Assembly (NCBI RefSeq): GCF_029589435.1
Contig: NZ_JARRAG010000002.1
Coordinates: forward strand, 4,030,001-4,094,000
Length of the DNA stretch: 64,000 nucleotides
Source: Paludisphaera mucosa
Lineage (GTDB): Bacteria; Planctomycetota; Planctomycetia; Isosphaerales; Isosphaeraceae
Direction: 5' to 3'
The stretch's first letter is position 1. Each line of letters starts with the position of its first letter. Made by a program: the position numbers and the translations under genes. Below the pieces are notes generated by a model that was not told the origin of the DNA, did not search any database, and worked only from the letters and a program-made list of their open reading frames with translations. Positions 1 to 64,000 of the stretch are shown here, one piece after another.

Positions 1-2205
1 GTGAAGCTCGACCGGCCCGGCCGGCTGCACCTGAAGAACCCGGTCCTCTACCGCAAGAACGACCTCTGCCAGGCGATCGAGCGGGAGCTGATGAGCGTCC
101 TCGGGGTCGAGAAGTACAAGACCGGCTCGATCACCTGCAAGGTCCAGGTGGACTACGACCCGCGGCAGTTGACGCGGGACCAGGTCGTCGAGATCCTCGA
201 CGCCGCGCTGGCGGGGGCCGAGCACCCGACGAAGCTCGACAAGCTCGACCTCCACCTGCCGATCTGCACGGCGTCGCTCCCCCTGGCGGCGGTCGCGCAG
301 TTCGCCTTCCCGCCGCTGCTGCCCGTGGCGGCGGCCGCGTTCGCCTACACGTCGATCCCGACGTTCAAGGAGGCGCGGCAGGTTTTGTTCGTCGAGAAGC
401 GGCTCGGGGTCGACGTCCTGGACGCGATCGTGGTCGTCGGCTGCCTCGGGACGATGTCGATCTTCCCGGGCGCGGTGCTCTGCTGGTGCCTCGGCTTCGG
501 CCGCGTGCTGGTCAAGAAGACGCAGGACGATTCCAAGAAGCTGCTGCTCAACGCCTTCGGCAAGCAGCCGCGCTACGTCTGGTTGTACCGCGACGGGATC
601 GAGGTCCAGGTCTCGCTCGACAAGCTTCAGAAGGGCGACCTGATCGTCGTCAACACGGGCGAGGTGGTGCCGGTCGACGGCCACGTCGTCGAGGGCATGG
701 CGATGATCGACCAGCACGCCCTGACCGGCGAGTCGACGCCGGCCGAGAAGGGCGTGGGCGACCGCGTCTTCGCCTCCACCGTGATGGTGGCCGGCAAGGT
801 GTTCGTCTCGGTCGAGACCTCGGGGAGCGACACGGCCTCGGCCAAGATCAGCCAGATCCTCAACGACACGGCCGGCTTCAAGCTCGCCTCGCAGCACAAG
901 GGCGAGGTGATGGCCGACCGGGCCGTGATCCCGACCCTCGCCATCGGCGCGGTCGGGATGGCCGCGATGGGCCCGGCCGGCGCGGTGGCCGTCCTCAACA
1001 GCGACTTCGGCACGGGCATCCGGATGGCCGCGCCGCTGGCGATGCTCAGCTCGCTGGCCCTGTGCGCCAACAAGGGCATCCTGGTGAAGGACGGCCGGGC
1101 GCTCGAGCTCATGAACGAGGTCGACACCGTCCTGTTCGACAAGACCGGGACCCTGACCCGCGAGCGGCCCGAGGTCGGCCGGGTGATCGCGGGCGAGGGC
1201 TTCGACCCCGACCAGATCCTGGGGTACGCCGCGGCCGCCGAGCGGAAGTTCCACCACCCCATCGCCCTGGCGATCCTTCACAAGGCGAAGGAGCTGGGGC
1301 TGGACCTGCCGGCGACCGACGACACCCAGTACAAGGTCGGCTACGGCATCACGGTGCACATCGACGGCCGCACCGTCCGGGTCGGCAGCAAGCGATTCAT
1401 GGAGATGGAGGGGATCGACCTGCCGCCCGAGATCCGCGAGGCCCTGGACGAGGCGCATCGCGAGGGCTACACGATGGTCATGGTCGGCGTCGACGAGCAG
1501 CTCGGCGGCGCGATCGAGTTGCAGGCGGCGGTGCGGCCGGAGGTCAAGGAGATCATCGCGGGCCTCCGCAAGCGGGGGATCAAGCACATCGCGATCATTT
1601 CGGGCGACCACGAGGCGCCGACGAAGAAGCTGGCCGAGTCGCTCGGCATGGACCGCTACTTCGCCCAGGTGCTGCCGGCCGACAAGGCGGACTACGTCGA
1701 GAAACTTCAGAAGGAAGGCTGCAAGGTCTGCTTCGTGGGCGACGGGATCAACGACTCGATCGCCCTGAAGAAGGCGAACGTCTCGATCTCGCTGCGGGGC
1801 GCGTCGTCGATCGCCACCGACACGGCCCACATCGTGTTCCTCGAAGAAGGGCTGGCCAAGCTCTGCGAATTGCGAGACATCGCCCGCGAGCTGGACCGCA
1901 ACGTCAAGCGAAGCTGGTCGATGATCCTGGCCCCGAACATCGCCTGCATCGCCGGCGTGTTCACCATGGGCTTCGGCATCATGGCCTCGGTCGCCACCAA
2001 CAACGTCGCCGCGCTGGCCGCCCTGGCCAACGGCATGCTCCCGCTCCGCAAGGTCGCACAGATCGAGGCCGAACGGCGTCACCGGCTGGAGATGACTCAA
2101 AGCTATGCGATGGAAAGAAACCCTGTACACGCGCCCGCTCCGAAGGCCGATCGACGGGGCGACGCGCGAGGCGATCGACGCCGAGTTCTCGCGGCGTCGG
2201 CATGA
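1..2205 (+). CDS. P1B-like heavy-metal P-type ATPase (P1B-6-like)
   Basis: Membrane ATPase expected to pump a transition metal by the P-type phosphoenzyme cycle. Residues 1-75 form a ferredoxin-like, HMA_2-type domain (pattern GRLHLKNP ... GVxxYKTGSITCKVQVDY) without a CxxC pair. The actuator motif LTGES lies at 241-245, phosphorylation motif DKTGTLT at about 380-386, the HP motif (HHP) at 418-420, and GDGINDS at 580-586. Hydrophobic segments lie at about 85-115, 135-170, 305-356 and near the C terminus. The membrane metal motif is not CPC or SPC: the aligned stretch is DFGTGIRMAAP at about 337-347. That layout matches the DYxxx...P pattern of P1B-6 pumps, so the ion is unknown (iron is an inference). 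It starts with GTG at base 1, so the true start could lie upstream. The last 35 residues overlap the next gene and have atypical composition. Confidence 0.9.
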   Translation: MKLDRPGRLHLKNPVLYRKNDLCQAIERELMSVLGVEKYKTGSITCKVQVDYDPRQLTRDQVVEILDAALAGAEHPTKLDKLDLHLPICTASLPLAAVAQFAFPPLLPVAAAAFAYTSIPTFKEARQVLFVEKRLGVDVLDAIVVVGCLGTMSIFPGAVLCWCLGFGRVLVKKTQDDSKKLLLNAFGKQPRYVWLYRDGIEVQVSLDKLQKGDLIVVNTGEVVPVDGHVVEGMAMIDQHALTGESTPAEKGVGDRVFASTVMVAGKVFVSVETSGSDTASAKISQILNDTAGFKLASQHKGEVMADRAVIPTLAIGAVGMAAMGPAGAVAVLNSDFGTGIRMAAPLAMLSSLALCANKGILVKDGRALELMNEVDTVLFDKTGTLTRERPEVGRVIAGEGFDPDQILGYAAAAERKFHHPIALAILHKAKELGLDLPATDDTQYKVGYGITVHIDGRTVRVGSKRFMEMEGIDLPPEIREALDEAHREGYTMVMVGVDEQLGGAIELQAAVRPEVKEIIAGLRKRGIKHIAIISGDHEAPTKKLAESLGMDRYFAQVLPADKADYVEKLQKEGCKVCFVGDGINDSIALKKANVSISLRGASSIATDTAHIVFLEEGLAKLCELRDIARELDRNVKRSWSMILAPNIACIAGVFTMGFGIMASVATNNVAALAALANGMLPLRKVAQIEAERRHRLEMTQSYAMERNPVHAPAPKADRRGDARGDRRRVLAASA

Positions 2206-2416
2206 GATCCCGGTGCCGACCGAGCTGCAATGGAACCCGGACCGGTCGCAGTTCACCATCCGGGCGCAATGGCTCTCGTTCATCGTCCGGTTCACCGCCG
2301 GGGTGATGCAGGTCGACGCCGAGCTTTCGCTGGCCGCCAAGGCCATGGCGACCCAGACGCACCGCCGCGACGCCGTCCGCTTCATCGACTCGATCGCCAC
2401 CGACCTGGGCCTCTGA
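2105..2416 (+). CDS. Small hypothetical protein overlapping the ATPase 3' end
   Basis: 103 residues, in a different frame from the ATPase and overlapping its last 101 bases. I do not recognise it with confidence. The second half (WNPDRSQFTIRAQ ... GVMQVDAELSLAAKAM) alternates charged and hydrophobic residues. It weakly resembles the beta-strand pattern of the small PHA-granule-associated (PHA_gran_rgn) family, which is only a pattern match. There is no membrane segment or signal peptide. A GGAG lies about 13 bases before the ATG at 2105, and an internal start after the ATPase stop cannot be excluded. Its position between the two ATPases suggests an accessory role in the same operon. Confidence 0.6.
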   Translation: MRWKETLYTRPLRRPIDGATREAIDAEFSRRRHEIPVPTELQWNPDRSQFTIRAQWLSFIVRFTAGVMQVDAELSLAAKAMATQTHRRDAVRFIDSIATDLGL

Positions 2417-2444
2417 TCCGGATCCCCCGCGGAGGGCCTTCGCC

Positions 2445-2966
2445 ATGTCGGACGAGCATCAGCACGAAGCGGAAGGCCCGCGGCCGTCCCTTCGGACGCG
2501 GTCGACGGCCGCGTCGATCGCCCCCGAGTGCAAGCGGTTCGACATCTTCCTGATCGACACCGGCTGGAACGGACCGGTTTCGAAGCTCGTGCGGGCGCAC
2601 CTGCCCATCCTGTACGAGTTCCAGAAGCAGGACACCCTCTACCTGCTCACGCCGGAACAATCGATCGAAGTCCTGCGGCGCGAGCCGCTGCTGATCGGCC
2701 GCGACCCGACCATCCTGGTGTACGACCTGATGGCGGCGAAGGGGGCCGACGCCGGCAATTATCGGGGCTTCCGCATCCATCTCGGCCGGTTCCGCAACGG
2801 CGAGCAGGCCCTGGCCCGGCTCCAGGAGTTCCTGCGATTCATCAACATGCACCGCACGGCCGAGCGCCTGGACGTCCAGGTCCGCCGCGAACTGCATCGC
2901 GAGGGCTTCTCGGGATCGGTGAAGTTGATACGCAACCTCTCCGAGGCGACAATCGAACTGATTTGA
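2445..2966 (+). CDS. Hypothetical soluble protein, 173 aa
   Basis: Unrecognised. ATG at 2445 has a GGAGG eight bases upstream and lies 28 bases after the previous stop, so it is cotranscribed. Residues 1-28 are polar and probably disordered. The rest looks like a compact alpha/beta fold beginning FDIFLIDTGWNGPVSKLV and containing DTLYLLTPEQSIEVLRREP. There is no membrane helix and no cysteine motif beyond one N-terminal Cys. The alternation of a strand, an Asp loop and a helix is reminiscent of a nucleotide- or thioredoxin-like fold, but no catalytic motif is visible. Its place between an active and an inactive P-type ATPase suggests an accessory factor. Confidence 0.75.
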   Translation: MSDEHQHEAEGPRPSLRTRSTAASIAPECKRFDIFLIDTGWNGPVSKLVRAHLPILYEFQKQDTLYLLTPEQSIEVLRREPLLIGRDPTILVYDLMAAKGADAGNYRGFRIHLGRFRNGEQALARLQEFLRFINMHRTAERLDVQVRRELHREGFSGSVKLIRNLSEATIELI

Positions 2967-2999
2967 ACACCTCGTCGCGGGAACGGAGGACGGATCGTC

Positions 3000-3194
3000 A
3001 TGAATGAGGAAATCCCCCTGGTGCCCGCGATCGTGGGGCTCCTGCTGGTCGCCTATCTCGGCTCCGAGATCAACCGGCAGCGGGGCCGGCTCCGCGAGGT
3101 CTTCAACGTCTTCGACAAGTGCGACAGCAAGATCGCCGCGGTCCTCGAAGACATGGTGCACCGCGGCGACCTCAAGCCGTACGCTCCCGGTTGA
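3000..3194 (+). CDS. Small single-pass membrane protein, 64 aa
   Basis: Short protein with one N-terminal membrane helix (about residues 7-22, VPAIVGLLLVAYLGSE) followed by a charged amphipathic helix, ending YAPG. It starts at ATG 3000, 33 bases after the previous stop, with GGAGG at 2984-2988, a somewhat long spacing. Function is unknown. It is the kind of single-span subunit often found next to ion pumps, which is inference from context only. It overlaps no other plausible gene and keeps the strong GC3 bias of its neighbours, so I think it is real. Confidence 0.65.
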   Translation: MNEEIPLVPAIVGLLLVAYLGSEINRQRGRLREVFNVFDKCDSKIAAVLEDMVHRGDLKPYAPG

Positions 3195-3330
3195 TCCCGG
3201 CTCGACCCCAGCGAGAAGCTCGTCCGGATCGCGACCTCGATTACGGAAACGGAATCAAGTCCTGGACCCCACCCACGCCGCCCCACGATCCGAGTCGAAC
3301 GCCCCCCGGGCCGCCTGGTCCGACGGGGCC

Positions 3331-5670
3331 GTGGTGGTGCGCGACCCGCGCATCTTCGGCCCGGGCGCGGATGCGCATCTGCGTCGGTTCCTGGAGCGCG
3401 CCTTCCGCCTCGAATCGGTCGTTTCGATCTCGGTGGATCGGGGCGAAGGCCGGGCCGTGGTCCGGCCCGCGCGCGAGACGACCGACCACGATCGGTTCCT
3501 GAAAAGCCTGTCGGCCGCCCTGAGGGCGGAACATGGACCGGCCCTCGCCCTCCCTCGCGGGGTGCGCGAGTCGGAGTTCACGGTCCATCGGCATGGCCTC
3601 CTGTTGTCGACGTGTCAGGTCACGATCGATCGGCCGGGATGGCTGCGGTTCCGCCACCCGGCCCTGCGCCGCGATCGCGTGCTGGCGCGTGAGTTCGAGA
3701 AGTACGTCGCGTCCTCGCCCGGCGTCGTCAGGACGGCCCTCGACGCCCGGGTCGGGGCGTTGACGGTCCGCTACCGGCCCGCGGAAGTCGCCGCGTCCCG
3801 CCTGATCCGCCTGGCCGAAGAGGCCCTCGACTCCCCCGCCTGGTGGGACCGCACCGTCCCGGCGCCGTCGCGGACGTCGTTCACACTGGCGAACACGAAC
3901 CTGGTCCTGGGGGCGGCGGTCGACCTGGCGGTCTCGGCCCTCGCGCCCGTGAGCGCGCTGATGCTGGTCGGGGGCAACCTGCGGACGTTCGGGCTCGCCT
4001 GGCGGCAGGTCCGGGAGCGGAACATCGGCCTGCCCGTCCTGTACACGGCGATCGTCGGGGGGACGCTGGTGAGCGGCCAGTTCCTGGCCTCGGCCCTGAT
4101 GTCCTGGTCGTTCAAGTTCTGGAACGACCGGCTGCGTCAGGACCTCTCGGCGGAGCGCAGGCGGTCCCTGAGCGAGACCCTGCCCCTGCCGCGGCTGGCC
4201 CGGCTGGCCGTCGGCGACGGCGAGGTGCTCTCGCCGCCCGAGCGGCTGCGGGCGGGCGACCAGGTGCTCGTCGGGCCGGGGGAACTCGTGCCGACCGACG
4301 GCCGCGTGATCCAGGGTTCCGGGGTCGTCGACGAGCAGGCGCTGCGGGGGCTGGCGGGGGCGTCCCGGATCAGGCGAGGGGACGTCTTGCTGGCGGGCTC
4401 GCGGGTCCTGCACGGATCGCTCCGCCTGGAGGTCGCGGGGGGGGCGGATCGGACGAGGGCCTCGCAGATCGGCCGGGCCCTGCTGGCCGCGACGAGCCAC
4501 GACGCCGGCGCGTCGTCGCCGACCCGGAAGACCGAGGCGTTCGCCGAGCGCGCCGTCGCGCCGACGTTCGCCATGGCCGGCGTGGGGCTGCTGGCCGGCG
4601 ACCTGGCGACGGCCGCGGCGATCCTCAGGCCCGACTACGCCACGGGCCCCGGGGTCGCCCTGCCGCTGGAGACGGTCCGCGACGCCACGGCCTGCGCGCG
4701 GATCGGGGTGATCGTCCGCTCGCCCGACGCCTTCGAGCGCGTCGCCCGGGCCGACGCCGTCGTGATCGACGACTCGCCCGCGCTGCGCGCCCGCGGCCTC
4801 GAGGTCGTCGACGTCCAGTCGCGGCTCCCCGAATCGCTCCTGCTCCGCTACGCCGCGAGCGCCTTCCGCCACATGGCCGACGAACGAACCGAGGCCCTGC
4901 TGGACGCCTGCCGCACGCGACGCTGCCACGTCCTGGACCTCCCGGCCGCCGCGTTCGACCGGGGGGTGACCGTCGTCCACGACGGCCGGAGCGTGATGGT
5001 GCGGGGGCTCGACGAGGGGCCGACGGCCACGGGCCCCCTGGTCGTCGAGATCGACGGCGCCGCGGTCGGCGTGGTGACGTTCGGGCCGTCGCCGCGACCG
5101 AAAGCCGCGCGGGCCATCGAACGGCTGCGCGAAAGGCCGGGGGTCGCGGTGGTGCTGCTCTCGGACCGCCCCGAGGCCGAGGTTGGCCGGACGGCGGCGA
5201 GCCTCGGGATCTCGACCTTCCTGGGCGGGCGGACGGACGTCGACAAGGCGGCCTTCTTGCGCGACCTGCACGCTCGTGGCGCGCGGACGGCCTTCTTCGG
5301 CGACGGCCGGCTCCGCGGCGAGCCGGCCGCGGCGGCGGACGTCGCGGTCTCGACTTCGGGAGAGATCGACCGGGAGGGGGATCCGGCCGAGGTCGTCCTG
5401 ATGCAACCCCGCCTCGACCTGTTCGCCGACCTCTGCGACATCGCGGGATCTCATGCGGAGCGGGCCCGGACGGCCCAGCGGCTGGTGATCCTGCCGAACG
5501 CCCTCTGCGTCGTCGGGGCCCTGTTCTTCGGGGCCACCGCCCTGGCCGTGGTCATCGTCAGCAATCTCAGCACCCTCGGGCTCTACCAGCGATCGTCCGG
5601 GGCCCTGCACTCGGCCGCCGGCCGAGAGCGGCCGAGGCGACGGCTCGTCGCGAGCCCGATCGGAACTTGA
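3331..5670 (+). CDS. Degenerate (pseudoenzyme) P-type ATPase
   Basis: About 779 residues with the overall P-type ATPase plan: two N-terminal HMA_2-like domains (VVRDPRIFGPG..., then WLRFRHPALRRDRV... GVVRTALDARVGALTVRY), membrane pairs, actuator, P/N-domain region and C-terminal helices (ILPNALCVVGALFFG). Every catalytic motif is eroded. TGES becomes RGLA at about base 4345. DKTGTLT becomes DDSPALR at about 4768: the Asp may remain but KTGT is lost. GDGxND becomes GDGRLR at about 5299. The membrane motif is DYATGPGVALP. The frame is intact and GC3-rich over 2.3 kb, so the gene is maintained, not decaying. Start unclear: GTG 3331 is used, while CTG 3262 would add a short tail. Probably a non-pumping partner or metal-binding regulator of the first ATPase. 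Confidence 0.85.
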   Translation: MVVRDPRIFGPGADAHLRRFLERAFRLESVVSISVDRGEGRAVVRPARETTDHDRFLKSLSAALRAEHGPALALPRGVRESEFTVHRHGLLLSTCQVTIDRPGWLRFRHPALRRDRVLAREFEKYVASSPGVVRTALDARVGALTVRYRPAEVAASRLIRLAEEALDSPAWWDRTVPAPSRTSFTLANTNLVLGAAVDLAVSALAPVSALMLVGGNLRTFGLAWRQVRERNIGLPVLYTAIVGGTLVSGQFLASALMSWSFKFWNDRLRQDLSAERRRSLSETLPLPRLARLAVGDGEVLSPPERLRAGDQVLVGPGELVPTDGRVIQGSGVVDEQALRGLAGASRIRRGDVLLAGSRVLHGSLRLEVAGGADRTRASQIGRALLAATSHDAGASSPTRKTEAFAERAVAPTFAMAGVGLLAGDLATAAAILRPDYATGPGVALPLETVRDATACARIGVIVRSPDAFERVARADAVVIDDSPALRARGLEVVDVQSRLPESLLLRYAASAFRHMADERTEALLDACRTRRCHVLDLPAAAFDRGVTVVHDGRSVMVRGLDEGPTATGPLVVEIDGAAVGVVTFGPSPRPKAARAIERLRERPGVAVVLLSDRPEAEVGRTAASLGISTFLGGRTDVDKAAFLRDLHARGARTAFFGDGRLRGEPAAAADVAVSTSGEIDREGDPAEVVLMQPRLDLFADLCDIAGSHAERARTAQRLVILPNALCVVGALFFGATALAVVIVSNLSTLGLYQRSSGALHSAAGRERPRRRLVASPIGT

Positions 5671-5682
5671 AGGAGGACGGAC

Positions 5683-6018
5683 GTGGCGACGGCGGAATCC
5701 CCGACCCCCTCGGCCCCCGACCCCGGCCCCCCGGCCCCCGCCCGGACCGTCCGGGGCGGCGCCCGCAAGATGGAAGACCTGCCCAAGGAGGTCGGCGTGA
5801 TGCTCATGTCCGTCGGCGCCCTGGGGTTCGTCCTGCCGGCCCTGGCCGGCGCGCCGGCGATCGTGGCCGGCGGCCTGGTCCTCTGGCCGCGGACGTTCGG
5901 CAAGGTCGATCGCTGGGTCCAGCGCCGTTATCCCTGGCTGCACGAGCAGGGGATGCAGCAGATCGGCCGCTACCTCGACGACCTCGAACAACGGTTCCCG
6001 GATTCCACCCGGCGCTGA
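5683..6018 (+). CDS. PGPGW-like small membrane protein A
   Basis: 111 residues from GTG 5683, with GAAGGAGG shortly upstream and 12 bases after the pseudo-ATPase stop. Residues 1-28 are Pro/Ala-rich and disordered. A hydrophobic hairpin follows (VGVMLMSVGALGFVLPALAG then AIVAGGLVLWP), matching the layout of the PGPGW putative transmembrane family although the PGPGW signature is changed. The C-terminal part is a charged amphipathic segment with RYPWLHEQGMQQIGRYLDDL. It is clearly paralogous to the next gene. Function unknown; probably a membrane-shaping or pump-associated subunit, by context only. Confidence 0.75.
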   Translation: MATAESPTPSAPDPGPPAPARTVRGGARKMEDLPKEVGVMLMSVGALGFVLPALAGAPAIVAGGLVLWPRTFGKVDRWVQRRYPWLHEQGMQQIGRYLDDLEQRFPDSTRR

Positions 6019-6070
6019 GCCGCCTCGACGATCCCGACTTCCGATCCGAACCGAGATGGAGACGCGAGCG

Positions 6071-6394
6071 ATGGGCGAGGAAGGATCGGGAGCGGCGGCC
6101 CTGGGCGGGCCGGGGGCCTGGCCGGCGAGCGACGCCGAGCAGGTCCGGCGTATCGAGTCGATGCCCAGGGAGGTCGGCGTGCTGCTGATGGTCGCGGGCG
6201 TCGGCGGCCTCCTCCTCCCCGGCCCGGTCGGTTCCCCATTCCTCATCCTCGGCGGAGTCATCCTCTGGCCCCGGGCCTTCCGGGGGCTGGAAGGATACTT
6301 CGGGCGGCGGTTCCCGAAGCTGCACCACCAGAGCATGCGCCAGATCACCCGCTATCTCGACGACCTGGAGAAGCGCTACCCGCTTGAGAAATGA
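6071..6394 (+). CDS. PGPGW-like small membrane protein B
   Basis: 107 residues, paralogue of the preceding gene. Shared blocks are MPREVGVLLMVAG, LPGPVGSPFLILGGVILWPR and MRQITRYLDDLEKRYP. The LPGPVG loop is closer to the family PGPGW signature than in the first copy. I chose ATG 6071 because GGAGA at 6058-6062 is correctly spaced from it; the in-frame ATG at 6056 lies on that site. Predicted as a two-helix membrane hairpin with a cytoplasmic amphipathic tail. The tandem duplication may give a hetero-oligomer. Unknown function. Confidence 0.75.
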   Translation: MGEEGSGAAALGGPGAWPASDAEQVRRIESMPREVGVLLMVAGVGGLLLPGPVGSPFLILGGVILWPRAFRGLEGYFGRRFPKLHHQSMRQITRYLDDLEKRYPLEK

Positions 6395-6464
6395 CGCCCG
6401 CGGCTGACGTCGACGGTCCATCTCTTCCCTTTCCCCGTCCCCCTTGTCTCCCGGAGGCACGCCC

Positions 6465-6644
6465 TTGAACATCCTCGTCATGACCCTCTTGACCTCGCCG
6501 CTGATCGGCAACGCCCTCGGCGTCAGTTTCGCCCTGACGCTCCTCCTGTCGTTGGCGGCGCTCTCGGTCTATGCGGGGCTGTATTACTCGCTGCCGCGGA
6601 TGCTGATGAAGTGGCTTTCCCGGCGGGCGATCCCGGCCGTCTGA
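6465..6644 (+). CDS. Very small membrane protein, 59 aa
   Basis: Starts at TTG 6465, which has CCGGAGG (6451-6457) seven bases upstream; the TTG at 6444 lacks such a site. The protein is almost entirely two hydrophobic stretches (LNILVMTLLTSPLIGNALG and SFALTLLLSLAALSVYAGL) with a basic C terminus (MLMKWLSRRAIPAV), so an inner-membrane hairpin with the tail in the cytoplasm. No family recognised. It sits between the PGPGW pair and the EcsC gene in the same run. Confidence 0.55.
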   Translation: MNILVMTLLTSPLIGNALGVSFALTLLLSLAALSVYAGLYYSLPRMLMKWLSRRAIPAV

Positions 6645-6676
6645 GGGCCGGATGGACCGCGGGGAGGAGGTCGCCG

Positions 6677-7705
6677 ATGGGCTTGACCGCTTATGAACGT
6701 CGCCAGGTCGGGGCGATCGCCGCGTGGAAGGGGGAGACGCAGGGCTGGGGGGCGCGGGCCGTCGCGCGCGTCCGCCGGCCGCTCGCGCGGCTCGGGGAGA
6801 GCCTCATCCCGGACGCCGCCTTGAGGAAGGTGCTCGACGGCCTGGACGCCGCGCTCGAGGCGGAACCGCGGGTCGCGGCGTTCCTCGCGGAATCCGGCGT
6901 CGAGTCGCTCGAGGCCCTGAAGCTCGGGCCGCTCGAACGCTGCGACCGGTTGGCGGACCGCGTGGGCGTCCGCGCCGAGCGGCTCGCCATGGGGATGGGC
7001 GCCGTCGCCGGGGCCGGCGGTCTGATCACGGAGCTGGCCGGCCTCCCCTTGCTGCTCGCCGCCGCGCTGCGGGCGATCCATCGCACCGGGCTGTGCTACG
7101 GATACAACCTCGACGGCCCGGCCGACCGGAGCTACCTGCTCGGCGTTCTGGAGCTTTCCACCGTGGACGATCCCGACGTCCGGGTCCGGATCCGCGAGCG
7201 CCTCGCGCGCCTGGCGCGGGGCCGAGAGCGGCCCGGCGACCCCCCGGTCGGGCTGGACGGCCTGGAGGGGTGCGTCGCGGGCGACCTGGCTCTGGAAGCG
7301 GTGCCGTTCGTGGGCGATCCGGTGGCGATCGTCCTCGACTACATGATGATGCGGCGAGTCGACCGGACGGCCCGGATGGTCTTCCGGGAGCGTTGGCTGC
7401 GCGATGCGGGACGAATCGAGGGCGAGATCGCGCCGGCTCCGCCCCATCCCCGCGACGACGCGCTGAGGGCGTTCGGCGACCTCGCCGGTCAGGCGGCCTA
7501 CGTGACGGGCTTCGGGCTGGCCTTCGGGGTCGTCCTGCCGCTGGCCGCCGCGAGGCGGGCTTCGCGACGGCTGCCCGATCCGGTGGTCCGAGGCGCCCGC
7601 GAAGGGGCTCTTGCCGCCTCGCGCGCGGCCGACGACTTGCGAGCCGGCTGGAGCGACGCCCGGGAGATCCTCTGGGCCCCCGGTCCGGAGCCCGCGGCCG
7701 GTTGA
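6677..7705 (+). CDS. EcsC family protein
   Basis: 342 residues. ATG 6677 is preceded by GGAGGAGGT at 6663-6671. The N-terminal block LTAYERRQVGAIAAWKGE is typical of the EcsC family. It is followed by helices around DAALRKVLDGLDAAL and GVRAERLAMGMGAVAGAGG, and the hydrophobic stretch ITELAGLPLLLAAALRAI. A second hydrophobic stretch (YVTGFGLAFGVVLPLAAA) lies near the C terminus. EcsC homologues accompany ABC exporters and membrane processes, with no defined biochemical activity. Here the gene follows a run of metal-ATPase and small membrane proteins with a 32-base gap, so it is probably part of that operon. Confidence 0.8.
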   Translation: MGLTAYERRQVGAIAAWKGETQGWGARAVARVRRPLARLGESLIPDAALRKVLDGLDAALEAEPRVAAFLAESGVESLEALKLGPLERCDRLADRVGVRAERLAMGMGAVAGAGGLITELAGLPLLLAAALRAIHRTGLCYGYNLDGPADRSYLLGVLELSTVDDPDVRVRIRERLARLARGRERPGDPPVGLDGLEGCVAGDLALEAVPFVGDPVAIVLDYMMMRRVDRTARMVFRERWLRDAGRIEGEIAPAPPHPRDDALRAFGDLAGQAAYVTGFGLAFGVVLPLAAARRASRRLPDPVVRGAREGALAASRAADDLRAGWSDAREILWAPGPEPAAG

Positions 7706-7929
7706 GCCCGACGCCCCCGTTCGAGCCCATCAGGTTCGAGTCCAAGCCGGGTGCACGACACGACGTCGGTCCGGGGGTCCGAGGGCTTGATGCCGGCGGC
7801 GGTCTACCTCATGCTCGGGATCGGATTCCGCGACGCGCCTGCCGAGGAGGCGGGTACGCCCTGATCGACGTCCAGGACCGGGGCGAGGCCGCCCCGTCCC
7901 TTTCCAGCCCGGATCGGGCCGATGAGATC

Positions 7930-9120
7930 ATGACGAGCACGAGTCGAACGTCGGCCCCCGACGGCCCTCCCCACGCGACCGACGCCGCCTACCGTACGGA
8001 GCTCCGGCAGGGGTTCGAGAGGATGTATGAGCGCCGGCGCCTCAAGCTCTTCGGAGCCCTCGCCCTCCTCACCACGGCGCCCCTGCTGCTGCTCTCGCTC
8101 TCCGAGGGGCTGGCCTTCGGGCCGCGCGTCGAGGTCCCCATCCTGCGGGACCCGGGGTTCTACTGCCGTTACCTGGCCGCGTTGCCCCTCCTCGTCGGCG
8201 CCGAGATCTTCGTGGGGATGAGCCTCGCGGTCCAGGTGGGATACCTCCTCGAATCGGGGCTCGTCCCCGAGGAGGAGCGGCCGAGCTTCCAGGCCGCGAA
8301 GGCCCAGCTCCAGCGCCTGGCCCGCTCCCGGGCCGCGAAGGTCGTCGCCGGGGCCCTCGCCTTCGTGGTCGTGACGACCTTCCGGCTCTTGCTCGACACG
8401 AAGCCGGGCGCTTCGAGCTGGGAGCGGCTGGGGGCGGCCGATGGGGGCCGGATCACGCTCGCGGGCTGGTGGTCGATCCTGGTGAGTGTGCCGGTCCTCG
8501 TCGGCCTCCTGCTGCATTGGCTCTGGCGCGCCGGCGTGTGGGCCTGGTTCCTGTTCCGCGTGTCCCGCCTCGACCTGGCGCTGACCCCCACCCACCCCGA
8601 CCGCGCGGGGGGCCTGGGGTTCCTCGCCTGGGGGCAGGCGAGCTTCGCCCCCGTGCTGGCCGCGGTGTCGGCCGTCCTGTCCGGGAGCATCGCCGGCGAG
8701 GTCCTCTACGGGGGCCGGACGGTGGACGCCCTGAAGTACCATGCGGTGGTCTTCGTCGTGCTCGCGCTGGCGTTCCTGCTCGCCCCGCTCCTGGTTTTCT
8801 CGCGGCGGATGGCGCACTGTCGGTTCCAGGCGATCCTGGATTTCGGGATGCTGGTCTGGCGCCACGACCGCGCGTTCGACGAGAAGTGGATCCGGAACCT
8901 GGGGACGAGCCGCGAGAGCCTGCTGGGGAGCCCCGACGTGTCGTCGCTCTCCGACATCGGCGTGGCGTTCGACCATGTCGAACGAATGCGGATCATGCCC
9001 CTCGACCACCAGGCCCTGCTCGTGTTACTGATGGCCGCAGTCGCGCCGCTGCTCCCCTCGCTCGCGACCGCGATCCCGCTGCCCGAGATCCTCAAGAACC
9101 TGGCGGGCTTCCTCGTCTGA
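7930..9120 (+). CDS. Multi-pass membrane protein of unknown function
   Basis: 396 residues from ATG 7930. At least six membrane segments are visible: FGALALLTTAPLLLLSL, YLAALPLLVGAEIFVGMSL, VVAGALAFVVVTTFRLLL, SILVSVPVLVGLLLHWLW, a hydrophobic pair including VVFVVLALAFLLAPLLVFS, and ALLVLLMAAVAPLLPSLA. The loop after segment 4 has RVSRLDLALTPTHPDRAGG, a conserved-looking acidic/His motif. A soluble part (RAFDEKWIRNLGTSRESLLG) precedes the last segment. I recognise the general type as a conserved bacterial membrane protein without assigned function. A 224-base gap separates it from the EcsC gene, so it may have its own promoter. Confidence 0.75.
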   Translation: MTSTSRTSAPDGPPHATDAAYRTELRQGFERMYERRRLKLFGALALLTTAPLLLLSLSEGLAFGPRVEVPILRDPGFYCRYLAALPLLVGAEIFVGMSLAVQVGYLLESGLVPEEERPSFQAAKAQLQRLARSRAAKVVAGALAFVVVTTFRLLLDTKPGASSWERLGAADGGRITLAGWWSILVSVPVLVGLLLHWLWRAGVWAWFLFRVSRLDLALTPTHPDRAGGLGFLAWGQASFAPVLAAVSAVLSGSIAGEVLYGGRTVDALKYHAVVFVVLALAFLLAPLLVFSRRMAHCRFQAILDFGMLVWRHDRAFDEKWIRNLGTSRESLLGSPDVSSLSDIGVAFDHVERMRIMPLDHQALLVLLMAAVAPLLPSLATAIPLPEILKNLAGFLV

Positions 9121-9232
9121 GCGGGAGTCCGGCGCGACGACGATCCAACGCCCCTACGAATTATCGACCACCCCTCCGCCGACGCCGCGAGAGAGCCTCG
9201 CGGCGAGAGCGGGCCTTCACCGGAGCCTCTCC

Positions 9233-10300
9233 ATGCGTCGCCTCCTGTTGGTCGCATTCGGCGTCTCGATCGGCCTGATTTCGTCGCCCCGAGACGCCAG
9301 GTCCCAGATGATGTATCCCGGCGGCTACGGCGGCTACGGGATGAGCCAGTGGGGCGCCGACCCGGGCGCCGGCTACATGGCCGGGCTGGGTTCGTACGCG
9401 CGAGGGCAGGGGGTGTACGCCGTCGAGAAGGCCAAGGCCGACGCGATCAACCTCGACACCATGATCAAGTGGAACAAGGCCCTGCGTGTGCGCCAGCGCG
9501 CCCTCCGCGAGGACCAGCGCAAGGAGGACGCCCGGCGCGAGGCCGCCCGGGAGGCGCGGGTCGAGAACCGGGAGTTCCTCGACGGCACCACGCTGAACGA
9601 CGTCCTGATGCAGATCCTCGACTCCGACCCCGGCGTCGCGAAATCGGCCCGGGTCAAGGCGCCGCTCAGCGCCGCCGCGATCCGGGAGATCCCGTTCGAA
9701 TGGGACTCCGAGGCCGTCACCATCTGCATCGACCAGATGACCGGCGCGGGCTCGCTCCCGCCCCTCCTGATGGACCCGCGCTACCTCGCCGAGCGCCAGG
9801 CCCTGAGGGACGCGGTCGAGCCCGCCCTCCGGGAGGACGCCAAGGGCGAGGTCTCGGCGGAGACCCGCAGGCGCATCGTCGACGCCGTCGCCGCCTTCCG
9901 GGGCAGCTTCGTGAAGAACGCGTCCGACTTCGCCCCCGACTTCCAGGAGGCGCAGGACTACTTCACGACCCTCGCCAGCCTGACGCGGCTGCTCAACGAC
10001 CCCAGCCTCAAGGCCTTCCTGGCCCAGCTCGACGACGGCCGGGAGCGCACGGTCGGCGACCTCGTGGCGTTCATGAACTCCTTCAACCTCCGCTTCGGAG
10101 CCCCCACCTCCGAACGGCAGATCGAGATCTACCGTCGGCTCCTGCCGGCCCTCAAGCAGATCCGCGACGCATCCGTCGCCGCGACGACGCCGCCGGCGTC
10201 CGCCCCCGACCGGACCGGGGCCGACCTCCAGACCGCCGCCAAGGCGGCCTTCAAGGGGATGAGCTGGGATCAGCTCGAGGCCCACTCCCGCGCCAAGTGA
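9233..10300 (+). CDS. Secreted hypothetical protein, 355 aa
   Basis: Starts at ATG 9233 with GGAG nine bases upstream. Residues 1-24 form a Sec signal peptide (RRLLLVAFGVSIGLIS, cleavage near ARS-QM). A Gly/Tyr-rich stretch (YPGGYGGYGMSQWG) and a charged helix follow (WNKALRVRQRALREDQRKED ...). The body is all-helical with no cysteines beyond one and no known catalytic motif. It looks like a periplasmic planctomycete-specific protein. Role unknown. A stem-loop follows the gene, so it is probably a single-gene transcript. Confidence 0.75.
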   Translation: MRRLLLVAFGVSIGLISSPRDARSQMMYPGGYGGYGMSQWGADPGAGYMAGLGSYARGQGVYAVEKAKADAINLDTMIKWNKALRVRQRALREDQRKEDARREAAREARVENREFLDGTTLNDVLMQILDSDPGVAKSARVKAPLSAAAIREIPFEWDSEAVTICIDQMTGAGSLPPLLMDPRYLAERQALRDAVEPALREDAKGEVSAETRRRIVDAVAAFRGSFVKNASDFAPDFQEAQDYFTTLASLTRLLNDPSLKAFLAQLDDGRERTVGDLVAFMNSFNLRFGAPTSERQIEIYRRLLPALKQIRDASVAATTPPASAPDRTGADLQTAAKAAFKGMSWDQLEAHSRAK

Positions 10301-10315
10301 CCGCCGCGACCCCGC

Positions 10316-10343
10316 CGGGTCGACCGAGACGCTCGGCGACCCG
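10316..10343 (+). terminator. Stem-loop after the secreted protein gene
   Basis: CGGGTCG/CGACCCG (10316-10322 with 10337-10343) encloses a second stem CCGAG/CTCGG with a three-base loop and a one-base bulge. It starts 15 bases after the stop. No T run follows, so termination is plausible, not certain. Confidence 0.5.
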
Positions 10344-10551
10344 GCCCGGTCCGATGCGGAACGACCGCGTCCCCGGCGTCGGACCGCTGCGAGATCGAAC
10401 GATCGCGTCAAGTCTGCGGAATACGAGACCGATACCTATTCCGGAGATCTCGCCGACGACCACGACCGTCCTGGCGGGCCTCCATGCCGGCTCGCCGTTC
10501 CCGGAGGGACGCGGGCCATCACGGTGACGGCCGTCGTCGCGGGGATCGCCG

Positions 10552-11790
10552 TTGGTCGCACTCACGGATTTCGAGTTCCCCGGGTTGCGGCCGCCGATCC
10601 TCGGGCGGGCCGATCGCCGCCGCGCCTCGAAATCGGCCCTTTGTCTTGTCCTTCTGGCCGTCGGCCTGACGGGCTGCGCGACGACCGCTCCCCCGGGCTC
10701 GGTCCGGCTCCAGAGCCCTGCGCCCGAGTCGACCGACGATCGCGCGGCCGCGTCCACGCCGGCCGTTCCCGAACCCTCGATGGGCGACGTCAGCTCGACG
10801 CTCCGGCATCGCCTCGAAGACAGCGTCGGGGCGGGCGAGGATCCGGAATTCCATTATCCCGACGTCCATACCGATCCGGCGGAGACCTACCGCGATCGCT
10901 ACGGCGTCGTCGAGGAGGATCACGACCCTTTCATCCTCCCCTGGCTCGCAAACCTGATCTTCGAAGACCGCTGGCTGCTGGCCGACAAGGATCCCGATAC
11001 GGCCCTCAAGAATCAGCTCGATCGCCGGATGAAGGTCGACATCCGCGACCCCGCGCCCGATACGGCGAACTTCCCCAACAGCCCTTACACCCTGGCGAAG
11101 GGGCGGGCCTACCTCGAAACATCGCCGCTCGGCCTCTACGGCGCGAGCCGCAACGGGACCGAGCCTCGGCTCTATCAGTGGGAGCACCTCTTCCGCTACG
11201 GCCTCACCGACAACCTCGAGTTCCGGATCTTCTCGAACGGCCTCACCTCCCAGGCGGCCCTCGGCAGACAGCCCGCGACCGCCGGCTATTCCCCCCTCGC
11301 CTTCGACTTCAAGGTGAACCTGTGGGAGGAGAACACGCGTTACCACCTCCCCGCGATGGGGGTGGAAATGTACATCCAGACGACCTTCGGGTCGCCCGCG
11401 TTCAACAGCGGGACGCAACCCTCGCTGAACCTGCTGTTCGACCAGTCGCTCCCCTTCGGCATCGGCCTGGAATACAACTTCGGGATGTCGGGCGTCCAGA
11501 ACGGGCAGGACCAGATCGTCTACCAGTTCAGCTGCCAATGGTCGCTCCAGCGCGAGCTGTTCAAGGACTTCGACGTCTTCTTCCACGGCTTCTACAACGC
11601 CTCGGCCCTGCCGCGCCTGCTCCAGTTCCAGAACGACTCCACGGCCGACGTCCCCAACGTCACCGTGCTGGGAGTCGGAGGCATTCGCACGATCAACGAC
11701 CGACTCGCCATCTTCGGCAGCTATAATATGGGCGTGACCCCGGAATCCCCGAAGACCCTGGCGCTCATGGGTTTCGCGGTGGGTTTCTGA
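10552..11790 (+). CDS. Outer-membrane beta-barrel lipoprotein (transporter-like)
   Basis: 412 residues. Residues about 28-42 (LCLVLLAVGLTGC) form a lipoprotein signal peptide with lipobox LTGC. After a low-complexity linker, the protein carries HDPFILPWLANLIFEDRW and then alternating strands (WEHLFRYGLTDNLEFRIFS, FGIGLEYNFGMSG, RLAIFGSYNMGVTP). It ends in Phe (MGFAVGF), as outer-membrane barrels do. The barrel resembles the transporter / phenol MetA-pathway family. The start is unclear: TTG 10552 has only a weak GGGGAT upstream, but a nearby start is needed to keep the signal peptide. Confidence 0.7.
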   Translation: MVALTDFEFPGLRPPILGRADRRRASKSALCLVLLAVGLTGCATTAPPGSVRLQSPAPESTDDRAAASTPAVPEPSMGDVSSTLRHRLEDSVGAGEDPEFHYPDVHTDPAETYRDRYGVVEEDHDPFILPWLANLIFEDRWLLADKDPDTALKNQLDRRMKVDIRDPAPDTANFPNSPYTLAKGRAYLETSPLGLYGASRNGTEPRLYQWEHLFRYGLTDNLEFRIFSNGLTSQAALGRQPATAGYSPLAFDFKVNLWEENTRYHLPAMGVEMYIQTTFGSPAFNSGTQPSLNLLFDQSLPFGIGLEYNFGMSGVQNGQDQIVYQFSCQWSLQRELFKDFDVFFHGFYNASALPRLLQFQNDSTADVPNVTVLGVGGIRTINDRLAIFGSYNMGVTPESPKTLALMGFAVGF

Positions 11791-11806
11791 AAGGCGAGCA
11801 GCCTTT
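11790..11806 (+). terminator. Short stem-loop at the barrel gene stop
   Basis: AAAGGC/GCCTTT around a five-base loop begins at the last base of the stop codon. There is no T tract. The following 280 bases up to the AraC gene are noticeably poorer in GC and show no gene. Confidence 0.3.
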
Positions 11807-12079
11807 GAGCTGTGCAGCCTGGGCGATCTTAAGCTTGATTATCGAATTCGCCCGGCACGCGGCTGGACATTCTTGCAATGCGCAGCCATACTCCATGATG
11901 GCAACCATCGTTAAAGTTCCTTTATTTTCGCCGTCCACACCGGAAGCCACCCTCCCGCCTCCGAGCGATGCCGGTCCGTTGCATCGAGAAGGCTTGATCT
12001 GAGCCGCGACGGCGTGACGTCGCCAGGGGCTGCGCCTGGCGCCCAGCCCTTCGTGGGTTCCCCGCCGAGGAGGCTTGAG

Positions 12080-13054
12080 ATGTCGAGCGTCGCCGAGCGT
12101 TCGGGCGAGGTCCGCCCCAGGCCGCCGCGCTGGCCCGAATCGATGCCCGTCGTGGCCTCGACCGAGGCGGCGATCGGGACGATCGGGCACGCCGCCATCC
12201 TCGAGGGCCGGCTCCCGGACCTTTTCCACGTCTGCCCGACCCACACCGCGATCGCGTTCGGGCTGAAGGGGACGTCCACGATCGAACGGAGGCGCGGCGG
12301 ACGCCTGTCCCGGTTCGTAGGCGGGCCGGGCGGATTCACGATCATCGCGGCCGGCGAAGACAACCGCTTCTCCATGGACCGGCCGCTCCAGACGCTCAAC
12401 CTGATCTTCGACGCCGGGACGCTGCAGGTCCTCGCCGATCGCGAGTGGCCGCCTTGCGGATCGACCATCGCGATCGCCTCCGCGGACCACCAGACGACCC
12501 CGGAGATCGTGACGCTCGGGCAGCAGTTCGCCTCGCTGCTCCGCTCGCCCCGGAACGGCGGCCGCCTTTACGCCGAGACCCTGTGGACCCAGATCGCGAT
12601 CCAGCTCCTCTGGAACTTCTCGTCGCTGCCGCGGCCGCAGGAGACCTGGGTGGAGCGACTGCCCGACGTCCGCCTCAAGCGCGTGATCGACTACCTCGAC
12701 GCCTCGGTCGCCGAGGAGATCTCCCTGGGCGACCTCGCCGACCTGGCCGGGCTCAGCCCGAACTACTTCCTCAACGCCTTCAAAAAGGCGACCGGCAAGA
12801 CGCCGCACCGGTTCCTGACCGAGAAGCGCGTCGCCAAGGCCTGCGACCTCCTGCGCAACCCCCAGACGTCCATCGTCGGGGTGGCCCTCGCGGTCGGCTT
12901 CTCGTCGCAGAGCCACTTCACCACCGTCTTCGGCCGCTTCATGAAGACCACCCCCGCCGCCTACCGCGCGCAGGTGCTCGGCCTGGGGCCCGAACCGACG
13001 TCGATGCGAGGCCTCGACGGCGAGTCGGGCCCGGCGCAGGGCTTTCGATCGTAA
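12080..13054 (+). CDS. AraC-family transcriptional regulator
   Basis: 324 residues. ATG 12080 has GAGGAGG at about 12067-12073. The C-terminal 110 residues form the two-HTH AraC DNA-binding domain: RLKRVIDYLDASVAEEISLG, LADLAGLSPNYFLNAFKKA, TGKTPHRFLTEKRVAKACDL and GVALAVGFSSQSHFTTVFGRF, ending TTPAAYR. The N-terminal 190 residues look like a cupin-type sensor, but I cannot name a ligand. Targets are unknown. Neighbouring genes on the same strand (barrel lipoprotein, DUF454 protein) are candidates. Confidence 0.9.
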   Translation: MSSVAERSGEVRPRPPRWPESMPVVASTEAAIGTIGHAAILEGRLPDLFHVCPTHTAIAFGLKGTSTIERRRGGRLSRFVGGPGGFTIIAAGEDNRFSMDRPLQTLNLIFDAGTLQVLADREWPPCGSTIAIASADHQTTPEIVTLGQQFASLLRSPRNGGRLYAETLWTQIAIQLLWNFSSLPRPQETWVERLPDVRLKRVIDYLDASVAEEISLGDLADLAGLSPNYFLNAFKKATGKTPHRFLTEKRVAKACDLLRNPQTSIVGVALAVGFSSQSHFTTVFGRFMKTTPAAYRAQVLGLGPEPTSMRGLDGESGPAQGFRS

Positions 13055-13173
13055 GAAGATGGAAGGCCCCAGGGTCATTTCCTGGTAGAGAAAATCCTCC
13101 GAGGGGGTAGATTAGGTCGGTTCCTCGCCCGTGCGACCGCTCCGGGGACCGTCCTTCAAGGGGGCCAACGACG

Positions 13174-13530
13174 ATGTCCGACCCGCATTCGATCCCGAGC
13201 CACGAGTCGACCGAATCGCTGAACGGGACCCTAGAAACCGTCACACGCGCCGCCCAGCGCGGGGCGGCCGACGCGAGCGAGGCGGCGGCCCGGACGTGGA
13301 CGGCGGCGGGACGGTTCGCCAGCCGGTTCGTCTACACCACCTGCTACACCATCTCGTACGGGGTCGTCTTCCCGGCCGTCCTGCTGGCCCGTTCGGTCCC
13401 CCGGAACAACATCGCGGTCCAGGGCCTGATCGAGGGCGCCGACGCCGCGCGCGACAAGGTCGACGAGATGTACCACCCCGCGCTCGATCCGGCGTCCGAC
13501 CACGCTCCGCGAGCCCTGGCCCCCGCCTGA
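13174..13530 (+). CDS. Small hypothetical membrane-associated protein
   Basis: 118 residues from ATG 13174, preceded by AAGGGGG. An N-terminal helical region rich in Ala/Glu (AAQRGAADASEAAARTW) precedes one hydrophobic helix (FVYTTCYTISYGVVFPAVLL) and a conserved-looking segment ARSVPRNNIAVQGLIEGA. The C terminus is Ala/Pro-rich. I do not recognise a family. The single helix with following positive charge suggests membrane attachment. Its nearness to the DUF454/HMA_2 protein makes it a candidate member of the same metal-related system. Confidence 0.65.
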   Translation: MSDPHSIPSHESTESLNGTLETVTRAAQRGAADASEAAARTWTAAGRFASRFVYTTCYTISYGVVFPAVLLARSVPRNNIAVQGLIEGADAARDKVDEMYHPALDPASDHAPRALAPA

Positions 13531-13694
13531 GGCCCGGCCGCCCGGTCCTCTCGGCATCGATCCCGGCGCGAGGCCGTCGCGGGCTTGCGAGGGGATCGAT
13601 CGTCGTACGCGCCGAGGCCGTCGGCCCGGGGCCGGCAACGTCCCCCATCCTGGATCGAACCCGCGACCCTGGAACAGTCCGAGGACGGCCGGGA

Positions 13695-14813
13695 ATGGTA
13701 CGAATGAAGCCCGCTTCGCCCCAAGAAAGTCCGCCCCCCCCCCCGGCGCACGCGGCCGATCCCGGAGGGGTGGAGGACGCGTCGCTGGAGGTCGAGGTCG
13801 ACGCCCGCGCGGGGCTGATCCGGGTGAGCGACGCCCGATTGTTCCGACCGCTGCGTCGCGACTATGCGCGACGCCTGCTGGAAGCCCTTTGCAAGCACCC
13901 CGGCGTGCGCAAGGCCGAGGTCGATCTCGCGACGTCGAGCTGCCGCGTCGACTTCGACCTCGTCGTGTGCGACCCGGCGGTCATGGCGCGCGTCTTCGTG
14001 GAATCGACCCGGGTCGCCTCCTCGGCCGCGGGCCGCGGCGGCTGGGCCTGGCGGCGAAGGCCGGCCTGGTCGAGCCTCACCGTCTATCGGTCGCGGGGCG
14101 CGCCCTCGCTCTGGGAGACGCACGCCGACGAATCGGGGCGGGTCCGGCTTCGCCACGAGCGGGCCGCGTCGGACCGCGAGGCGTGGCGCTGCATCGCCGA
14201 CGAGCTCGCGAGCCTCGACGGGGTCGAGTGGTGCCGGGCGTCCCGCTGGTCGCGCTCGATCACGGTCGATTGCGGTGCCGTGGAGGGCTCGCAGGCGGGG
14301 CGGACGCTGTGCAGCGCCGAGAGGATCCTGGAAGGGCGCACCACGGTCGCGCGACCGGCGGCCGACGCCCCCGCCGGGATCGTCGCCGGCTGGAGGCGCC
14401 TTCCGTATCTGGCCGCGGCCGGCGGGGCCTTCGGCATGACCCTGGTCGCCCTCGCGATCCCCGGCGTCCCGACCGTCCCGTTCCTGCTGGCGACGAGCTA
14501 CTACCTGGCGCGTTCGTCGCCCTTCCTGGACGATCGGCTCCGACGGGCTCCGCTGTTCGGGCCGATCCTGCGAGAGTGGGAAGGCCACGCCGCCCTGAGC
14601 TTCGGGTCCAAGGAGAACCTGATCGGCCTCACGGTCATGATCGTCGTCGTGGGGGTGATGCTCACGCCGCTGACGCCCATCGCCCTCGGCCTGATCCTCG
14701 TCGTCTCGTCGATCAGCGTGTATGGGATCGCCGCGACGCCCGGCCTGGAAAGCGACCGGAGGGGCGACGATCAGGCGGAGATCGGCAGCACGATCCCGTT
14801 CCCCACGCGCTGA
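13695..14813 (+). CDS. HMA_2-like domains fused to DUF454 (YbaN-like) membrane domain
   Basis: 372 residues from ATG 13695 (a second ATG is at 13704). After a Pro-rich head come two ferredoxin-like HMA_2-type domains: ARAGLIRVSDARLF ... GVRKAEVDLATSSCRVDF, then ESGRVRLRHERAASD ... GVEWCRASRWSRSITVDC. The last 130 residues match DUF454/YbaN: IPGVPTVPFLLATSYYLARS, then paired C-terminal helices (LIGLTVMIVVVGVMLTPLT). The same domains occur in the two P-type ATPases near the window start, linking this locus to metal handling. Its 3' end overlaps the convergent gene by 43 bp. Confidence 0.75.
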   Translation: MVRMKPASPQESPPPPPAHAADPGGVEDASLEVEVDARAGLIRVSDARLFRPLRRDYARRLLEALCKHPGVRKAEVDLATSSCRVDFDLVVCDPAVMARVFVESTRVASSAAGRGGWAWRRRPAWSSLTVYRSRGAPSLWETHADESGRVRLRHERAASDREAWRCIADELASLDGVEWCRASRWSRSITVDCGAVEGSQAGRTLCSAERILEGRTTVARPAADAPAGIVAGWRRLPYLAAAGGAFGMTLVALAIPGVPTVPFLLATSYYLARSSPFLDDRLRRAPLFGPILREWEGHAALSFGSKENLIGLTVMIVVVGVMLTPLTPIALGLILVVSSISVYGIAATPGLESDRRGDDQAEIGSTIPFPTR

Positions 14814-15592
14814 TCCCACCACGCCTGAGGCGGCGCGGCGACGCTCTCGTGAGCGTCCGCACCGGCGTCCCGACGCAGCCATCGCCCGACGTACACGGCG
14901 AGCAGGACGACCTCCAGGCCGACGACCAGGATCAGCGGCGGGTGGAGGAAGGCGAACGTCCCGACGGCCAGGGCCGCGATTACGACGGTCCTGACGACTT
15001 CGCGCAGCTCAGGTCGCGGCAGCGGCGCGTCGAGCACGGCGAGGAGGCGAGGGAACCGGGCGAGCCACTGACGCAGGCCCGGCCAGAGTCGGACCGAGAA
15101 GTACAGGGCGGACAGGGCGAAGGGGGCCGACGGGATCCCCGGCAGGACCACCCCGACGCCCACCATCAGGAAAGAACCGCCGGCCAGCAGCAGGTCCCGG
15201 CCTCTCGTCGACCTCGGGAATGCGGCCGATCGGACGCGCCGGACGACCTTCGACGCCCGCCGGACGAGCGAAGGCTCGCGGTCCGTCGACTCGCGGACGC
15301 TCACGTCGCGGACCGCCTCGGCGATGCACCGGACCAGGAGCGCCGAGACCTCCTCCGCGTCGACGGCCTCGTCCGCGAACTCGACGCGCCAGGTCGACGT
15401 CGACGTGCAGACCTGGACCCAAATGACCCCGGGGAGCCGGGCGGCCCGGGCCGCCAGCGATCGACAGAAGGCCTCGCGACCGGGACGGATCAGCCTGGGG
15501 GCATGGAACGTCGCGACCCTCCCATCCACCAGGCTCCACGTGGCCTCACGGGCGGCGTCGAGGCTCGGGGGGGCGGCTTGCGGCGAGGCCAT
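14771..15592 (-). CDS. HMA_2-like / DUF454-like membrane protein, convergent paralogue
   Basis: 273 residues. ATG at 15592 has GAGGAG seven bases upstream; GTG 15595 is the alternative. The N-terminal domain (GRVATFHAPRLIRPG ... GVIWVQVCTSTSTWRVEF) is HMA_2-like. It is followed by a basic linker and a DUF454-type membrane region: LLLAGGSFLMVGVGVVLPGI, PSAPFALSALYFSVRLWPGL, then two more hydrophobic helices. It is a diverged paralogue of the facing gene. The stop codon at 14771 lies inside the opposing coding sequence, so the last 14 codons of each gene are antisense to each other. Confidence 0.7.
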   Translation of the reverse strand: MASPQAAPPSLDAAREATWSLVDGRVATFHAPRLIRPGREAFCRSLAARAARLPGVIWVQVCTSTSTWRVEFADEAVDAEEVSALLVRCIAEAVRDVSVRESTDREPSLVRRASKVVRRVRSAAFPRSTRGRDLLLAGGSFLMVGVGVVLPGIPSAPFALSALYFSVRLWPGLRQWLARFPRLLAVLDAPLPRPELREVVRTVVIAALAVGTFAFLHPPLILVVGLEVVLLAVYVGRWLRRDAGADAHESVAAPPQAWWDQRVGNGIVLPISA

Positions 15593-16075
15593 CACTCGTC
15601 TCCTCGCCGGCTCCTGCCGGCGGATCGTTGGGCGTCGCGAGATGGAGAGCGACCCCCGGACTCGGATCTCGACGCGCGCAGGCCCCGTCGGGCGGAAACC
15701 GTCGAGGTCGCCGTCGCGCCGCGGAGGTATGCACTGCGATCCGGAATTCCAGGGCGGCTTGCACCCCGATGGTCTGCTTCCCAGGGCCCCGGCGTCGTCG
15801 AAAGGGTCGACGGCCGCAGGCTATGGACACATCAGCAAGACCCGCAACACGCTTTGCACGTGTCGTGCCGACTCAGGACGCAGAGAGGAGAAGAGCCCGA
15901 GGCCGTTCTCCGGCCGACCACATGGAACTGGGATGTCGCGAGACGTCTCCCCGAGGGACCTGACGCCTCATCGGACGACCTTCTCAGGGAGGTGGAGGCG
16001 CGACACCGGAGAGTCGCGGGGGATCGAGGAGGTGCGGGTTTCCTCGATTTTCGGATTCGGCGGGAATGAGAGCAG
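15593..16075. other. Intergenic region, no gene seen
   Basis: 483 bases between the minus-strand DUF454-like gene and tRNA-His. Open frames here are arginine-rich shadows without ribosome sites. It presumably carries the promoter of the minus-strand gene; I see no clear -35/-10 pair or conserved RNA. Confidence 0.5.
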
Positions 16076-16149
16076 GGTGGCTGACGGGATTCGAACCCGC
16101 GATTTCCAGATCCACAATCTGGTGCCTTAACCGCTAGGCCACAGCCACC
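16076..16149 (-). tRNA. tRNA-His (anticodon GTG)
   Basis: Complete cloverleaf on the minus strand. The acceptor stem GTGGCTG (16148-16142) pairs with CAGCCAC (16083-16077). The anticodon stem CCAGA/TCTGG encloses TTGTGGA, giving anticodon GTG. The T arm reads CGGGTTCGAATCCCG. The extra G at 16149 pairs with discriminator C at 16076, the G-1:C73 pair specific to tRNA-His. CCA is not encoded. Confidence 0.97.
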
Positions 16150-16436
16150 ATCGCACGCGACAGAGACACGATAATCCGGGGCCCAGGTTCGCGTCAAGGC
16201 GAGCGGCGACGAAACTCGCCGCCGGGGGAGTAGGAAACAGGTTGCGCAACGGCCCGAGCCGGGCCCGAGAAAATCGATACAAGGCCTTGACTCGCACCGA
16301 TAAACTCATGACGCTGTCCGATCGGAACGCGATGGTCGCGGCGTGCGGCCGGGGCGGCTTCGGAGTCGCGTCTCGGCCCGGGCCGGCGGACGGCCGAGAG
16401 ACATCCTCCTGAGGCCTTGCGGGGCGACGAAGAGAC

Positions 16437-17441
16437 ATGGCGAATTCGCTGCTGCGGATCGGGATCGCCGGGTGCGGCCAGGCCGCCCGGATCCACGTCG
16501 AGCGGCTCCTGAAGGAGCCCGACGTCAAGATCGTCGGCTGCGCGGACGCCCTTCGCGAGTCGGCGCAGGCGCTCGCCGCGTCGATCGCCGAGACCTCGGG
16601 CGAGTCGCCCGCCGTGTTCGGCGACCTCCGCGGGCTGCTCGACCAGCGGCCCGACGCCGTGGCGATCTTCACGCCCCACCTCCTCCACTACCGGCAGGCG
16701 ATGGACGCCCTCCAGGCCGGCGTCCACGTCTTCATCGAGAAGCCGCTATCGACGAACGCCCAGGAGGCCGACGACGTCGTGAACCTGGCGCGGGGGCGGA
16801 AGCTCAAGGTGGCGGTGGGCCATCAGTATCGGCTGCGTCCCAGCCTGGTCGAGGCCCGCAAGCGGCTGGCCGCCGACGCCGTGGGGCCGCTCCGGCTCGT
16901 CACCGCGGCCCTGGCGCAGCCCTGGCTCGCCCGCCAGCAGGAGCGGGGGGGCGAAAGCTCCTGGCGGTTCGACCCCAAGATGGCCGGGGGCGGCCTGCTC
17001 GCCGACGCCGGCGACCACCTGGTCGACGCCCTGCTGTGGACGACCGGCCGGCCCGCCCTGGAGGTCTTCGCCGTGCAGAGCCGCCTCCCCTCGGGACTCG
17101 ACGTCGTAACCGCCGCGGCGATCCGGCTGGAGGGCGACGTCGCGGCCACGCTGGCCCTCTCGGGCGTCTCGCGCGGCAGCCTGTTCGAGCTGAACTTCTT
17201 CGGCGAACGGGGCCGGATCCACGCCACCGACGCCCTCCTGGAAGTGGACCCCGGCGACGGCTCGCCCGTGCGCCGCGTCGACCTGCCGGAGGCCGCCGAG
17301 TCGGTCGACGCGAACTTCCTCGCCGCCCTGCGCGGCCTGGGCCCGCTCTCGTGCTCGGCGGAGGACGCCCTCGACACCGTCCGCCTGAGCGAGGCCGTCG
17401 CCCGCTCGGCCGCGACCGGCCAGGTCGTGCCGCTGATCTGA
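16437..17441 (+). CDS. Gfo/Idh/MocA-family NAD(P)-dependent oxidoreductase
   Basis: 334 residues. The N-terminal Rossmann fold begins LLRIGIAGCGQAARIHVERL. The family motif EKPLSTN (usual EKPxxxx) follows GVHVFI, and GHQYRLRP comes next. The C-terminal alpha/beta domain has the GGGLLADAGDHLVDALLW block, where the Asp/His of the family GxxxDxGxHxxD motif supply the catalytic His. Substrate unknown; members oxidise sugars, inositols or related polyols. ATG 16437 follows a GAAGAG site. It stands alone, with a stem-loop just after the stop. Confidence 0.9.
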   Translation: MANSLLRIGIAGCGQAARIHVERLLKEPDVKIVGCADALRESAQALAASIAETSGESPAVFGDLRGLLDQRPDAVAIFTPHLLHYRQAMDALQAGVHVFIEKPLSTNAQEADDVVNLARGRKLKVAVGHQYRLRPSLVEARKRLAADAVGPLRLVTAALAQPWLARQQERGGESSWRFDPKMAGGGLLADAGDHLVDALLWTTGRPALEVFAVQSRLPSGLDVVTAAAIRLEGDVAATLALSGVSRGSLFELNFFGERGRIHATDALLEVDPGDGSPVRRVDLPEAAESVDANFLAALRGLGPLSCSAEDALDTVRLSEAVARSAATGQVVPLI

Positions 17442-17447
17442 TCCACG

Positions 17448-17470
17448 CCCCCTCGCGGGAGGAGGGGGCC
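17448..17470 (+). terminator. Stem-loop after the oxidoreductase gene
   Basis: Perfect 8-bp stem GCCCCCTC/GAGGGGGC with a seven-base loop, seven bases after the stop. No T tract. The rest of the 348-base gap to 17789 shows no gene. Confidence 0.5.
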
Positions 17471-17789
17471 GCGTCGGACCGTCCGCCACGTGGCGCCCGG
17501 GCCGTCGCCCAATGCGGGTCGTGAGGATTTTCGGGAGAGTCGCTTGAATCGGCCGGCGCATCCGCTTACCACTCTCTTCAAGGCGTCCACGAGGTCCTGC
17601 CGAACAATCGGGAGTGGACGCCCCGGCGCGGCGTCCGCCCCCGGACCGCCCGACGACGCGACGACGAGCCCACACTCTTCACGCCGACTTTCTGCCACTG
17701 ATCGAAATGCGGAACGGGGCGTCGCTCCGAGACCCTGCGTCTCCGACCTCCGCCCCCACCCGGCATCCCCTGGCCCGAGGAACGGTTCC

Positions 17790-18149
17790 ATGTTCGAGCT
17801 TGAGACGACGTCCATCGCCCTCCTGGGAGCCCCCGCCGCCCCCGACGAAAGCCGGGACGGCTGGGAGGCCCGCACCTCCTTCCTGGACGCCCGCCACCCC
17901 GGCGAGGAGGAGGAAGAAGAGTTCGAAGAAGCCTTCGACGACGAGGAGGACGACGAGGAGGAGTTCGACGACGACATCGAGGAAGAGGACATCGACGACG
18001 ACTTCGACGACGACGAGGAAGACATCGACGAGGAACTCGACGAGGAACTCGACGACATCGAGGTCGACGAGGAAGAGGACGACTTCGACGACGACGAGGA
18101 CGACGACTTCGACGAGATCGACGAGGAAGACGAAGAGGACATCGACTGA
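17790..18149 (+). CDS. Hyper-acidic Asp/Glu-tail protein, 119 aa
   Basis: ATG 17790 follows GAGGAAC. Residues 1-38 are an ordinary head (MFELETTSIALLGAPAAP...). Residues 39-119 are an acidic tail in which about 65 of 81 residues are Asp or Glu, interrupted every few residues by a single Phe, Ile, Leu or Val (FDDDIEEEDIDDDFDDDEED). The regular hydrophobic spacing suggests the tail is not a random polyanion. Possible roles are a histone or basic-protein chaperone, metal or calcium binding, or a DNA mimic; none can be shown here. The downstream stem-loop supports a single-gene unit. Confidence 0.8.
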   Translation: MFELETTSIALLGAPAAPDESRDGWEARTSFLDARHPGEEEEEEFEEAFDDEEDDEEEFDDDIEEEDIDDDFDDDEEDIDEELDEELDDIEVDEEEDDFDDDEDDDFDEIDEEDEEDID

Positions 18150-18182
18150 GCCCTCGCCTCGCGAAACGTCGCCCCGGATCGC

Positions 18183-18207
18183 AGCCCGCCCCGACGCTGG
18201 GCGGGCT
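18183..18207 (+). terminator. Stem-loop after the acidic protein gene
   Basis: AGCCCGCC/GGCGGGCT, an 8-bp perfect stem with a nine-base loop, 33 bases after the stop. No clear T run. The remaining bases to 18540 contain no gene I can support and presumably hold the next promoter. Confidence 0.45.
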
Positions 18208-18540
18208 CGCCGTTGGGCCCTGCGCGCACGCCGGCCCGGATCCCGAAGCGCCGAGCGAGGGAGTCCGAGCCGTTGCCGTCGCGAGTTCCGAAGCGCGACG
18301 ACCACAGCCTTTGGGGGGGGTCTTGCGCGACATCAACGCGCCCTCGGGCGTCGGCTCGCGCCAATCCGTCCCGATCAGGCCGGAATCTCGGGATTTCCCG
18401 TGGGCGACGAAGGATGCGCCTTGTCGCCCGCCGCTTCCAGCGGCTATTCTAGAAGGGATCCCCGGAGCGGCCGACCTCCCTTGCAGCAGCGTCGGGTGAG
18501 GCCGGGCGACATGGCGGAAGGTATGAAGGGAGATTCTGCG

Positions 18541-18981
18541 ATGGGCGGATCGAACGACTGGACGGGTGATCCCACCGGAGATCGGCCGACCCCCGAGACC
18601 TCGACGCGTCGCCTGCGCGAGCAATCCCAGCGCGACTTCGAGATCGAGTTCATCGGCGGCATCCTCGAACGCGACCCCTACCTCGTCGAAGCCATCCGGG
18701 TCCACGCCAACAACCTGTCGGCCAAGGGCTTGTACTCCCGCGCCCTGCTGCTCGACCGGCGGCTCGTCCGGCTCCTCCCCGAAGACGCGATCGCCTGGTA
18801 CAACCTGGCCTGCAGCTACGCGATGCTGGGCATGGTCGACCCCGCCTTCGCCAGCCTTCAGCGCTCCCTCGAACTTGGCTACCAGTGCCAGGAACGCCTG
18901 CGGCACGACGCGGACCTCAAGACGCTCCGCAACGACCCCCGCTTCCACCGCCTCATCCGCCGCTTCGAGTTCATCCTCTGA
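18541..18981 (+). CDS. TPR-repeat protein, 146 aa
   Basis: Start ATG 18541 is chosen because GGGAG lies about eight bases upstream; in-frame ATGs at 18511 and 18523 would add up to ten residues. After a polar head, helices form TPR-like pairs: DFEIEFIGGILERDP, YLVEAIRVHANNLSAKGLYS, RALLLDRRLVRLLPEDA, IAWYNLACSYAMLGMVDPAF, ASLQRSLELGY. The WYNLACSYA...AF pattern is a standard TPR. It is probably a small cytoplasmic scaffold; no partner is evident. A strong intrinsic terminator follows. Confidence 0.8.
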   Translation: MGGSNDWTGDPTGDRPTPETSTRRLREQSQRDFEIEFIGGILERDPYLVEAIRVHANNLSAKGLYSRALLLDRRLVRLLPEDAIAWYNLACSYAMLGMVDPAFASLQRSLELGYQCQERLRHDADLKTLRNDPRFHRLIRRFEFIL

Positions 18982-19022
18982 ACCGAGCCCTGCGGCCCGC
19001 CGCCCCGTCGGCGACCTGAATG

Positions 19023-19077
19023 AAAGGGCGGGCGCCGCCCACCGATCCCCGGACGGTGGGCGGTGCCCGCCCTTTTT
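19023..19077 (+). terminator. Strong intrinsic terminator
   Basis: Long hairpin of about 22 bp: AAAGGGCGGGC then CCGCCCACCG pair with CGGTGGGCGG then GCCCGCCCTTT, with one internal mismatch, followed by TTTTT at 19073-19077. It ends the TPR gene transcript and separates it from the nucleoside phosphorylase gene. Confidence 0.9.
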
Positions 19078-19128
19078 GCGAATCCACTTTCTTCAGATTT
19101 CGATCCGAGCCACGGGAAGTTCCGTCCG

Positions 19129-19959
19129 ATGACCCATCACGACTGGGAGCACGTCCAGGAGGCCGCCGGGACCGTCCGGGCGGCCTGGCAAGGGAGCCCG
19201 CGGATCGGCCTGGTGCTGGGGACCGGCCTGGGGGCGCTCGCCCGGGAGATCGAATCTCCCGTCGCGATCCCGTACCCCGAGATCCCCCACTTCCCCAGGT
19301 CCACGGTCGCGAGCCACGCCGGCCAGCTCGTCTGCGGGAGCCTCGTGGGCCATCCGGTCATGGCGATGGAAGGGCGATTCCACCTGTACGAGGGCTACAC
19401 CGCCGCTCAGGTGACGTTCCCCATCCGGGTCATGAAGGAGATGGGCTGCGAGCTGCTGATCGTCTCCAACGCCTGCGGCGGCCTGAACCCCCAGTTCCGC
19501 AAGGGGGACCTGATGGTCATCGAGGACCACATCAACCTGCTGGGGCTCAATCCGCTCATCGGCCCCAACGACGAACGCCTGGGCCCCCGATTCCCCGACA
19601 TGATCGAGCCCTACGACGACGGCCTCCAGGAGCTGGCGCTCCGCGTCGCGCTGGAGGCGAACATCGTCGCCCATCGCGGGGTCTATGTGGCGGTGACGGG
19701 CCCCAACCTGGAGACCCGGGCCGAGTACCGGTTCCTGCGGGGCATCGGGGCCGACGTCGTCGGGATGTCCACGATCCCCGAGGTCCTGGTCGCGGTCCAC
19801 GCCGGGATCAAGGTCCTGGGCTTCTCGATCGTCACCGACATGTGCCTGCCCGACGCCCTGGAGCCGGTGGATATCGAGAAGATCGTCGCCGTCGCCAACC
19901 AGGCCGAGGCCAAGCTCCGCACCATCGTCCGGGGCGTGCTCGAGCGCCTGCCGGCCTGA
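19129..19959 (+). CDS. Purine nucleoside phosphorylase (PNP/MTAP family)
   Basis: 276 residues. Cleaves purine nucleosides with phosphate to the base plus ribose-1-phosphate (purine salvage). Family blocks are [62 protein letters not shown] and [13 protein letters not shown]. The base-specificity position that is Asn in human-type PNP is Asp237 here ([12 protein letters not shown]), so 6-oxo versus 6-amino preference is uncertain. ATG 19129 is used; the frame further upstream runs into the terminator. It lies just before ileS and purN, with a GC-rich stem-loop (19963-19984) between. Confidence 0.9.
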
Positions 19960-20032
19960 ACCCGGCCGGCCCGCCCCCCGGCCGTGCCCCGCATCGACCC
20001 GATCCGACCCGAGCCAGGGATGCCGAAGCGTC

Positions 20033-22882
20033 ATGTCCACGAACGCCAAGCCGTATAAAGAGACCCTGAACCTGCCCGCGACCGAGTTCGCGATGAAGGC
20101 GAACCTGCCCGCCCGCGAGCCCGCGATGCAGGAGAGCTGGCGCGAGCACGACCTCTACGGCCAGCTCCGCCGCGCCCGCAAGGGGTCGCCCGTCCGCGTC
20201 CTCCACGACGGCCCGCCGTACGCCAACGGCGACATCCACATGGGGACGGCGCTCAACAAGATGCTCAAGGACTTCGTCGTCCGCTCGCTCTCGATGCGCG
20301 GCTTCGACAGCCCCTACGTCCCCGGGTGGGACACCCACGGCCTCCCCATCGAGCACAAGGTCATGAAGGACCTGGGGTCGAAGGCCCAGGCCCTCGACCG
20401 GGCCGAGATCCGCGACCTCTGCCGCGTCGAGGCCCTCAAATGGGTCGACGTCCAGCGCACGCAGTTCCGACGCCTGGGCGTGCTCGGCGACTGGGACGAC
20501 CCGTATCTGACGCTCGACCACCGCTACGAGGCCGGCATCGTCGACGTTTTGGCCGACCTGCTGGAGGGCGAGTACGTCTTCCGCCAGCTCAAGCCGATCC
20601 ACTGGTGCACCTCGGACCAGACGGCCCTCGCCGAGGCCGAGCTGGAGTACCGCGACGAGACCTCGCCCAGCCTCTACGTCAACTTCCCGATGGTCGCGGG
20701 CGTCCCCGCCGCCTGGCTCCAGGCCGACGGTTCGAAGGCCGAGGACTGGCGGGCGATGATCTGGACGACGACGCCCTGGACCCTGCCCGCCAACGTCGCC
20801 ATCGCCGTCCACCCCGACCTCGTCTACGCCGGCGTCCGCTACACCGACCCCGAGAGCGGCCAGGTCGTCCGCACGATCCTGGGCGCCGACCTCGTCGCCA
20901 AGGTGATGGAGCTGAAGAAGGTCGCCGACTTCGCCGAGGTCGGCCGCTGCAAGGGCCGCGAGCTGGAGCACGCCCAGTACCGCCACCCGTTCCTCGACCG
21001 GGTCTCGCCGATCGTGCTGGCGAGCTACGTCAGCGTCGAGGACGGCACCGGCCTGGTCCACACCGCGCCCGGCCACGGCGGCGAGGACTACCAGACCGGC
21101 CGCGTCTACCAGCTGCCGATCCTCAGCCCCGTCGACCCGGCGGGCAAGTTCACCGCCGAGGCCCCCGACTGGCTCGTCGGCCTGCACGTCTTCGCGGCCA
21201 ACCCCAAGGTCGTCGCCCACCTCAGGGAGTCGGGCGACCTGTATCTCGAAGCACCCCTCACGCACAGCTACCCGCACTGCTGGCGCTGCAAGAAGCCGGT
21301 GATCTTCCGGGCGACCGAGCAGTGGTTCGTGGGCGTCGACCGCAACGACCTGCGGGGCCGGACGCTGGAGGAGATCCGCAACGCCGTGAAGTGGTACCCC
21401 GAGTGGGGCCAGGCGCGGATCGAGGCGATGGTCTCGCTCCGCCCCGACTGGTGCATCAGCCGCCAGCGGTCGTGGGGCGTGCCGATCCCGGCCCTGGGCT
21501 GCACGGCCTGCAACGCCCAGCTCCTCACGGCCGAGACCGCCCGCCACTTCCGCGACCTCTTCCGCAAGGAAGGCGCCGACGCCTGGTTCAGCAAGCCCGT
21601 CGAGCAGATCCTGCCGCCCGACGCCAAGTGCCCCCAGTGCGGCGGGACGAGCTTCCGCAAGGAAGGGGACATCCTCGACGTCTGGTTCGAATCCGGCTCC
21701 AGCCACCGCGCCGTGCTCGCCGGGGGCTTCGAGCTGGGCTTCCCGGCGTTCATGTACCTGGAAGGGTCGGACCAGCACCGCGGCTGGTTCCAGTCGTCGA
21801 TCCTGACCTCGGTGGGCTCGACGGGGAGGGCCCCGTTCGAGAGCATCCTGACCCACGGGTTCGTCGTCGACGACAAGGGGCAGAAGATGTCCAAGTCGCT
21901 GGGGAACGTCGTCTCCGCGGTCAAGGCGACCGAGCAGCACGGCGCCGACGTCCTGCGGCTGATGGTCTCCAGCATGGACTACGCCGACGACGTCCGCATC
22001 AGCGAACGCTCGATCAAGGAGGCGTCGGAGGCGTACCGCAAGATCCGCAACACGTTCCGCTACCTGCTGGGCAACCTCGAAGACTACGCCAAGTTCGACC
22101 CCTCGACCGTCGACCTGGCGACCCTGCACGAGATCGACCACTGGGCGCTCGGCCAGCTCAACCAGGTGGTCCGCGACGTCCTCGGGGCCTACGAGCGGTT
22201 CGAGTTCTACCGGGTCTACTCGCGCATCTACCAGTTCTTCTCGGTGGAGCTGTCGAGCTTCTACCTCGACGTCCTCAAGGACCGGCTCTACGCCGAGGAG
22301 CCCCTCGGCCCCGACCGCCGCGCCGCGCAGTACGTCCTGTACAAGCTGCACGACGTCCTGACCCGGCTGCTGGCCCCGGTCCTCCCCCACACGGCCGAGG
22401 AGTCGTGGGGCTACCTGCCGCACGGCCAGGGGTTCCCGGCGAGCGTCCATCTGGCGACCTTCCCAGAGCCCGACCCCCGCTGGGACGACCCCCAGAGGGA
22501 TTCGCGCTGGGGCGTCCTCCGCGAGGCCCGCGACGCGATCCTCAAGGCCCTCGAAGGGCTCCGCAAGGACAAGACGATCGGCAGCGCCCAGGAGGCGGCC
22601 GTCGTCATCACGGCCCCGCCGGCCGACCTGGCGTCCCTCCAGGCCGACCGCGACCTGCTGGCGACGATCTGCCTGGTCTCCGAGGTCGAGGTCCGCGAAG
22701 GCGAGCCCGCCCCGGCCGCCGGTGGCGAGAGGTTCCGGGTGACGGCCGCGCGGTCGACCTACGGCAAGTGCGAGCGCTGCTGGAACTACCGGCCGACCGT
22801 CGGCCGCGACGCCGAGCACCCGACGCTCTGCGAGCGCTGCGTCCGCGTGGTGACGGCCCAGGCCGCGAAGGACCCGGCCTGA
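20033..22882 (+). CDS. ileS: Isoleucyl-tRNA synthetase
   Basis: 949 residues, full length. Charges tRNA-Ile with isoleucine. The class I HIGH-type motif is HMGT at 69-72 within PPYANGDIHMGTALNK. The KMSKS motif is exact at 618-622. An editing domain contains TTTPWTLPANVAIAVHP. The C-terminal zinc ribbon (KCERCWNYRP ... LCERCVRVV) is complete, as in bacterial enzymes. The stop overlaps the purN start (TGATG), giving translational coupling. The last His of the HIGH motif is Thr, a variant found in many IleRS. Confidence 0.97.
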   Translation: MSTNAKPYKETLNLPATEFAMKANLPAREPAMQESWREHDLYGQLRRARKGSPVRVLHDGPPYANGDIHMGTALNKMLKDFVVRSLSMRGFDSPYVPGWDTHGLPIEHKVMKDLGSKAQALDRAEIRDLCRVEALKWVDVQRTQFRRLGVLGDWDDPYLTLDHRYEAGIVDVLADLLEGEYVFRQLKPIHWCTSDQTALAEAELEYRDETSPSLYVNFPMVAGVPAAWLQADGSKAEDWRAMIWTTTPWTLPANVAIAVHPDLVYAGVRYTDPESGQVVRTILGADLVAKVMELKKVADFAEVGRCKGRELEHAQYRHPFLDRVSPIVLASYVSVEDGTGLVHTAPGHGGEDYQTGRVYQLPILSPVDPAGKFTAEAPDWLVGLHVFAANPKVVAHLRESGDLYLEAPLTHSYPHCWRCKKPVIFRATEQWFVGVDRNDLRGRTLEEIRNAVKWYPEWGQARIEAMVSLRPDWCISRQRSWGVPIPALGCTACNAQLLTAETARHFRDLFRKEGADAWFSKPVEQILPPDAKCPQCGGTSFRKEGDILDVWFESGSSHRAVLAGGFELGFPAFMYLEGSDQHRGWFQSSILTSVGSTGRAPFESILTHGFVVDDKGQKMSKSLGNVVSAVKATEQHGADVLRLMVSSMDYADDVRISERSIKEASEAYRKIRNTFRYLLGNLEDYAKFDPSTVDLATLHEIDHWALGQLNQVVRDVLGAYERFEFYRVYSRIYQFFSVELSSFYLDVLKDRLYAEEPLGPDRRAAQYVLYKLHDVLTRLLAPVLPHTAEESWGYLPHGQGFPASVHLATFPEPDPRWDDPQRDSRWGVLREARDAILKALEGLRKDKTIGSAQEAAVVITAPPADLASLQADRDLLATICLVSEVEVREGEPAPAAGGERFRVTAARSTYGKCERCWNYRPTVGRDAEHPTLCERCVRVVTAQAAKDPA

Positions 22883-23550
22883 TGGCGACGCCCAGCGGGC
22901 CGCCGAGCCGGCCGATCTCGCCGATCCGCCTGGCCGTCTGCGTGTCGGGGGGCGGGACGACGCTCCAGAACCTGCTGGACCGAATCGCCGCCGGGTCGCT
23001 CGACGCCCGGGTCGTCCAGGTGGTCGCCAGCCGGCCCGGCATCGCCGCGATCGCGAAGGCCGAGAAGGCCGGCCTGCCCGTGGCCGTCGCCGCCTCGGCC
23101 CGCCAGAAGATCGACGTGGAATCCTACAGCGCCTCGATCTTCGACCCGATCCGGGCGAGCGGGGCCGACCTCGTCCTGCTCGCCGGCTTCCTCGCGCTGG
23201 TGAAGATCCCCGCGGACTTCCGGGGCCGGGTGATCAACATCCACCCGGGCCTGATCCCGTCGTTCTGCGGCAAGGGGTACTACGGCGGGCGCGTCCACCA
23301 GGCTGCGCTCGACTACGGGGTGAAGGTCAGCGGCTGCACCGTGCACTTCGCCAGCGACCAGTACGACGAGGGCCCGATCATCCTCCAGAAGACGGTCCCG
23401 ATCCTCGAAGGCGACGACGCCCACGCTCTGGCCGCCCGCGTCTTCGAGGCCGAGAAAGACGCCCTCCCGGAGGCTGTCGCCCTCTTCGCCGCCGGCCGGC
23501 TGTCAATCGATGGCCGCCGCGTCCGGATCGCGCCGGCGGGCGGCGCCTGA
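22882..23550 (+). CDS. purN: Phosphoribosylglycinamide formyltransferase
   Basis: 222 residues. Transfers formyl from 10-formyl-THF to GAR, the third step of purine synthesis. The phosphate loop CVSGGGTTLQNLL replaces the usual GGxGTNL pattern. Active-site residues are visible: the Asn-His pair in INIHPGLIPSF, the GKGYYGGRVHQA loop, SGCTVHF and the Asp in DQYDEGPIIL. ATG 22882 overlaps the ileS stop by one base. With PNP upstream, the local theme is purine metabolism around ileS. Confidence 0.93.
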   Translation: MATPSGPPSRPISPIRLAVCVSGGGTTLQNLLDRIAAGSLDARVVQVVASRPGIAAIAKAEKAGLPVAVAASARQKIDVESYSASIFDPIRASGADLVLLAGFLALVKIPADFRGRVINIHPGLIPSFCGKGYYGGRVHQAALDYGVKVSGCTVHFASDQYDEGPIILQKTVPILEGDDAHALAARVFEAEKDALPEAVALFAAGRLSIDGRRVRIAPAGGA

Positions 23551-23563
23551 ACCTCGCCCGAGG

Positions 23564-24052
<489 letters not shown>

Positions 24053-24227
24053 GTGCGTCTCCTGCGGCCTGAGGCCGCGGTCGGACCTTCGTCCCGTCGC
24101 CCGGCCCCCCGGCCAAACGGTTGGCGAGGTCCTTGTTGCGGGCACGGGCACGACATGGAAGATCGCGCAATTCGCCGCGTCGTCCCTTCAAGGATTTCCC
24201 GCGTCTATGCCGGCGTCCCGGGAGGCC

Positions 24228-26546
24228 TCAGTCCGCAAAGGCCTCCAGCTCGCCGCACGACGAGAAGGCCTGGTCCGGGCCGTCGCCCGAGGCGGGGACG
24301 CCCACGACCCGCACGGAGCGGGCGGCGACGGGCTCCTTGAGCTTCAGCTCGAACGCCCGTCCGTCCTGGATGTCGGGGGCCCGGGTCGCGTCGGCGGCGG
24401 GGTAGTCGGCCAGCTCGCCGACGGTCTCCCAGGGGCCGTCGGGCTGGCGCTGGACCTGCACGCGAGGCTTGCCCTTCGATGCGTCGAACCAGCCGCCGTC
24501 GTGGAAGGTCCGGCCGTGATGGAAGACGACGCGGCGGATCGAAGCGGGGGCGGGCAGCGCGACGGCGTACCAGTCCTCGCCCCCCTTCGGCTTGCGGCCG
24601 TCGAAGGTGACGGCGTACGTGCCCGGGTCGCCGTCGTTGATCGAGCCGCCGACGTTCCCCTCGCGCGAGCGGGCCTCCTCGGCGTAAGCGAGGACCGACT
24701 CGTGCTTCGGCAGGGCGAGGCCCGAGGCGCGGAGCCAGACGCGGTACGCGCCGCCCGTCGAGCCGGCGTCGGCGAAGGGGACGAACAGGGCGTGCGCCGG
24801 GCCCCGGGAGGGATCGGCCCCCACGATCGGGAGCCGGAAGGCCAGCTCGGGCCCCGGCTCCGGCCCGGCCTTGAGGTCCGAGGTCAGGCCGACGGCCCGC
24901 GCCGGGGGCCCGCCGGGGTTGCGCGCCTCGTCGTACGCCAGCACGAACGGCCCCCACGTCAGCGCCGCGCGGTCGGGGTTGGACAACCCCCCGGGGACGG
25001 CCTTCAGCTCCAGGTCCGTGCCCACCTCGATCGTCGTGCCGTCCTTCCAGTCGTCGGACTTGACCACGACCGAGCCGTCCGGCTGCATCTTCAGCTCGCA
25101 CTCGGACTTCTTGGCCGACACCCTCAAGGTCCGGCTCCAGGCCGGCATCGGGATCAGGATCGTCAGCGGGAACGGCCGGGAGGCGTGAATCGTGATCGTC
25201 GAGCGGCCGACGGCGGGGAACTCGCTCGCCTGGTCGATGACGACGTCGCGGCCCGCGACCCGGATCGTGGCCTGCGAGGTCTCGCGGGTCTCGACGATCA
25301 GGGCCTCGCGGCCCTCCCAGGTCGTCGTCAGGTAGGCTTCCTGGACGGCCAGGGCCATCCCGCGAGGGCCGCTGGAGTGGCAGCAGGTGATGAAGTCGTC
25401 GTACTGCTTGCGGCCTTCGAGGGCCGTGTAGTAGCACCAGTCGTCGCCGCCCGGGTGCTGGGCCGCGGCGAGGTGGTTGTAAGCGGCCCGCTCGATCTCC
25501 TCGGCGTACTTCCGCTCGCCGGTGATACGCAGGAGCTGCAGCGAGAGCTGGATCCACGTCGTCGTCACGCAGACCTCGCCGATATGGGCGCCGACGCCGT
25601 TGGGCAGGGCGTGGGCCTCGTGGAAGTGCTCCCCCGCGCTGGCGGATCCGGAGATGTACAGCCGGTTGGCGACGACGTCGGCCCAGGCGTGGACCACGGG
25701 GTCGAGATACGCCCGGTCGCCCGTCGCGCGGGCCAGCTCGCAGAGGCCGACGAGGTTCGAAAGCATCTCGTACGCCTTCGCGTTGCCGACCTCGTCCACC
25801 CCCTTGCCGGCCGCCAGCCGCGAGAGGATGCCCGGCCCCCCGGGCTCGTCCCACGACTTCACGATGTAGCGGGCGAAGTCGAGATAGCGGGCGTCGCCGG
25901 TGGAGCGATACAGGATCACGATCGGTTCGAGCACGCTCGTCGCCGCCATCCCCTGGTGCGTCCCGGCCGCGAGGATGCTCCGCTTCGCGGGGAAGGTCGC
26001 GATCAGCAGGTCGCCCATCCGCCGGCAGGCGTCGAGCGCGGGGACGTCGCCGGTGTACTGGTGGTAGGTCAGCAGGCCGATCAGGTTGTACTTGTGCGAC
26101 CAGACGTCCCAGTCGGCCCCCCGGAAGAGTCCGAACCGCTGCTCGGGGAGGTACGTGCCCAGGTAGCCGTCGGGCTCCTGGCAGGCGACCAGCTCGGCGG
26201 CCACCTTGTCGAGCTTGGCCCGGAGCGTGGGGTCGCCGGTGTTCGCCCAGGCGAGGGTCGCCGCGTGCAGCCACTTGCCGACGTGCTCGCCGATCCAGGG
26301 GTGGCTCCCCGGCTTCTTCCGATAGCCGGCGAGCAGGGGCTCCACGTCGACGTTCAGGAGCCGGACCTTCTCGTTGACCGCGACGCGATCCCCCAGCCAG
26401 CCCCCCAGCTTGATCCGCGAGGGCGGAAGCAGCCGGGCGGCGTCGGGCAGCTTGTCGGGCGTCTTGAAGGGGAGGGGCTCGATCGGCGCGGCGGTCGTCG
26501 CCGCCGCGATCGTCAGCCCCGCCAGGAGCGCGAGCAAGGTCTTCAT
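24228..26546 (-). CDS. GH127-family glycoside hydrolase, secreted
   Basis: 772 residues with a Sec signal peptide (LLALLAGLTIAAATTAAP). GH127 enzymes are retaining beta-L-arabinofuranosidases that use a zinc-bound cysteine nucleophile. The metal-site residues are present: Glu324 and Cys326 in GEVCVTTTW, and Cys388-Cys389 in TCCHSSGPRG. The (alpha/alpha)6 barrel spans about 40-430 (PDGYLGTYLPEQRF, SVLEPIVILYRSTGDARYL). It is followed by beta-sandwich domains and a discoidin-like C terminus (SIRRVVFHHGRTFHDGGWF ... RSVRVVG). Activity on plant or exopolysaccharide arabinose is plausible. It may be cotranscribed with the upstream deacetylase gene. Confidence 0.88.
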   Translation of the reverse strand: MKTLLALLAGLTIAAATTAAPIEPLPFKTPDKLPDAARLLPPSRIKLGGWLGDRVAVNEKVRLLNVDVEPLLAGYRKKPGSHPWIGEHVGKWLHAATLAWANTGDPTLRAKLDKVAAELVACQEPDGYLGTYLPEQRFGLFRGADWDVWSHKYNLIGLLTYHQYTGDVPALDACRRMGDLLIATFPAKRSILAAGTHQGMAATSVLEPIVILYRSTGDARYLDFARYIVKSWDEPGGPGILSRLAAGKGVDEVGNAKAYEMLSNLVGLCELARATGDRAYLDPVVHAWADVVANRLYISGSASAGEHFHEAHALPNGVGAHIGEVCVTTTWIQLSLQLLRITGERKYAEEIERAAYNHLAAAQHPGGDDWCYYTALEGRKQYDDFITCCHSSGPRGMALAVQEAYLTTTWEGREALIVETRETSQATIRVAGRDVVIDQASEFPAVGRSTITIHASRPFPLTILIPMPAWSRTLRVSAKKSECELKMQPDGSVVVKSDDWKDGTTIEVGTDLELKAVPGGLSNPDRAALTWGPFVLAYDEARNPGGPPARAVGLTSDLKAGPEPGPELAFRLPIVGADPSRGPAHALFVPFADAGSTGGAYRVWLRASGLALPKHESVLAYAEEARSREGNVGGSINDGDPGTYAVTFDGRKPKGGEDWYAVALPAPASIRRVVFHHGRTFHDGGWFDASKGKPRVQVQRQPDGPWETVGELADYPAADATRAPDIQDGRAFELKLKEPVAARSVRVVGVPASGDGPDQAFSSCGELEAFAD

Positions 26547-26582
26547 GGGAGAGGTCCTGTAGGATCGGGGTTCGTCGCGAGA

Positions 26583-27275
26583 TCAGAGCAGGAGCGAGTC
26601 GAGCCTGGAGAGGCCGACGGGCTCGCGGCTGGCGAAGGGCTCCGCGTGCCCGACGCCGACCATGTGGCCCCAGTAGCGGGTGCGGTCGCAGACCGAGTCG
26701 ATCACGCCGGGCCGGCCCGCCGGCTGATTGTCGACGAGCTGCGAGCGGTAGCAGTTCAGCGCGGCGACCTTGGCCTCCAGCTCGTCGGTCACGTCGAGGA
26801 CCAGGCTGGGCCGCTCGGCGATCCGCAGGTGGACGCTGAAGTAGTAGAGGATCCGCGACGGGTGGAAGGGCTGGCCGGGGATGTCGGACTTCGAGAGCTT
26901 GCTCCAGAACCGGGCGTCCTCGACGAGCTTGGTGGCGGCCGTGTGGTCGGGGTGGGCGTCCTCCCAGTAGGGCGAGAAAATCAGGCGGGGCCGGACCCGC
27001 CGGAAGACGGCCGCGAGCGCCCGCCGACTGGCGAGGTCGGCCTGCAGGCTCCGGTTCGGCAGGCCGAGATTCTCGCGCCAGGGGCCGCCCAGGCGTTCGT
27101 TGGCCGCCGCCGTCTCGGCCCTGCGCCGCTCCGGGCTGCCGAGGGGCGTGGGCTCGCCGCTGGTGAGGTCGAGGATCCCGACCTTCCACCCTTGCTTGCC
27201 GAGTCGGACGATCGTCCCGCCCACCCCCAGCTCCGCGTCGTCGGGATGGGGGGATACGACCAAGGCGTCGAGCAT
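26583..27275 (-). CDS. bshB1: PIG-L deacetylase, BshB1-type
   Basis: 230 residues. BshB1 deacetylates N-acetylglucosaminyl-malate in bacillithiol synthesis. The zinc-site motif PHPDDAELG (9-17) and the second motif EDAHPDHTAAT are intact. GLPNRSLQ, HPSRILYYFSVH and the C-terminal RTRYWGHMVGVGHAEPF (including YWGxxVG) fit BshB1 better than other PIG-L enzymes. The start ATG 27275 is clear from the N-terminal LDALVVSP strand, although the ribosome site is weak. The frame extends upstream but is Arg-rich shadow. The pathway assignment is inference; no other bsh gene is in the window. Confidence 0.8.
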   Translation of the reverse strand: MLDALVVSPHPDDAELGVGGTIVRLGKQGWKVGILDLTSGEPTPLGSPERRRAETAAANERLGGPWRENLGLPNRSLQADLASRRALAAVFRRVRPRLIFSPYWEDAHPDHTAATKLVEDARFWSKLSKSDIPGQPFHPSRILYYFSVHLRIAERPSLVLDVTDELEAKVAALNCYRSQLVDNQPAGRPGVIDSVCDRTRYWGHMVGVGHAEPFASREPVGLSRLDSLLL

Positions 27276-27884
27276 GAGACCGGCCCGTCGGGTGTCCACT
27301 TGCGTCCTCGCCGGACCCGGGCGATCCGGGGCCGCGGCGCTCCGTCCAGTCGACCACATTACCCTGCCGATCGCTCCCGCGACAGGGGACCGAACGCCTA
27401 GCGGTCCCCTTGATCGGATGATCCCGGACCCGCCGACGAAGGAGCGCGATCGCCGTCGCCGAGGCTTTCCGGCGGCCTCGCATCCTCCGGCCGACCTCGG
27501 GACGGGCCGACTCGACTTCGATCGGCGCGCCGAAGGCCTGAGATCGCGGCCTCTCGACCGATCGGCCGAGCCCCTCCGCGCCAGGTCGCAGGGCCGAGGG
27601 CCACGAGATTGGACGGGACCTGCGAATGGTCGCGCGGGCCGAAGACGCACGTCGGAATCGACACGCAACCGCGGCGAGGTCGTCGGCCACGAGCAGTATC
27701 GGCGAACGCCCGCGAGGCTGGACGCGACCAGGACCTCGCCCTCATCGCCGAGGGCTCATCGCGACACCTCGGGGGCGTGCGAGGGCCGGCCGGGCGAGAC
27801 CGAAGGCCGGCGCGCGGAGCAGGCGAGCGGGAGGCGTCGTCCCGCTCGCCTGCGTGGGGCCGTCCGAAAGGGAGGGGTGCCGGC
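27276..27884. other. Long intergenic region without a gene
   Basis: 609 bases between the BshB1-type gene and the H1-like gene, both on the minus strand. All open frames here are Arg/Gly/Pro shadows with no ribosome site. The only structure I can support is the stem-loop at 27819-27853. The promoter of the deacetylase gene should lie in the lower half. Confidence 0.5.
27819..27853 (-). terminator. Perfect 14-bp stem-loop after the H1-like gene
   Basis: GCAGGCGAGCGGGA (27819-27832) pairs perfectly with TCCCGCTCGCCTGC (27840-27853) around a seven-base loop, 31 bases beyond the stop of the minus-strand H1-like gene. No U tract, but the long stem fits a terminator or 3' stabiliser. Confidence 0.65.
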
Positions 27885-28310
27885 TCAGGCCGAGTGCGAG
27901 GCCTTCTTGGCGGCGGGCTTGGTCTTGGCGGCGGGCTTCGCCTTCGCGGCCGGGGCGGCCTTGGTTTCGGGGGCGGCCTTCTTGGCGACGGCCTTCTTGG
28001 GGGCGGGCTTGGCCTTGGCCTCGGCCTTCGGGGCGTCGGCCTTCACCGTGGTCTTGACCTTGGCGGCGGCCTTGGGGGCCGCCTTCTTGGCGACGGCCTT
28101 CTTGGGGGCGGCCTTCTTCTCCGCGCCGGGGAGCGCGGCGGCGACGGCCTCGACGGCCTCGGCGCCCTTCTCGCGAGCGGCCTCGGCGGCCTCGACGACC
28201 TTGCCCGGCAGCTTCTTGGCGGCCTTCTTGGCGGCGACGGCGGCTTCGAGGACCGTCTCCTTCACGCTCTCCACGACCGTCTTCGATTTCGTCTTCTTCG
28301 TCGGGCTCAT
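27885..28310 (-). CDS. Histone H1-like Lys/Ala-rich DNA-binding protein
   Basis: 141 residues, start ATG 28310 after AGAGG. The head MSPTKKTKSKTVVESVKETV is followed by an amphipathic helix region and then a long Lys/Ala/Pro-rich tail with repeats such as KKAVAKKAAP (copies near the middle and C terminus). This is the composition of the eukaryotic H1 C-terminal tail and of bacterial H1-like/AlgP-like proteins, which bind and compact DNA. It ends KKASHSA. Probably nucleoid-associated. Bias to Ala/Lys/Pro makes homology searches unreliable, so the role is by composition. Confidence 0.8.
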   Translation of the reverse strand: MSPTKKTKSKTVVESVKETVLEAAVAAKKAAKKLPGKVVEAAEAAREKGAEAVEAVAAALPGAEKKAAPKKAVAKKAAPKAAAKVKTTVKADAPKAEAKAKPAPKKAVAKKAAPETKAAPAAKAKPAAKTKPAAKKASHSA

Positions 28311-28691
28311 GTCGACCTCTCGTACGGGGATTCGGGGCTGGAGCGGCCTGACCCTCGCTGCGCCGGGACGCCCTCCGGGGCTGCGGCCCGCGGTTCGATT
28401 CGAGGGCACTTTCGGATGCCGAACGTGCGGGGCGACCTCGGCCGGCCCGACGCCGGTATCGACGCGCGGACCCGGAAGATCGCTTGGGGAATTCTAGCCC
28501 ATGAATGTAGGCCGTGGGATCGTGTTTTGATGATTCGTTCCCGTTTGGAAGCGTCGCGGCCCCCCGCCCGCGTCAAGGCGTGCGGCGTGCGAAGAGATTG
28601 CCGCGCGGCGCTGGCACGATCCGCCCTCGGAAGCCCATGACCTGATCGGAGGATCGATCCGCGACGCCGCGAAATCGAGGGAGGTGGAGCG
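28311..28691. other. Divergent promoter region
   Basis: 381 bases between the H1-like gene (minus) and a membrane protein gene (plus). Around 28490-28560 the base composition is poorer in GC. No gene or clear promoter consensus seen. Confidence 0.4.
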
Positions 28692-29252
28692 ATGAGCCGC
28701 GAGCTGCGAGAGTCCGAGGAAACCCGTCCCGGCGCGATCGTCGGGCTGGCGATCGGGGGCGTCGCGCTGGGGGCCGCGCTCGGGGCCCTGACGAACGCCG
28801 TCAACGGCCGGCTGAGCCCGGAGTACTTCCGGGCCGTCATGCGCTGGGAGGGCGTCGCCGACGTCGCGCGGGCGAGCCTGGCGCAGGGGATCTTCGAGGG
28901 CCTCCTCTTCGGCCTGGGGCTCTCGCTGGTCTTCACGCTCGTGGTCGGCTTCGTGAGCCGGGCGCGCTGCCCGCTGCGGGCCTCGGGGGCGTACTTGCTC
29001 GCGATCGGCGCGACGGCGCTGACCTGCTGGGCGGCCGGCGGGCTGCTGGCGATCGGCCTGGCGACGCTCAGCCCGGAGTTCTACCGGCACGCCTTCCGGG
29101 GAGTCCCCGAAGCGGCCCCCGCCATGCTCCGCTACGCGTGGGTCGGGGGCTCGATCTGGGGGCTGGAGTTCGGCGGCCTGGCCGCCGTGCTGGTGGCGTC
29201 GGTGCTCTTCCGGGCGCGGTGGCGGCCGCCCGCGAAGGCGGCCGCCGCGTGA
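28692..29252 (+). CDS. Four-helix membrane protein with internal repeat
   Basis: 186 residues, ATG 28692 after GGGAGG. Four hydrophobic segments are visible: GAIVGLAIGGVALGAALGAL, GIFEGLLFGLGLSLVFTLVV, GAYLLAIGATALTCWAAGG and SIWGLEFGGLAAVLVASVLF. The two halves are related: NGRLSPEYFRAVMRW after helix 1 matches LATLSPEFYRHAFRG after helix 3. That suggests a duplicated two-helix unit. Function unknown; only aroF on the opposite strand is close. Confidence 0.75.
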   Translation: MSRELRESEETRPGAIVGLAIGGVALGAALGALTNAVNGRLSPEYFRAVMRWEGVADVARASLAQGIFEGLLFGLGLSLVFTLVVGFVSRARCPLRASGAYLLAIGATALTCWAAGGLLAIGLATLSPEFYRHAFRGVPEAAPAMLRYAWVGGSIWGLEFGGLAAVLVASVLFRARWRPPAKAAAA

Positions 29253-29287
29253 GCCTCGCGCCCGGGCGGGGCCGGCCGGCCTGCGGA

Positions 29288-30301
29288 TCACATGGTCCGG
29301 TCGACGGCCTCGGCGATGCGGCGGCACTGGGCCATGAGCTGGCCGAAGGCGGCGGGGGTGATGGTCTGGGCGCCGTCGCTGGCGGCGCGCTTGGGGTCCT
29401 CATGGACCTCGATGATGAGGCCGTCGGCTCCCGCCGCGACCGACGCCTTCGACATCGACGCGACCAGGCTCGACTTGCCCGTCCCGTGCGAGGGGTCGAC
29501 CACGACGGGGAGGTGCGACTTCTCGTTGAGGTAGGCGACGGTCGCCAGCGGCAGGGTGAAGCGGGTGTGGTCCTCGAACGTCCGGATGCCCCGCTCGCAG
29601 AGGATGACGTCGGGGTTGCCGCGGTCGAGGATGTACTCGGCGGCGAGCAGGAACTCCTCGATCGTCGCGCTCATCCCGCGCTTGAGCAAGGCCGGCTTGC
29701 CCGAGTCGCCGACGGCCTGGAGGAGCTGGTAGTTCTGCATGTTGCGGGCGCCGATCTGGAGGACGTCGGCGTATTCGGCGACCATCGGGACGTGCTCGGG
29801 CGCCATGACCTCGGTGACGATCGCCAGGCCGGTCGCGGCCCGCGCGGCGGCCAGCATCTGCAGGCCCTTCTCCTTGTGCCCCTGGAAGCTGTAGGGGCTG
29901 GTGCGGGGCTTGAAGGCGCCGCCGCGGAGGGCCGTCGCGCCCAGGCCCTTGAGGATGCGGGCGATGGCGACGATCTGCTCCTCGCTCTCGACCGAGCAGG
30001 GCCCGGCGATCACCGCGACCTTGGCACCGCCGACCTCCAGCCCGAGGGCCTTGACGACCGTCCGGTCCTTCTTGACCTCGGCCGAGGCCCGCTTGTAGGG
30101 GGCCATGATCGGCAGGACCTTCTCCACCCCCTCGCCGGTCTCCAGGGCCTCGGCCAGCCCGGGCCGCTCCTGCCCGAGGGCGGCGACGACGGTCTGATGC
30201 TCGCCCCGGATGACCTGGGGGGTCAGCCCCAGCGACGTGATCTGTTGCGCCATGGTCTCGATCTGCGTCCCGCTCGCGTCCGGCTTCATCACCACGATCA
30301 C
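29288..30301 (-). CDS. aroF: 3-deoxy-7-phosphoheptulonate synthase (DAHP synthase)
   Basis: 337 residues. Condenses phosphoenolpyruvate and erythrose-4-phosphate, the first step to aromatic amino acids. It is the type I-beta form with a small N-terminal ferredoxin-like regulatory domain (about 1-70, [20 protein letters not shown]). Catalytic blocks are [67 protein letters not shown] and [13 protein letters not shown] 30301 has GGGAGGG nine bases upstream. In relatives the N-terminal domain binds Tyr or Phe for feedback inhibition. Upstream lies a putative attenuator (see 30434-30611). Confidence 0.95.
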
Positions 30302-30433
30302 GGCCGACGCCCTCCCTTGGTTGGTGGGCCGGACTTCCGATCGACCCGGTCTCGACGCACGCCGCCGAGGAGGATCTTGGGAGGTCGCCGACGCCCTGGA
30401 TGATGGGAAATCCGACGAAGTAACCCGAAAACG

Positions 30434-30470
30434 AAAAAAGGCCCCGGTCCTGAAGTCAGGTCCCGGGGCC
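30434..30470 (-). terminator. Intrinsic terminator upstream of aroF
   Basis: On the minus strand, GGCCCCGGGACCTGA pairs with TCAGGACCGGGGCC (one bulge, one mismatch) and is followed by TTTTTT at 30439-30434. It lies about 130 bases before the aroF start on the same strand, so it can only end a transcript that starts further upstream. Confidence 0.88.
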
Positions 30471-30611
30471 TTGGGTATCTGCTTGTATGTGGGTGGGGTC
30501 CTAAGAGCAACCTCCGCACACAGCCCGGCGACCTGTCGCAGCTCTGGTAAACCAGAACCGCCAGCCCTGATAGGAGCCCGCAAAATCGGTCGCGAACAGG
30601 CCGAGCGTCAC
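30434..30611 (-). promoter_or_regulatory. Putative aromatic amino-acid attenuator (leader peptide plus terminator) of aroF
   Basis: Reading toward aroF, a frame ending in TAG at 30503-30501 has Tyr, Trp, Phe, Trp, Phe codons at 30572-30549 ([11 protein letters not shown]). The Trp/Phe codons lie in the 5' arm of hairpin 1:2 (GGCG 30562-30559 with CGCC 30530-30527, inner CTGG/CCAG). The 3' part, CAGGTCGCCGGG at 30535-30524, is also complementary to the terminator 5' arm CCCGGGACCTG (30467-30457): 11 bp with one bulged G. A ribosome stalled on the aromatic codons would free it to form an antiterminator. This is the trp/phe-type logic. The leader start is unclear: GTG 30611 gives 36 residues, with a weak ribosome site. 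Confidence 0.6.
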
Positions 30612-30765
30612 GCGAGGGAACCCCGAAAGCGCCGTCCAACTCTCAAACGAAGGGAACGAAAGGCGAATCCGACCGGGCCCGGAGATGGGTCCCCGAGCCC
30701 GGCCGAACCAAGCCTCGAATAGGCTCGAATATGCGGCTTGCCCGACGGCAAACCCGTCGGCTGCC

Positions 30766-30813
30766 TTAGGCGAGCCGCCCCTGGTTGTCACTACACACGC
30801 GATCACCTCCTTT
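30766..30813 (-). promoter_or_regulatory. Very strong Shine-Dalgarno site with ten-codon ORF in the leader
   Basis: AAAGGAGGTGATC (30813-30801, minus strand) is a perfect 13-base match to the 16S 3' end. GTG at 30798 is spaced seven bases from GGAGG and opens a ten-codon frame (VCSDNQGRLA, first codon read as Met) ending in TAA at 30768-30766. Between it and the attenuator are more stem-loops (CCGACGG/CCGTCGG, GCCT/AGGC). The region has lower GC3 than genes, suggesting structured leader RNA and not a long protein. The 198 bases from 30831 to 31028 show no gene. Confidence 0.45.
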
Positions 30814-31028
30814 ACGTTCTAGCCTCCCCGGGCCCGCGCGAGTCCAGCCTCGTCGCGAGAGCGGGCTCTAGTCCGTCGCGCCACGGTAGCGCGATCCGAG
30901 AGCCGACCGGACGCGTGTCGCCCGATCGACATGATCACTTTATCCCCGTCGACGGGCGGGATCAACAGGGCGCGCCGAAAACATCCCGGACGCCCGCGCC
31001 TGGGTCGCCGCCTCATTCCCGCATCGCT

Positions 31029-31322
31029 TCACAGCCGATCCTTCCAGGCCGAGGCCGAGCGGCGGCCGTGGAGGATGGCGAGGACCTCGATGCGCTCGGC
31101 TCGAACTCGGTAGTAGACGAGGTAGGGGAAGGTCGCCACCCTGGCCCGACGAACGTCCCGATGGACGACGCGATGCAGCTCCGGCGTCGCCTCGATCTGA
31201 CCCGGCGCCTGATGGATCGCCGCGGTGAACCTGGTGCCGAGATCGGCCCGGTCCTGATACCAGTCCGCGGCGGTGAGGAAGTCGAGTTCGGCCTCGGGGG
31301 TCAGGACGACCGGCAGGCTCAC
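31029..31322 (-). CDS. ParE/RelE-type toxin
   Basis: 97 residues with the ParE/RelE fold pattern: VVLTPEAELDFLTAADWYQD, LGTRFTAAIHQAPGQIEATP, ELHRVVHRDVRRARVATFPY, LVYYRVRAERIEVLAILHGRR. The C-terminal YYR...I.VLAI.HGRR block is typical of the superfamily. The target (gyrase or mRNA) cannot be told. The GTG start overlaps the antitoxin stop by four bases, the usual coupled arrangement. Confidence 0.88.
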   Translation of the reverse strand: MSLPVVLTPEAELDFLTAADWYQDRADLGTRFTAAIHQAPGQIEATPELHRVVHRDVRRARVATFPYLVYYRVRAERIEVLAILHGRRSASAWKDRL

Positions 31323-31549
31323 TTCCGGAACCGCTCAAGCGCCCGAGCCTGGACCTCCTCCCAGGGGATGGCGGCGGCAGGCGCCTTGTCCGACGCCTCG
31401 ATCCGCCGATCCAGCAATTCCTTCACGTCCTCGGCCAGCCCTTCCTCCGCGTCGTGGTCGGTCAACCCGTCCCAGACCTCTTCGATGAGGCGTAATTGAT
31501 CCTCGACCGTCCAGTTTCGGATCTCGCTCAATACGGCTTGCAGATCCAT
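31319..31549 (-). CDS. Antitoxin (addiction module component family)
   Basis: 76 residues, ATG 31549 after GGAGA. The pattern is that of the putative addiction-module component family: SEIRNWTVEDQLRLIEEVWD in the first half, LLDRRIEASDKAPAAAIPWE and a basic C terminus (RALERFRK). It is expected to bind and neutralise the downstream toxin; DNA binding and autoregulation are possible but not visible. First gene of the two-gene unit. Confidence 0.88.
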   Translation of the reverse strand: MDLQAVLSEIRNWTVEDQLRLIEEVWDGLTDHDAEEGLAEDVKELLDRRIEASDKAPAAAIPWEEVQARALERFRK

Positions 31550-31664
31550 CTCAGGTCTCCAGACGGGCCTTGGCTCCCAATCACGCTCGTCGGGAGTTGC
31601 GACGACGCGCCCTCCACGAAATCGTAGCCCGGAACGGACCGCCTCAGCAATCGGGGCCCTTTCA

Positions 31665-31852
31665 TCAGGCCAGGTGTTCCAGCGCGTCCCGGCAGGTCTC
31701 GGCCATGCGTTCGAGCCGCGGCTCGTCCGCGCCTCCGGCGATCGCGACGTCCTCGTCGGCCCCGGCGGGCGCCAGAATCCAGGCCACGGCGACGACGTGC
31801 TGGACGTACGGCGCGTCGCTCAGCGGTCCGAGAAAAGCGTGGGGATCGGCAT
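31665..31852 (-). pseudogene. Frameshifted small gene or gene remnant
   Basis: ATG 31852 opens MPIPTLFSDR then stops. In another frame the sequence continues as LSDAPYVQHVVAVAWILAPA, a segment with AIAGGADEPRL and the end RMAETCRDALEHLA, stopping at 31665-31667. That second frame has strong GC3 bias and protein-like composition but no start codon of its own. It is in phase with the glycosidase stop at 31857 and so could also be its former tail. I do not recognise the family. It may be a small decayed gene. Confidence 0.4.
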
Positions 31853-31856
31853 GGAT

Positions 31857-32900
31857 TCAGGCCCCCGGCCTGGCCCACGGCGGCGGCGTCCGCGGCGGCT
31901 CGGCGAGGAATTCCAGGCCCCCGCGCAGGCGGCCGGCGGCGGTGAAGAACGGGTGGAAGCCCTGGCCGTCGAGGCCGTTGCCGTCGTAGCGGTCGCGGCG
32001 GGTGGAGATCGCCTTGCCCTCGCGAAGGGCCCACCCCATCCAGCCGAAACCGGCGGCGGCGAGCATCTCGGTGTTGAACCGGGCGCAGGCGGCGCGGCGC
32101 TGGTCGTCGAGGCAGCCGGGGATGCACTCGTTGACCAGCAGCGGCTTGCGGTGCCGGTCCCTGATCGCGTCGAGGCCCTTGATCATCGCCTCGAGGGCCG
32201 CCGGGGCGTGGGCGTAGGGATGGCCGCAGAGCACGTCGACGAGCGGGGCGTAGGTCTCGATGTTGGTCCCGGCCATGGTGCCGATCGTGATCGGCTGCTT
32301 CGCCCCGCAGCCGCGGACCGCGGCGGCCACGTCCTTCAGCCAGGCGAACTCGCGGCGGTTCACCTCGGTCGCCTGGTCGAACGCCCCGGGCTCGTTGCAA
32401 AGGTCCCAGAGCAGGACCCGGGGGTCGTCGGCCAGGGGCGTCACCAGGGCCCGGACGTAGTCGAGCTGCGGCGTCCAGTTGCGGAGGAGGGTGTCGGCGT
32501 AGGTGCCGCCGTAGTCGAAACGGTCGTCGTGCCAGCGGTTGAAGAGGCAGGGCATCACCTTCATCCCGGCCTCGTCGACGGCCGCGACGGCGTCGAGGAA
32601 GCGGGCCGTCACGGCTTCGGGGTCGGCCATCCAGGCCGTGAACTCGATCCAGAGCCGGATGCAGTTGGCGTGGACCTGGCGGGCGAGGGCGACCTCCTCG
32701 CGGAACCGGTCGCCCCGATACGACCACCAGGCCTCCTCGATGCGCGCCCCCCACGACGGCACCACGCTGAAGCCGCGGAGCCAGCCGTACGAGTCGTAGA
32801 CGTGCAGCGAGGGCCGGCCGGCCGGCTCCTCGGCCGCGCCGCCGAGGCCTGCGAGTGCAACGGCCGCCGACGCCCTGAGGGCCGCGCGACGATGGATCAT
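31857..32900 (-). CDS. GH5-like secreted glycoside hydrolase
   Basis: 347 residues with a Tat-like or Sec signal (IHRRAALRASAAVALAGLGG). TIM-barrel clan A features are present: NCIRLWIEFTAWMADP, LLWDLCNEPG with the acid/base Glu of the NEP motif, and KPLLVNECIPG with the probable nucleophile Glu. Aromatic residues in VVPSWGARIEEAWWSYRGD fit a cellulase/mannanase-like cleft. Substrate unknown. Start ATG 32900; it is divergent from another secreted TIM-barrel gene across 168 bases, so the two may share a promoter region and a carbohydrate role. Confidence 0.8.
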   Translation of the reverse strand: MIHRRAALRASAAVALAGLGGAAEEPAGRPSLHVYDSYGWLRGFSVVPSWGARIEEAWWSYRGDRFREEVALARQVHANCIRLWIEFTAWMADPEAVTARFLDAVAAVDEAGMKVMPCLFNRWHDDRFDYGGTYADTLLRNWTPQLDYVRALVTPLADDPRVLLWDLCNEPGAFDQATEVNRREFAWLKDVAAAVRGCGAKQPITIGTMAGTNIETYAPLVDVLCGHPYAHAPAALEAMIKGLDAIRDRHRKPLLVNECIPGCLDDQRRAACARFNTEMLAAAGFGWMGWALREGKAISTRRDRYDGNGLDGQGFHPFFTAAGRLRGGLEFLAEPPRTPPPWARPGA

Positions 32901-33068
32901 GGCGTCCTCGACTTCGAGTTCGTGAATCGGGGGGACCGACCGACGTTCTACCCCCCGGCCCAGCCCGACGCAACGACTGACCGCGGCTTGCCCTCGGGCG
33001 GGGCGGCGGCCAAGATGGCGTTCGACCCGCCCGCTCGAACCCGTGTCCCACGCCGACGAGACGCCGCC

Positions 33069-34211
33069 ATGACGAGACCCCGAACCCTCCCCGCCGCGAT
33101 GGGGTTGCCGACCGTCCTGATCCTGGCGCTCGCCGCGAGCCGTGCGGGGGCGGAGGAGCCGCCGCCGAGGCTCGCCCCCCGGCCGAACCTCCTCGTGCGC
33201 GGCGTCTACGGCGGCGTCCCGACGGCGATTTTCGAGCGGGGCGAGACCCTCGACGACCACGGGATCAACGCCGTCTGGATCGGCTCGGGAGGGGCGACGG
33301 CCGAGGTCGTCGCCGGGCTGAAAGCGAAAGCCCCCGGCGTCCGGGTCTTCGCCGAGTTCAACACCATGCACGACGCGGAGTACCTGGCCGACCATCCCGA
33401 CGCCGCGCCCGTCGGCCCAGACGGCCTGCGATGTCCCGCGCCCGACGGCTGGCAGGGGGTCTGTCCCACCCACCCGGACCACCGCCGCGAGCGGATGGCC
33501 GCCTTCCGCAAGACGCTCGCCGACGCCCCGCTCGACGGCGTCTGGCTGGACTACCACCACGCCCACGCGAGCTGGGAGCAGGCCGAGCCCAACCTCCCCG
33601 ACACCTGCTTCTGCCGGCGCTGCCTGGCGAGCTTCGGCCGCGACACCGGCGTCGCCCTCGGCGACGGCCCCACGCCCGAGATCGCCCGCCGCCTTCTCGG
33701 CGAGCACCGCGAGGCCTGGGTCGCCTGGCGCTGCGGGGTCTTCACCGACTGGGTCCGCGAGTTCCGGGGGATCGTCGAAGCGACCCGCCCCGGGGCCCTG
33801 CTGGGGACGTTCCACTGCCCCTGGACCGACGCCGAGCGCGAGGGGGCGCTCCGCGAGAAGCTCGCCATCGACCTGAAGGCCCAGGCGGCCTACGTCGACG
33901 TCTTCAGCATCATGCCGTACCACGCCCGCTTCGGGCACGCGGCCGACCCGGGGTGGATCTCGCGCCAGACGGCCTGGCTGGGCCGGTTCCTCGGCGTCCG
34001 CGGCGAGCCCGGGGAACGGGTCAAAATCTGGCCCATCGTCCAGCTCGCCGACTGGGGCGAGGCGGTCCGCCCCGAGGACGTCCGGACGATCCTCGACCAC
34101 GGCACGCGACCGCCGGCCAGCGGCGTCCTGATCTTCCACTGGCAGGGCGTCGGCTCGGACCAGGCCAAGCTACGGGCGATGGGACGGGCCTACCGCGAGC
34201 TCCGACCCTGA
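33069..34211 (+). CDS. Secreted glycoside-hydrolase-like TIM-barrel protein
   Basis: 380 residues with signal peptide (GLPTVLILALAASRAGAEE). The pattern resembles the hypothetical glycosyl-hydrolase (GHL) families: early strand HGINAVWIGSG, VRVFAEFNTMHD, LDGVWLDYHHAHASWEQ, then the Cys cluster TCFCRRCLASFGRD. Later strands are LLGTFHCPWTD, DVFSIMPYHARFGH, IWPIVQLADWGE and GVLIFHWQGVG. Asp in WLDYHH and Glu/Asp further on are candidate catalytic residues; I cannot assign them. No substrate known. Start ATG 33069. Confidence 0.7.
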   Translation: MTRPRTLPAAMGLPTVLILALAASRAGAEEPPPRLAPRPNLLVRGVYGGVPTAIFERGETLDDHGINAVWIGSGGATAEVVAGLKAKAPGVRVFAEFNTMHDAEYLADHPDAAPVGPDGLRCPAPDGWQGVCPTHPDHRRERMAAFRKTLADAPLDGVWLDYHHAHASWEQAEPNLPDTCFCRRCLASFGRDTGVALGDGPTPEIARRLLGEHREAWVAWRCGVFTDWVREFRGIVEATRPGALLGTFHCPWTDAEREGALREKLAIDLKAQAAYVDVFSIMPYHARFGHAADPGWISRQTAWLGRFLGVRGEPGERVKIWPIVQLADWGEAVRPEDVRTILDHGTRPPASGVLIFHWQGVGSDQAKLRAMGRAYRELRP

Positions 34212-34602
34212 CGACGGGGGCCTTCCGCGGGTTGGCTTGGAATCGGCTCCATTCGTCGCGCCACCAAGGAAGCCAATTTGCCGCAAGTCTTTCCCGTAAA
34301 ACGTTTTATCGCGTCATTTTGGGCTCAACCCACGCGCCCCAAGAATTTTTTTTCCGCTCGCCTCCAGGTTTGCATTGCGACTCTCGGCTCCTCTCGTCCA
34401 GGTTCCGGGTTCCACGTCCGCTCGTCGCCGATCGGTCGAAATCCAACCTCCGGAACGCGGAACCGCGGGACGGGCCGAACCTCCCATGGTTACGATACAA
34501 CTGATTCGTCGAACGAGAACGGCTCCCCTCGAAATTCGGCCGTCGGTCCTCACCGAGGTGCGGCTGCGGCGGGGGCGGTTCAGGTCCTGGAGGAAGTTTC
34601 CG
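34212..34602. other. Intergenic region with palindrome and T8 tract
   Basis: 391 bases, much poorer in GC than the flanks. It contains a perfect 12-bp palindrome TAAAACGTTTTA at 34297-34308 and a run of eight T at about 34346-34353 without a preceding hairpin. It precedes the ankyrin gene and probably holds its promoter. No gene seen. Confidence 0.5.
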
Positions 34603-35085
34603 ATGTACGGCGGTCTCACCAAGCTCGCTCACGAAGGGGATGAGGCGGGCGTCCGGCGGATGCTCGACGAGGGGGTGCCCGCGGACGCGATCGACAACGG
34701 GCGGTTCAACGCGACGCCCCTCCAGGCCGCCGCCGGGGCGGGGCATCTGGAGATCGTCGAGCTGCTGCTGGACCGGGGCGCGAACGTGAACCACGTCGAC
34801 AACGACGGGTTCTCGCCGGTGACGACGGCCGCACGCGCGGGCAAGTGGCAGGTGGTGAAGCTGCTGGCGGCGCACGGCGGCGATTTCCGCACCCCGGACG
34901 CGACCGGCCGGAACGGCCACGACTACGTCCGCCGCTGCCGAGGCGCGCGGACCCGCGCCGCCATCCAGGCCGCGCTCGAGCGTCGGGGCGTGGCACCCGC
35001 GACCGACCCGGGGGCGACCGAACCTCTAGAAACAAGAAGCTCCCACCCCGCCGGGGCCGAATCCGGCGAGGGGGAGACTTCCTGA
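34603..35085 (+). CDS. Ankyrin-repeat protein, 160 aa
   Basis: ATG 34603 follows GGAGGAAG. Three to four ankyrin repeats span residues 3-110: LTKLAHEGDEAGVRRMLDEG, TPLQAAAGAGHLEIVELLLD, RGANVNHVDNDGFSPVTTAA and GKWQVVKLLAAHGGD. The C-terminal 45 residues are polar and disordered. Cytoplasmic protein-protein adaptor; partner unknown. A palindromic terminator lies between it and the convergent hydrolase gene. Confidence 0.88.
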   Translation: MYGGLTKLAHEGDEAGVRRMLDEGVPADAIDNGRFNATPLQAAAGAGHLEIVELLLDRGANVNHVDNDGFSPVTTAARAGKWQVVKLLAAHGGDFRTPDATGRNGHDYVRRCRGARTRAAIQAALERRGVAPATDPGATEPLETRSSHPAGAESGEGETS

Positions 35086-35098
35086 GGATGATTCGTGG

Positions 35099-35122
35099 CG
35101 TCGGGCGGAAGTCCGCCCGACG
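35099..35122. terminator. Bidirectional stem-loop between convergent genes
   Basis: CGTCGGGCGG (35099-35108) pairs perfectly with CCGCCCGACG (35113-35122), loop AAGT. It lies between the stops at 35085 (+) and 35124 (-), so it can serve both transcripts. No long T tract on either side. Confidence 0.65.
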
Positions 35123-35123
35123 A

Positions 35124-36002
35124 TTAGACGGCCGCCTTGACGCGCTGGAAGTGGGCGTGGACCTGGCGGGCCATCTGGTCGGCGTGGGTGACGAAGCCGA
35201 TGTGGCCGGCCCCCTCGATCGTCTCGAACCGGGCGTTCGAGATCTCCGACGCGAGCCGCTTCTGCCGCGAGGCCGGGATGATCGCGTCCTTGGAGCCCGC
35301 GAGGACCAGCGTGGGGACGTCCAGCCGCCACAGGCGGTCGGTCACGTCGAACTGTTCGAGCTGGCCGAGGCGCTGGGCCATGACCGCCTGGGGCGTCTCC
35401 CAGATCCGTTCGACGACGAAATCGGCCTGCGGGCCCGGCTCGGGCTTCTTCGCGTACAGCAGGTTGAGGAACTGGTTGATGAACGGGCTGTTCGGGGGCA
35501 GGGCGTAACGCTCCAGGACGTTCCGGACGATCCCCGAGGCGGTCGTCGCGCGGAACCGCGACTCGATCCCCTGGACGATCAGGGAGTCCAGCAGGCGAGG
35601 CTGTTCGACGGCCAGCTCCAGGGCGACGGCCCCGCCGAACGAGACGCCGAGGATCGACGGCCGCTCCAGGCCGAGCCGCTCGATCAGGCCGGCCAGGTCG
35701 GCGGCGTGCTGACCGATCTCGACGTAAGGTGTCCGGCTGGCCCCGAGCGGTCCACGGCCATGAGTGAGGTCGCCCCTGAGGCTGTAGGTGATGACCTGGC
35801 GATGCTGGGCCAGGCGGCGGAGCAGGGGCCGCGTCAACCGCCAGCCGCCCGCCATGCCGGGGACCACGATCAGCGGATCGCCGACGCCCATGCGGACCAC
35901 TTCGAAGTCGTCACCCTGAATGGTTACGCGACGGACCCGACGCGACCCGGCGTCGGGCACGATCGTCGACCATGAGTCACGCCATTTTGCAGAAAGCCGC
36001 AT
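35124..36002 (-). CDS. Alpha/beta-fold hydrolase
   Basis: 292 residues, ATG 36002 after GGGGGAGG. Oxyanion/HG-type loop VVPGMAGGW replaces HGxx. The nucleophile elbow is GVSFGG (Ser). The acid Asp sits in VLAGSKDAIIP and the catalytic His in IEGAGHIGF. No signal peptide. Substrate unknown; the fold covers esterases, haloalkane dehalogenases and C-C hydrolases. The cap region (about 150-215) is helical. The upstream 636 bases contain no gene. Confidence 0.88.
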   Translation of the reverse strand: MRLSAKWRDSWSTIVPDAGSRRVRRVTIQGDDFEVVRMGVGDPLIVVPGMAGGWRLTRPLLRRLAQHRQVITYSLRGDLTHGRGPLGASRTPYVEIGQHAADLAGLIERLGLERPSILGVSFGGAVALELAVEQPRLLDSLIVQGIESRFRATTASGIVRNVLERYALPPNSPFINQFLNLLYAKKPEPGPQADFVVERIWETPQAVMAQRLGQLEQFDVTDRLWRLDVPTLVLAGSKDAIIPASRQKRLASEISNARFETIEGAGHIGFVTHADQMARQVHAHFQRVKAAV

Positions 36003-36638
36003 TCCGCCTCCCCCGTCCGCAGCCAGTCGCCGACGGACCCGTCGTCGCTCGTGGAATCATCTCGAAGAATGCTGCTCGATGCTCTCGGAAGCATGGGTCG
36101 ACCCGAATGACCGGGTCCCCCAGTCTGGGAATTCGCTAAGACTCCATCGCACTTCATGTGCCCAGGGCGTTTCAGACCCCAATTCCGCGTCTCAATCCGA
36201 TGCCTGAGGAGAAATCGCAAACCCGACTGTCGAAATTTCGCCGAAGTCTCAGCGCCGAATCGAGCAACCCTCGTTACTGGCGATCAACTCGACACCCCTA
36301 CACTTTACCCATGTCATCTATTTTCATGAGATGGAGTAGAAATGGCCGACTTTGCGGATTGTGACCCCTGATTGAATGGACAGTTTGTCGATAATAGCGA
36401 TTTAACAGAACCTAGAGAGGTTGACCACTCAACACTTCGTCAGCGCCGAAAATCGTCGATCTTTCGTCACCGATATCCTTGATTTTCAGCGCCGAAATGG
36501 GTAGAGTCGACACCCGACATGCGGTCATCGGACGCGGTCCGGATGCTCCGTGCATCCTCCGGATTGCAACGATTGTCCGGACGATCGAATTGGGCCTCGG
36601 CATGGCCGTCCAGATCCCAGATCGAGAGAAGGTGGGCG
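36003..36638. other. Low-GC intergenic region upstream of a sigma-54 activator
   Basis: 636 bases of clearly lower GC than the flanks. No gene is supportable. It contains three copies of TCAGCGCCGAA (listed separately). I looked for a sigma-54 type TGGCAC-N5-TTGCW element and did not find one. It should carry the promoters of the divergent hydrolase and regulator genes. Confidence 0.5.
36249..36496 (+). repeat. Three copies of an 11-base motif
   Basis: TCAGCGCCGAA occurs at 36249-36259, 36440-36450 and 36486-36496, all in the same orientation inside the intergenic region. Chance occurrence of three exact 11-mers in 250 bases is unlikely. It may be a regulator binding site or remnant of a short dispersed repeat. 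Confidence 0.5.
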
Positions 36639-39767
<3,129 letters not shown>

Positions 39768-39806
39768 GGGCCGCGGGCCGACGGGTCCGGATCGGTTCGG
39801 GTCAGG

Positions 39807-40787
39807 TCACTTGGCGGCCGGCTCGGGGGTGAGCGTCATCTCCATCGTGTTGTTGACGGTCTGTTCGAGCGAGTTGGCCCCGGCGGTGATGAGCTGGACC
39901 ATCCTGACCTCGACGTGCGACCTGGCGATCCGCCCGTTCTGGGCGTCGAAGTCGAAGACGCCTTCGTTCTTCTGGTCCTTGATCTCGAAGCTGAGGTTGG
40001 GGTTCGCGGCGCCCTCGACGGCCATCTTGGCGGAGAGGTCGATCCGGACCTTGCTCGGGTCGCCGTCGACCGGCCCCTTCACGGTGTAGGTCTTCTCGGT
40101 CACGATCGTGCCGAGCTGCTGGACCGGGAGCTTCGACTGGTCGGTCCAGCCCTTGCCGTCCTCGACGGCCTGCTCGGGCAGCACGAGGCCCGACTGGGTG
40201 ATCATGTTCTTCATCGACTCTTCCGAGAAGAGGTTGGCCATCGGCCCGGTGAAGCTCTTCTTGAGGGCCTCGAGGGTCTTCTCGGGGATCGTGACCGATT
40301 TGATCTGGCCCCGGGGGTCCATCGACAGCTTGCACTCGAACCCGGCGAGGGCCTTGAAGATCGACACGACCTGGGCCGCGCGGGGGTCGTCGGGGACCTT
40401 GTCCTTGTCGGCGGAGTCGAACTCGACGGGGGCCTGGCCGTTCGCCTCCATCTTCACGCGGACGCGGTCGATGATCTGGGTCATCGTGGCCGCGCCCTCG
40501 GGCGAGACCTCCTCGACGATCCAGCGGATGTCGCTCGTCTGGTTGACGACCGAGCCGCCCTGGATCTGGGCGGACTTCATCTTGGTCTCGGTCTTCTGGA
40601 CCAGCGCGTAGCGGATGGTCTCGCCCTTCTGGAACTTCCAGCGCAGGGGGGCGGCGGCCCGGGCGGCCGGGGCGAGGCCGATCGCCAGGACCAGGGCCAG
40701 GCCGACGGCCGTCGCGAGCCGGGCGTCGCGGCGGAGGAGCGGGCGACGCCGGAGGGGCGTCGGGGTCTCGGGGAACGCGTGGGGCAT
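39807..40787 (-). CDS. Secreted DUF6263-like protein B
   Basis: 326 residues. Basic N terminus then signal peptide (LATAVGLALVLAIGLAPAARA). The mature part begins PLRWKFQKGETIRYALVQKT and ends NTMEMTLTPEPAAK, the layout of the DUF6263 family of putative lipid/ligand-binding beta proteins. It is paralogous over its whole length to the gene just upstream. Start ATG 40787 is chosen for signal-peptide length and an upstream GGAG. ATG 40880, overlapping the previous stop as ATGA, is the alternative and would imply coupling. Function unknown. Confidence 0.72.
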   Translation of the reverse strand: MPHAFPETPTPLRRRPLLRRDARLATAVGLALVLAIGLAPAARAAAPLRWKFQKGETIRYALVQKTETKMKSAQIQGGSVVNQTSDIRWIVEEVSPEGAATMTQIIDRVRVKMEANGQAPVEFDSADKDKVPDDPRAAQVVSIFKALAGFECKLSMDPRGQIKSVTIPEKTLEALKKSFTGPMANLFSEESMKNMITQSGLVLPEQAVEDGKGWTDQSKLPVQQLGTIVTEKTYTVKGPVDGDPSKVRIDLSAKMAVEGAANPNLSFEIKDQKNEGVFDFDAQNGRIARSHVEVRMVQLITAGANSLEQTVNNTMEMTLTPEPAAK

Positions 40788-40876
40788 CGGTCGGGACTCC
40801 AGGGTGCGAAACGGGCCGGCGGACGCGTCGGGCCCGCCCCGCGACGCGCGGGCGGCCGGACGCCGGGCGGACCGGG

Positions 40877-41869
40877 TCATCGGGGCGTTGGGGGGGCGGG
40901 AGGGGGAGGGGCGTCGGCCGCGGGGCCGGCGGCCGGGGGGACGAGCTTCAGCTCGATCCGGGCGGTCGTGGTCTGCTCGACCCGCTGGCCCTGGGCCGAG
41001 AAGGCCATCGTCAGGGCGTCGTCCAGGCGGCCCGATTCCACCAGGCCCCGCCGCGCGTCGAACGCGAAGGCGCCGGAGCCCGAGTGCTTCAAGAGCTTCA
41101 CCTCGAGCGCGGCCTCGGGGGCTTGCTGGACGGTGAAGCGCGTGTCCACGGCGACGTCGTGGACGCCCGCCTCGTCGGGCCGGGGGCCGCGGTCGGTGTA
41201 CGTCTTGTCGATGATCAAAGCGCCGAGCATCGGCATCGGGGCGGCGACCTGCCGGCTCCAGGTCGCGCCGGTCTCGACGGGAGCCTCGGGGAGGTAGGGG
41301 ACGGCCTGGATGATCAGGTTCCGGATCCCCTCCTCCGAGAAGACGGCCGCGCCGCCGATCGCGCCGGCCTGGCGGATCAGGGTTTGCAGGGGCTCGGAGA
41401 GCTTGACCTCGCCGACCTCGCCCCGGGCGCTCATCCGGAAGGCGACCTCGGAGCCGGCGAGCCCCTTGAGCAGGTCGACCAGCCGCGCGGTGAAGGGGCC
41501 GTCCCGGCGGGGGCCGTCGGCCGCGGTGTCGAACTCGAACGGGGACGGCAGGCCGTCGCCCACGATCCGGACGCGGACCCGGTCGATGGCGAGCTTCAGG
41601 TCGGCGGCGTCGGCCGCGGCCGACGCGACGGTCCAGTGGAAGTCGACCGCCTGCCGCCGCTCGGTGTGCACGCCCCGGCCCCCCTCGGGCTTCGATTCGA
41701 GGGTCGTCGTCTGCTCGAGCGTGTAGCGGACGACCTGGCCGGGCTCCAGCTTCCAGCGCAGGGCGACGGGCTCGCCGGCCGCGGCGGTCGCCGCGAGGGC
41801 GAGCAGCAGGCCGACGAACGGGGCTCGGGCGTTCCGGAGGGCCGTCCCTCCCCTCGCCGCATGCTTCAT
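40877..41869 (-). CDS. Secreted DUF6263-like protein A
   Basis: 330 residues with signal peptide (APFVGLLLALAATAAAGE). The mature part starts ALRWKLEPGQVVRYTLEQTT and shares with the downstream paralogue the blocks DRVRVRI, VDLLKGLAGSE, FSEEGIRNLI, LIIDKTYT and the end RVEQTTTARIELKLVP. The C terminus is Pro-rich. Start ATG 41869 is chosen from the signal peptide; the frame is open further upstream. Tandem duplication; role unknown, possibly an envelope binding protein. Confidence 0.72.
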   Translation of the reverse strand: MKHAARGGTALRNARAPFVGLLLALAATAAAGEPVALRWKLEPGQVVRYTLEQTTTLESKPEGGRGVHTERRQAVDFHWTVASAAADAADLKLAIDRVRVRIVGDGLPSPFEFDTAADGPRRDGPFTARLVDLLKGLAGSEVAFRMSARGEVGEVKLSEPLQTLIRQAGAIGGAAVFSEEGIRNLIIQAVPYLPEAPVETGATWSRQVAAPMPMLGALIIDKTYTDRGPRPDEAGVHDVAVDTRFTVQQAPEAALEVKLLKHSGSGAFAFDARRGLVESGRLDDALTMAFSAQGQRVEQTTTARIELKLVPPAAGPAADAPPPPAPPTPR

Positions 41870-41955
41870 GGAATCCGCGCCTCTTTCGACTCGGGACGCT
41901 CGCGCGGGGCCGCCGCGCAAGAATTCCAGCATACTCGTCGCCGTCGTCGAAATCA

Positions 41956-42645
41956 TCAGCGCGCGTCGGGGTCGTCGATGGATCGGTCGGGGGGGACCGG
42001 CTGGATGGGGTTCTCGCGGAGCCGATCGACGTCGTCGGGCCGCACCGTGTAGGCCAGCAGCGCGAAGTAGTAGAGCCCGTTGCAGGTGATCGCGGCCAGC
42101 AGGTTGCCCGTCAGCAGGCAGAGCGTCCCCAGGTACACGCCGAGCAGGAAGCCGATGAACGCGAAGGCGACCGAGATCGGCTGCAGCACGCCGAAGAGGA
42201 GGCTGGTGAGCGCCACCCCCCAGGCGTCGCCCAGCATCTCGGAGATGGCCGGCTGGAGGACCCCCCGGAAGAACATCTCCTGGCCGACCCCCATCGCGAC
42301 GGCGATCAGGACCAGGTCCTTCCAGGTGCAGTTGTCCACCAGCGGCACGATCTCCTCGTCGAGGGTCCGCCTGAGACCCGCGAAGAGCGGGAAGGGTCGA
42401 TGCAGCATGGCGATGACCAGCAAGGCCGGCGGCAGGGCGGCCGCCGCGCCCAGCAGGGCGGCGTCGACGTCCCAGCCGAAGTGCCTCAGAGGGGGGTGTC
42501 CGAACAGCCAGCCGGCCACGAGCGACATCGGTGCCAGGCCGCCCTCGAACAGGACGGCCAGCGTCATCATCGCGTCATGACCGGGGGCCTCGACGTCCGG
42601 ACCCGGCAACTCTCCCGAATCGCTCAAATCGTTGCGATCCTGCAT
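41956..42645 (-). CDS. CPBP (Rce1-like) family membrane protein lacking catalytic residues
   Basis: 229 residues with at least six hydrophobic helices. It matches the CPBP/CAAX-protease fold, but the three catalytic motifs are altered. EExxxR is QEMFFR (Gln122-Glu123 ... Arg127). FxxxH is FGVLQ (Gln155 for His). HxxxN is AITCN (Ala185 for His). It is therefore probably an inactive, scaffold-type member. Start ATG 42645 with GGAAG upstream; the frame is open to an ATG at 42705. It lies 86 bases upstream of the DUF6263 pair on the same strand. Confidence 0.8.
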   Translation of the reverse strand: MQDRNDLSDSGELPGPDVEAPGHDAMMTLAVLFEGGLAPMSLVAGWLFGHPPLRHFGWDVDAALLGAAAALPPALLVIAMLHRPFPLFAGLRRTLDEEIVPLVDNCTWKDLVLIAVAMGVGQEMFFRGVLQPAISEMLGDAWGVALTSLLFGVLQPISVAFAFIGFLLGVYLGTLCLLTGNLLAAITCNGLYYFALLAYTVRPDDVDRLRENPIQPVPPDRSIDDPDAR

Positions 42646-42909
42646 CCGCTGCTTCCGCAAGGCTGGGGCCGCATCTCGCCCGACCGACGGCCGGAGAGCC
42701 TCCATCTCGGCTCACATTCAGCTTAGCTCGCCGGGTCGCCGCTGTCGATCCTCGGCCAACGCTGCCTGCTGGGTTGCGTGCAGCCGCCGAACATCGGCGA
42801 ACGATTCGAAACGCCGCGGCCCCGGCCTCGCGTCGGTGAAGACGGCGGCTCGGGGCCGGGCGGGAAGGGATGCGGGGGTCGTCCGACGCCGCGGGGGCGG
42901 GCGTCGGAT

Positions 42910-44358
42910 TTACTGGGCGATGATGTTCTTGACCCGGGGGTCGGCCAGGCTGATCCGCCGCGACTGGAGCCCGCCGTTGCGGCGGATGACGTAGAGCAGG
43001 GCGGTGTCGGTCTGGACGGCCTCGGGCTGGCTCAGGACGTGGATGATGTGGTCGGGCCGGATCGTCTCCCAGTTGCGGTCGCCGATGTTCATCCCGACCA
43101 GGATGTCGCCGCGCTGCAGGAGCGCGGCGGCGGCCGGGCTGCCGGGCGAGACGGCCTGGATCAGCAGCCCGCCGCGGAGCTTCGGGTTGACCGCCGAGAC
43201 GTCGTCGCTGGAGGCCGGCGAGGTCCGCAGGCCGATCGAATCCCAGACCGGGTCGGCCTTGTCGTAGGCCGCCAGGGTGGTGCCGTCGGGGAGGGGGCGG
43301 ACTTCCAGGGCGAGGGCCGAGTCGACGCCGCCGCGGCGGATCACGACCTTCGAGGGCGTGCCGGGCCGGGCGTCGAGGAAGGCCCGCTCGACGTCGAGGG
43401 CGTTGGCGACCGACATCCCGCCGATCTGGACCAGCTCGTCGCCCGGCCGCAGGCCCGCGGCCTCGCCCGGGCTGCCGCGCTGGACGTCGGCCGCCACGAG
43501 CACCCGGTGCGCGCCCCGCAGGGTCTCGGCCGCGACGACGCCGTGCCAGGTGGCCGCCAGCCGCCGCGTGCTGAGCATCTCGGCGGCGACCCGCTTGACC
43601 TCGTCCATCGGCAGGGCGAAGCCGATCCCCTGGGCGCCGGCCCGGACCGCCACGTTGATCCCGATCAGCTCGCCCTCGATGTTGATCAGCGGCCCGCCCG
43701 AGTTCCCCGGGTTGATGGCCGCGTCGGTCTGGATCAGGTTGCGGTAGACCTGCTCGTCCGACAGCGTGACGTCGCGGTGCAGGGCGCTGACGATCCCCAC
43801 CGAGACCGTGTTCTCGTACCCGAAGGCGTTGCCGATCGTGAGCACCGGCTCGCCCACCATCAGGTCGGCCGAGGTGCCGATCTTGATCGCCGGCAGGGGG
43901 GACGTCGGCTCGATCTTGATGAGCGCCAGGTCCATGACGGGGTCGAACTGGAGCACCCGGGCGGGGTAGGTCGTCCCGTCCAGGAGCTGCACCTGCACGC
44001 CCGCCACCTTGTCGACGACGTGGTGGTTCGTGAGGATGTAGCCCCGGCCGTCGACGATGACGCCGCTCCCCATGCCATTGACGCGGGGCCGCTGGTTCTC
44101 CTCGGGCGAGAACGGCCAGCGGCTGCTCGACGCCGCCTTCTTCTCGCTCGAGATGTTGACCACGCAGGGCTGGGCCTTGCTCACCGCCTCGACGACCGCC
44201 GTCCGCCGGACCCCGACCGCCGACGGGTCGGAGCCCCACGCCGTCGCCGGCGGCGCGCCGACCGTCAGGACGCCCAGCACCAGCCCGACCCCCAGCCAGG
44301 GGCTCGTCAGGCCGGCTCGTCGGTCCCCCTCACCGCGGCGACTCCAGGGTATTAGCAC
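42910..44358 (-). CDS. HtrA/DegP-type periplasmic serine protease with PDZ domains
   Basis: About 482 residues. An N-terminal hydrophobic segment (WLGVGLVLGVLTVGAPPATA) serves as signal or anchor. The trypsin-like domain has the triad His113 (TNHHVVD), Asp143 (MDLALIKIE) and Ser220 (NPGNSGGPL). Two PDZ domains follow (RGSPGEAAGLRPGDELVQIG and GSPAAAALLQRGDILVGM). It degrades or refolds misfolded envelope proteins. GTG 44358 is chosen (GGGGAC upstream); ATG 44472 would add a basic 38-residue head. It stands alone between the kinase-TPR gene and the CPBP gene. Confidence 0.9.
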   Translation of the reverse strand: MLIPWSRRGEGDRRAGLTSPWLGVGLVLGVLTVGAPPATAWGSDPSAVGVRRTAVVEAVSKAQPCVVNISSEKKAASSSRWPFSPEENQRPRVNGMGSGVIVDGRGYILTNHHVVDKVAGVQVQLLDGTTYPARVLQFDPVMDLALIKIEPTSPLPAIKIGTSADLMVGEPVLTIGNAFGYENTVSVGIVSALHRDVTLSDEQVYRNLIQTDAAINPGNSGGPLINIEGELIGINVAVRAGAQGIGFALPMDEVKRVAAEMLSTRRLAATWHGVVAAETLRGAHRVLVAADVQRGSPGEAAGLRPGDELVQIGGMSVANALDVERAFLDARPGTPSKVVIRRGGVDSALALEVRPLPDGTTLAAYDKADPVWDSIGLRTSPASSDDVSAVNPKLRGGLLIQAVSPGSPAAAALLQRGDILVGMNIGDRNWETIRPDHIIHVLSQPEAVQTDTALLYVIRRNGGLQSRRISLADPRVKNIIAQ

Positions 44359-44712
44359 GATGTCGTCCCCAATGCCTTGAGCGTCGGCTTCCGTCCATGT
44401 CCCCCGGGTCCGACGACGTCCGCTCCGCCGCCCCCGAGGCCCTTCCGACGTGCTCTTGGATCGGTTGCCCACATTACCGGCTTGAGCCTAGTCGCCTGGA
44501 TACCTCCCAGCTTTTCTGCGTTCTGCAACTATCCATATAACGTGATCAAATTACCCATTTTGACGCCCGCAGGAGATGAATAAGCCGTCAGGTCGGGCGT
44601 CTGTTTGCAGGCTTTTCCTGATCGATGGCCGGAGGACGCGCCTCGTCGTTTCATCGCGCGAAGCCGACGCGGTCGTTCCGATGGGGCGGCGGCCGACGCC
44701 TCCAGGGTTGCT
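44359..44712. other. Intergenic region before the protease gene
   Basis: 354 bases between the kinase stop and the protease start (both minus strand). The part near 44500-44580 is AT-rich and is the likely protease promoter region. No gene seen. Confidence 0.4.
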
Positions 44713-48078
<3,366 letters not shown>

Positions 48079-48317
48079 CAAATCCTCCGCTGAAAAGCGA
48101 TTTTCCAGTTCAGCGTGAATTTTCCATGAACTCAATCAACCGGCGAAGCAAATTTTTCGATCACACCAGAATTCTCTGATACAACATGCCAAACAAGTCC
48201 AGGAGTGGGCTCAGGCACGCTTAGGTGGACGCGGCGAGGGAAAGAGCCCTGCGCAAGAGGCTCCATGAATCGTAAAACTAGAGGGGGGATGATCTGAGAC
48301 CACCGGAGCCGGGATGC

Positions 48318-48641
48318 ATGGCCGAGAAATCGCCGCGACGCCTCAAGCTGGAAGAGAGCCTTCGGGACGACCCCACGGACGCCTTCCTGCGCTATGGGCT
48401 GGCCGTCCAGTGCTTGCGCGAGGGGGACGTGGAGGAAGGGCGGGAGCGGCTGAAGGCCCTGATCGCCGACCGGCCCGACGACGAGGTCGCCGCGTATCAG
48501 CAGCTCGGGCAGTCGTACGCCGAGACGGAGGAGTTCGCGGCCGCGGCCGCGACGCTCCGCACGGGCGTGGCGAAGGCCCTGGCCCGGGGCGACCAGCACG
48601 CCGCCGCCGAGATGGGGGGGCTCCTTGACTCGCTCGATTGA
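48318..48641 (+). CDS. Small TPR-type protein, 107 aa
   Basis: ATG 48318. Helical repeat protein: RRLKLEESLRDDPTDAFLRY, GLAVQCLREGDVEEGRERLK, ALIADRPDDEVAAYQQLGQS, YAETEEFAAAAATLRTGVAK. It has two and a half TPR-like units and no signal peptide. Divergent from the kinase gene across 239 bases that include an AT-rich stretch (48080-48200), and 33 bases ahead of the dehydrogenase gene, so probably cotranscribed with it. Function unknown. Confidence 0.8.
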   Translation: MAEKSPRRLKLEESLRDDPTDAFLRYGLAVQCLREGDVEEGRERLKALIADRPDDEVAAYQQLGQSYAETEEFAAAAATLRTGVAKALARGDQHAAAEMGGLLDSLD

Positions 48642-48674
48642 CGCCGCACGCCGCGGGGCCGGGAGGGCCGGCGC

Positions 48675-49796
48675 GTGATCGGGCCCATCCTCTCGTCCGG
48701 GGGGGCGCCCGCGATCCCCCCCGGCACGAGCGAGTTCGCCTTCCCGAGCCCCCTCCGCATCGGGGTCGGCGCGGCCCGGGGCCTGGCGGCGGCCCTCGCG
48801 TCGCTGAGCGTCGCCCGGCCGCTGATCGTCACCGACGCGGGCCTGGTCGCCGCGGGCGTCGTCGACGAGGTGCGCGGGCCGCTCGCCGGCTCGGTCCTGT
48901 TCGCGGATCTGTCCCCCGACCCCAGCGACGCGGACGTCGACGGGGGGGCGGACCGGTATCGCGAGGCGGGCTGCGACGGCCTGGTCGGCCTCGGCGGCGG
49001 GGCCGCGATCGAGGCGGCCAAGGCGATCCGCTGGCGGCTCGGACTGCCGCCGCTGGTCGCGATCCCCACCACGGCCGGGGCCGGCGCCGAGGTCGTGCCG
49101 ACCGCCCGGATCCGCTCGGCCCGGACGCATTGCAAGCGGGACGTCGGCCGGGGGCCGCTGCTCCCCTCGCTGGCGATCTGCGACCCCCGCCTGGCCCTGA
49201 CCGCCCCGCCGGGCCTGACGGCGGCGACCGGCCTGGACGCGCTCTCGCATTGCCTGGAGAGCTACCTGGCGACGGGCTTCCATCCGCTCTGCGACGGCGC
49301 GGCGGTGGAGGGGATGCGCTACCTCTTCCGGGGCCTGGAGACGGCGGTGCAGAACGGCGCTGACGTCGAGGCCCGCTCGGCGATGACGGTGGGCTCGCTC
49401 CTGGGCGGGACGGCCTCGCAGAAGGGGCTGGGGGTGACGCACGCCCTGGCCTTCGCCGTCGAGATCGACGCGCCGGGGCAGCACGCGCCGCTCGTGGCGA
49501 TCCTGCTGCCGCACGCGCTGCGGTTCAACCGCGAGGCCGCCGAGGCCCGCATGGCCGACCTGGCCTCGCGAGTGGGCCTGGGCCGAGCGGGCGACGGGCC
49601 CGGCCACCTGATCACGCTCGTCGAGCTGCTCCGCGCCAACACGCCGCTGCCGCGCCGGCTGCGGGACGTCGACGGACCGGCCCGCGACCGCCTCGCCGAA
49701 TACGCCCGCCTGGCGCTGCTCGACCCCGGCCTCGTCGTGAACCCTCGGCCCTGCACGCAGGCCCTGCTGGAAGAGCTGCTCGACCGGGCGTGGTGA
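48675..49796 (+). CDS. Iron-containing alcohol dehydrogenase
   Basis: 373 residues, GTG 48675 with GGAGG eight bases upstream. Group III metal-dependent dehydrogenase. The N-terminal NAD(P) domain has GLGGGAAIEAAKAIRW and IPTTAGAGAEV. The metal ligands are visible in the C-terminal helical domain: Asp and His in TGLDALSHCLESY, His in GVTHALAF and His in GQHAPLVAILLPH. It oxidises or reduces an alcohol/aldehyde; the substrate cannot be told. Confidence 0.9.
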   Translation: MIGPILSSGGAPAIPPGTSEFAFPSPLRIGVGAARGLAAALASLSVARPLIVTDAGLVAAGVVDEVRGPLAGSVLFADLSPDPSDADVDGGADRYREAGCDGLVGLGGGAAIEAAKAIRWRLGLPPLVAIPTTAGAGAEVVPTARIRSARTHCKRDVGRGPLLPSLAICDPRLALTAPPGLTAATGLDALSHCLESYLATGFHPLCDGAAVEGMRYLFRGLETAVQNGADVEARSAMTVGSLLGGTASQKGLGVTHALAFAVEIDAPGQHAPLVAILLPHALRFNREAAEARMADLASRVGLGRAGDGPGHLITLVELLRANTPLPRRLRDVDGPARDRLAEYARLALLDPGLVVNPRPCTQALLEELLDRAW

Positions 49797-49839
49797 GCAG
49801 CCGTCGGAACCCGTCTTTCCCGCGAGGGGAGGTGCCGCG

Positions 49840-50571
49840 TCAGGCGTGGCTGGTCGTCACCCTGTCGAAGACCCGGCGGAAGTTGCCGCCGCCGATCTTG
49901 CCGACCTCGTCGGGCGTGAAACCCTGGCGAAGCATCTCGGCGACCGGGGCCTTGAAGAATCCGCCGGCCAGGCCGGGCCGGGCGGCGTTGGTGGACCGGC
50001 CGGCCCGGGTGGACAGGATGTCGGTGTCGCTGCCGATGCCGACGTGGTCGACGCCGACGACGTCCGCCATCGCCTTGAGGCCGCCGACGTACTCCTCGAT
50101 CGAGTCGGACAGCTTCGTCCACACGCCGATCACGCCGCCGGCGTCGGCGAAGACGCGGGCGTGGTCCTTGCTGATCAGCCGCGGGGCCATCATCTTCGCC
50201 ATCCGGGGGTTCTTGCCCGGCCGCGCGTCGAGGCTGGTGTGGGAGACGATCACCGGCTGCGTGGACGCCTTCAGCGCGCCCAGCACCGTCTCGTGGGCGG
50301 CGTGGGCCAGGTCGACGACGATGCCCAGCCGGTTGCACTCCTTGACGACGTCGGCGCCGAAGGCGGTCAGGCCGCCCAGGCGGGCGGGCTCGGTGTAGAT
50401 GTCGCCGAGCGGCGCGACCTTGTCACGCTTGTCGTGCCGCAACTGATGGTGCCGCAGCCCGCGCTTGTAGAGACGTTCGCCCCGACCGCCGCCGTCGGAA
50501 ATTCGCGCCTCGTAGGATTCGATCGCATGTTTTGCGTCCAGGATGGGGTGGATCGAGGCGTCACGAATTCC
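49840..50571 (-). pseudogene. 5'-truncated M19 (membrane) dipeptidase
   Basis: The frame keeps the C-terminal two thirds of an M19 dipeptidase: LYKRGLRHHQLRHDK, GDIYTEPARLGGLTAFG, GIVVDLAHAAHETV, PVIVSHTSLDARPG, DHVGIGSDTD and GGGNFRRVFDRV. It lacks the N-terminal part with the HxD metal pair and the bridging Glu region. The reading frame begins directly after the stop codon of the upstream gene (50572-50574), and the first ATG/GTG-type start is far inside. Two metal-ligand His (DLAH, VSHTS) remain. Most likely a pseudogene left by a deletion that joined it to the upstream gene. Confidence 0.7.
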
Positions 50572-51093
50572 TCAGCCGCGGGCGGACCACAGCCGATCCC
50601 ACAGGCCGAAGACCGTCGGGAAGGTGGCCCGAGCCCGGGCCCGGAACGGGATCGCCTCCGGGACCGGAAGGTTCTCTGGGACCTGGGTGAGGAGCAGCAG
50701 TCCGGCCAGGGTCCCCGCCGCCACGGCGAAGAAAACGTGCCCCGCTCGGTGGAAATCGATCGCCGTGAACGGAAGGCCCGTCGGCAACCGATCGTGGATC
50801 GCTTCGAGCAACAGGCTCGTCGGCAGGCGGAACGGCGGGGTCAGGTATCCGTAATTGGTGAACGACAGGTACATCATCCCGAATCCGCTGAAGGCCGCCA
50901 GGAACATCGCGCGGCGCCCCTGTCGGTTGTAGGGGGCCATCGCGATCGCGAAGAAGGTCCAGAAGGCGAGTTCCGTGAGCCCTTCCGACCCCCTCAGCAC
51001 GACCGAGTAACGGACCAGCGCCAGCATCACCGCGGCGAGGATCACCCAGGCCATCATCCGCCGCATCGAAAACCGGACGCCGGGAAGTCGCAT
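50572..51093 (-). CDS. Hypothetical membrane protein, 173 aa
   Basis: ATG 51093 after GAGGC. Four hydrophobic segments: MMAWVILAAVMLALVRYSVV, LTELAFWTFFAIAMA, RAMFLAAFSGFGMMYLSF, and HVFFAVAAGTLAGLLLLTQV. The Tyr-rich loop SFTNYGYLTPPFRL lies before the last helix. It starts with a basic head (MRLPGVRFSMRRMM) typical of planctomycete inner-membrane proteins. No function recognised. Its stop abuts the truncated dipeptidase, so the deletion junction may have removed its original neighbour. Confidence 0.7.
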   Translation of the reverse strand: MRLPGVRFSMRRMMAWVILAAVMLALVRYSVVLRGSEGLTELAFWTFFAIAMAPYNRQGRRAMFLAAFSGFGMMYLSFTNYGYLTPPFRLPTSLLLEAIHDRLPTGLPFTAIDFHRAGHVFFAVAAGTLAGLLLLTQVPENLPVPEAIPFRARARATFPTVFGLWDRLWSARG

Positions 51094-51242
51094 GGTCTTG
51101 CCTCGTCGTCGTGACCGGTCCCGGACCGCGAGCGGCGACCGGTGGACGTCGAGGATAGCCGTAAAGGGCCGACGTGGTCGAGTCGATCCCCTTATCGCGG
51201 GCGATCCAGGTCCATGACCGCGCCTCCTCGGCGACGTCGATC

Positions 51243-52035
51243 TCAGGACCCGGGCCCGTTCGGGAAGGGCGGGTGCCTGGGGCCGAAGGGGCCGCCGCGA
51301 TTCTCGGCGGCCTTGCGCCGCCATTCTTCGGACTCGCGGCGCATCTGGTCCATCCGGCGGCGGATGTCGTCGGGAGGCGGGTTGGGGTCGGCGGGGGGTC
51401 CGAGCGGGGGTGCGCCCGGGACCGGCGGGCCGCCGCTGCGGGAGCCGGCGTCCTTGCTGAAGAGGGCGAAGTACCAGCCGGTGGGGTCGCCGGTGCCGGC
51501 CTGATAGACCTGGTTGCACCCGGCTTCGTACTGCGAGGCGTTGTCTACCAGTTGCTTGAGGATCTTGCCGAACTCCGTATCCGCCGGCAGGTTCAGCCGG
51601 GCCGAGGCGTCGCGCGCGGCCTGGGCCGAGCGGGCGACCGCCTGCTGGTACGCGGACTGGTGATTCCGGAAGAGCTGCAGGACCTGTTCGCGCGTCGGCG
51701 GCGGGGTCGTCTCGGCCGCGGCCTTGATCCGCTCGCCCTCGGCCTCGATTTCGAGCAGGCCGGCCCACGAGTCCCGGCCCGCGTCGGAGTCATTTGCGGG
51801 CGGGCGGGCCGCGAGGGGCCGGCTCCGGCTCGTCCATCAGGCCGTAGGGTTCGTCGACCGCCGGCTCCGGCGGCGACGCGGGAGCCGGTCTCAGCCTGGG
51901 CCTCGGCGCGGCGGCCGGCGGCTGCGGGCTCCGCGTCACCGTCCCGCAGTCATTGCATCGCCGCCGCCGGCCCGCCAGCGCGAGGTCGACGGCCTGGGGC
52001 TTGGCGCAGAACGGGCAGGCGACCCGAATCTCCAT
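51243..52035 (-). CDS. Zinc-ribbon protein with apparent +1 frameshift
   Basis: ATG 52035 opens an 81-residue frame with a zinc ribbon (CPFC ... CNDCG) and a Pro-rich linker, stopping at 51792-51790 in AAA TGA C. Skipping one base there continues as DSDAGRDSWAGLLEIEAEGE ... QYEAGCNQVYQAG and GDPTGWYFALFSKDAGSRSG to a stop at 51243-51245. The second frame has strong coding bias but no ATG, GTG or TTG start until near its end, so it needs the first half. Joined length is about 263 aa, parallel to the neighbouring paralogue (zinc ribbon, linker, GDPAWY...KAGTRVGGP). Either a recent indel, a base error or programmed frameshifting. Confidence 0.65.
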
Positions 52036-52222
52036 CGCAAACCCCTCCCGGAGACGACGCCGAACCGGTCCCGGGCCCCAGGCGCGGACCCTCCGATCTC
52101 GACCACGACACAGGCCCGAGAGGTGCCAATAGATCGCGAATGATCGAAAATCCAGGACGACCCGCTCGGCCCCGGGATCCGCGACTCCAAAGGACGACCG
52201 TCGCCCCGTCGCGCCGGCGTCC

Positions 52223-53410
52223 TCAGCCACCGGGAGTGGGAACGTGTCCGGGGAGGTTGGGGACGAGCGACGAGGGCGGTCCGCCCACCCGCGTGCCGGC
52301 CTTGGTCGTGGTCGCGAGGCGATACCAGGCCGGGTCCCCCTCGCCGACCGATTCGATCGCCCGGATCAACTCCTCGTTCTTCGCCGCCGAGGTCGACACC
52401 TGGTCCATTGCGGCCCGGGCCGCGGGGTCTGCCACCTCCTGGAGCCTGGCGGTCGCGGCCCGGGCCGCCGCGGCCATCCGCCTCAACGACTGCAAGAGCG
52501 GCCCTTGCAGGTTGCGGCGCAGCTCGCGGACCTGCCCGCCGGTCGGCAGGGGCGTGGTCTCGGACTGGTCGAGGTTCATCCTGAGGAACGTCGTCGACGT
52601 CCGAACGCCGTTGAAATGGCCGGAGAAGGCCATCGTGCCGGGTTCCGGCATCGTTTCCAACGACTGGGCGAGCTGGTCGTTGATGTCGATGATCGAACGA
52701 ATCAGGCCCTCATACACGAAGGTGGGGGTGGTCGGGCTGCCGCCCCCCTGCCGCGCGAGGGCCGCGTGGTAGCTCGCGACGCCGCTCGGCAGCGCCGCCA
52801 GGGTCACGACCATGCACAGGACGTTGAACGCGACGGCGAGCGCCCAGGCGACCTGCCCGCCCCCGCTCTCGCCGGAGAAGGCCCGGCCGTTGCCCCGGAC
52901 CAGGCTCACCGCCGCCCCCAGCATCGAGACGGCCGCCAGGAGCATCGAAGCCAGGCTGCAGAGGCCGGCGGCCATGAAGACCAGGACCCCCGCGGCCCTG
53001 GTCGCCGGCTGGCTCATCAGGCCGACCGCCAACGCCGAGACGACCAGCGTCGCGACCGGAGCCTTGATCGCCAGGTCCCGCAGCGGGAGGTTCCAGGGCT
53101 CGCCGCGACGCTTCCCGCCCGCCTTCCCGCCCGTCGGCCGGATCCGCCGGGGGGCCGACGCCTCCTCGTCGGCCGGGGCGCGACGGGGGGGCAGGGGGCC
53201 GGCCGACGCGCTCAGGGCCTCGTCCAGCCCGAACGGGTCATGGACCGGCGGTTCGGGGCGCGACGCCCCCACCTTCATCGCGACCGGCCGGGCGGCCTCC
53301 GGGAGCCGTATCACGATCCCGCACTGCGGGCATCGCCCTTTCTTACCGGCCATCGCCGCGTCGACGGCGTGGGCCTTGCCGCAGTTGGGGCAGGCGAACT
53401 TGAGCTTCAT
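52223..53410 (-). CDS. Zinc-ribbon membrane protein of unknown function
   Basis: 395 residues, ATG 53410 after GGGGGAG. The N-terminal zinc ribbon is FACPNCGKAHAVDAA ... GRCPQCGIVIRLPE. A Pro/Arg-rich linker with HDPFGLDEAL follows, then four hydrophobic segments (VATLVVSALAVGLM, GVLVFMAAGLCSLASMLLAA, VSMLGAAVSLV, WALAVAFNVLCMVVTLAA). A helical C-terminal domain ends GDPAWYRLATTTKAGTRVGG. It is paralogous to the frameshifted gene downstream. The ribbon-plus-membrane layout is frequent in planctomycetes; role unknown. Confidence 0.8.
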   Translation of the reverse strand: MKLKFACPNCGKAHAVDAAMAGKKGRCPQCGIVIRLPEAARPVAMKVGASRPEPPVHDPFGLDEALSASAGPLPPRRAPADEEASAPRRIRPTGGKAGGKRRGEPWNLPLRDLAIKAPVATLVVSALAVGLMSQPATRAAGVLVFMAAGLCSLASMLLAAVSMLGAAVSLVRGNGRAFSGESGGGQVAWALAVAFNVLCMVVTLAALPSGVASYHAALARQGGGSPTTPTFVYEGLIRSIIDINDQLAQSLETMPEPGTMAFSGHFNGVRTSTTFLRMNLDQSETTPLPTGGQVRELRRNLQGPLLQSLRRMAAAARAATARLQEVADPAARAAMDQVSTSAAKNEELIRAIESVGEGDPAWYRLATTTKAGTRVGGPPSSLVPNLPGHVPTPGG

Positions 53411-53528
53411 GGCCGAACTCCCCCGTGCTTGCGTCCCGGCGACGGGCCTCGCCCCGCCCAGGAAGAGGAGGGTGCCGAGGGCGGGTCCGGCCGAGAGCAA
53501 CGGCGTCGATCGTTTGCAGCCCCCATGT

Positions 53529-53553
53529 CATTGGATGCAATATCCATCCAATG
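53529..53553. repeat. Inverted repeat downstream of the GH36 gene
   Basis: CATTGGAT (53529-53536) pairs perfectly with ATCCAATG (53546-53553) around a nine-base loop, in a lower-GC patch between the GH36 stop (53616, minus) and the zinc-ribbon gene start. It could be a terminator for GH36 or an operator; no T tract. Confidence 0.35.
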
Positions 53554-53615
53554 CTCGGTGCATTTCATGATGTTCGAACGATTCGACATGGCGGTGGCGC
53601 CGGCTGGGGCGCGGG

Positions 53616-56249
53616 TCAGTCCCGGCGGCGGTAGAAGACGACGGCGGCCGCCGGGCGGGCGGGAATGTCGACCTCCAGGCCGGTCGCCATGAGGTCGCGG
53701 CCGGCGGCCTCGCGAGGCTCCGTCGCGTCGAGCGTAGATAGCGCATACACGGCGTCGGCGTCGAGGCCGTGCAGCTTCAGCCGGATGCGGGCCTCCGGAG
53801 CGTCCTGGCGGCGGAAGGCCTGGACCGCGCCCTCGCGGCGCTCGGGGGCGTTGTACTGCCAGGCGATCCAGGCGTCGGTCGCGAGCGAGTAGGGGGTCAG
53901 GGCGTAGAAGTCGTCGTAGTAGAACCGGCTCAGCTCGCGCCAGCGGCCGACGAGCGTCCGGAGCGTCTTGTAGTCGATCCCGCGCTCGCGGACGTCGACG
54001 CCGCAGCTGATGCTCGGCGTGGCGTTGCTCCAGAAGGCGTAGGGGTCGACGGCCGAGAACCCCGCGCCCATGTACGAGGCGTCGCGGGCCGCCGTGGTGC
54101 CCGAGCCGAAGTAGGGGAGCCAGGGCGAGAGCCCGTACGTCATGCCCTGGTCGGCGATCGCCTGGAAGGCGTAATCCGTCCGCCAGAGCGGCACCGCGCG
54201 ACGCATCGTCTCCAGGTCGTTGCGCCGGCCGCCGCTGGCGCATGAGTCGATCAGCAGGCCGGGGCGGCGGCGGATCAGCTCGTCCCAGTAGGCGAGGTAG
54301 CCGACGACGTGGTGGTTCTCGGTCACGCCCCGCCGATCGGGCGCGTCGGCCGCCCGCCAGAAGGGGAGCGGGTCGATGTTGAAGTCCTGGCGATACAGGT
54401 CGACTCCCTGCTCGGCGAGCGTGCGGTCGACGTGGTCCGTCAGCCATTCCCGGGCCGCGGGGGAGCCCAGGTTCAGCAGCTTCGAGGCGTCCTCGCCGGG
54501 CCGGCCCTTGCGATCGAACGGCGTGAAAGTCGAGGCGTCGGGCGTCGCACCCGGCTTCAGCCAGCCGTAGCTCCACGCCGAGCCGGGGTTGCGATCGACG
54601 GCGAACTCCAGCGCCGCGTCGTGAGTCGCGCCCGAGGTCGTCGCGAGGGTCGCCGTCAGGCTCGTCGAGTCGAAGCCGTGGCCGTTGCCGCCGGGGCCGA
54701 CGACGAAGTCGATCGCATCGCCCCGGGCGACCGTCAGTGACCGGTCGCAGCTCGGCTCGCGGCCCTTCTCGCCGACCCGATCCTCGAAGATCGGCTTGCC
54801 GGCGAGCAGGACGTGGACGTCGGTCGTCGCCTTGGGATCGGCGGCGCGGAAGGCCGCGCGGATCGCGACGTCGCCGGCCTCGGGGGCCGTCCAGCGGACG
54901 ACGCAGAACTCGCCGTCGGGTCCGGGGTGGAACGTCATCCCGCGGGGCGCGACGTGGATCGCGCCCAGTTCCCGGGGCTCGTCCGACAGGTTGGCGATCA
55001 CCACCGGGTCGACGCCGATCGAGGCCGACGACCACGACCGCAGGCCGGGCGACTCGGCCGTCCCGGGCGCGTGGCGGGGGAGCAGCCATTCGGAGTGGTT
55101 CTCGTACAGCCAGGTCCCCGGCGCGACCCGTTCGGGCTCGAACCAGACGATGGTCCTCAGCCCCCTGGCGTGGGCGTGGTCGCTGACCGCCCGCAGGCCG
55201 CGCGGGAACCGCTTCGCGTCGACCTCCCAGGTGCCGACCTGGGGCCAGCCCTGCTCCTGGACGTACCAGCCGGCGTCCATCCACCAGGCGTCGAGCTTGA
55301 TCCCTTCCTCCAGATACCGATCGATGAACATGAGCTGCTTGCCCTCGTCGGCGTGGACCATCTCGCCGTACGCTCGCGAGCTGGACGCGACGAACTGGGG
55401 AGGCGGCGGCGCCCCGCTGGGCCGCGTCATCCCGTGCGCCGTCATCCAGCGCCGCCAGACGTTCTGCGACCGCGCCCGGTCCCCGTTCCAGAACTGGAGC
55501 GCCATGAGCGGGGTGCGGATCTCCTCGCCGGGGAGGAGCTTGGCGTGCACCCCTTCCTGCCCGGCGCGGATGCGGACGCCGTCGGCCTCGGCGGCGAAGG
55601 TCCCCGCCCACTGGGCCGGCCAGCCGACGGCGACGATCAGGCCCGCGTCGCCTTGCTGGAGGTTGAAATACGGCCAGTCGTCCCCCGACGGCCGCCCGGC
55701 CGACCCGCCGAAGCGAGAAGAGGTCCCCGGGGCCAGGGGCGTTGCGAACGGCTCGTAGTCGCCGGCCGTGCAGATCGAGCCCCGGGCGTGGTGCAGGACG
55801 GCCGCGCCGCCGCCTCCCGTCCAGATCCCGTCGAGGCCCTGCACGTCCTCCAGGATCGGCGTCTCGGCCGCACCTCCGTTGCGGAAGACGACCGTCCACT
55901 CGACGGTCGGGAAATCCTTGTAGACGATCGCCGTGCAGCGGACGACCAGGCCGGTCGCCCGGTCGGTGTACGTCGCGACGCGTTCGCTGCGGGTCGGGTC
56001 CAGCTCGCGCGATTCGTGGGCCTTCTCCCACGTCTTCAGCAGTCCCGCCGAAGGTCGGCCCGCGTACCGGAACGAGAACGGGGCCGACGCATCCGGGCCG
56101 TCGAGATGCTCCGCCACCCACCGCCGCAGCCGCGCCATCTCCTCGGGGGCGGGCGCGACCACCCCGGCCGTCGCCGGTATTCCGACCGCGAGCGCCGCAG
56201 CGGCGGCGAAGAGGATCCGGCGAGGACGAACCAGTACCGACGTCAGCAT
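53616..56249 (-). CDS. GH36-type alpha-galactosidase with inserted beta module, secreted
   Basis: 877 residues; ATG 56249 after AGGAG; signal peptide RRILFAAAAALAVGIPATAG. N-terminal beta-supersandwich (about 35-280), then the catalytic TIM barrel. The nucleophile is Asp622 (DLYRQDFNID) and the acid/base Asp678 (CASGGRRNDLE). A stretch of about 175 residues (about 412-588) interrupts the barrel. It holds a jelly-roll-like module found elsewhere in planctomycete secreted proteins (VRWTAPEAGDVAIRAAF, DVHVLLAGKPIFED, GNGHGFDSTSLTATL, NPGSAWSYGW). C-terminal beta domain at about 790-877. Hydrolyses terminal alpha-galactosides or a related sugar; the insert may bind carbohydrate. Confidence 0.85.
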   Translation of the reverse strand: MLTSVLVRPRRILFAAAAALAVGIPATAGVVAPAPEEMARLRRWVAEHLDGPDASAPFSFRYAGRPSAGLLKTWEKAHESRELDPTRSERVATYTDRATGLVVRCTAIVYKDFPTVEWTVVFRNGGAAETPILEDVQGLDGIWTGGGGAAVLHHARGSICTAGDYEPFATPLAPGTSSRFGGSAGRPSGDDWPYFNLQQGDAGLIVAVGWPAQWAGTFAAEADGVRIRAGQEGVHAKLLPGEEIRTPLMALQFWNGDRARSQNVWRRWMTAHGMTRPSGAPPPPQFVASSSRAYGEMVHADEGKQLMFIDRYLEEGIKLDAWWMDAGWYVQEQGWPQVGTWEVDAKRFPRGLRAVSDHAHARGLRTIVWFEPERVAPGTWLYENHSEWLLPRHAPGTAESPGLRSWSSASIGVDPVVIANLSDEPRELGAIHVAPRGMTFHPGPDGEFCVVRWTAPEAGDVAIRAAFRAADPKATTDVHVLLAGKPIFEDRVGEKGREPSCDRSLTVARGDAIDFVVGPGGNGHGFDSTSLTATLATTSGATHDAALEFAVDRNPGSAWSYGWLKPGATPDASTFTPFDRKGRPGEDASKLLNLGSPAAREWLTDHVDRTLAEQGVDLYRQDFNIDPLPFWRAADAPDRRGVTENHHVVGYLAYWDELIRRRPGLLIDSCASGGRRNDLETMRRAVPLWRTDYAFQAIADQGMTYGLSPWLPYFGSGTTAARDASYMGAGFSAVDPYAFWSNATPSISCGVDVRERGIDYKTLRTLVGRWRELSRFYYDDFYALTPYSLATDAWIAWQYNAPERREGAVQAFRRQDAPEARIRLKLHGLDADAVYALSTLDATEPREAAGRDLMATGLEVDIPARPAAAVVFYRRRD

Positions 56250-56396
56250 CGGTTGCGCTCCTGATCGGGGGGGGACGCCCCGGACGGGCGATCGTACGCG
56301 GGCGGGGCGGTCGGGCGGGGTCGCGGGGCGATCGGCTTCGATCGATCCCCGCGGCGCAGTTGTACTCCTCCCTGCATCGGGCGGCAATGAGTGCGC

Positions 56397-57269
56397 TCAG
56401 GCCCGGAACGCGCGAAGGGCCCTCTCGGCGCGACGGCGGGCGAGGGCGACGCGGAGGAGGGCGATCGGGATGTTGCACTTGAAGGCCACCTTCCACGCCC
56501 CCAGCCGCGTCAGTCGATAGTCGTCGCCGTCGAGGACCATGTAGCCGGCCCGCACCTGCACCTTCATCGCCTCGTCGAACAGGGCGTGCGAGTAGGCCAC
56601 GGGGTCGAAGGGGGCGGCGATCAAAGCCGCGTCGCCGCGGCCGGCCGCTTCCAGGCGAGCCTCGTGGAGCCGGGCCAGGGGCGCTGGGCCGTCGACTTCG
56701 AAGACGGCCAGGGACGACCAGCCCGGCCAGCTCGCGAAGGGCCACTGCAGGAAGGAGGTCTCGGACAGGTTCATCGTCGCCAGCCCGCCGCCGCCCGCGT
56801 GGCGGGTCATGTGGCCCAGGATCCGGAAGTCGTTGCTGGAGAAGACGACCGACGCGACGGTCCCGGTCCGGGGGTGCGCCGCGAGCGCCGTCAGGGCTTC
56901 GTGCTCGCGCGTCACGAGGTGCAAGGCCGTCGTCGGCCCGTAGCCGAGGGCAGCCCAGGCCTGAGACGCCGATCGGACGGCCGAGGCGAATTCCGCGGGG
57001 GTTTCCGGGTCGTCGACGTCGACCGATCGGACGTCCAGCGCGGCGGGCTGGCGATACTGGTCGCGAAACCAGACGTACCATGGGTGGTGGGCGATGATCA
57101 GCACGATCGCGCTCGCGACGCCGAGGAAGGGCGCGGCGTTCAGGAAGGGTCTCAAACCGGCCGGGGACGCGGCCGAGCCGAGGACGGCCAGGAAGCCGGC
57201 GGCGGCCGCGCCCAGCAGCACGAGCGCGACGAAGAATCCGTAGAAGGCCAGCAAGAATCTAGTCGACAT
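56397..57269 (-). CDS. Hypothetical two-helix membrane protein, 290 aa
   Basis: Two N-terminal membrane helices (LLAFYGFFVALVLLGAAAAG and FLGVASAIVLIIAHHPW) precede a soluble alpha/beta domain (TALHLVTREHEALTALAAHP, ILGHMTRHAGGGGLATMNLS, SSLAVFEVDGPAPL). The basic C terminus is IALLRVALARRRAERALR. No known family. The ATG at 57269 lies inside the end of the upstream ankyrin gene (11-bp overlap), so the two are translationally coupled and probably act together. Confidence 0.72.
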   Translation of the reverse strand: MSTRFLLAFYGFFVALVLLGAAAAGFLAVLGSAASPAGLRPFLNAAPFLGVASAIVLIIAHHPWYVWFRDQYRQPAALDVRSVDVDDPETPAEFASAVRSASQAWAALGYGPTTALHLVTREHEALTALAAHPRTGTVASVVFSSNDFRILGHMTRHAGGGGLATMNLSETSFLQWPFASWPGWSSLAVFEVDGPAPLARLHEARLEAAGRGDAALIAAPFDPVAYSHALFDEAMKVQVRAGYMVLDGDDYRLTRLGAWKVAFKCNIPIALLRVALARRRAERALRAFRA

Positions 57270-58203
57270 CGTCGCCCCCTTCGGCGTCGGTCGCGCTCGG
57301 TCGATTCCAGCGGAGGTAGGGCCCGGAGAAGCGGATCTCGCCCGACCACCAGCGACGGAGGAAGGCGACCCGACGCCGCAGCCAGAAGCGGAGCCGCCCG
57401 ACGCGCCGGGCCTCGTGCTCGTCGAGGATCCAGATCACCTCGTCGTGCCCGCCTTCGCGAGCGAGGCGGTCGGCGCTCTCGCGGTAGGATTCGGCCATGT
57501 CGTGATTCGCGAGCATCGAGCGGAGCTGCTCGCGGGCCTCGCCGTCGATTCCCGTCTCGTCGAGGATCGCGTCGGCGTCGAGGGGGGTCGGGTTCTCCTT
57601 GAGATAGTCGTAAATGCCGTCGTTGCAGCCGAAGCCGGCGTCCTCGGCGATCTCGCGAGGGCTGCGGTTCAGCATGACGTCGCGGAGCGAGGGGTCGGCT
57701 CCGCGCTCCAGCAGGAGCCGTACGACCTCGGGACGGCCGCCCCGCGCCGCCTCCATGAGCGGCGTCTCCTCGCCGTCGATCGTCGCCCTCTGGTCGACCC
57801 GCGCCCCGGCGTCGAGGAGCATCCGGGCCTTGGCGACGCGCCCGCGCGACGCCGCCATGTGCAGGGGGGTCCAGCCGTTGAGCCCGGTGCCGTTCACGTC
57901 GGCTCCGCCCGCGATCAGCGTCGCCAGGACGGCCGTCGAGGCCTCCGCCTCCGACTCGACGGCCCAGAGCAGGGCGGAGTAGCCGTCGGCCGTGACGACG
58001 TCGGGGTTGGCCTCCCGCGCCAGCAGGAACGCGGTCAGGTCGGGGTCGTCGCCCAGGACGGCCATGATCAGGGGGGTATAGCCGAACTCGTCGCGCGATT
58101 CCAGGTATCCCGGCTCCTCGACGACCCGCCGCTTGACCTCTTCAGACCGGCCACGCCCTCCCTCCGACGGGGATTCCTCGCTTTCGCCATCCGGCCTGAC
58201 CAC
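57259..58203 (-). CDS. Ankyrin-repeat protein, 314 aa
   Basis: GTG 58203 is chosen because AAGGAGG lies six bases upstream; the frame is open to a TTG at 58266. Five ankyrin repeats span about 35-190: YTPLIMAVLGDDPDLTAFLL, YSALLWAVESEAEASTAVLA, WTPLHMAASRGRVAKARMLL, ETPLMEAARGGRPEVVRLLL and RSPREIAEDAGFGC. The C-terminal part is charged, with WILDEHEARRVGRLRFWLRR. Predicted cytoplasmic adaptor for the overlapping membrane protein gene. Confidence 0.85.
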   Translation of the reverse strand: MVRPDGESEESPSEGGRGRSEEVKRRVVEEPGYLESRDEFGYTPLIMAVLGDDPDLTAFLLAREANPDVVTADGYSALLWAVESEAEASTAVLATLIAGGADVNGTGLNGWTPLHMAASRGRVAKARMLLDAGARVDQRATIDGEETPLMEAARGGRPEVVRLLLERGADPSLRDVMLNRSPREIAEDAGFGCNDGIYDYLKENPTPLDADAILDETGIDGEAREQLRSMLANHDMAESYRESADRLAREGGHDEVIWILDEHEARRVGRLRFWLRRRVAFLRRWWSGEIRFSGPYLRWNRPSATDAEGGDDVD

Positions 58204-58614
58204 GGCGGCCTCCTTCGACGACGAGAACTGATCCAAGATGCCTATCGGAAGAACAAAGACGCTCAATTCTTGGGCTGCCAGGCGGAACGCCAGGGCCTAT
58301 TGAGCGGCTATCTTCTTAACTTATCCCGCCATCTTGCCAGGACAGGCGTCGGCATGGCCTTTGCTCGACCCGGATCCGTGCCCGAGGCGGTGATCGTGGA
58401 GTCTGCTCCCGTTCTCACGCTGCCGCAAGACTCGTTCGAGTCCACGAACGCCTTTTCGACCTACATTTTCTCCATGGGATCGAGCCGACTCGCGGACGGC
58501 GCGACGAAGCGACCGCAGGCCCGGCGCGTCCCGAATGGGGTTGAGATCCGGGGGGGCGCCCGCTAAAGATGCAGTGGCGGCTCTGATCCTTTTGCACCGG
58601 GTGGTACACCAAGA
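58204..58614. other. Divergent intergenic region before hemH
   Basis: 411 bases between the ankyrin gene (minus) and hemH (plus). It must hold promoters for both. I see no gene and no clear consensus; the hemH ribosome site is weak (GGTGGT upstream of ATG 58615). Confidence 0.4.
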
Positions 58615-59706
58615 ATGAGCGAATGCAACGTCGCCGACGGAAGCCGGGACAAGCCCGAGTACGACGCGATCCTGATCGTCGGTTTCGGGGGACCGGAGAA
58701 GCCCGATGACGTGATGCCCTTCCTCGAGAATGTGACCCGCGGGCGGAACATCCCCCGCGAGCGGCTGGAGGAAGTGGCCGAGCATTACCACCACTTCGGC
58801 GGGGTGAGCCCGATCAACGCCCAGGTCCGGGCCCTGATCGACGGCCTCGGCCCCGAGCTGCGCCGGCACGGCGTGACGGTCCCCGTCTACTGGGGCAACC
58901 GCAACTGGACGCCGATGCTGACCGACACCCTGCGCGAGATGGCCGACGCCGGCGTGAAGAAGGCGCTGGCGGTCGTGCTGGCGGCGTACAGCTCGTATTC
59001 GAGCTGCCGGCAGTATCGCGAGGACATCGGCCGGGCGCGTGAGGAGGTCGGGCCGTCGGCCCCGCAGGTCGACAAGGTCCGGGTCTTCTACAACCACCCC
59101 GAGTTCGTCGCCGCCAACGCCGACCGCGTCCGCGAGGCGCTCGCCAAGGTCCCGGCCGAGGAGCGCGGGCGGGTGCCGATCGTCTTCACCGCCCACAGCA
59201 TCCCGGCCTCGATGGCCGCGACCTCTTCGTACGAGGAGCAGCTCCGCGAGACCTGCCGGCTGGTGGCGGCCGAGCTGAAGATCGACGAGGACCGCTGGAC
59301 GCTCGTCTACCAGAGCCGCAGCGGCCGGCCCAGCGACCCCTGGCTCGGGCCCGACATCCTCGAACATTTGCAGGCCCTCCGCGACGAGGGGGGCGAGGAG
59401 GTCGTCGTCCACCCCATCGGCTTCCTCTCCGACCACATGGAGGTCCTCTACGACCTCGACGAGGAGGCGCGGATCCTCTGCGAGCGGATCGGCCTGAACC
59501 TGGTGCGGTCGCGGACGGTCGGCACCCACCGCGGGTTCGTCCGCATGATCCGCGAGCTGGTCTGCGAGCGGCTCCACTGCGCGACCTCCGACGAGAGGCG
59601 GTCGATCGGCCAGTTCGGCCCCAGCCACGACGCCTGCCCGCCCGACTGCTGCCTCCCCCCGGCGCGGCCGCCGGCGGCCTTCGCCCCGGCCCCGGCGCGA
59701 GCCTGA
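58615..59706 (+). CDS. hemH: Ferrochelatase
   Basis: 363 residues. Inserts Fe(II) into a porphyrin, the late step of heme synthesis. Family blocks are AILIVGFGGPEKPDDVMPFL, HYHHFGGVSPIN, VYWGNRNWTPMLTDTL and VLAAYSSYSSCRQYREDI. The metal-site His is in FTAHSIPAS and the Glu in GFLSDHMEVLYDLD. The YSSCRQYRED block suggests the coproporphyrin-type (CpfC-like) branch, which is inference. The C terminus has a Cys/Pro cluster (ACPPDCCLPP) that could hold a cluster or metal. A stem-loop follows directly. Confidence 0.93.
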   Translation: MSECNVADGSRDKPEYDAILIVGFGGPEKPDDVMPFLENVTRGRNIPRERLEEVAEHYHHFGGVSPINAQVRALIDGLGPELRRHGVTVPVYWGNRNWTPMLTDTLREMADAGVKKALAVVLAAYSSYSSCRQYREDIGRAREEVGPSAPQVDKVRVFYNHPEFVAANADRVREALAKVPAEERGRVPIVFTAHSIPASMAATSSYEEQLRETCRLVAAELKIDEDRWTLVYQSRSGRPSDPWLGPDILEHLQALRDEGGEEVVVHPIGFLSDHMEVLYDLDEEARILCERIGLNLVRSRTVGTHRGFVRMIRELVCERLHCATSDERRSIGQFGPSHDACPPDCCLPPARPPAAFAPAPARA

Positions 59707-59725
59707 GCCGGCCTCCCGGGCCGGC
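59707..59725 (+). terminator. Stem-loop after hemH
   Basis: GCCGGCC/GGCCGGC, 7-bp perfect stem with a five-base loop, starting at the base after the stop. No T tract follows. Confidence 0.45.
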
Positions 59726-59897
59726 CCCGGGCGCGGGCTGATCTAGCCAGTGCCGCGTCCCGTCACCTATCATGAGAAATCCATCCCGCGACGGAGACGC
59801 CCTCCGGCCGCGGGATGGATCGGTTATCCGTTTTCCGACGACCCGCGCGGCCTGACGCGCCGCGCGGGGAGCGAGCCGGGCCGGGGAGAGCACGTTG

Positions 59898-61067
59898 ATG
59901 TCGTCGCGTCGGATCTTGCTGGTCGAAGACAGTTCCACGATGCGCCGCATGCTGGGCACGCTGCTGAAGGAGGAGGGCTACGAGGTCCGCACCGCCAACG
60001 ACGGGGCCGAGGGCCTGGTCCAGGCCAAGGCGGACCCGCGCCCGGACCTGATCCTCACCGACTACGAGATGCCCGAGCTGGACGGCCCCGGGTTCTGCCA
60101 GGGGATCAAGGCCGACGTCGACCTGCGCTCGATCCCGGTCCTCATGCTCACGACCCTGGGCGAGACCCGCAACAAGATCGCCGGCCTGGAATCGGGGGCC
60201 GACGACTACATCCAGAAGCCCCGCAGCCCCGACGACATCCAGGAGATGTTCGCGCGGATCCGCGCCCACCTGCGGGTCGCCGACCTCCGCTCCGAGCTGG
60301 CCGAGCGCAACCGCCTGCTGGAGACCGCCCACAAGAAGCTCACGTTCGAGCTCGACCTGGCGCGGAAGGTCCAGTTCGCGATGATGCCCCGGCCCCCCAA
60401 GCCCCGCGGCCTGCTGCAGGTGGCCGTGCGCTACACGCCGGCCAACCAGCTCGGCGGCGACGTCTACGACTTCTACCGGCTGGACAACAACCGCCTGGGG
60501 ATCCTCGTCGCCGACGTGTCGGGCCACGGCGTCAACGCGGCGATGCTCTCGGGCATGGTCAAGACCCTGGCGGCGGGCCTGTCGATCGCCGTGCTTGAGC
60601 CCGGCGAGCTGCTGGCGGGCCTCGACGTCTCGGGCGAGCAGTACTTCCCCGAAGGCTACTTCTGCACCGGGTTCTACCTGATCGCCGACGAGGAGACCGG
60701 CCTGGTCCGCTACGCGGGCGTCGGCCACCCGCCGGCGATCATCATCGGCCCCAACGGGCCCCGGATGCTGGCCTCGAACCCCGGCATGCTCGGCATCGGC
60801 ATGGTCGACGGCACCGCCGGCGACGCCGACCGCCTGGAGCCGGGCGAGTCCCTCATCCTCTACACCGACGGCCTCCCCGACGCCATGGACCCCGCCGACG
60901 TCGTCTTCGGCGAGGACCGGCTCAAGACCCTGCTGCAGGGCCATTACGGCAGCGACCCGACCGAGATCCTCAACCAGGTCGACGGCGCCGTTAAGGCCCA
61001 CACCGCCCCCGGAAGGCCGGCGGACGACATCAACATCATCGTCATCCAGCACCCCGCGAAGAAGTGA
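59898..61067 (+). CDS. Response regulator fused to PP2C (SpoIIE-type) phosphatase
   Basis: 389 residues. REC domain 1-125 with acidic pocket (LLVEDSS), phosphoacceptor Asp55 (LTDYEMPELDG) and Lys in DYIQKPRSP. A helical linker (about 130-155, LAERNRLLETAHKKLTFEL) joins to the PP2C domain: GGDVYDFYRLDNN, LVADVSGHGVNAAML, GVGHPPAIIIG and LYTDGLPDAMDP with the metal-binding Asp residues. RsbU-like: phosphorylation should control dephosphorylation of a STAS antagonist, and a STAS gene follows at 61276. ATG 59898; TTG 59895 is next to it. Confidence 0.93.
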   Translation: MSSRRILLVEDSSTMRRMLGTLLKEEGYEVRTANDGAEGLVQAKADPRPDLILTDYEMPELDGPGFCQGIKADVDLRSIPVLMLTTLGETRNKIAGLESGADDYIQKPRSPDDIQEMFARIRAHLRVADLRSELAERNRLLETAHKKLTFELDLARKVQFAMMPRPPKPRGLLQVAVRYTPANQLGGDVYDFYRLDNNRLGILVADVSGHGVNAAMLSGMVKTLAAGLSIAVLEPGELLAGLDVSGEQYFPEGYFCTGFYLIADEETGLVRYAGVGHPPAIIIGPNGPRMLASNPGMLGIGMVDGTAGDADRLEPGESLILYTDGLPDAMDPADVVFGEDRLKTLLQGHYGSDPTEILNQVDGAVKAHTAPGRPADDINIIVIQHPAKK

Positions 61068-61275
61068 GGGGGAGGGCTCGTCCCGAAATCCCGCGGGTCT
61101 CCCGAAGGGATTCTCAGGTCGCCTCCCCAACGATCCGAAGAGGTGATAGACTGCAAGGCGCAGCGTCGCGGCCGGTGGTTTCTTGTGCGCATCCGGCGCG
61201 TGCTCGACGTGCGACGTCCTTTCCGATATACTGATGCAGCAGCAGAGAGCGCGGCCAAACGGCCGCGATCCCGCC

Positions 61276-61572
61276 GTGAATCCAGGCGAATCGAAGACGG
61301 TGGCGCTCGACGGCCCGGTGACGATCTACGAGGTCGCCGGCCTGCGCGAGGCGTTCCGCGAGGCCCTGGCCGAGGGCGTGGACCTTCGCGTCGAGCTCGA
61401 CGAGTCGACCAAGTGGGACCTGGCGGGGCTGCAGTTGTTGATCTCGTGCGTGCAGACGGCTCGGGCCGACGGCCGGAGCCTGACGCTCGCGAAGGTGCCC
61501 CGGGCGTGCGTCGAGGCGGCCGAGCGGTCGGGGCTCTCGCGGTGGCTCGATTCGACATCGGAAAAGGACTGA
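61276..61572 (+). CDS. STAS-domain protein (anti-anti-sigma type)
   Basis: 98 residues if started at GTG 61276. STAS fold pattern: KTVALDGPVTIYEVAGLREA, DLRVELDESTKWDLAGLQLL, ISCVQTARADGRSLTLAKVP and RACVEAAERSGLSRWL. The usual phosphoacceptor Ser/Thr after the DxS strand is in DESTKWDLAG. GTG is preferred over ATG 61234 because TATACT (61227-61232) looks like a -10 element, which would place transcription start after that ATG. The natural target of the upstream PP2C. Confidence 0.82.
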   Translation: MNPGESKTVALDGPVTIYEVAGLREAFREALAEGVDLRVELDESTKWDLAGLQLLISCVQTARADGRSLTLAKVPRACVEAAERSGLSRWLDSTSEKD

Positions 61573-61682
61573 CGTCGGCGGCGGCCCGCGCGGCCCCGCC
61601 GGAGGGACTCGAAGACGACGTCGCTCCCCGACGTCGGCGGCGGACGCCGAAGTCGGGGCGGACCAGCCTAGAGGCGGCGATC

Positions 61683-62144
61683 ATGAACTGGGCCTCCCCC
61701 CAGACGCTCCCCGCGCCCGCGGCCGGCAATGCGCGTCTGAACATCCCGCACCACCTGGCGGGCGCCGGCATCAAGACCATGACCAAGACCGTCCTCCACG
61801 CCGACGACAGCGGTTCGGTCCGTCGCTGGGTGTCCGACCAGCTCGGCGGGATGGGCCTCAAGGTCGTCTCCGTCGCCGACGGCGACGCCGCGCTGCAATA
61901 TCTCAAGGACTCGACCTGCGACCTGCTGCTGACCGACCTCGAGATGCCCAACCTCGACGGCCTGGCCCTGCTGGCGGCCGTCCGCGAGCTGCCGACGCAT
62001 CGCTTCCTCCCCGTGCTGGTCCTCTCCAGCAAGCAGCCCGGCGAGTTCGACCCCGGGCGTCGCCAGGGCGTGACCGGCTGGCTGGTCAAGCCGGTCGACG
62101 GCGAGCACCTGCGGCGGTGGGTCCGCCGCGTCCTGCCGGAGTAG
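61683..62144 (+). CDS. CheY-like response regulator
   Basis: REC domain with acidic pair (VLHADDSGSVRR), phosphoacceptor Asp in LLLTDLEMPNLDG, Ser/Thr position in VLVLSSKQP and Lys in GWLVKPVDG. No output domain. ATG 61683 has GAGGCGG upstream and gives 153 aa with a 32-residue head; ATG 61779 gives the classical 121-residue CheY. It sits between STAS and CheA genes, so CheA is its probable kinase. Confidence 0.88.
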   Translation: MNWASPQTLPAPAAGNARLNIPHHLAGAGIKTMTKTVLHADDSGSVRRWVSDQLGGMGLKVVSVADGDAALQYLKDSTCDLLLTDLEMPNLDGLALLAAVRELPTHRFLPVLVLSSKQPGEFDPGRRQGVTGWLVKPVDGEHLRRWVRRVLPE

Positions 62145-62461
62145 CCGCCTGGGCGGGGTCGTCCGGTTGGGCCGGCCCCCTTTCCGGGCCCCCGGCCGTC
62201 GCCCCGCGAGACCGTCGTGTAGACTCGAAGTCGACGGAACGACGCCCTCCCGGCCCCCGGACCCGCGAACGGATCGGATTGGCCGGACATCCGGGAGGCG
62301 GATCGGGGACCGCGCGCCTACAATGAACGTGTGGGCGAGCGGGCGGGTTGGGCGAAGTTGGATGGGCCGGCGGGGATTCGCCGGCTGATCACCCTCCGAC
62401 AGGACGAGTCCGAACGGTTCGCATCACTGCGCCGTTCCCCCTGGAAAGAAGCGATCCGGCC
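62145..62461. other. Intergenic region before cheA
   Basis: 317 bases. TACAAT at 62319-62324 could be a -10 box, but no -35 is correctly spaced. No gene seen. Confidence 0.35.
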
Positions 62462-64000
62462 TTGGGAAGCGCGGACGACCGATTTCGCGAGATGTTCTAC
62501 GAGGAGGCCCGCGAGCTGCTCATCAGCCTGGAAGAAGGGCTGATGGAGCTGGAGCGGCGCCAGGGCGACCGCGCGCACCTCGACAAGACCTTCCGCGCCG
62601 CGCACAGCCTCAAGGGGGCCTCGGCGATGGTCGGCCTGGGGTCGATCGCCGAATTCACCCACGGCATCGAGGCCGTCCTCGAACGCATCCGCATCGGCAG
62701 CCTGGCCGTCGACTCCGACATCATCACCACGCTCCTTGAGTCGCGCGACCACCTCGCGGCCATGATCGAGGGCGAGGCCGCCGACTCCCCCATCCCCGGA
62801 TCAGGCCACCTGAGTCAGCGCCTCGCCGCGCTGCTGACCCCGCCCAAGCCCGCGCCTCCGCCGGCCGCGCCGGCCCAGCCCGCGGCCTCGCCGGCCCCGG
62901 TCCCCACGCCCCCCGCCGCCTCGAAGCCCCCGGCACCGAAGGCGACGGCTCCCGAGCCCCCCCCGCGGAAGCCGGAGCCGCCTGCGCCCGAACCGGCCCC
63001 GACGCCCGAGCCGCCGGCCGCCGAGGCCGCCGCCAAGCCCAAGCGCTCGCGCCGCAAGCCCGAGGCCGAGCCGAAGCCCAAGGCACCCGCCCGGCCGAAG
63101 GCCGCCGAGCGCAAGACGATGCCGGCGGCGGAGGAGGTCGAGCAGGGGGGCCCCAACGAGTCGCTCTACCGGATCCGGTTCGCCCCCGGCCCCGACGTCC
63201 TCAAGCGCGGGGTCAACCTGCTGGGGGTCTTCGACGAGCTTCGCGAGCTGGGGACCCTCGACGTCCAGGCCGACGTGGAGGCCGTCCCGACGCTCGACTC
63301 GTTCGACCCCGAGTCCTGCTACCTGAGCTGGACGTGCACGCTGCGGACCGAGGTCGAGCCCGAGCGCCTGGACGACGTCTTCCTGTTCGTCTTCGAGGAC
63401 GGCGCGATCGGGGTCGAGCGCCGGCTGCCGGGCGGGTCGTTCGAGCCGGTGGAGACGCCGCTGCTGAAGCTGCCCCGGGGCACGCCGGTCTCGTCGCCGC
63501 CCTCGGCCATCGTCCGGCCCCGGGCCGCCGCGCCCGCCCCGGAAGCCGAGTCGACGCCGGGCGAGCCGGCCGCCGCGCCGGCCCTCAAGCCCGCCGACGC
63601 CGCCGCGACCAACGGCGCGGCGCGGTCCGGCGCCGGTACGCCCACGCCGGCGGCGCGTCCCCACGGGCGGATCCGGGTCGACGCCCAGCAGCTCGACGAC
63701 CTGGTGGGCCTGGCGGGCGAGCTGGCGGTGATCTCCGACAACCTCCAGGGCCTGCGCGAGGTCAAGAGCGCGTCGCCCTGGGGCTCGACTCTCGAAGCCC
63801 TGCTGCGGGTCAGCCGCGAGATCCGCGACACCACGCTCGACCTCCGCATGGTCCCGGTCGACGAGCTCTTCTCGCGGTTCCCCCGGTTCGTGCGCGACCA
63901 GGCCGACCGCACGGGCAAGGAGATCGAGCTGCGGATCGTGGGCCAGGAGACCCGGCTCGACCGCACGATCGTCGAGCGGCTCGGCGACCCGATGATCCAC
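62462..64000 (+). CDS. cheA: CheA-type chemotaxis histidine kinase (3' end outside window)
   Basis: At least 513 residues. The TTG start at 62462 has GAAAGAAG upstream; ATG 62492 is ten codons inside. Hpt domain with phospho-His48 (FRAAHSLKGASAMVG). A long Ala/Pro linker (about 120-220) leads to a middle domain (SLYRIRFAPGPDVLKRG ...), a second Ala/Pro linker, then the P3 dimerisation domain (IRVDAQQLDDLVGLAGELAV) and the start of the ATPase domain (TTLDLRMVPVDELFSRFPR). The window ends at GDPMIH, before the ATP-binding boxes. With CheY-like, STAS and PP2C neighbours it forms a mixed chemosensory/partner-switch locus. Confidence 0.92.
   Translation, partial: MGSADDRFREMFYEEARELLISLEEGLMELERRQGDRAHLDKTFRAAHSLKGASAMVGLGSIAEFTHGIEAVLERIRIGSLAVDSDIITTLLESRDHLAAMIEGEAADSPIPGSGHLSQRLAALLTPPKPAPPPAAPAQPAASPAPVPTPPAASKPPAPKATAPEPPPRKPEPPAPEPAPTPEPPAAEAAAKPKRSRRKPEAEPKPKAPARPKAAERKTMPAAEEVEQGGPNESLYRIRFAPGPDVLKRGVNLLGVFDELRELGTLDVQADVEAVPTLDSFDPESCYLSWTCTLRTEVEPERLDDVFLFVFEDGAIGVERRLPGGSFEPVETPLLKLPRGTPVSSPPSAIVRPRAAAPAPEAESTPGEPAAAPALKPADAAATNGAARSGAGTPTPAARPHGRIRVDAQQLDDLVGLAGELAVISDNLQGLREVKSASPWGSTLEALLRVSREIRDTTLDLRMVPVDELFSRFPRFVRDQADRTGKEIELRIVGQETRLDRTIVERLGDPMIH

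Follow-up and report, generated by a model that had tools for sequence, protein, structure and literature searches.

A predicted ribosome-mediated attenuator with mixed aromatic codons upstream of aroF in planctomycetes

The aroF locus and its leader

The window (the whole 64,000-nt stretch of Paludisphaera mucosa DNA that was analyzed) carries an aroF-type DAHP synthase gene on the minus strand. In the sense of transcription, the order is the core of a structured RNA that we call element 1 (30897-30732), a 36-codon open reading frame (ORF; 30611-30501), a terminator hairpin (30472-30438), and aroF. The features are as follows, with the evidence for each in parentheses.

29288..30301, minus strand: aroF-type DAHP synthase (3-deoxy-7-phosphoheptulonate synthase) gene, start codon GTG at 30301 (translation)
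30434..30472, minus strand: predicted intrinsic terminator, hairpin 30472-30438 plus U-tract (folding, -27.1 kcal/mol)
30457..30470, minus strand: segment 3, common to antiterminator and terminator (pairing computation, Isosphaeraceae alignment)
30501..30611, minus strand: leader ORF of 36 codons, GTG at 30611 to TAG at 30501 (translation and genus alignment)
30523..30535, minus strand: segment 2, the upstream partner in the antiterminator (pairing computation, Isosphaeraceae alignment, ribosome model)
30538..30561, minus strand: HP1, a local hairpin over the last aromatic codons (folding; covariation of the inner four pairs)
30549..30584, minus strand: putative regulatory codons Phe10, Tyr14, Trp17, Phe19, Trp20, and Phe21 (translation, alignment, shuffle test)
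30669..30704, minus strand: terminator-like hairpin of element 1, approximate ends (folding)
30732..30897, minus strand: element 1 core, a conserved structured RNA outside the attenuator proper (covariance model)
30766..30798, minus strand: element 1 mini-ORF, VCSDNQGRLA (translation, alignment)
30813-30801, minus strand: element 1 Shine-Dalgarno sequence, 13 nt, AAAGGAGGTGATC (sequence)

The aroF product scored above the cut-offs of the NCBIfam models NF006421 (477 bits, cut-off 335) and TIGR01361 (385 bits, cut-off 268). DAHP synthase belongs to the pathway of the leader codons, as is expected of the gene behind an attenuator. A second DAHP synthase relative of the same genome (L002, 49% identical) had at most two aromatic codons per 12 upstream. 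In two members of the genus (L007 and L008), AGAAAGGGCGTCGACC was found directly 5′ of aroF versus AGGGAGGGCGTCGGCC in the window; the difference alters the apparent ribosome binding site.

The leader frame with Tyr-Gln-Gly-Trp-Arg-Phe-Trp-Phe described in the initial annotation was present, with these codons at 30572-30549. As also described there, it ended shortly before a strong terminator with aroF next: the stop codon begins 31 nt ahead of the hairpin. A simple consensus scan for promoters and terminators found no site in 29000-32500 and thus missed the aroF terminator, so that the terminator call rests on folding. No clear Shine-Dalgarno sequence was found for the 36-codon ORF. In the genus alignment (six genomes, including that of the window), the frame, the stop codon, and the aromatic cluster were kept in all six, and internal indels were 3 nt long. 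The start position was GTG in five of the six and TTG in the other. Trp-Arg-Phe-Trp was replaced by Trp-Trp-Phe-Trp or Trp-Arg-Tyr-Trp in some members of the genus and by Trp-Trp-Ala-Trp in L009. None of 100 shuffles matched the dense aromatic ORF that precedes the terminator in the window. When 27 Isosphaeraceae loci were scanned for a sigma-70 promoter for the leader, no site scored above shuffles in 26; the exception was L079 (score reached by 1/100 shuffles).

Recurrence of the leader among planctomycetes

The sample consisted of 104 aroF upstream regions, namely 65 distinct planctomycete loci (first set) and 39 loci from a draw across the phylum. For the first set, 30 of 39 matched genomes gave loci, the best 80 of 128 were kept, and other phyla were set aside. 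The phylum draw was picked by hand (40 of 106 matched genomes, mostly the best-scoring), and one locus (L190) was too short, leaving 39. A leader was counted when an ORF with five or more aromatic codons within a stretch of 12 ended near a terminator.

Leader and terminator were found together in 65 of the 104 regions (44/65 in the first set and 21/39 in the phylum draw). The best 12-codon window contained Trp, Tyr, and Phe in 53 of these 65 leaders. Examples are MRPFAFGYWFYF (L071), MAFAFTYFWYWF (L075), WYFDLFYFWFIY (L090), and FYWVIYYFRYYY (L193).

As a looser control, base-shuffled DNA placed before the real terminators passed this criterion in 27.8 of 104 regions on average, and the reverse complement gave 0/104, which is a weak control because it examines another stretch. 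Because the base-shuffle background was high, the criterion was tightened by stricter placement and dinucleotide shuffles. With the stricter placement, a terminator was present in 79 of the 104 regions. Of these 79, 65 had a 12-codon stretch with five or more aromatic codons, versus a mean of 3.4 and a maximum of 9 in dinucleotide shuffles; at least six were observed in 59 of 79, versus a mean of 0.6 and a maximum of 3. Taken singly, 67 of the 79 loci were reached by at most 5/100 shuffles. These recurrence counts are not independent events because the loci are related, and near-identical pairs (L022/L025, L064/L065, L084/L087, L182/L184, L193/L199, and L179/L180) were counted separately. The 65 include weak members: 16/100 shuffles reached L204, and in L023 the scored window lay 107 nt from segment 2. 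As far as sequence comparison goes, the recurrence of the aromatic ORF in relatives settles the observation as nonchance.

The leader was not evenly distributed among families. In the phylum draw, it was found in f2 (8/8), f5 (2/2), f7 (1/1), f52 (4/4, one of them weak), f59 (3/3), and f67 (3/4); it was not found in f31 (0/2), f54 (0/3), f73 (0/4), f74 (0/2), and six families with a single locus each. Among the Isosphaeraceae, 27 of 36 distinct loci passed the criterion. Five that failed it (L013, L014, L021, L024, and L055) showed smaller aromatic clusters by eye, L026 was ambiguous, and no aromatic leader was found in L030, L057, and L058, which represent all three genomes seen of the genus g18. 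Overall, 39 of the 104 loci, including several Gemmatales-like ones, did not pass. The check in relatives that had been proposed with the initial annotation thus found the aromatic ORF, the stop codon, the antiterminator segment, and the terminator kept in the genus, in 27 of 36 Isosphaeraceae loci, and in other families. Relatives without aromatic codons had been named there as a refuting result; the aromatic ORF is lacking in the three g18 genomes, in several Gemmatales-like loci, and in every locus examined in f31, f54, f73, and f74.

Alternative pairings and the proposed mechanism

The predicted segment complementary to the 5′ arm of the terminator, described as 11 bp with one bulge, was recovered as 30535-30523 paired with 30470-30457 (11-12 pairs, single-base bulges). 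The proposed hairpin in which the Trp/Phe codons have the antiterminator segment as their 3′ arm was not the preferred fold; in the free fold, these codons formed instead a local 10-bp hairpin, HP1, at 30561-30538 (GCGGTTCTGG/CCAGAGCTGC). Pairing of the Trp codons with segment 2 was possible but weaker (-18.5 kcal/mol when forced, -20.3 kcal/mol in the free fold), at a cost of approximately 2 kcal/mol. Our results support the initial annotation in substance and correct its detail of the Trp-codon hairpin. The antiterminator complementarity of the window was equaled by 13/100 shuffles and is unremarkable on its own in this GC-rich DNA. The whole leader stretch folded better than shuffles (z = -3.2; 2/200 as good). 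All six genus members had identical sequences for segment 2 (CAGGTCGCCGGGC) and for the terminator arm (CCCCGGGACCTG), so that no covariation can be read within the genus.

Covariation was followed in an alignment of 28 of the 36 distinct Isosphaeraceae loci. Eight loci (L026, L029, L030, L055, L056, L057, L058, and L079) were left out as divergent, leaderless, or without a clean terminator, and the pairing percentages accordingly lean towards loci that bear the feature. The antiterminator was paired in 94.5% of cells, versus 11-58% in slid versions. Its covariation score was reached by 5/500 shuffles, and changes on both sides were modest (three pairs, reached by 20/500 shuffles). The inner four pairs of HP1 covaried clearly, with a score reached by 0/500 shuffles. 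The terminator columns of the same alignment were uninformative: owing to indels, the score was higher when the pairing was shifted by one column. Individual loci nevertheless fold strong terminator hairpins of their own.

Outside the Isosphaeraceae, complementarity was also kept between different sequences in distant loci, as in CGTGGGATTTCGGGG with CCCCTGAGACCCAC (L081) and GCGGGTTTCAGG with CCTGAAACCTGC (L062). The shuffle test for the antiterminator covered 52 planctomycete loci, after exclusion of those without a hairpin below -14 kcal/mol and of eight with mis-picked hairpins (L026, L070, L073, L077, L079, L080, L082, and L087). At most 5/100 shuffles equaled the antiterminator in 25 of these 52 loci, and more than that did so in 27.

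The geometry of the leader was similar across loci: the distance from the last aromatic codon to segment 2 had a median of 11 nt and was 6-24 nt in 52 of 65 loci. In the window, segment 2 begins 13 nt past the last aromatic codon, and the stop codon lies 17-19 nt past segment 2. The leading edge of a ribosome usually lies approximately 12-13 nt beyond the A-site codon, and 13 nt from this codon were taken as covered in our model. In this model, the pairing of segment 2 with segment 3 in the window was complete with the ribosome at positions up to codon 22, partial at codons 23-24, and lost from codon 25 onward. The aromatic codons end, at codon 21, where the modeled switch flips, and this is the strongest mechanistic argument. 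Wherever the ribosome was placed, the complete leader folded at equilibrium into the terminator; the choice between the structures must therefore depend on the order in which the RNA is synthesized. When no ribosome was placed, the leader up to segment 3 folded into the antiterminator and not into a protector hairpin; untranslated RNA might therefore read through.

The locus combines a short, codon-rich leader ORF, a terminator between this ORF and the structural gene, and, by computed pairing and geometry, an exclusive antiterminator that a stalled ribosome would leave free. As for a protector or pause structure, a covarying local hairpin lies over the codons, but pairing of these codons with segment 2 is not favored. 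In the pause/antiterminator/terminator logic originally proposed, the exclusivity of antiterminator and terminator is thus upheld by the pairings, whereas the pause hairpin differs from its description. We conclude that aroF is very probably controlled by a ribosome-mediated transcription attenuator, a reading drawn from sequence features. From the parts, their spacing, their conservation, and their complementarity, we infer stalling, termination, an any-of-three logic, and a transcription start for the leader. A ribosome would translate the 36-codon ORF while RNA polymerase transcribes the leader. If charged tRNA-Trp, tRNA-Tyr, or tRNA-Phe were scarce, then the ribosome would stall in the aromatic cluster, leaving segment 2 free to pair with segment 3; no terminator would form, and aroF would be transcribed. 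If all three were plentiful, then the ribosome would pass segment 2 to reach the stop codon, segment 3 would pair with segment 4, and transcription would end. Because the cluster mixes three codon types, shortage of any one aromatic amino acid could open aroF, whose product supplies the synthesis of all three.

Other explanations were considered for the same observations. The terminator might end an upstream transcript, for example that of element 1 or its read-through, with the aroF promoter downstream and the aromatic ORF incidental. Element 1 and its terminator-like hairpin do lie just upstream, and the search for a leader promoter was negative. However, the arrangement of an aromatic ORF ahead of the terminator was seen in 65 of 104 loci, the antiterminator complementarity is kept, and the leader also occurs in f2, f5, and other families in which the fetched copies of element 1 are not near aroF; we regard this explanation as improbable. 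Regulation by nascent-peptide arrest, for which TnaC is the model, would have the leader peptide sense free aromatic amino acids in the ribosome without codon stalling. A constraint on the peptide is possible, given that the TTTAC (Phe-Thr) block that follows the cluster hardly varies among the 28 Isosphaeraceae, but the TTTACC block is also part of the covarying HP1. Moreover, peptides vary widely between families whereas codon type and geometry persist, and arrest in response to a surplus would switch on a biosynthetic gene just when it is not needed, all of which makes peptide arrest very improbable.

T-boxes control aromatic genes in Firmicutes, and a T-box or a metabolite riboswitch could in principle lie upstream of the terminator. 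The conserved part that adjoins the terminator is an ORF, though, and such an element is hardly credible here; it was rejected on finding no T-box or riboswitch match in Rfam up to E 10 in 30280-31020. The Rfam Trp leader RF00513 (accession as given in the available part of PMC4046766) likewise had no match up to E 10 in that interval.

The nearest precedent for the predicted planctomycete attenuator is aroR-aroF of Corynebacterium glutamicum, an attenuator reportedly described by Neshat et al. in 2014. According to the parts available of PMC11802643 and PMC4046766, the leader peptide encoded by aroR contains Phe-Tyr-Phe and precedes the gene for a DAHP synthase, and the system responds to Phe but shows no response to Tyr. 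By these descriptions, both systems have an aromatic leader peptide before a DAHP synthase gene, and transcription in C. glutamicum is raised by ribosome stalling, which we propose for the planctomycetes too. Unlike AroR, for which these descriptions mention no Trp, 53 of the 65 planctomycete leaders mix Trp, Tyr, and Phe.

Attenuators are also known for trp, pheA, and pheST of Escherichia coli (PMC11802643, in the part available). They share with the predicted planctomycete attenuator an ORF with regulatory codons and an arm common to antiterminator and terminator, but each reads one amino acid and governs end-branch or synthetase genes, whereas the planctomycete gene encodes the common first enzyme and belongs to another phylum. 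Further differences from the E. coli attenuators are that the planctomycete ORF extends across segment 2 and that the usual protector hairpin was not observed.

Like the his leaders of Firmicutes (PMC2965389), the planctomycete case would place ribosome-mediated attenuation in a further phylum; in the portion available of that 2010 paper, its authors knew of no leader peptide system outside Proteobacteria and Actinobacteria before their own. The terms planctomycet-, Rhodopirellula, and aroF do not occur in its main text. According to the accessible portion of PMC3766115 (2013), Rfam then held only histidine, leucine, threonine, and tryptophan attenuators, isoleucine/valine and phenylalanine attenuators being also known, and an excerpt of PMC1262725 states that no conserved RNA structure was found upstream of phenylalanine/tyrosine operons in Actinobacteria. 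Among the papers listed in searches of the open-licence PMC literature, judged by titles and abstract starts, there was no report of leader-peptide attenuation in planctomycetes. The proposed attenuator would extend classical leader-peptide attenuation to Planctomycetota, and in this form control of the first step of a branched pathway could depend on three tRNAs read within a single leader. The attenuator makes testable predictions about which codons act and which 3′ end is formed, and it bears on why some attenuators mix codons.

Element 1, a neighboring structured RNA

Element 1, an uncharacterized and widely kept RNA, spans 30660-30897 on the minus strand when its terminator-like hairpin is included. 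A U-tract follows this hairpin in several Gemmatales-like relatives. A covariance model built from 36 of 43 aligned loci, the locus of the window included, found element 1 in 268 of the 397 Planctomycetia genomes; nearly all of the 268 had a single match, and G021, G344, and G371 had two. In the phylum draw, 22 of 148 genomes had a match, eight of them outside Planctomycetia. The helices covaried, with 0/500 shuffles reaching them on all five measures, the structure being derived from the same alignment. In all 55 loci examined, an ORF of 7-17 codons followed shortly after the Shine-Dalgarno sequence; the automatic choice of start was probably wrong in L068, L161, and L174.

At gathering thresholds, the Rfam 15 matches in the window and at 20 loci of the class were all to tRNAs and none to element 1. 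A resemblance to the Caulobacter CC2171 sRNA (28.1 bits, E 0.00059, versus a gathering threshold of 75 bits) scored far too low, and homology is not claimed; no CC2171 match above the cut-off was found in the genome of the window. A table of PMC2864571 lists a Rhodopirellula-1 motif by name, with no sequence in the part available.

Element 1 lies upstream of aroF in Isosphaeraceae. We rejected it as a part of the aroF leader: with approximately 3 kb fetched on each side (less in L168 and L173), 19 of 20 picked hits from different families had no aroF nearby and one did. Element 1 is therefore an RNA gene in its own right, and its synteny with aroF is confined to part of the class. In L084 and L087, the ATG of the aroF leader ORF lies only approximately 25 nt after the terminator hairpin of element 1, so that read-through into aroF is possible there. 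In eight loci (L030, L057, and L058 of g18, and L063, L066, L068, L070, and L080), element 1 stood directly before aroF and no aromatic leader was detected. In these loci, aroF may be preceded by no terminator other than that of element 1, except that L080 shows a further one.

A broader and rather doubtful reading is that element 1 represents a new RNA family, mainly of Planctomycetia, defined by near-single copy number, a maximal Shine-Dalgarno sequence, an ORF of approximately ten codons, covarying helices, and a terminator. Its transcript would run into the aroF leader in Isosphaeraceae and some Gemmatales-like relatives, and aroF would be gated twice, by a sensor of ribosomes or translation and then by the three-amino-acid attenuator.

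Within 30813-30766 (minus strand), GGTGATC in the Shine-Dalgarno sequence has a complementary stretch, GAYAACC, within the mini-ORF; pairing of the two would place the start codon in a hairpin loop, with self-control of translation as a possible consequence. Four of the five pairs were nearly or fully unvaried or G-U in the 36 loci, which is too little variation for a covariation test. In L015, element 1 apparently has an insertion in its hairpin region, with a partial second copy of the element downstream (model positions 153-199, E 1.1e-7).
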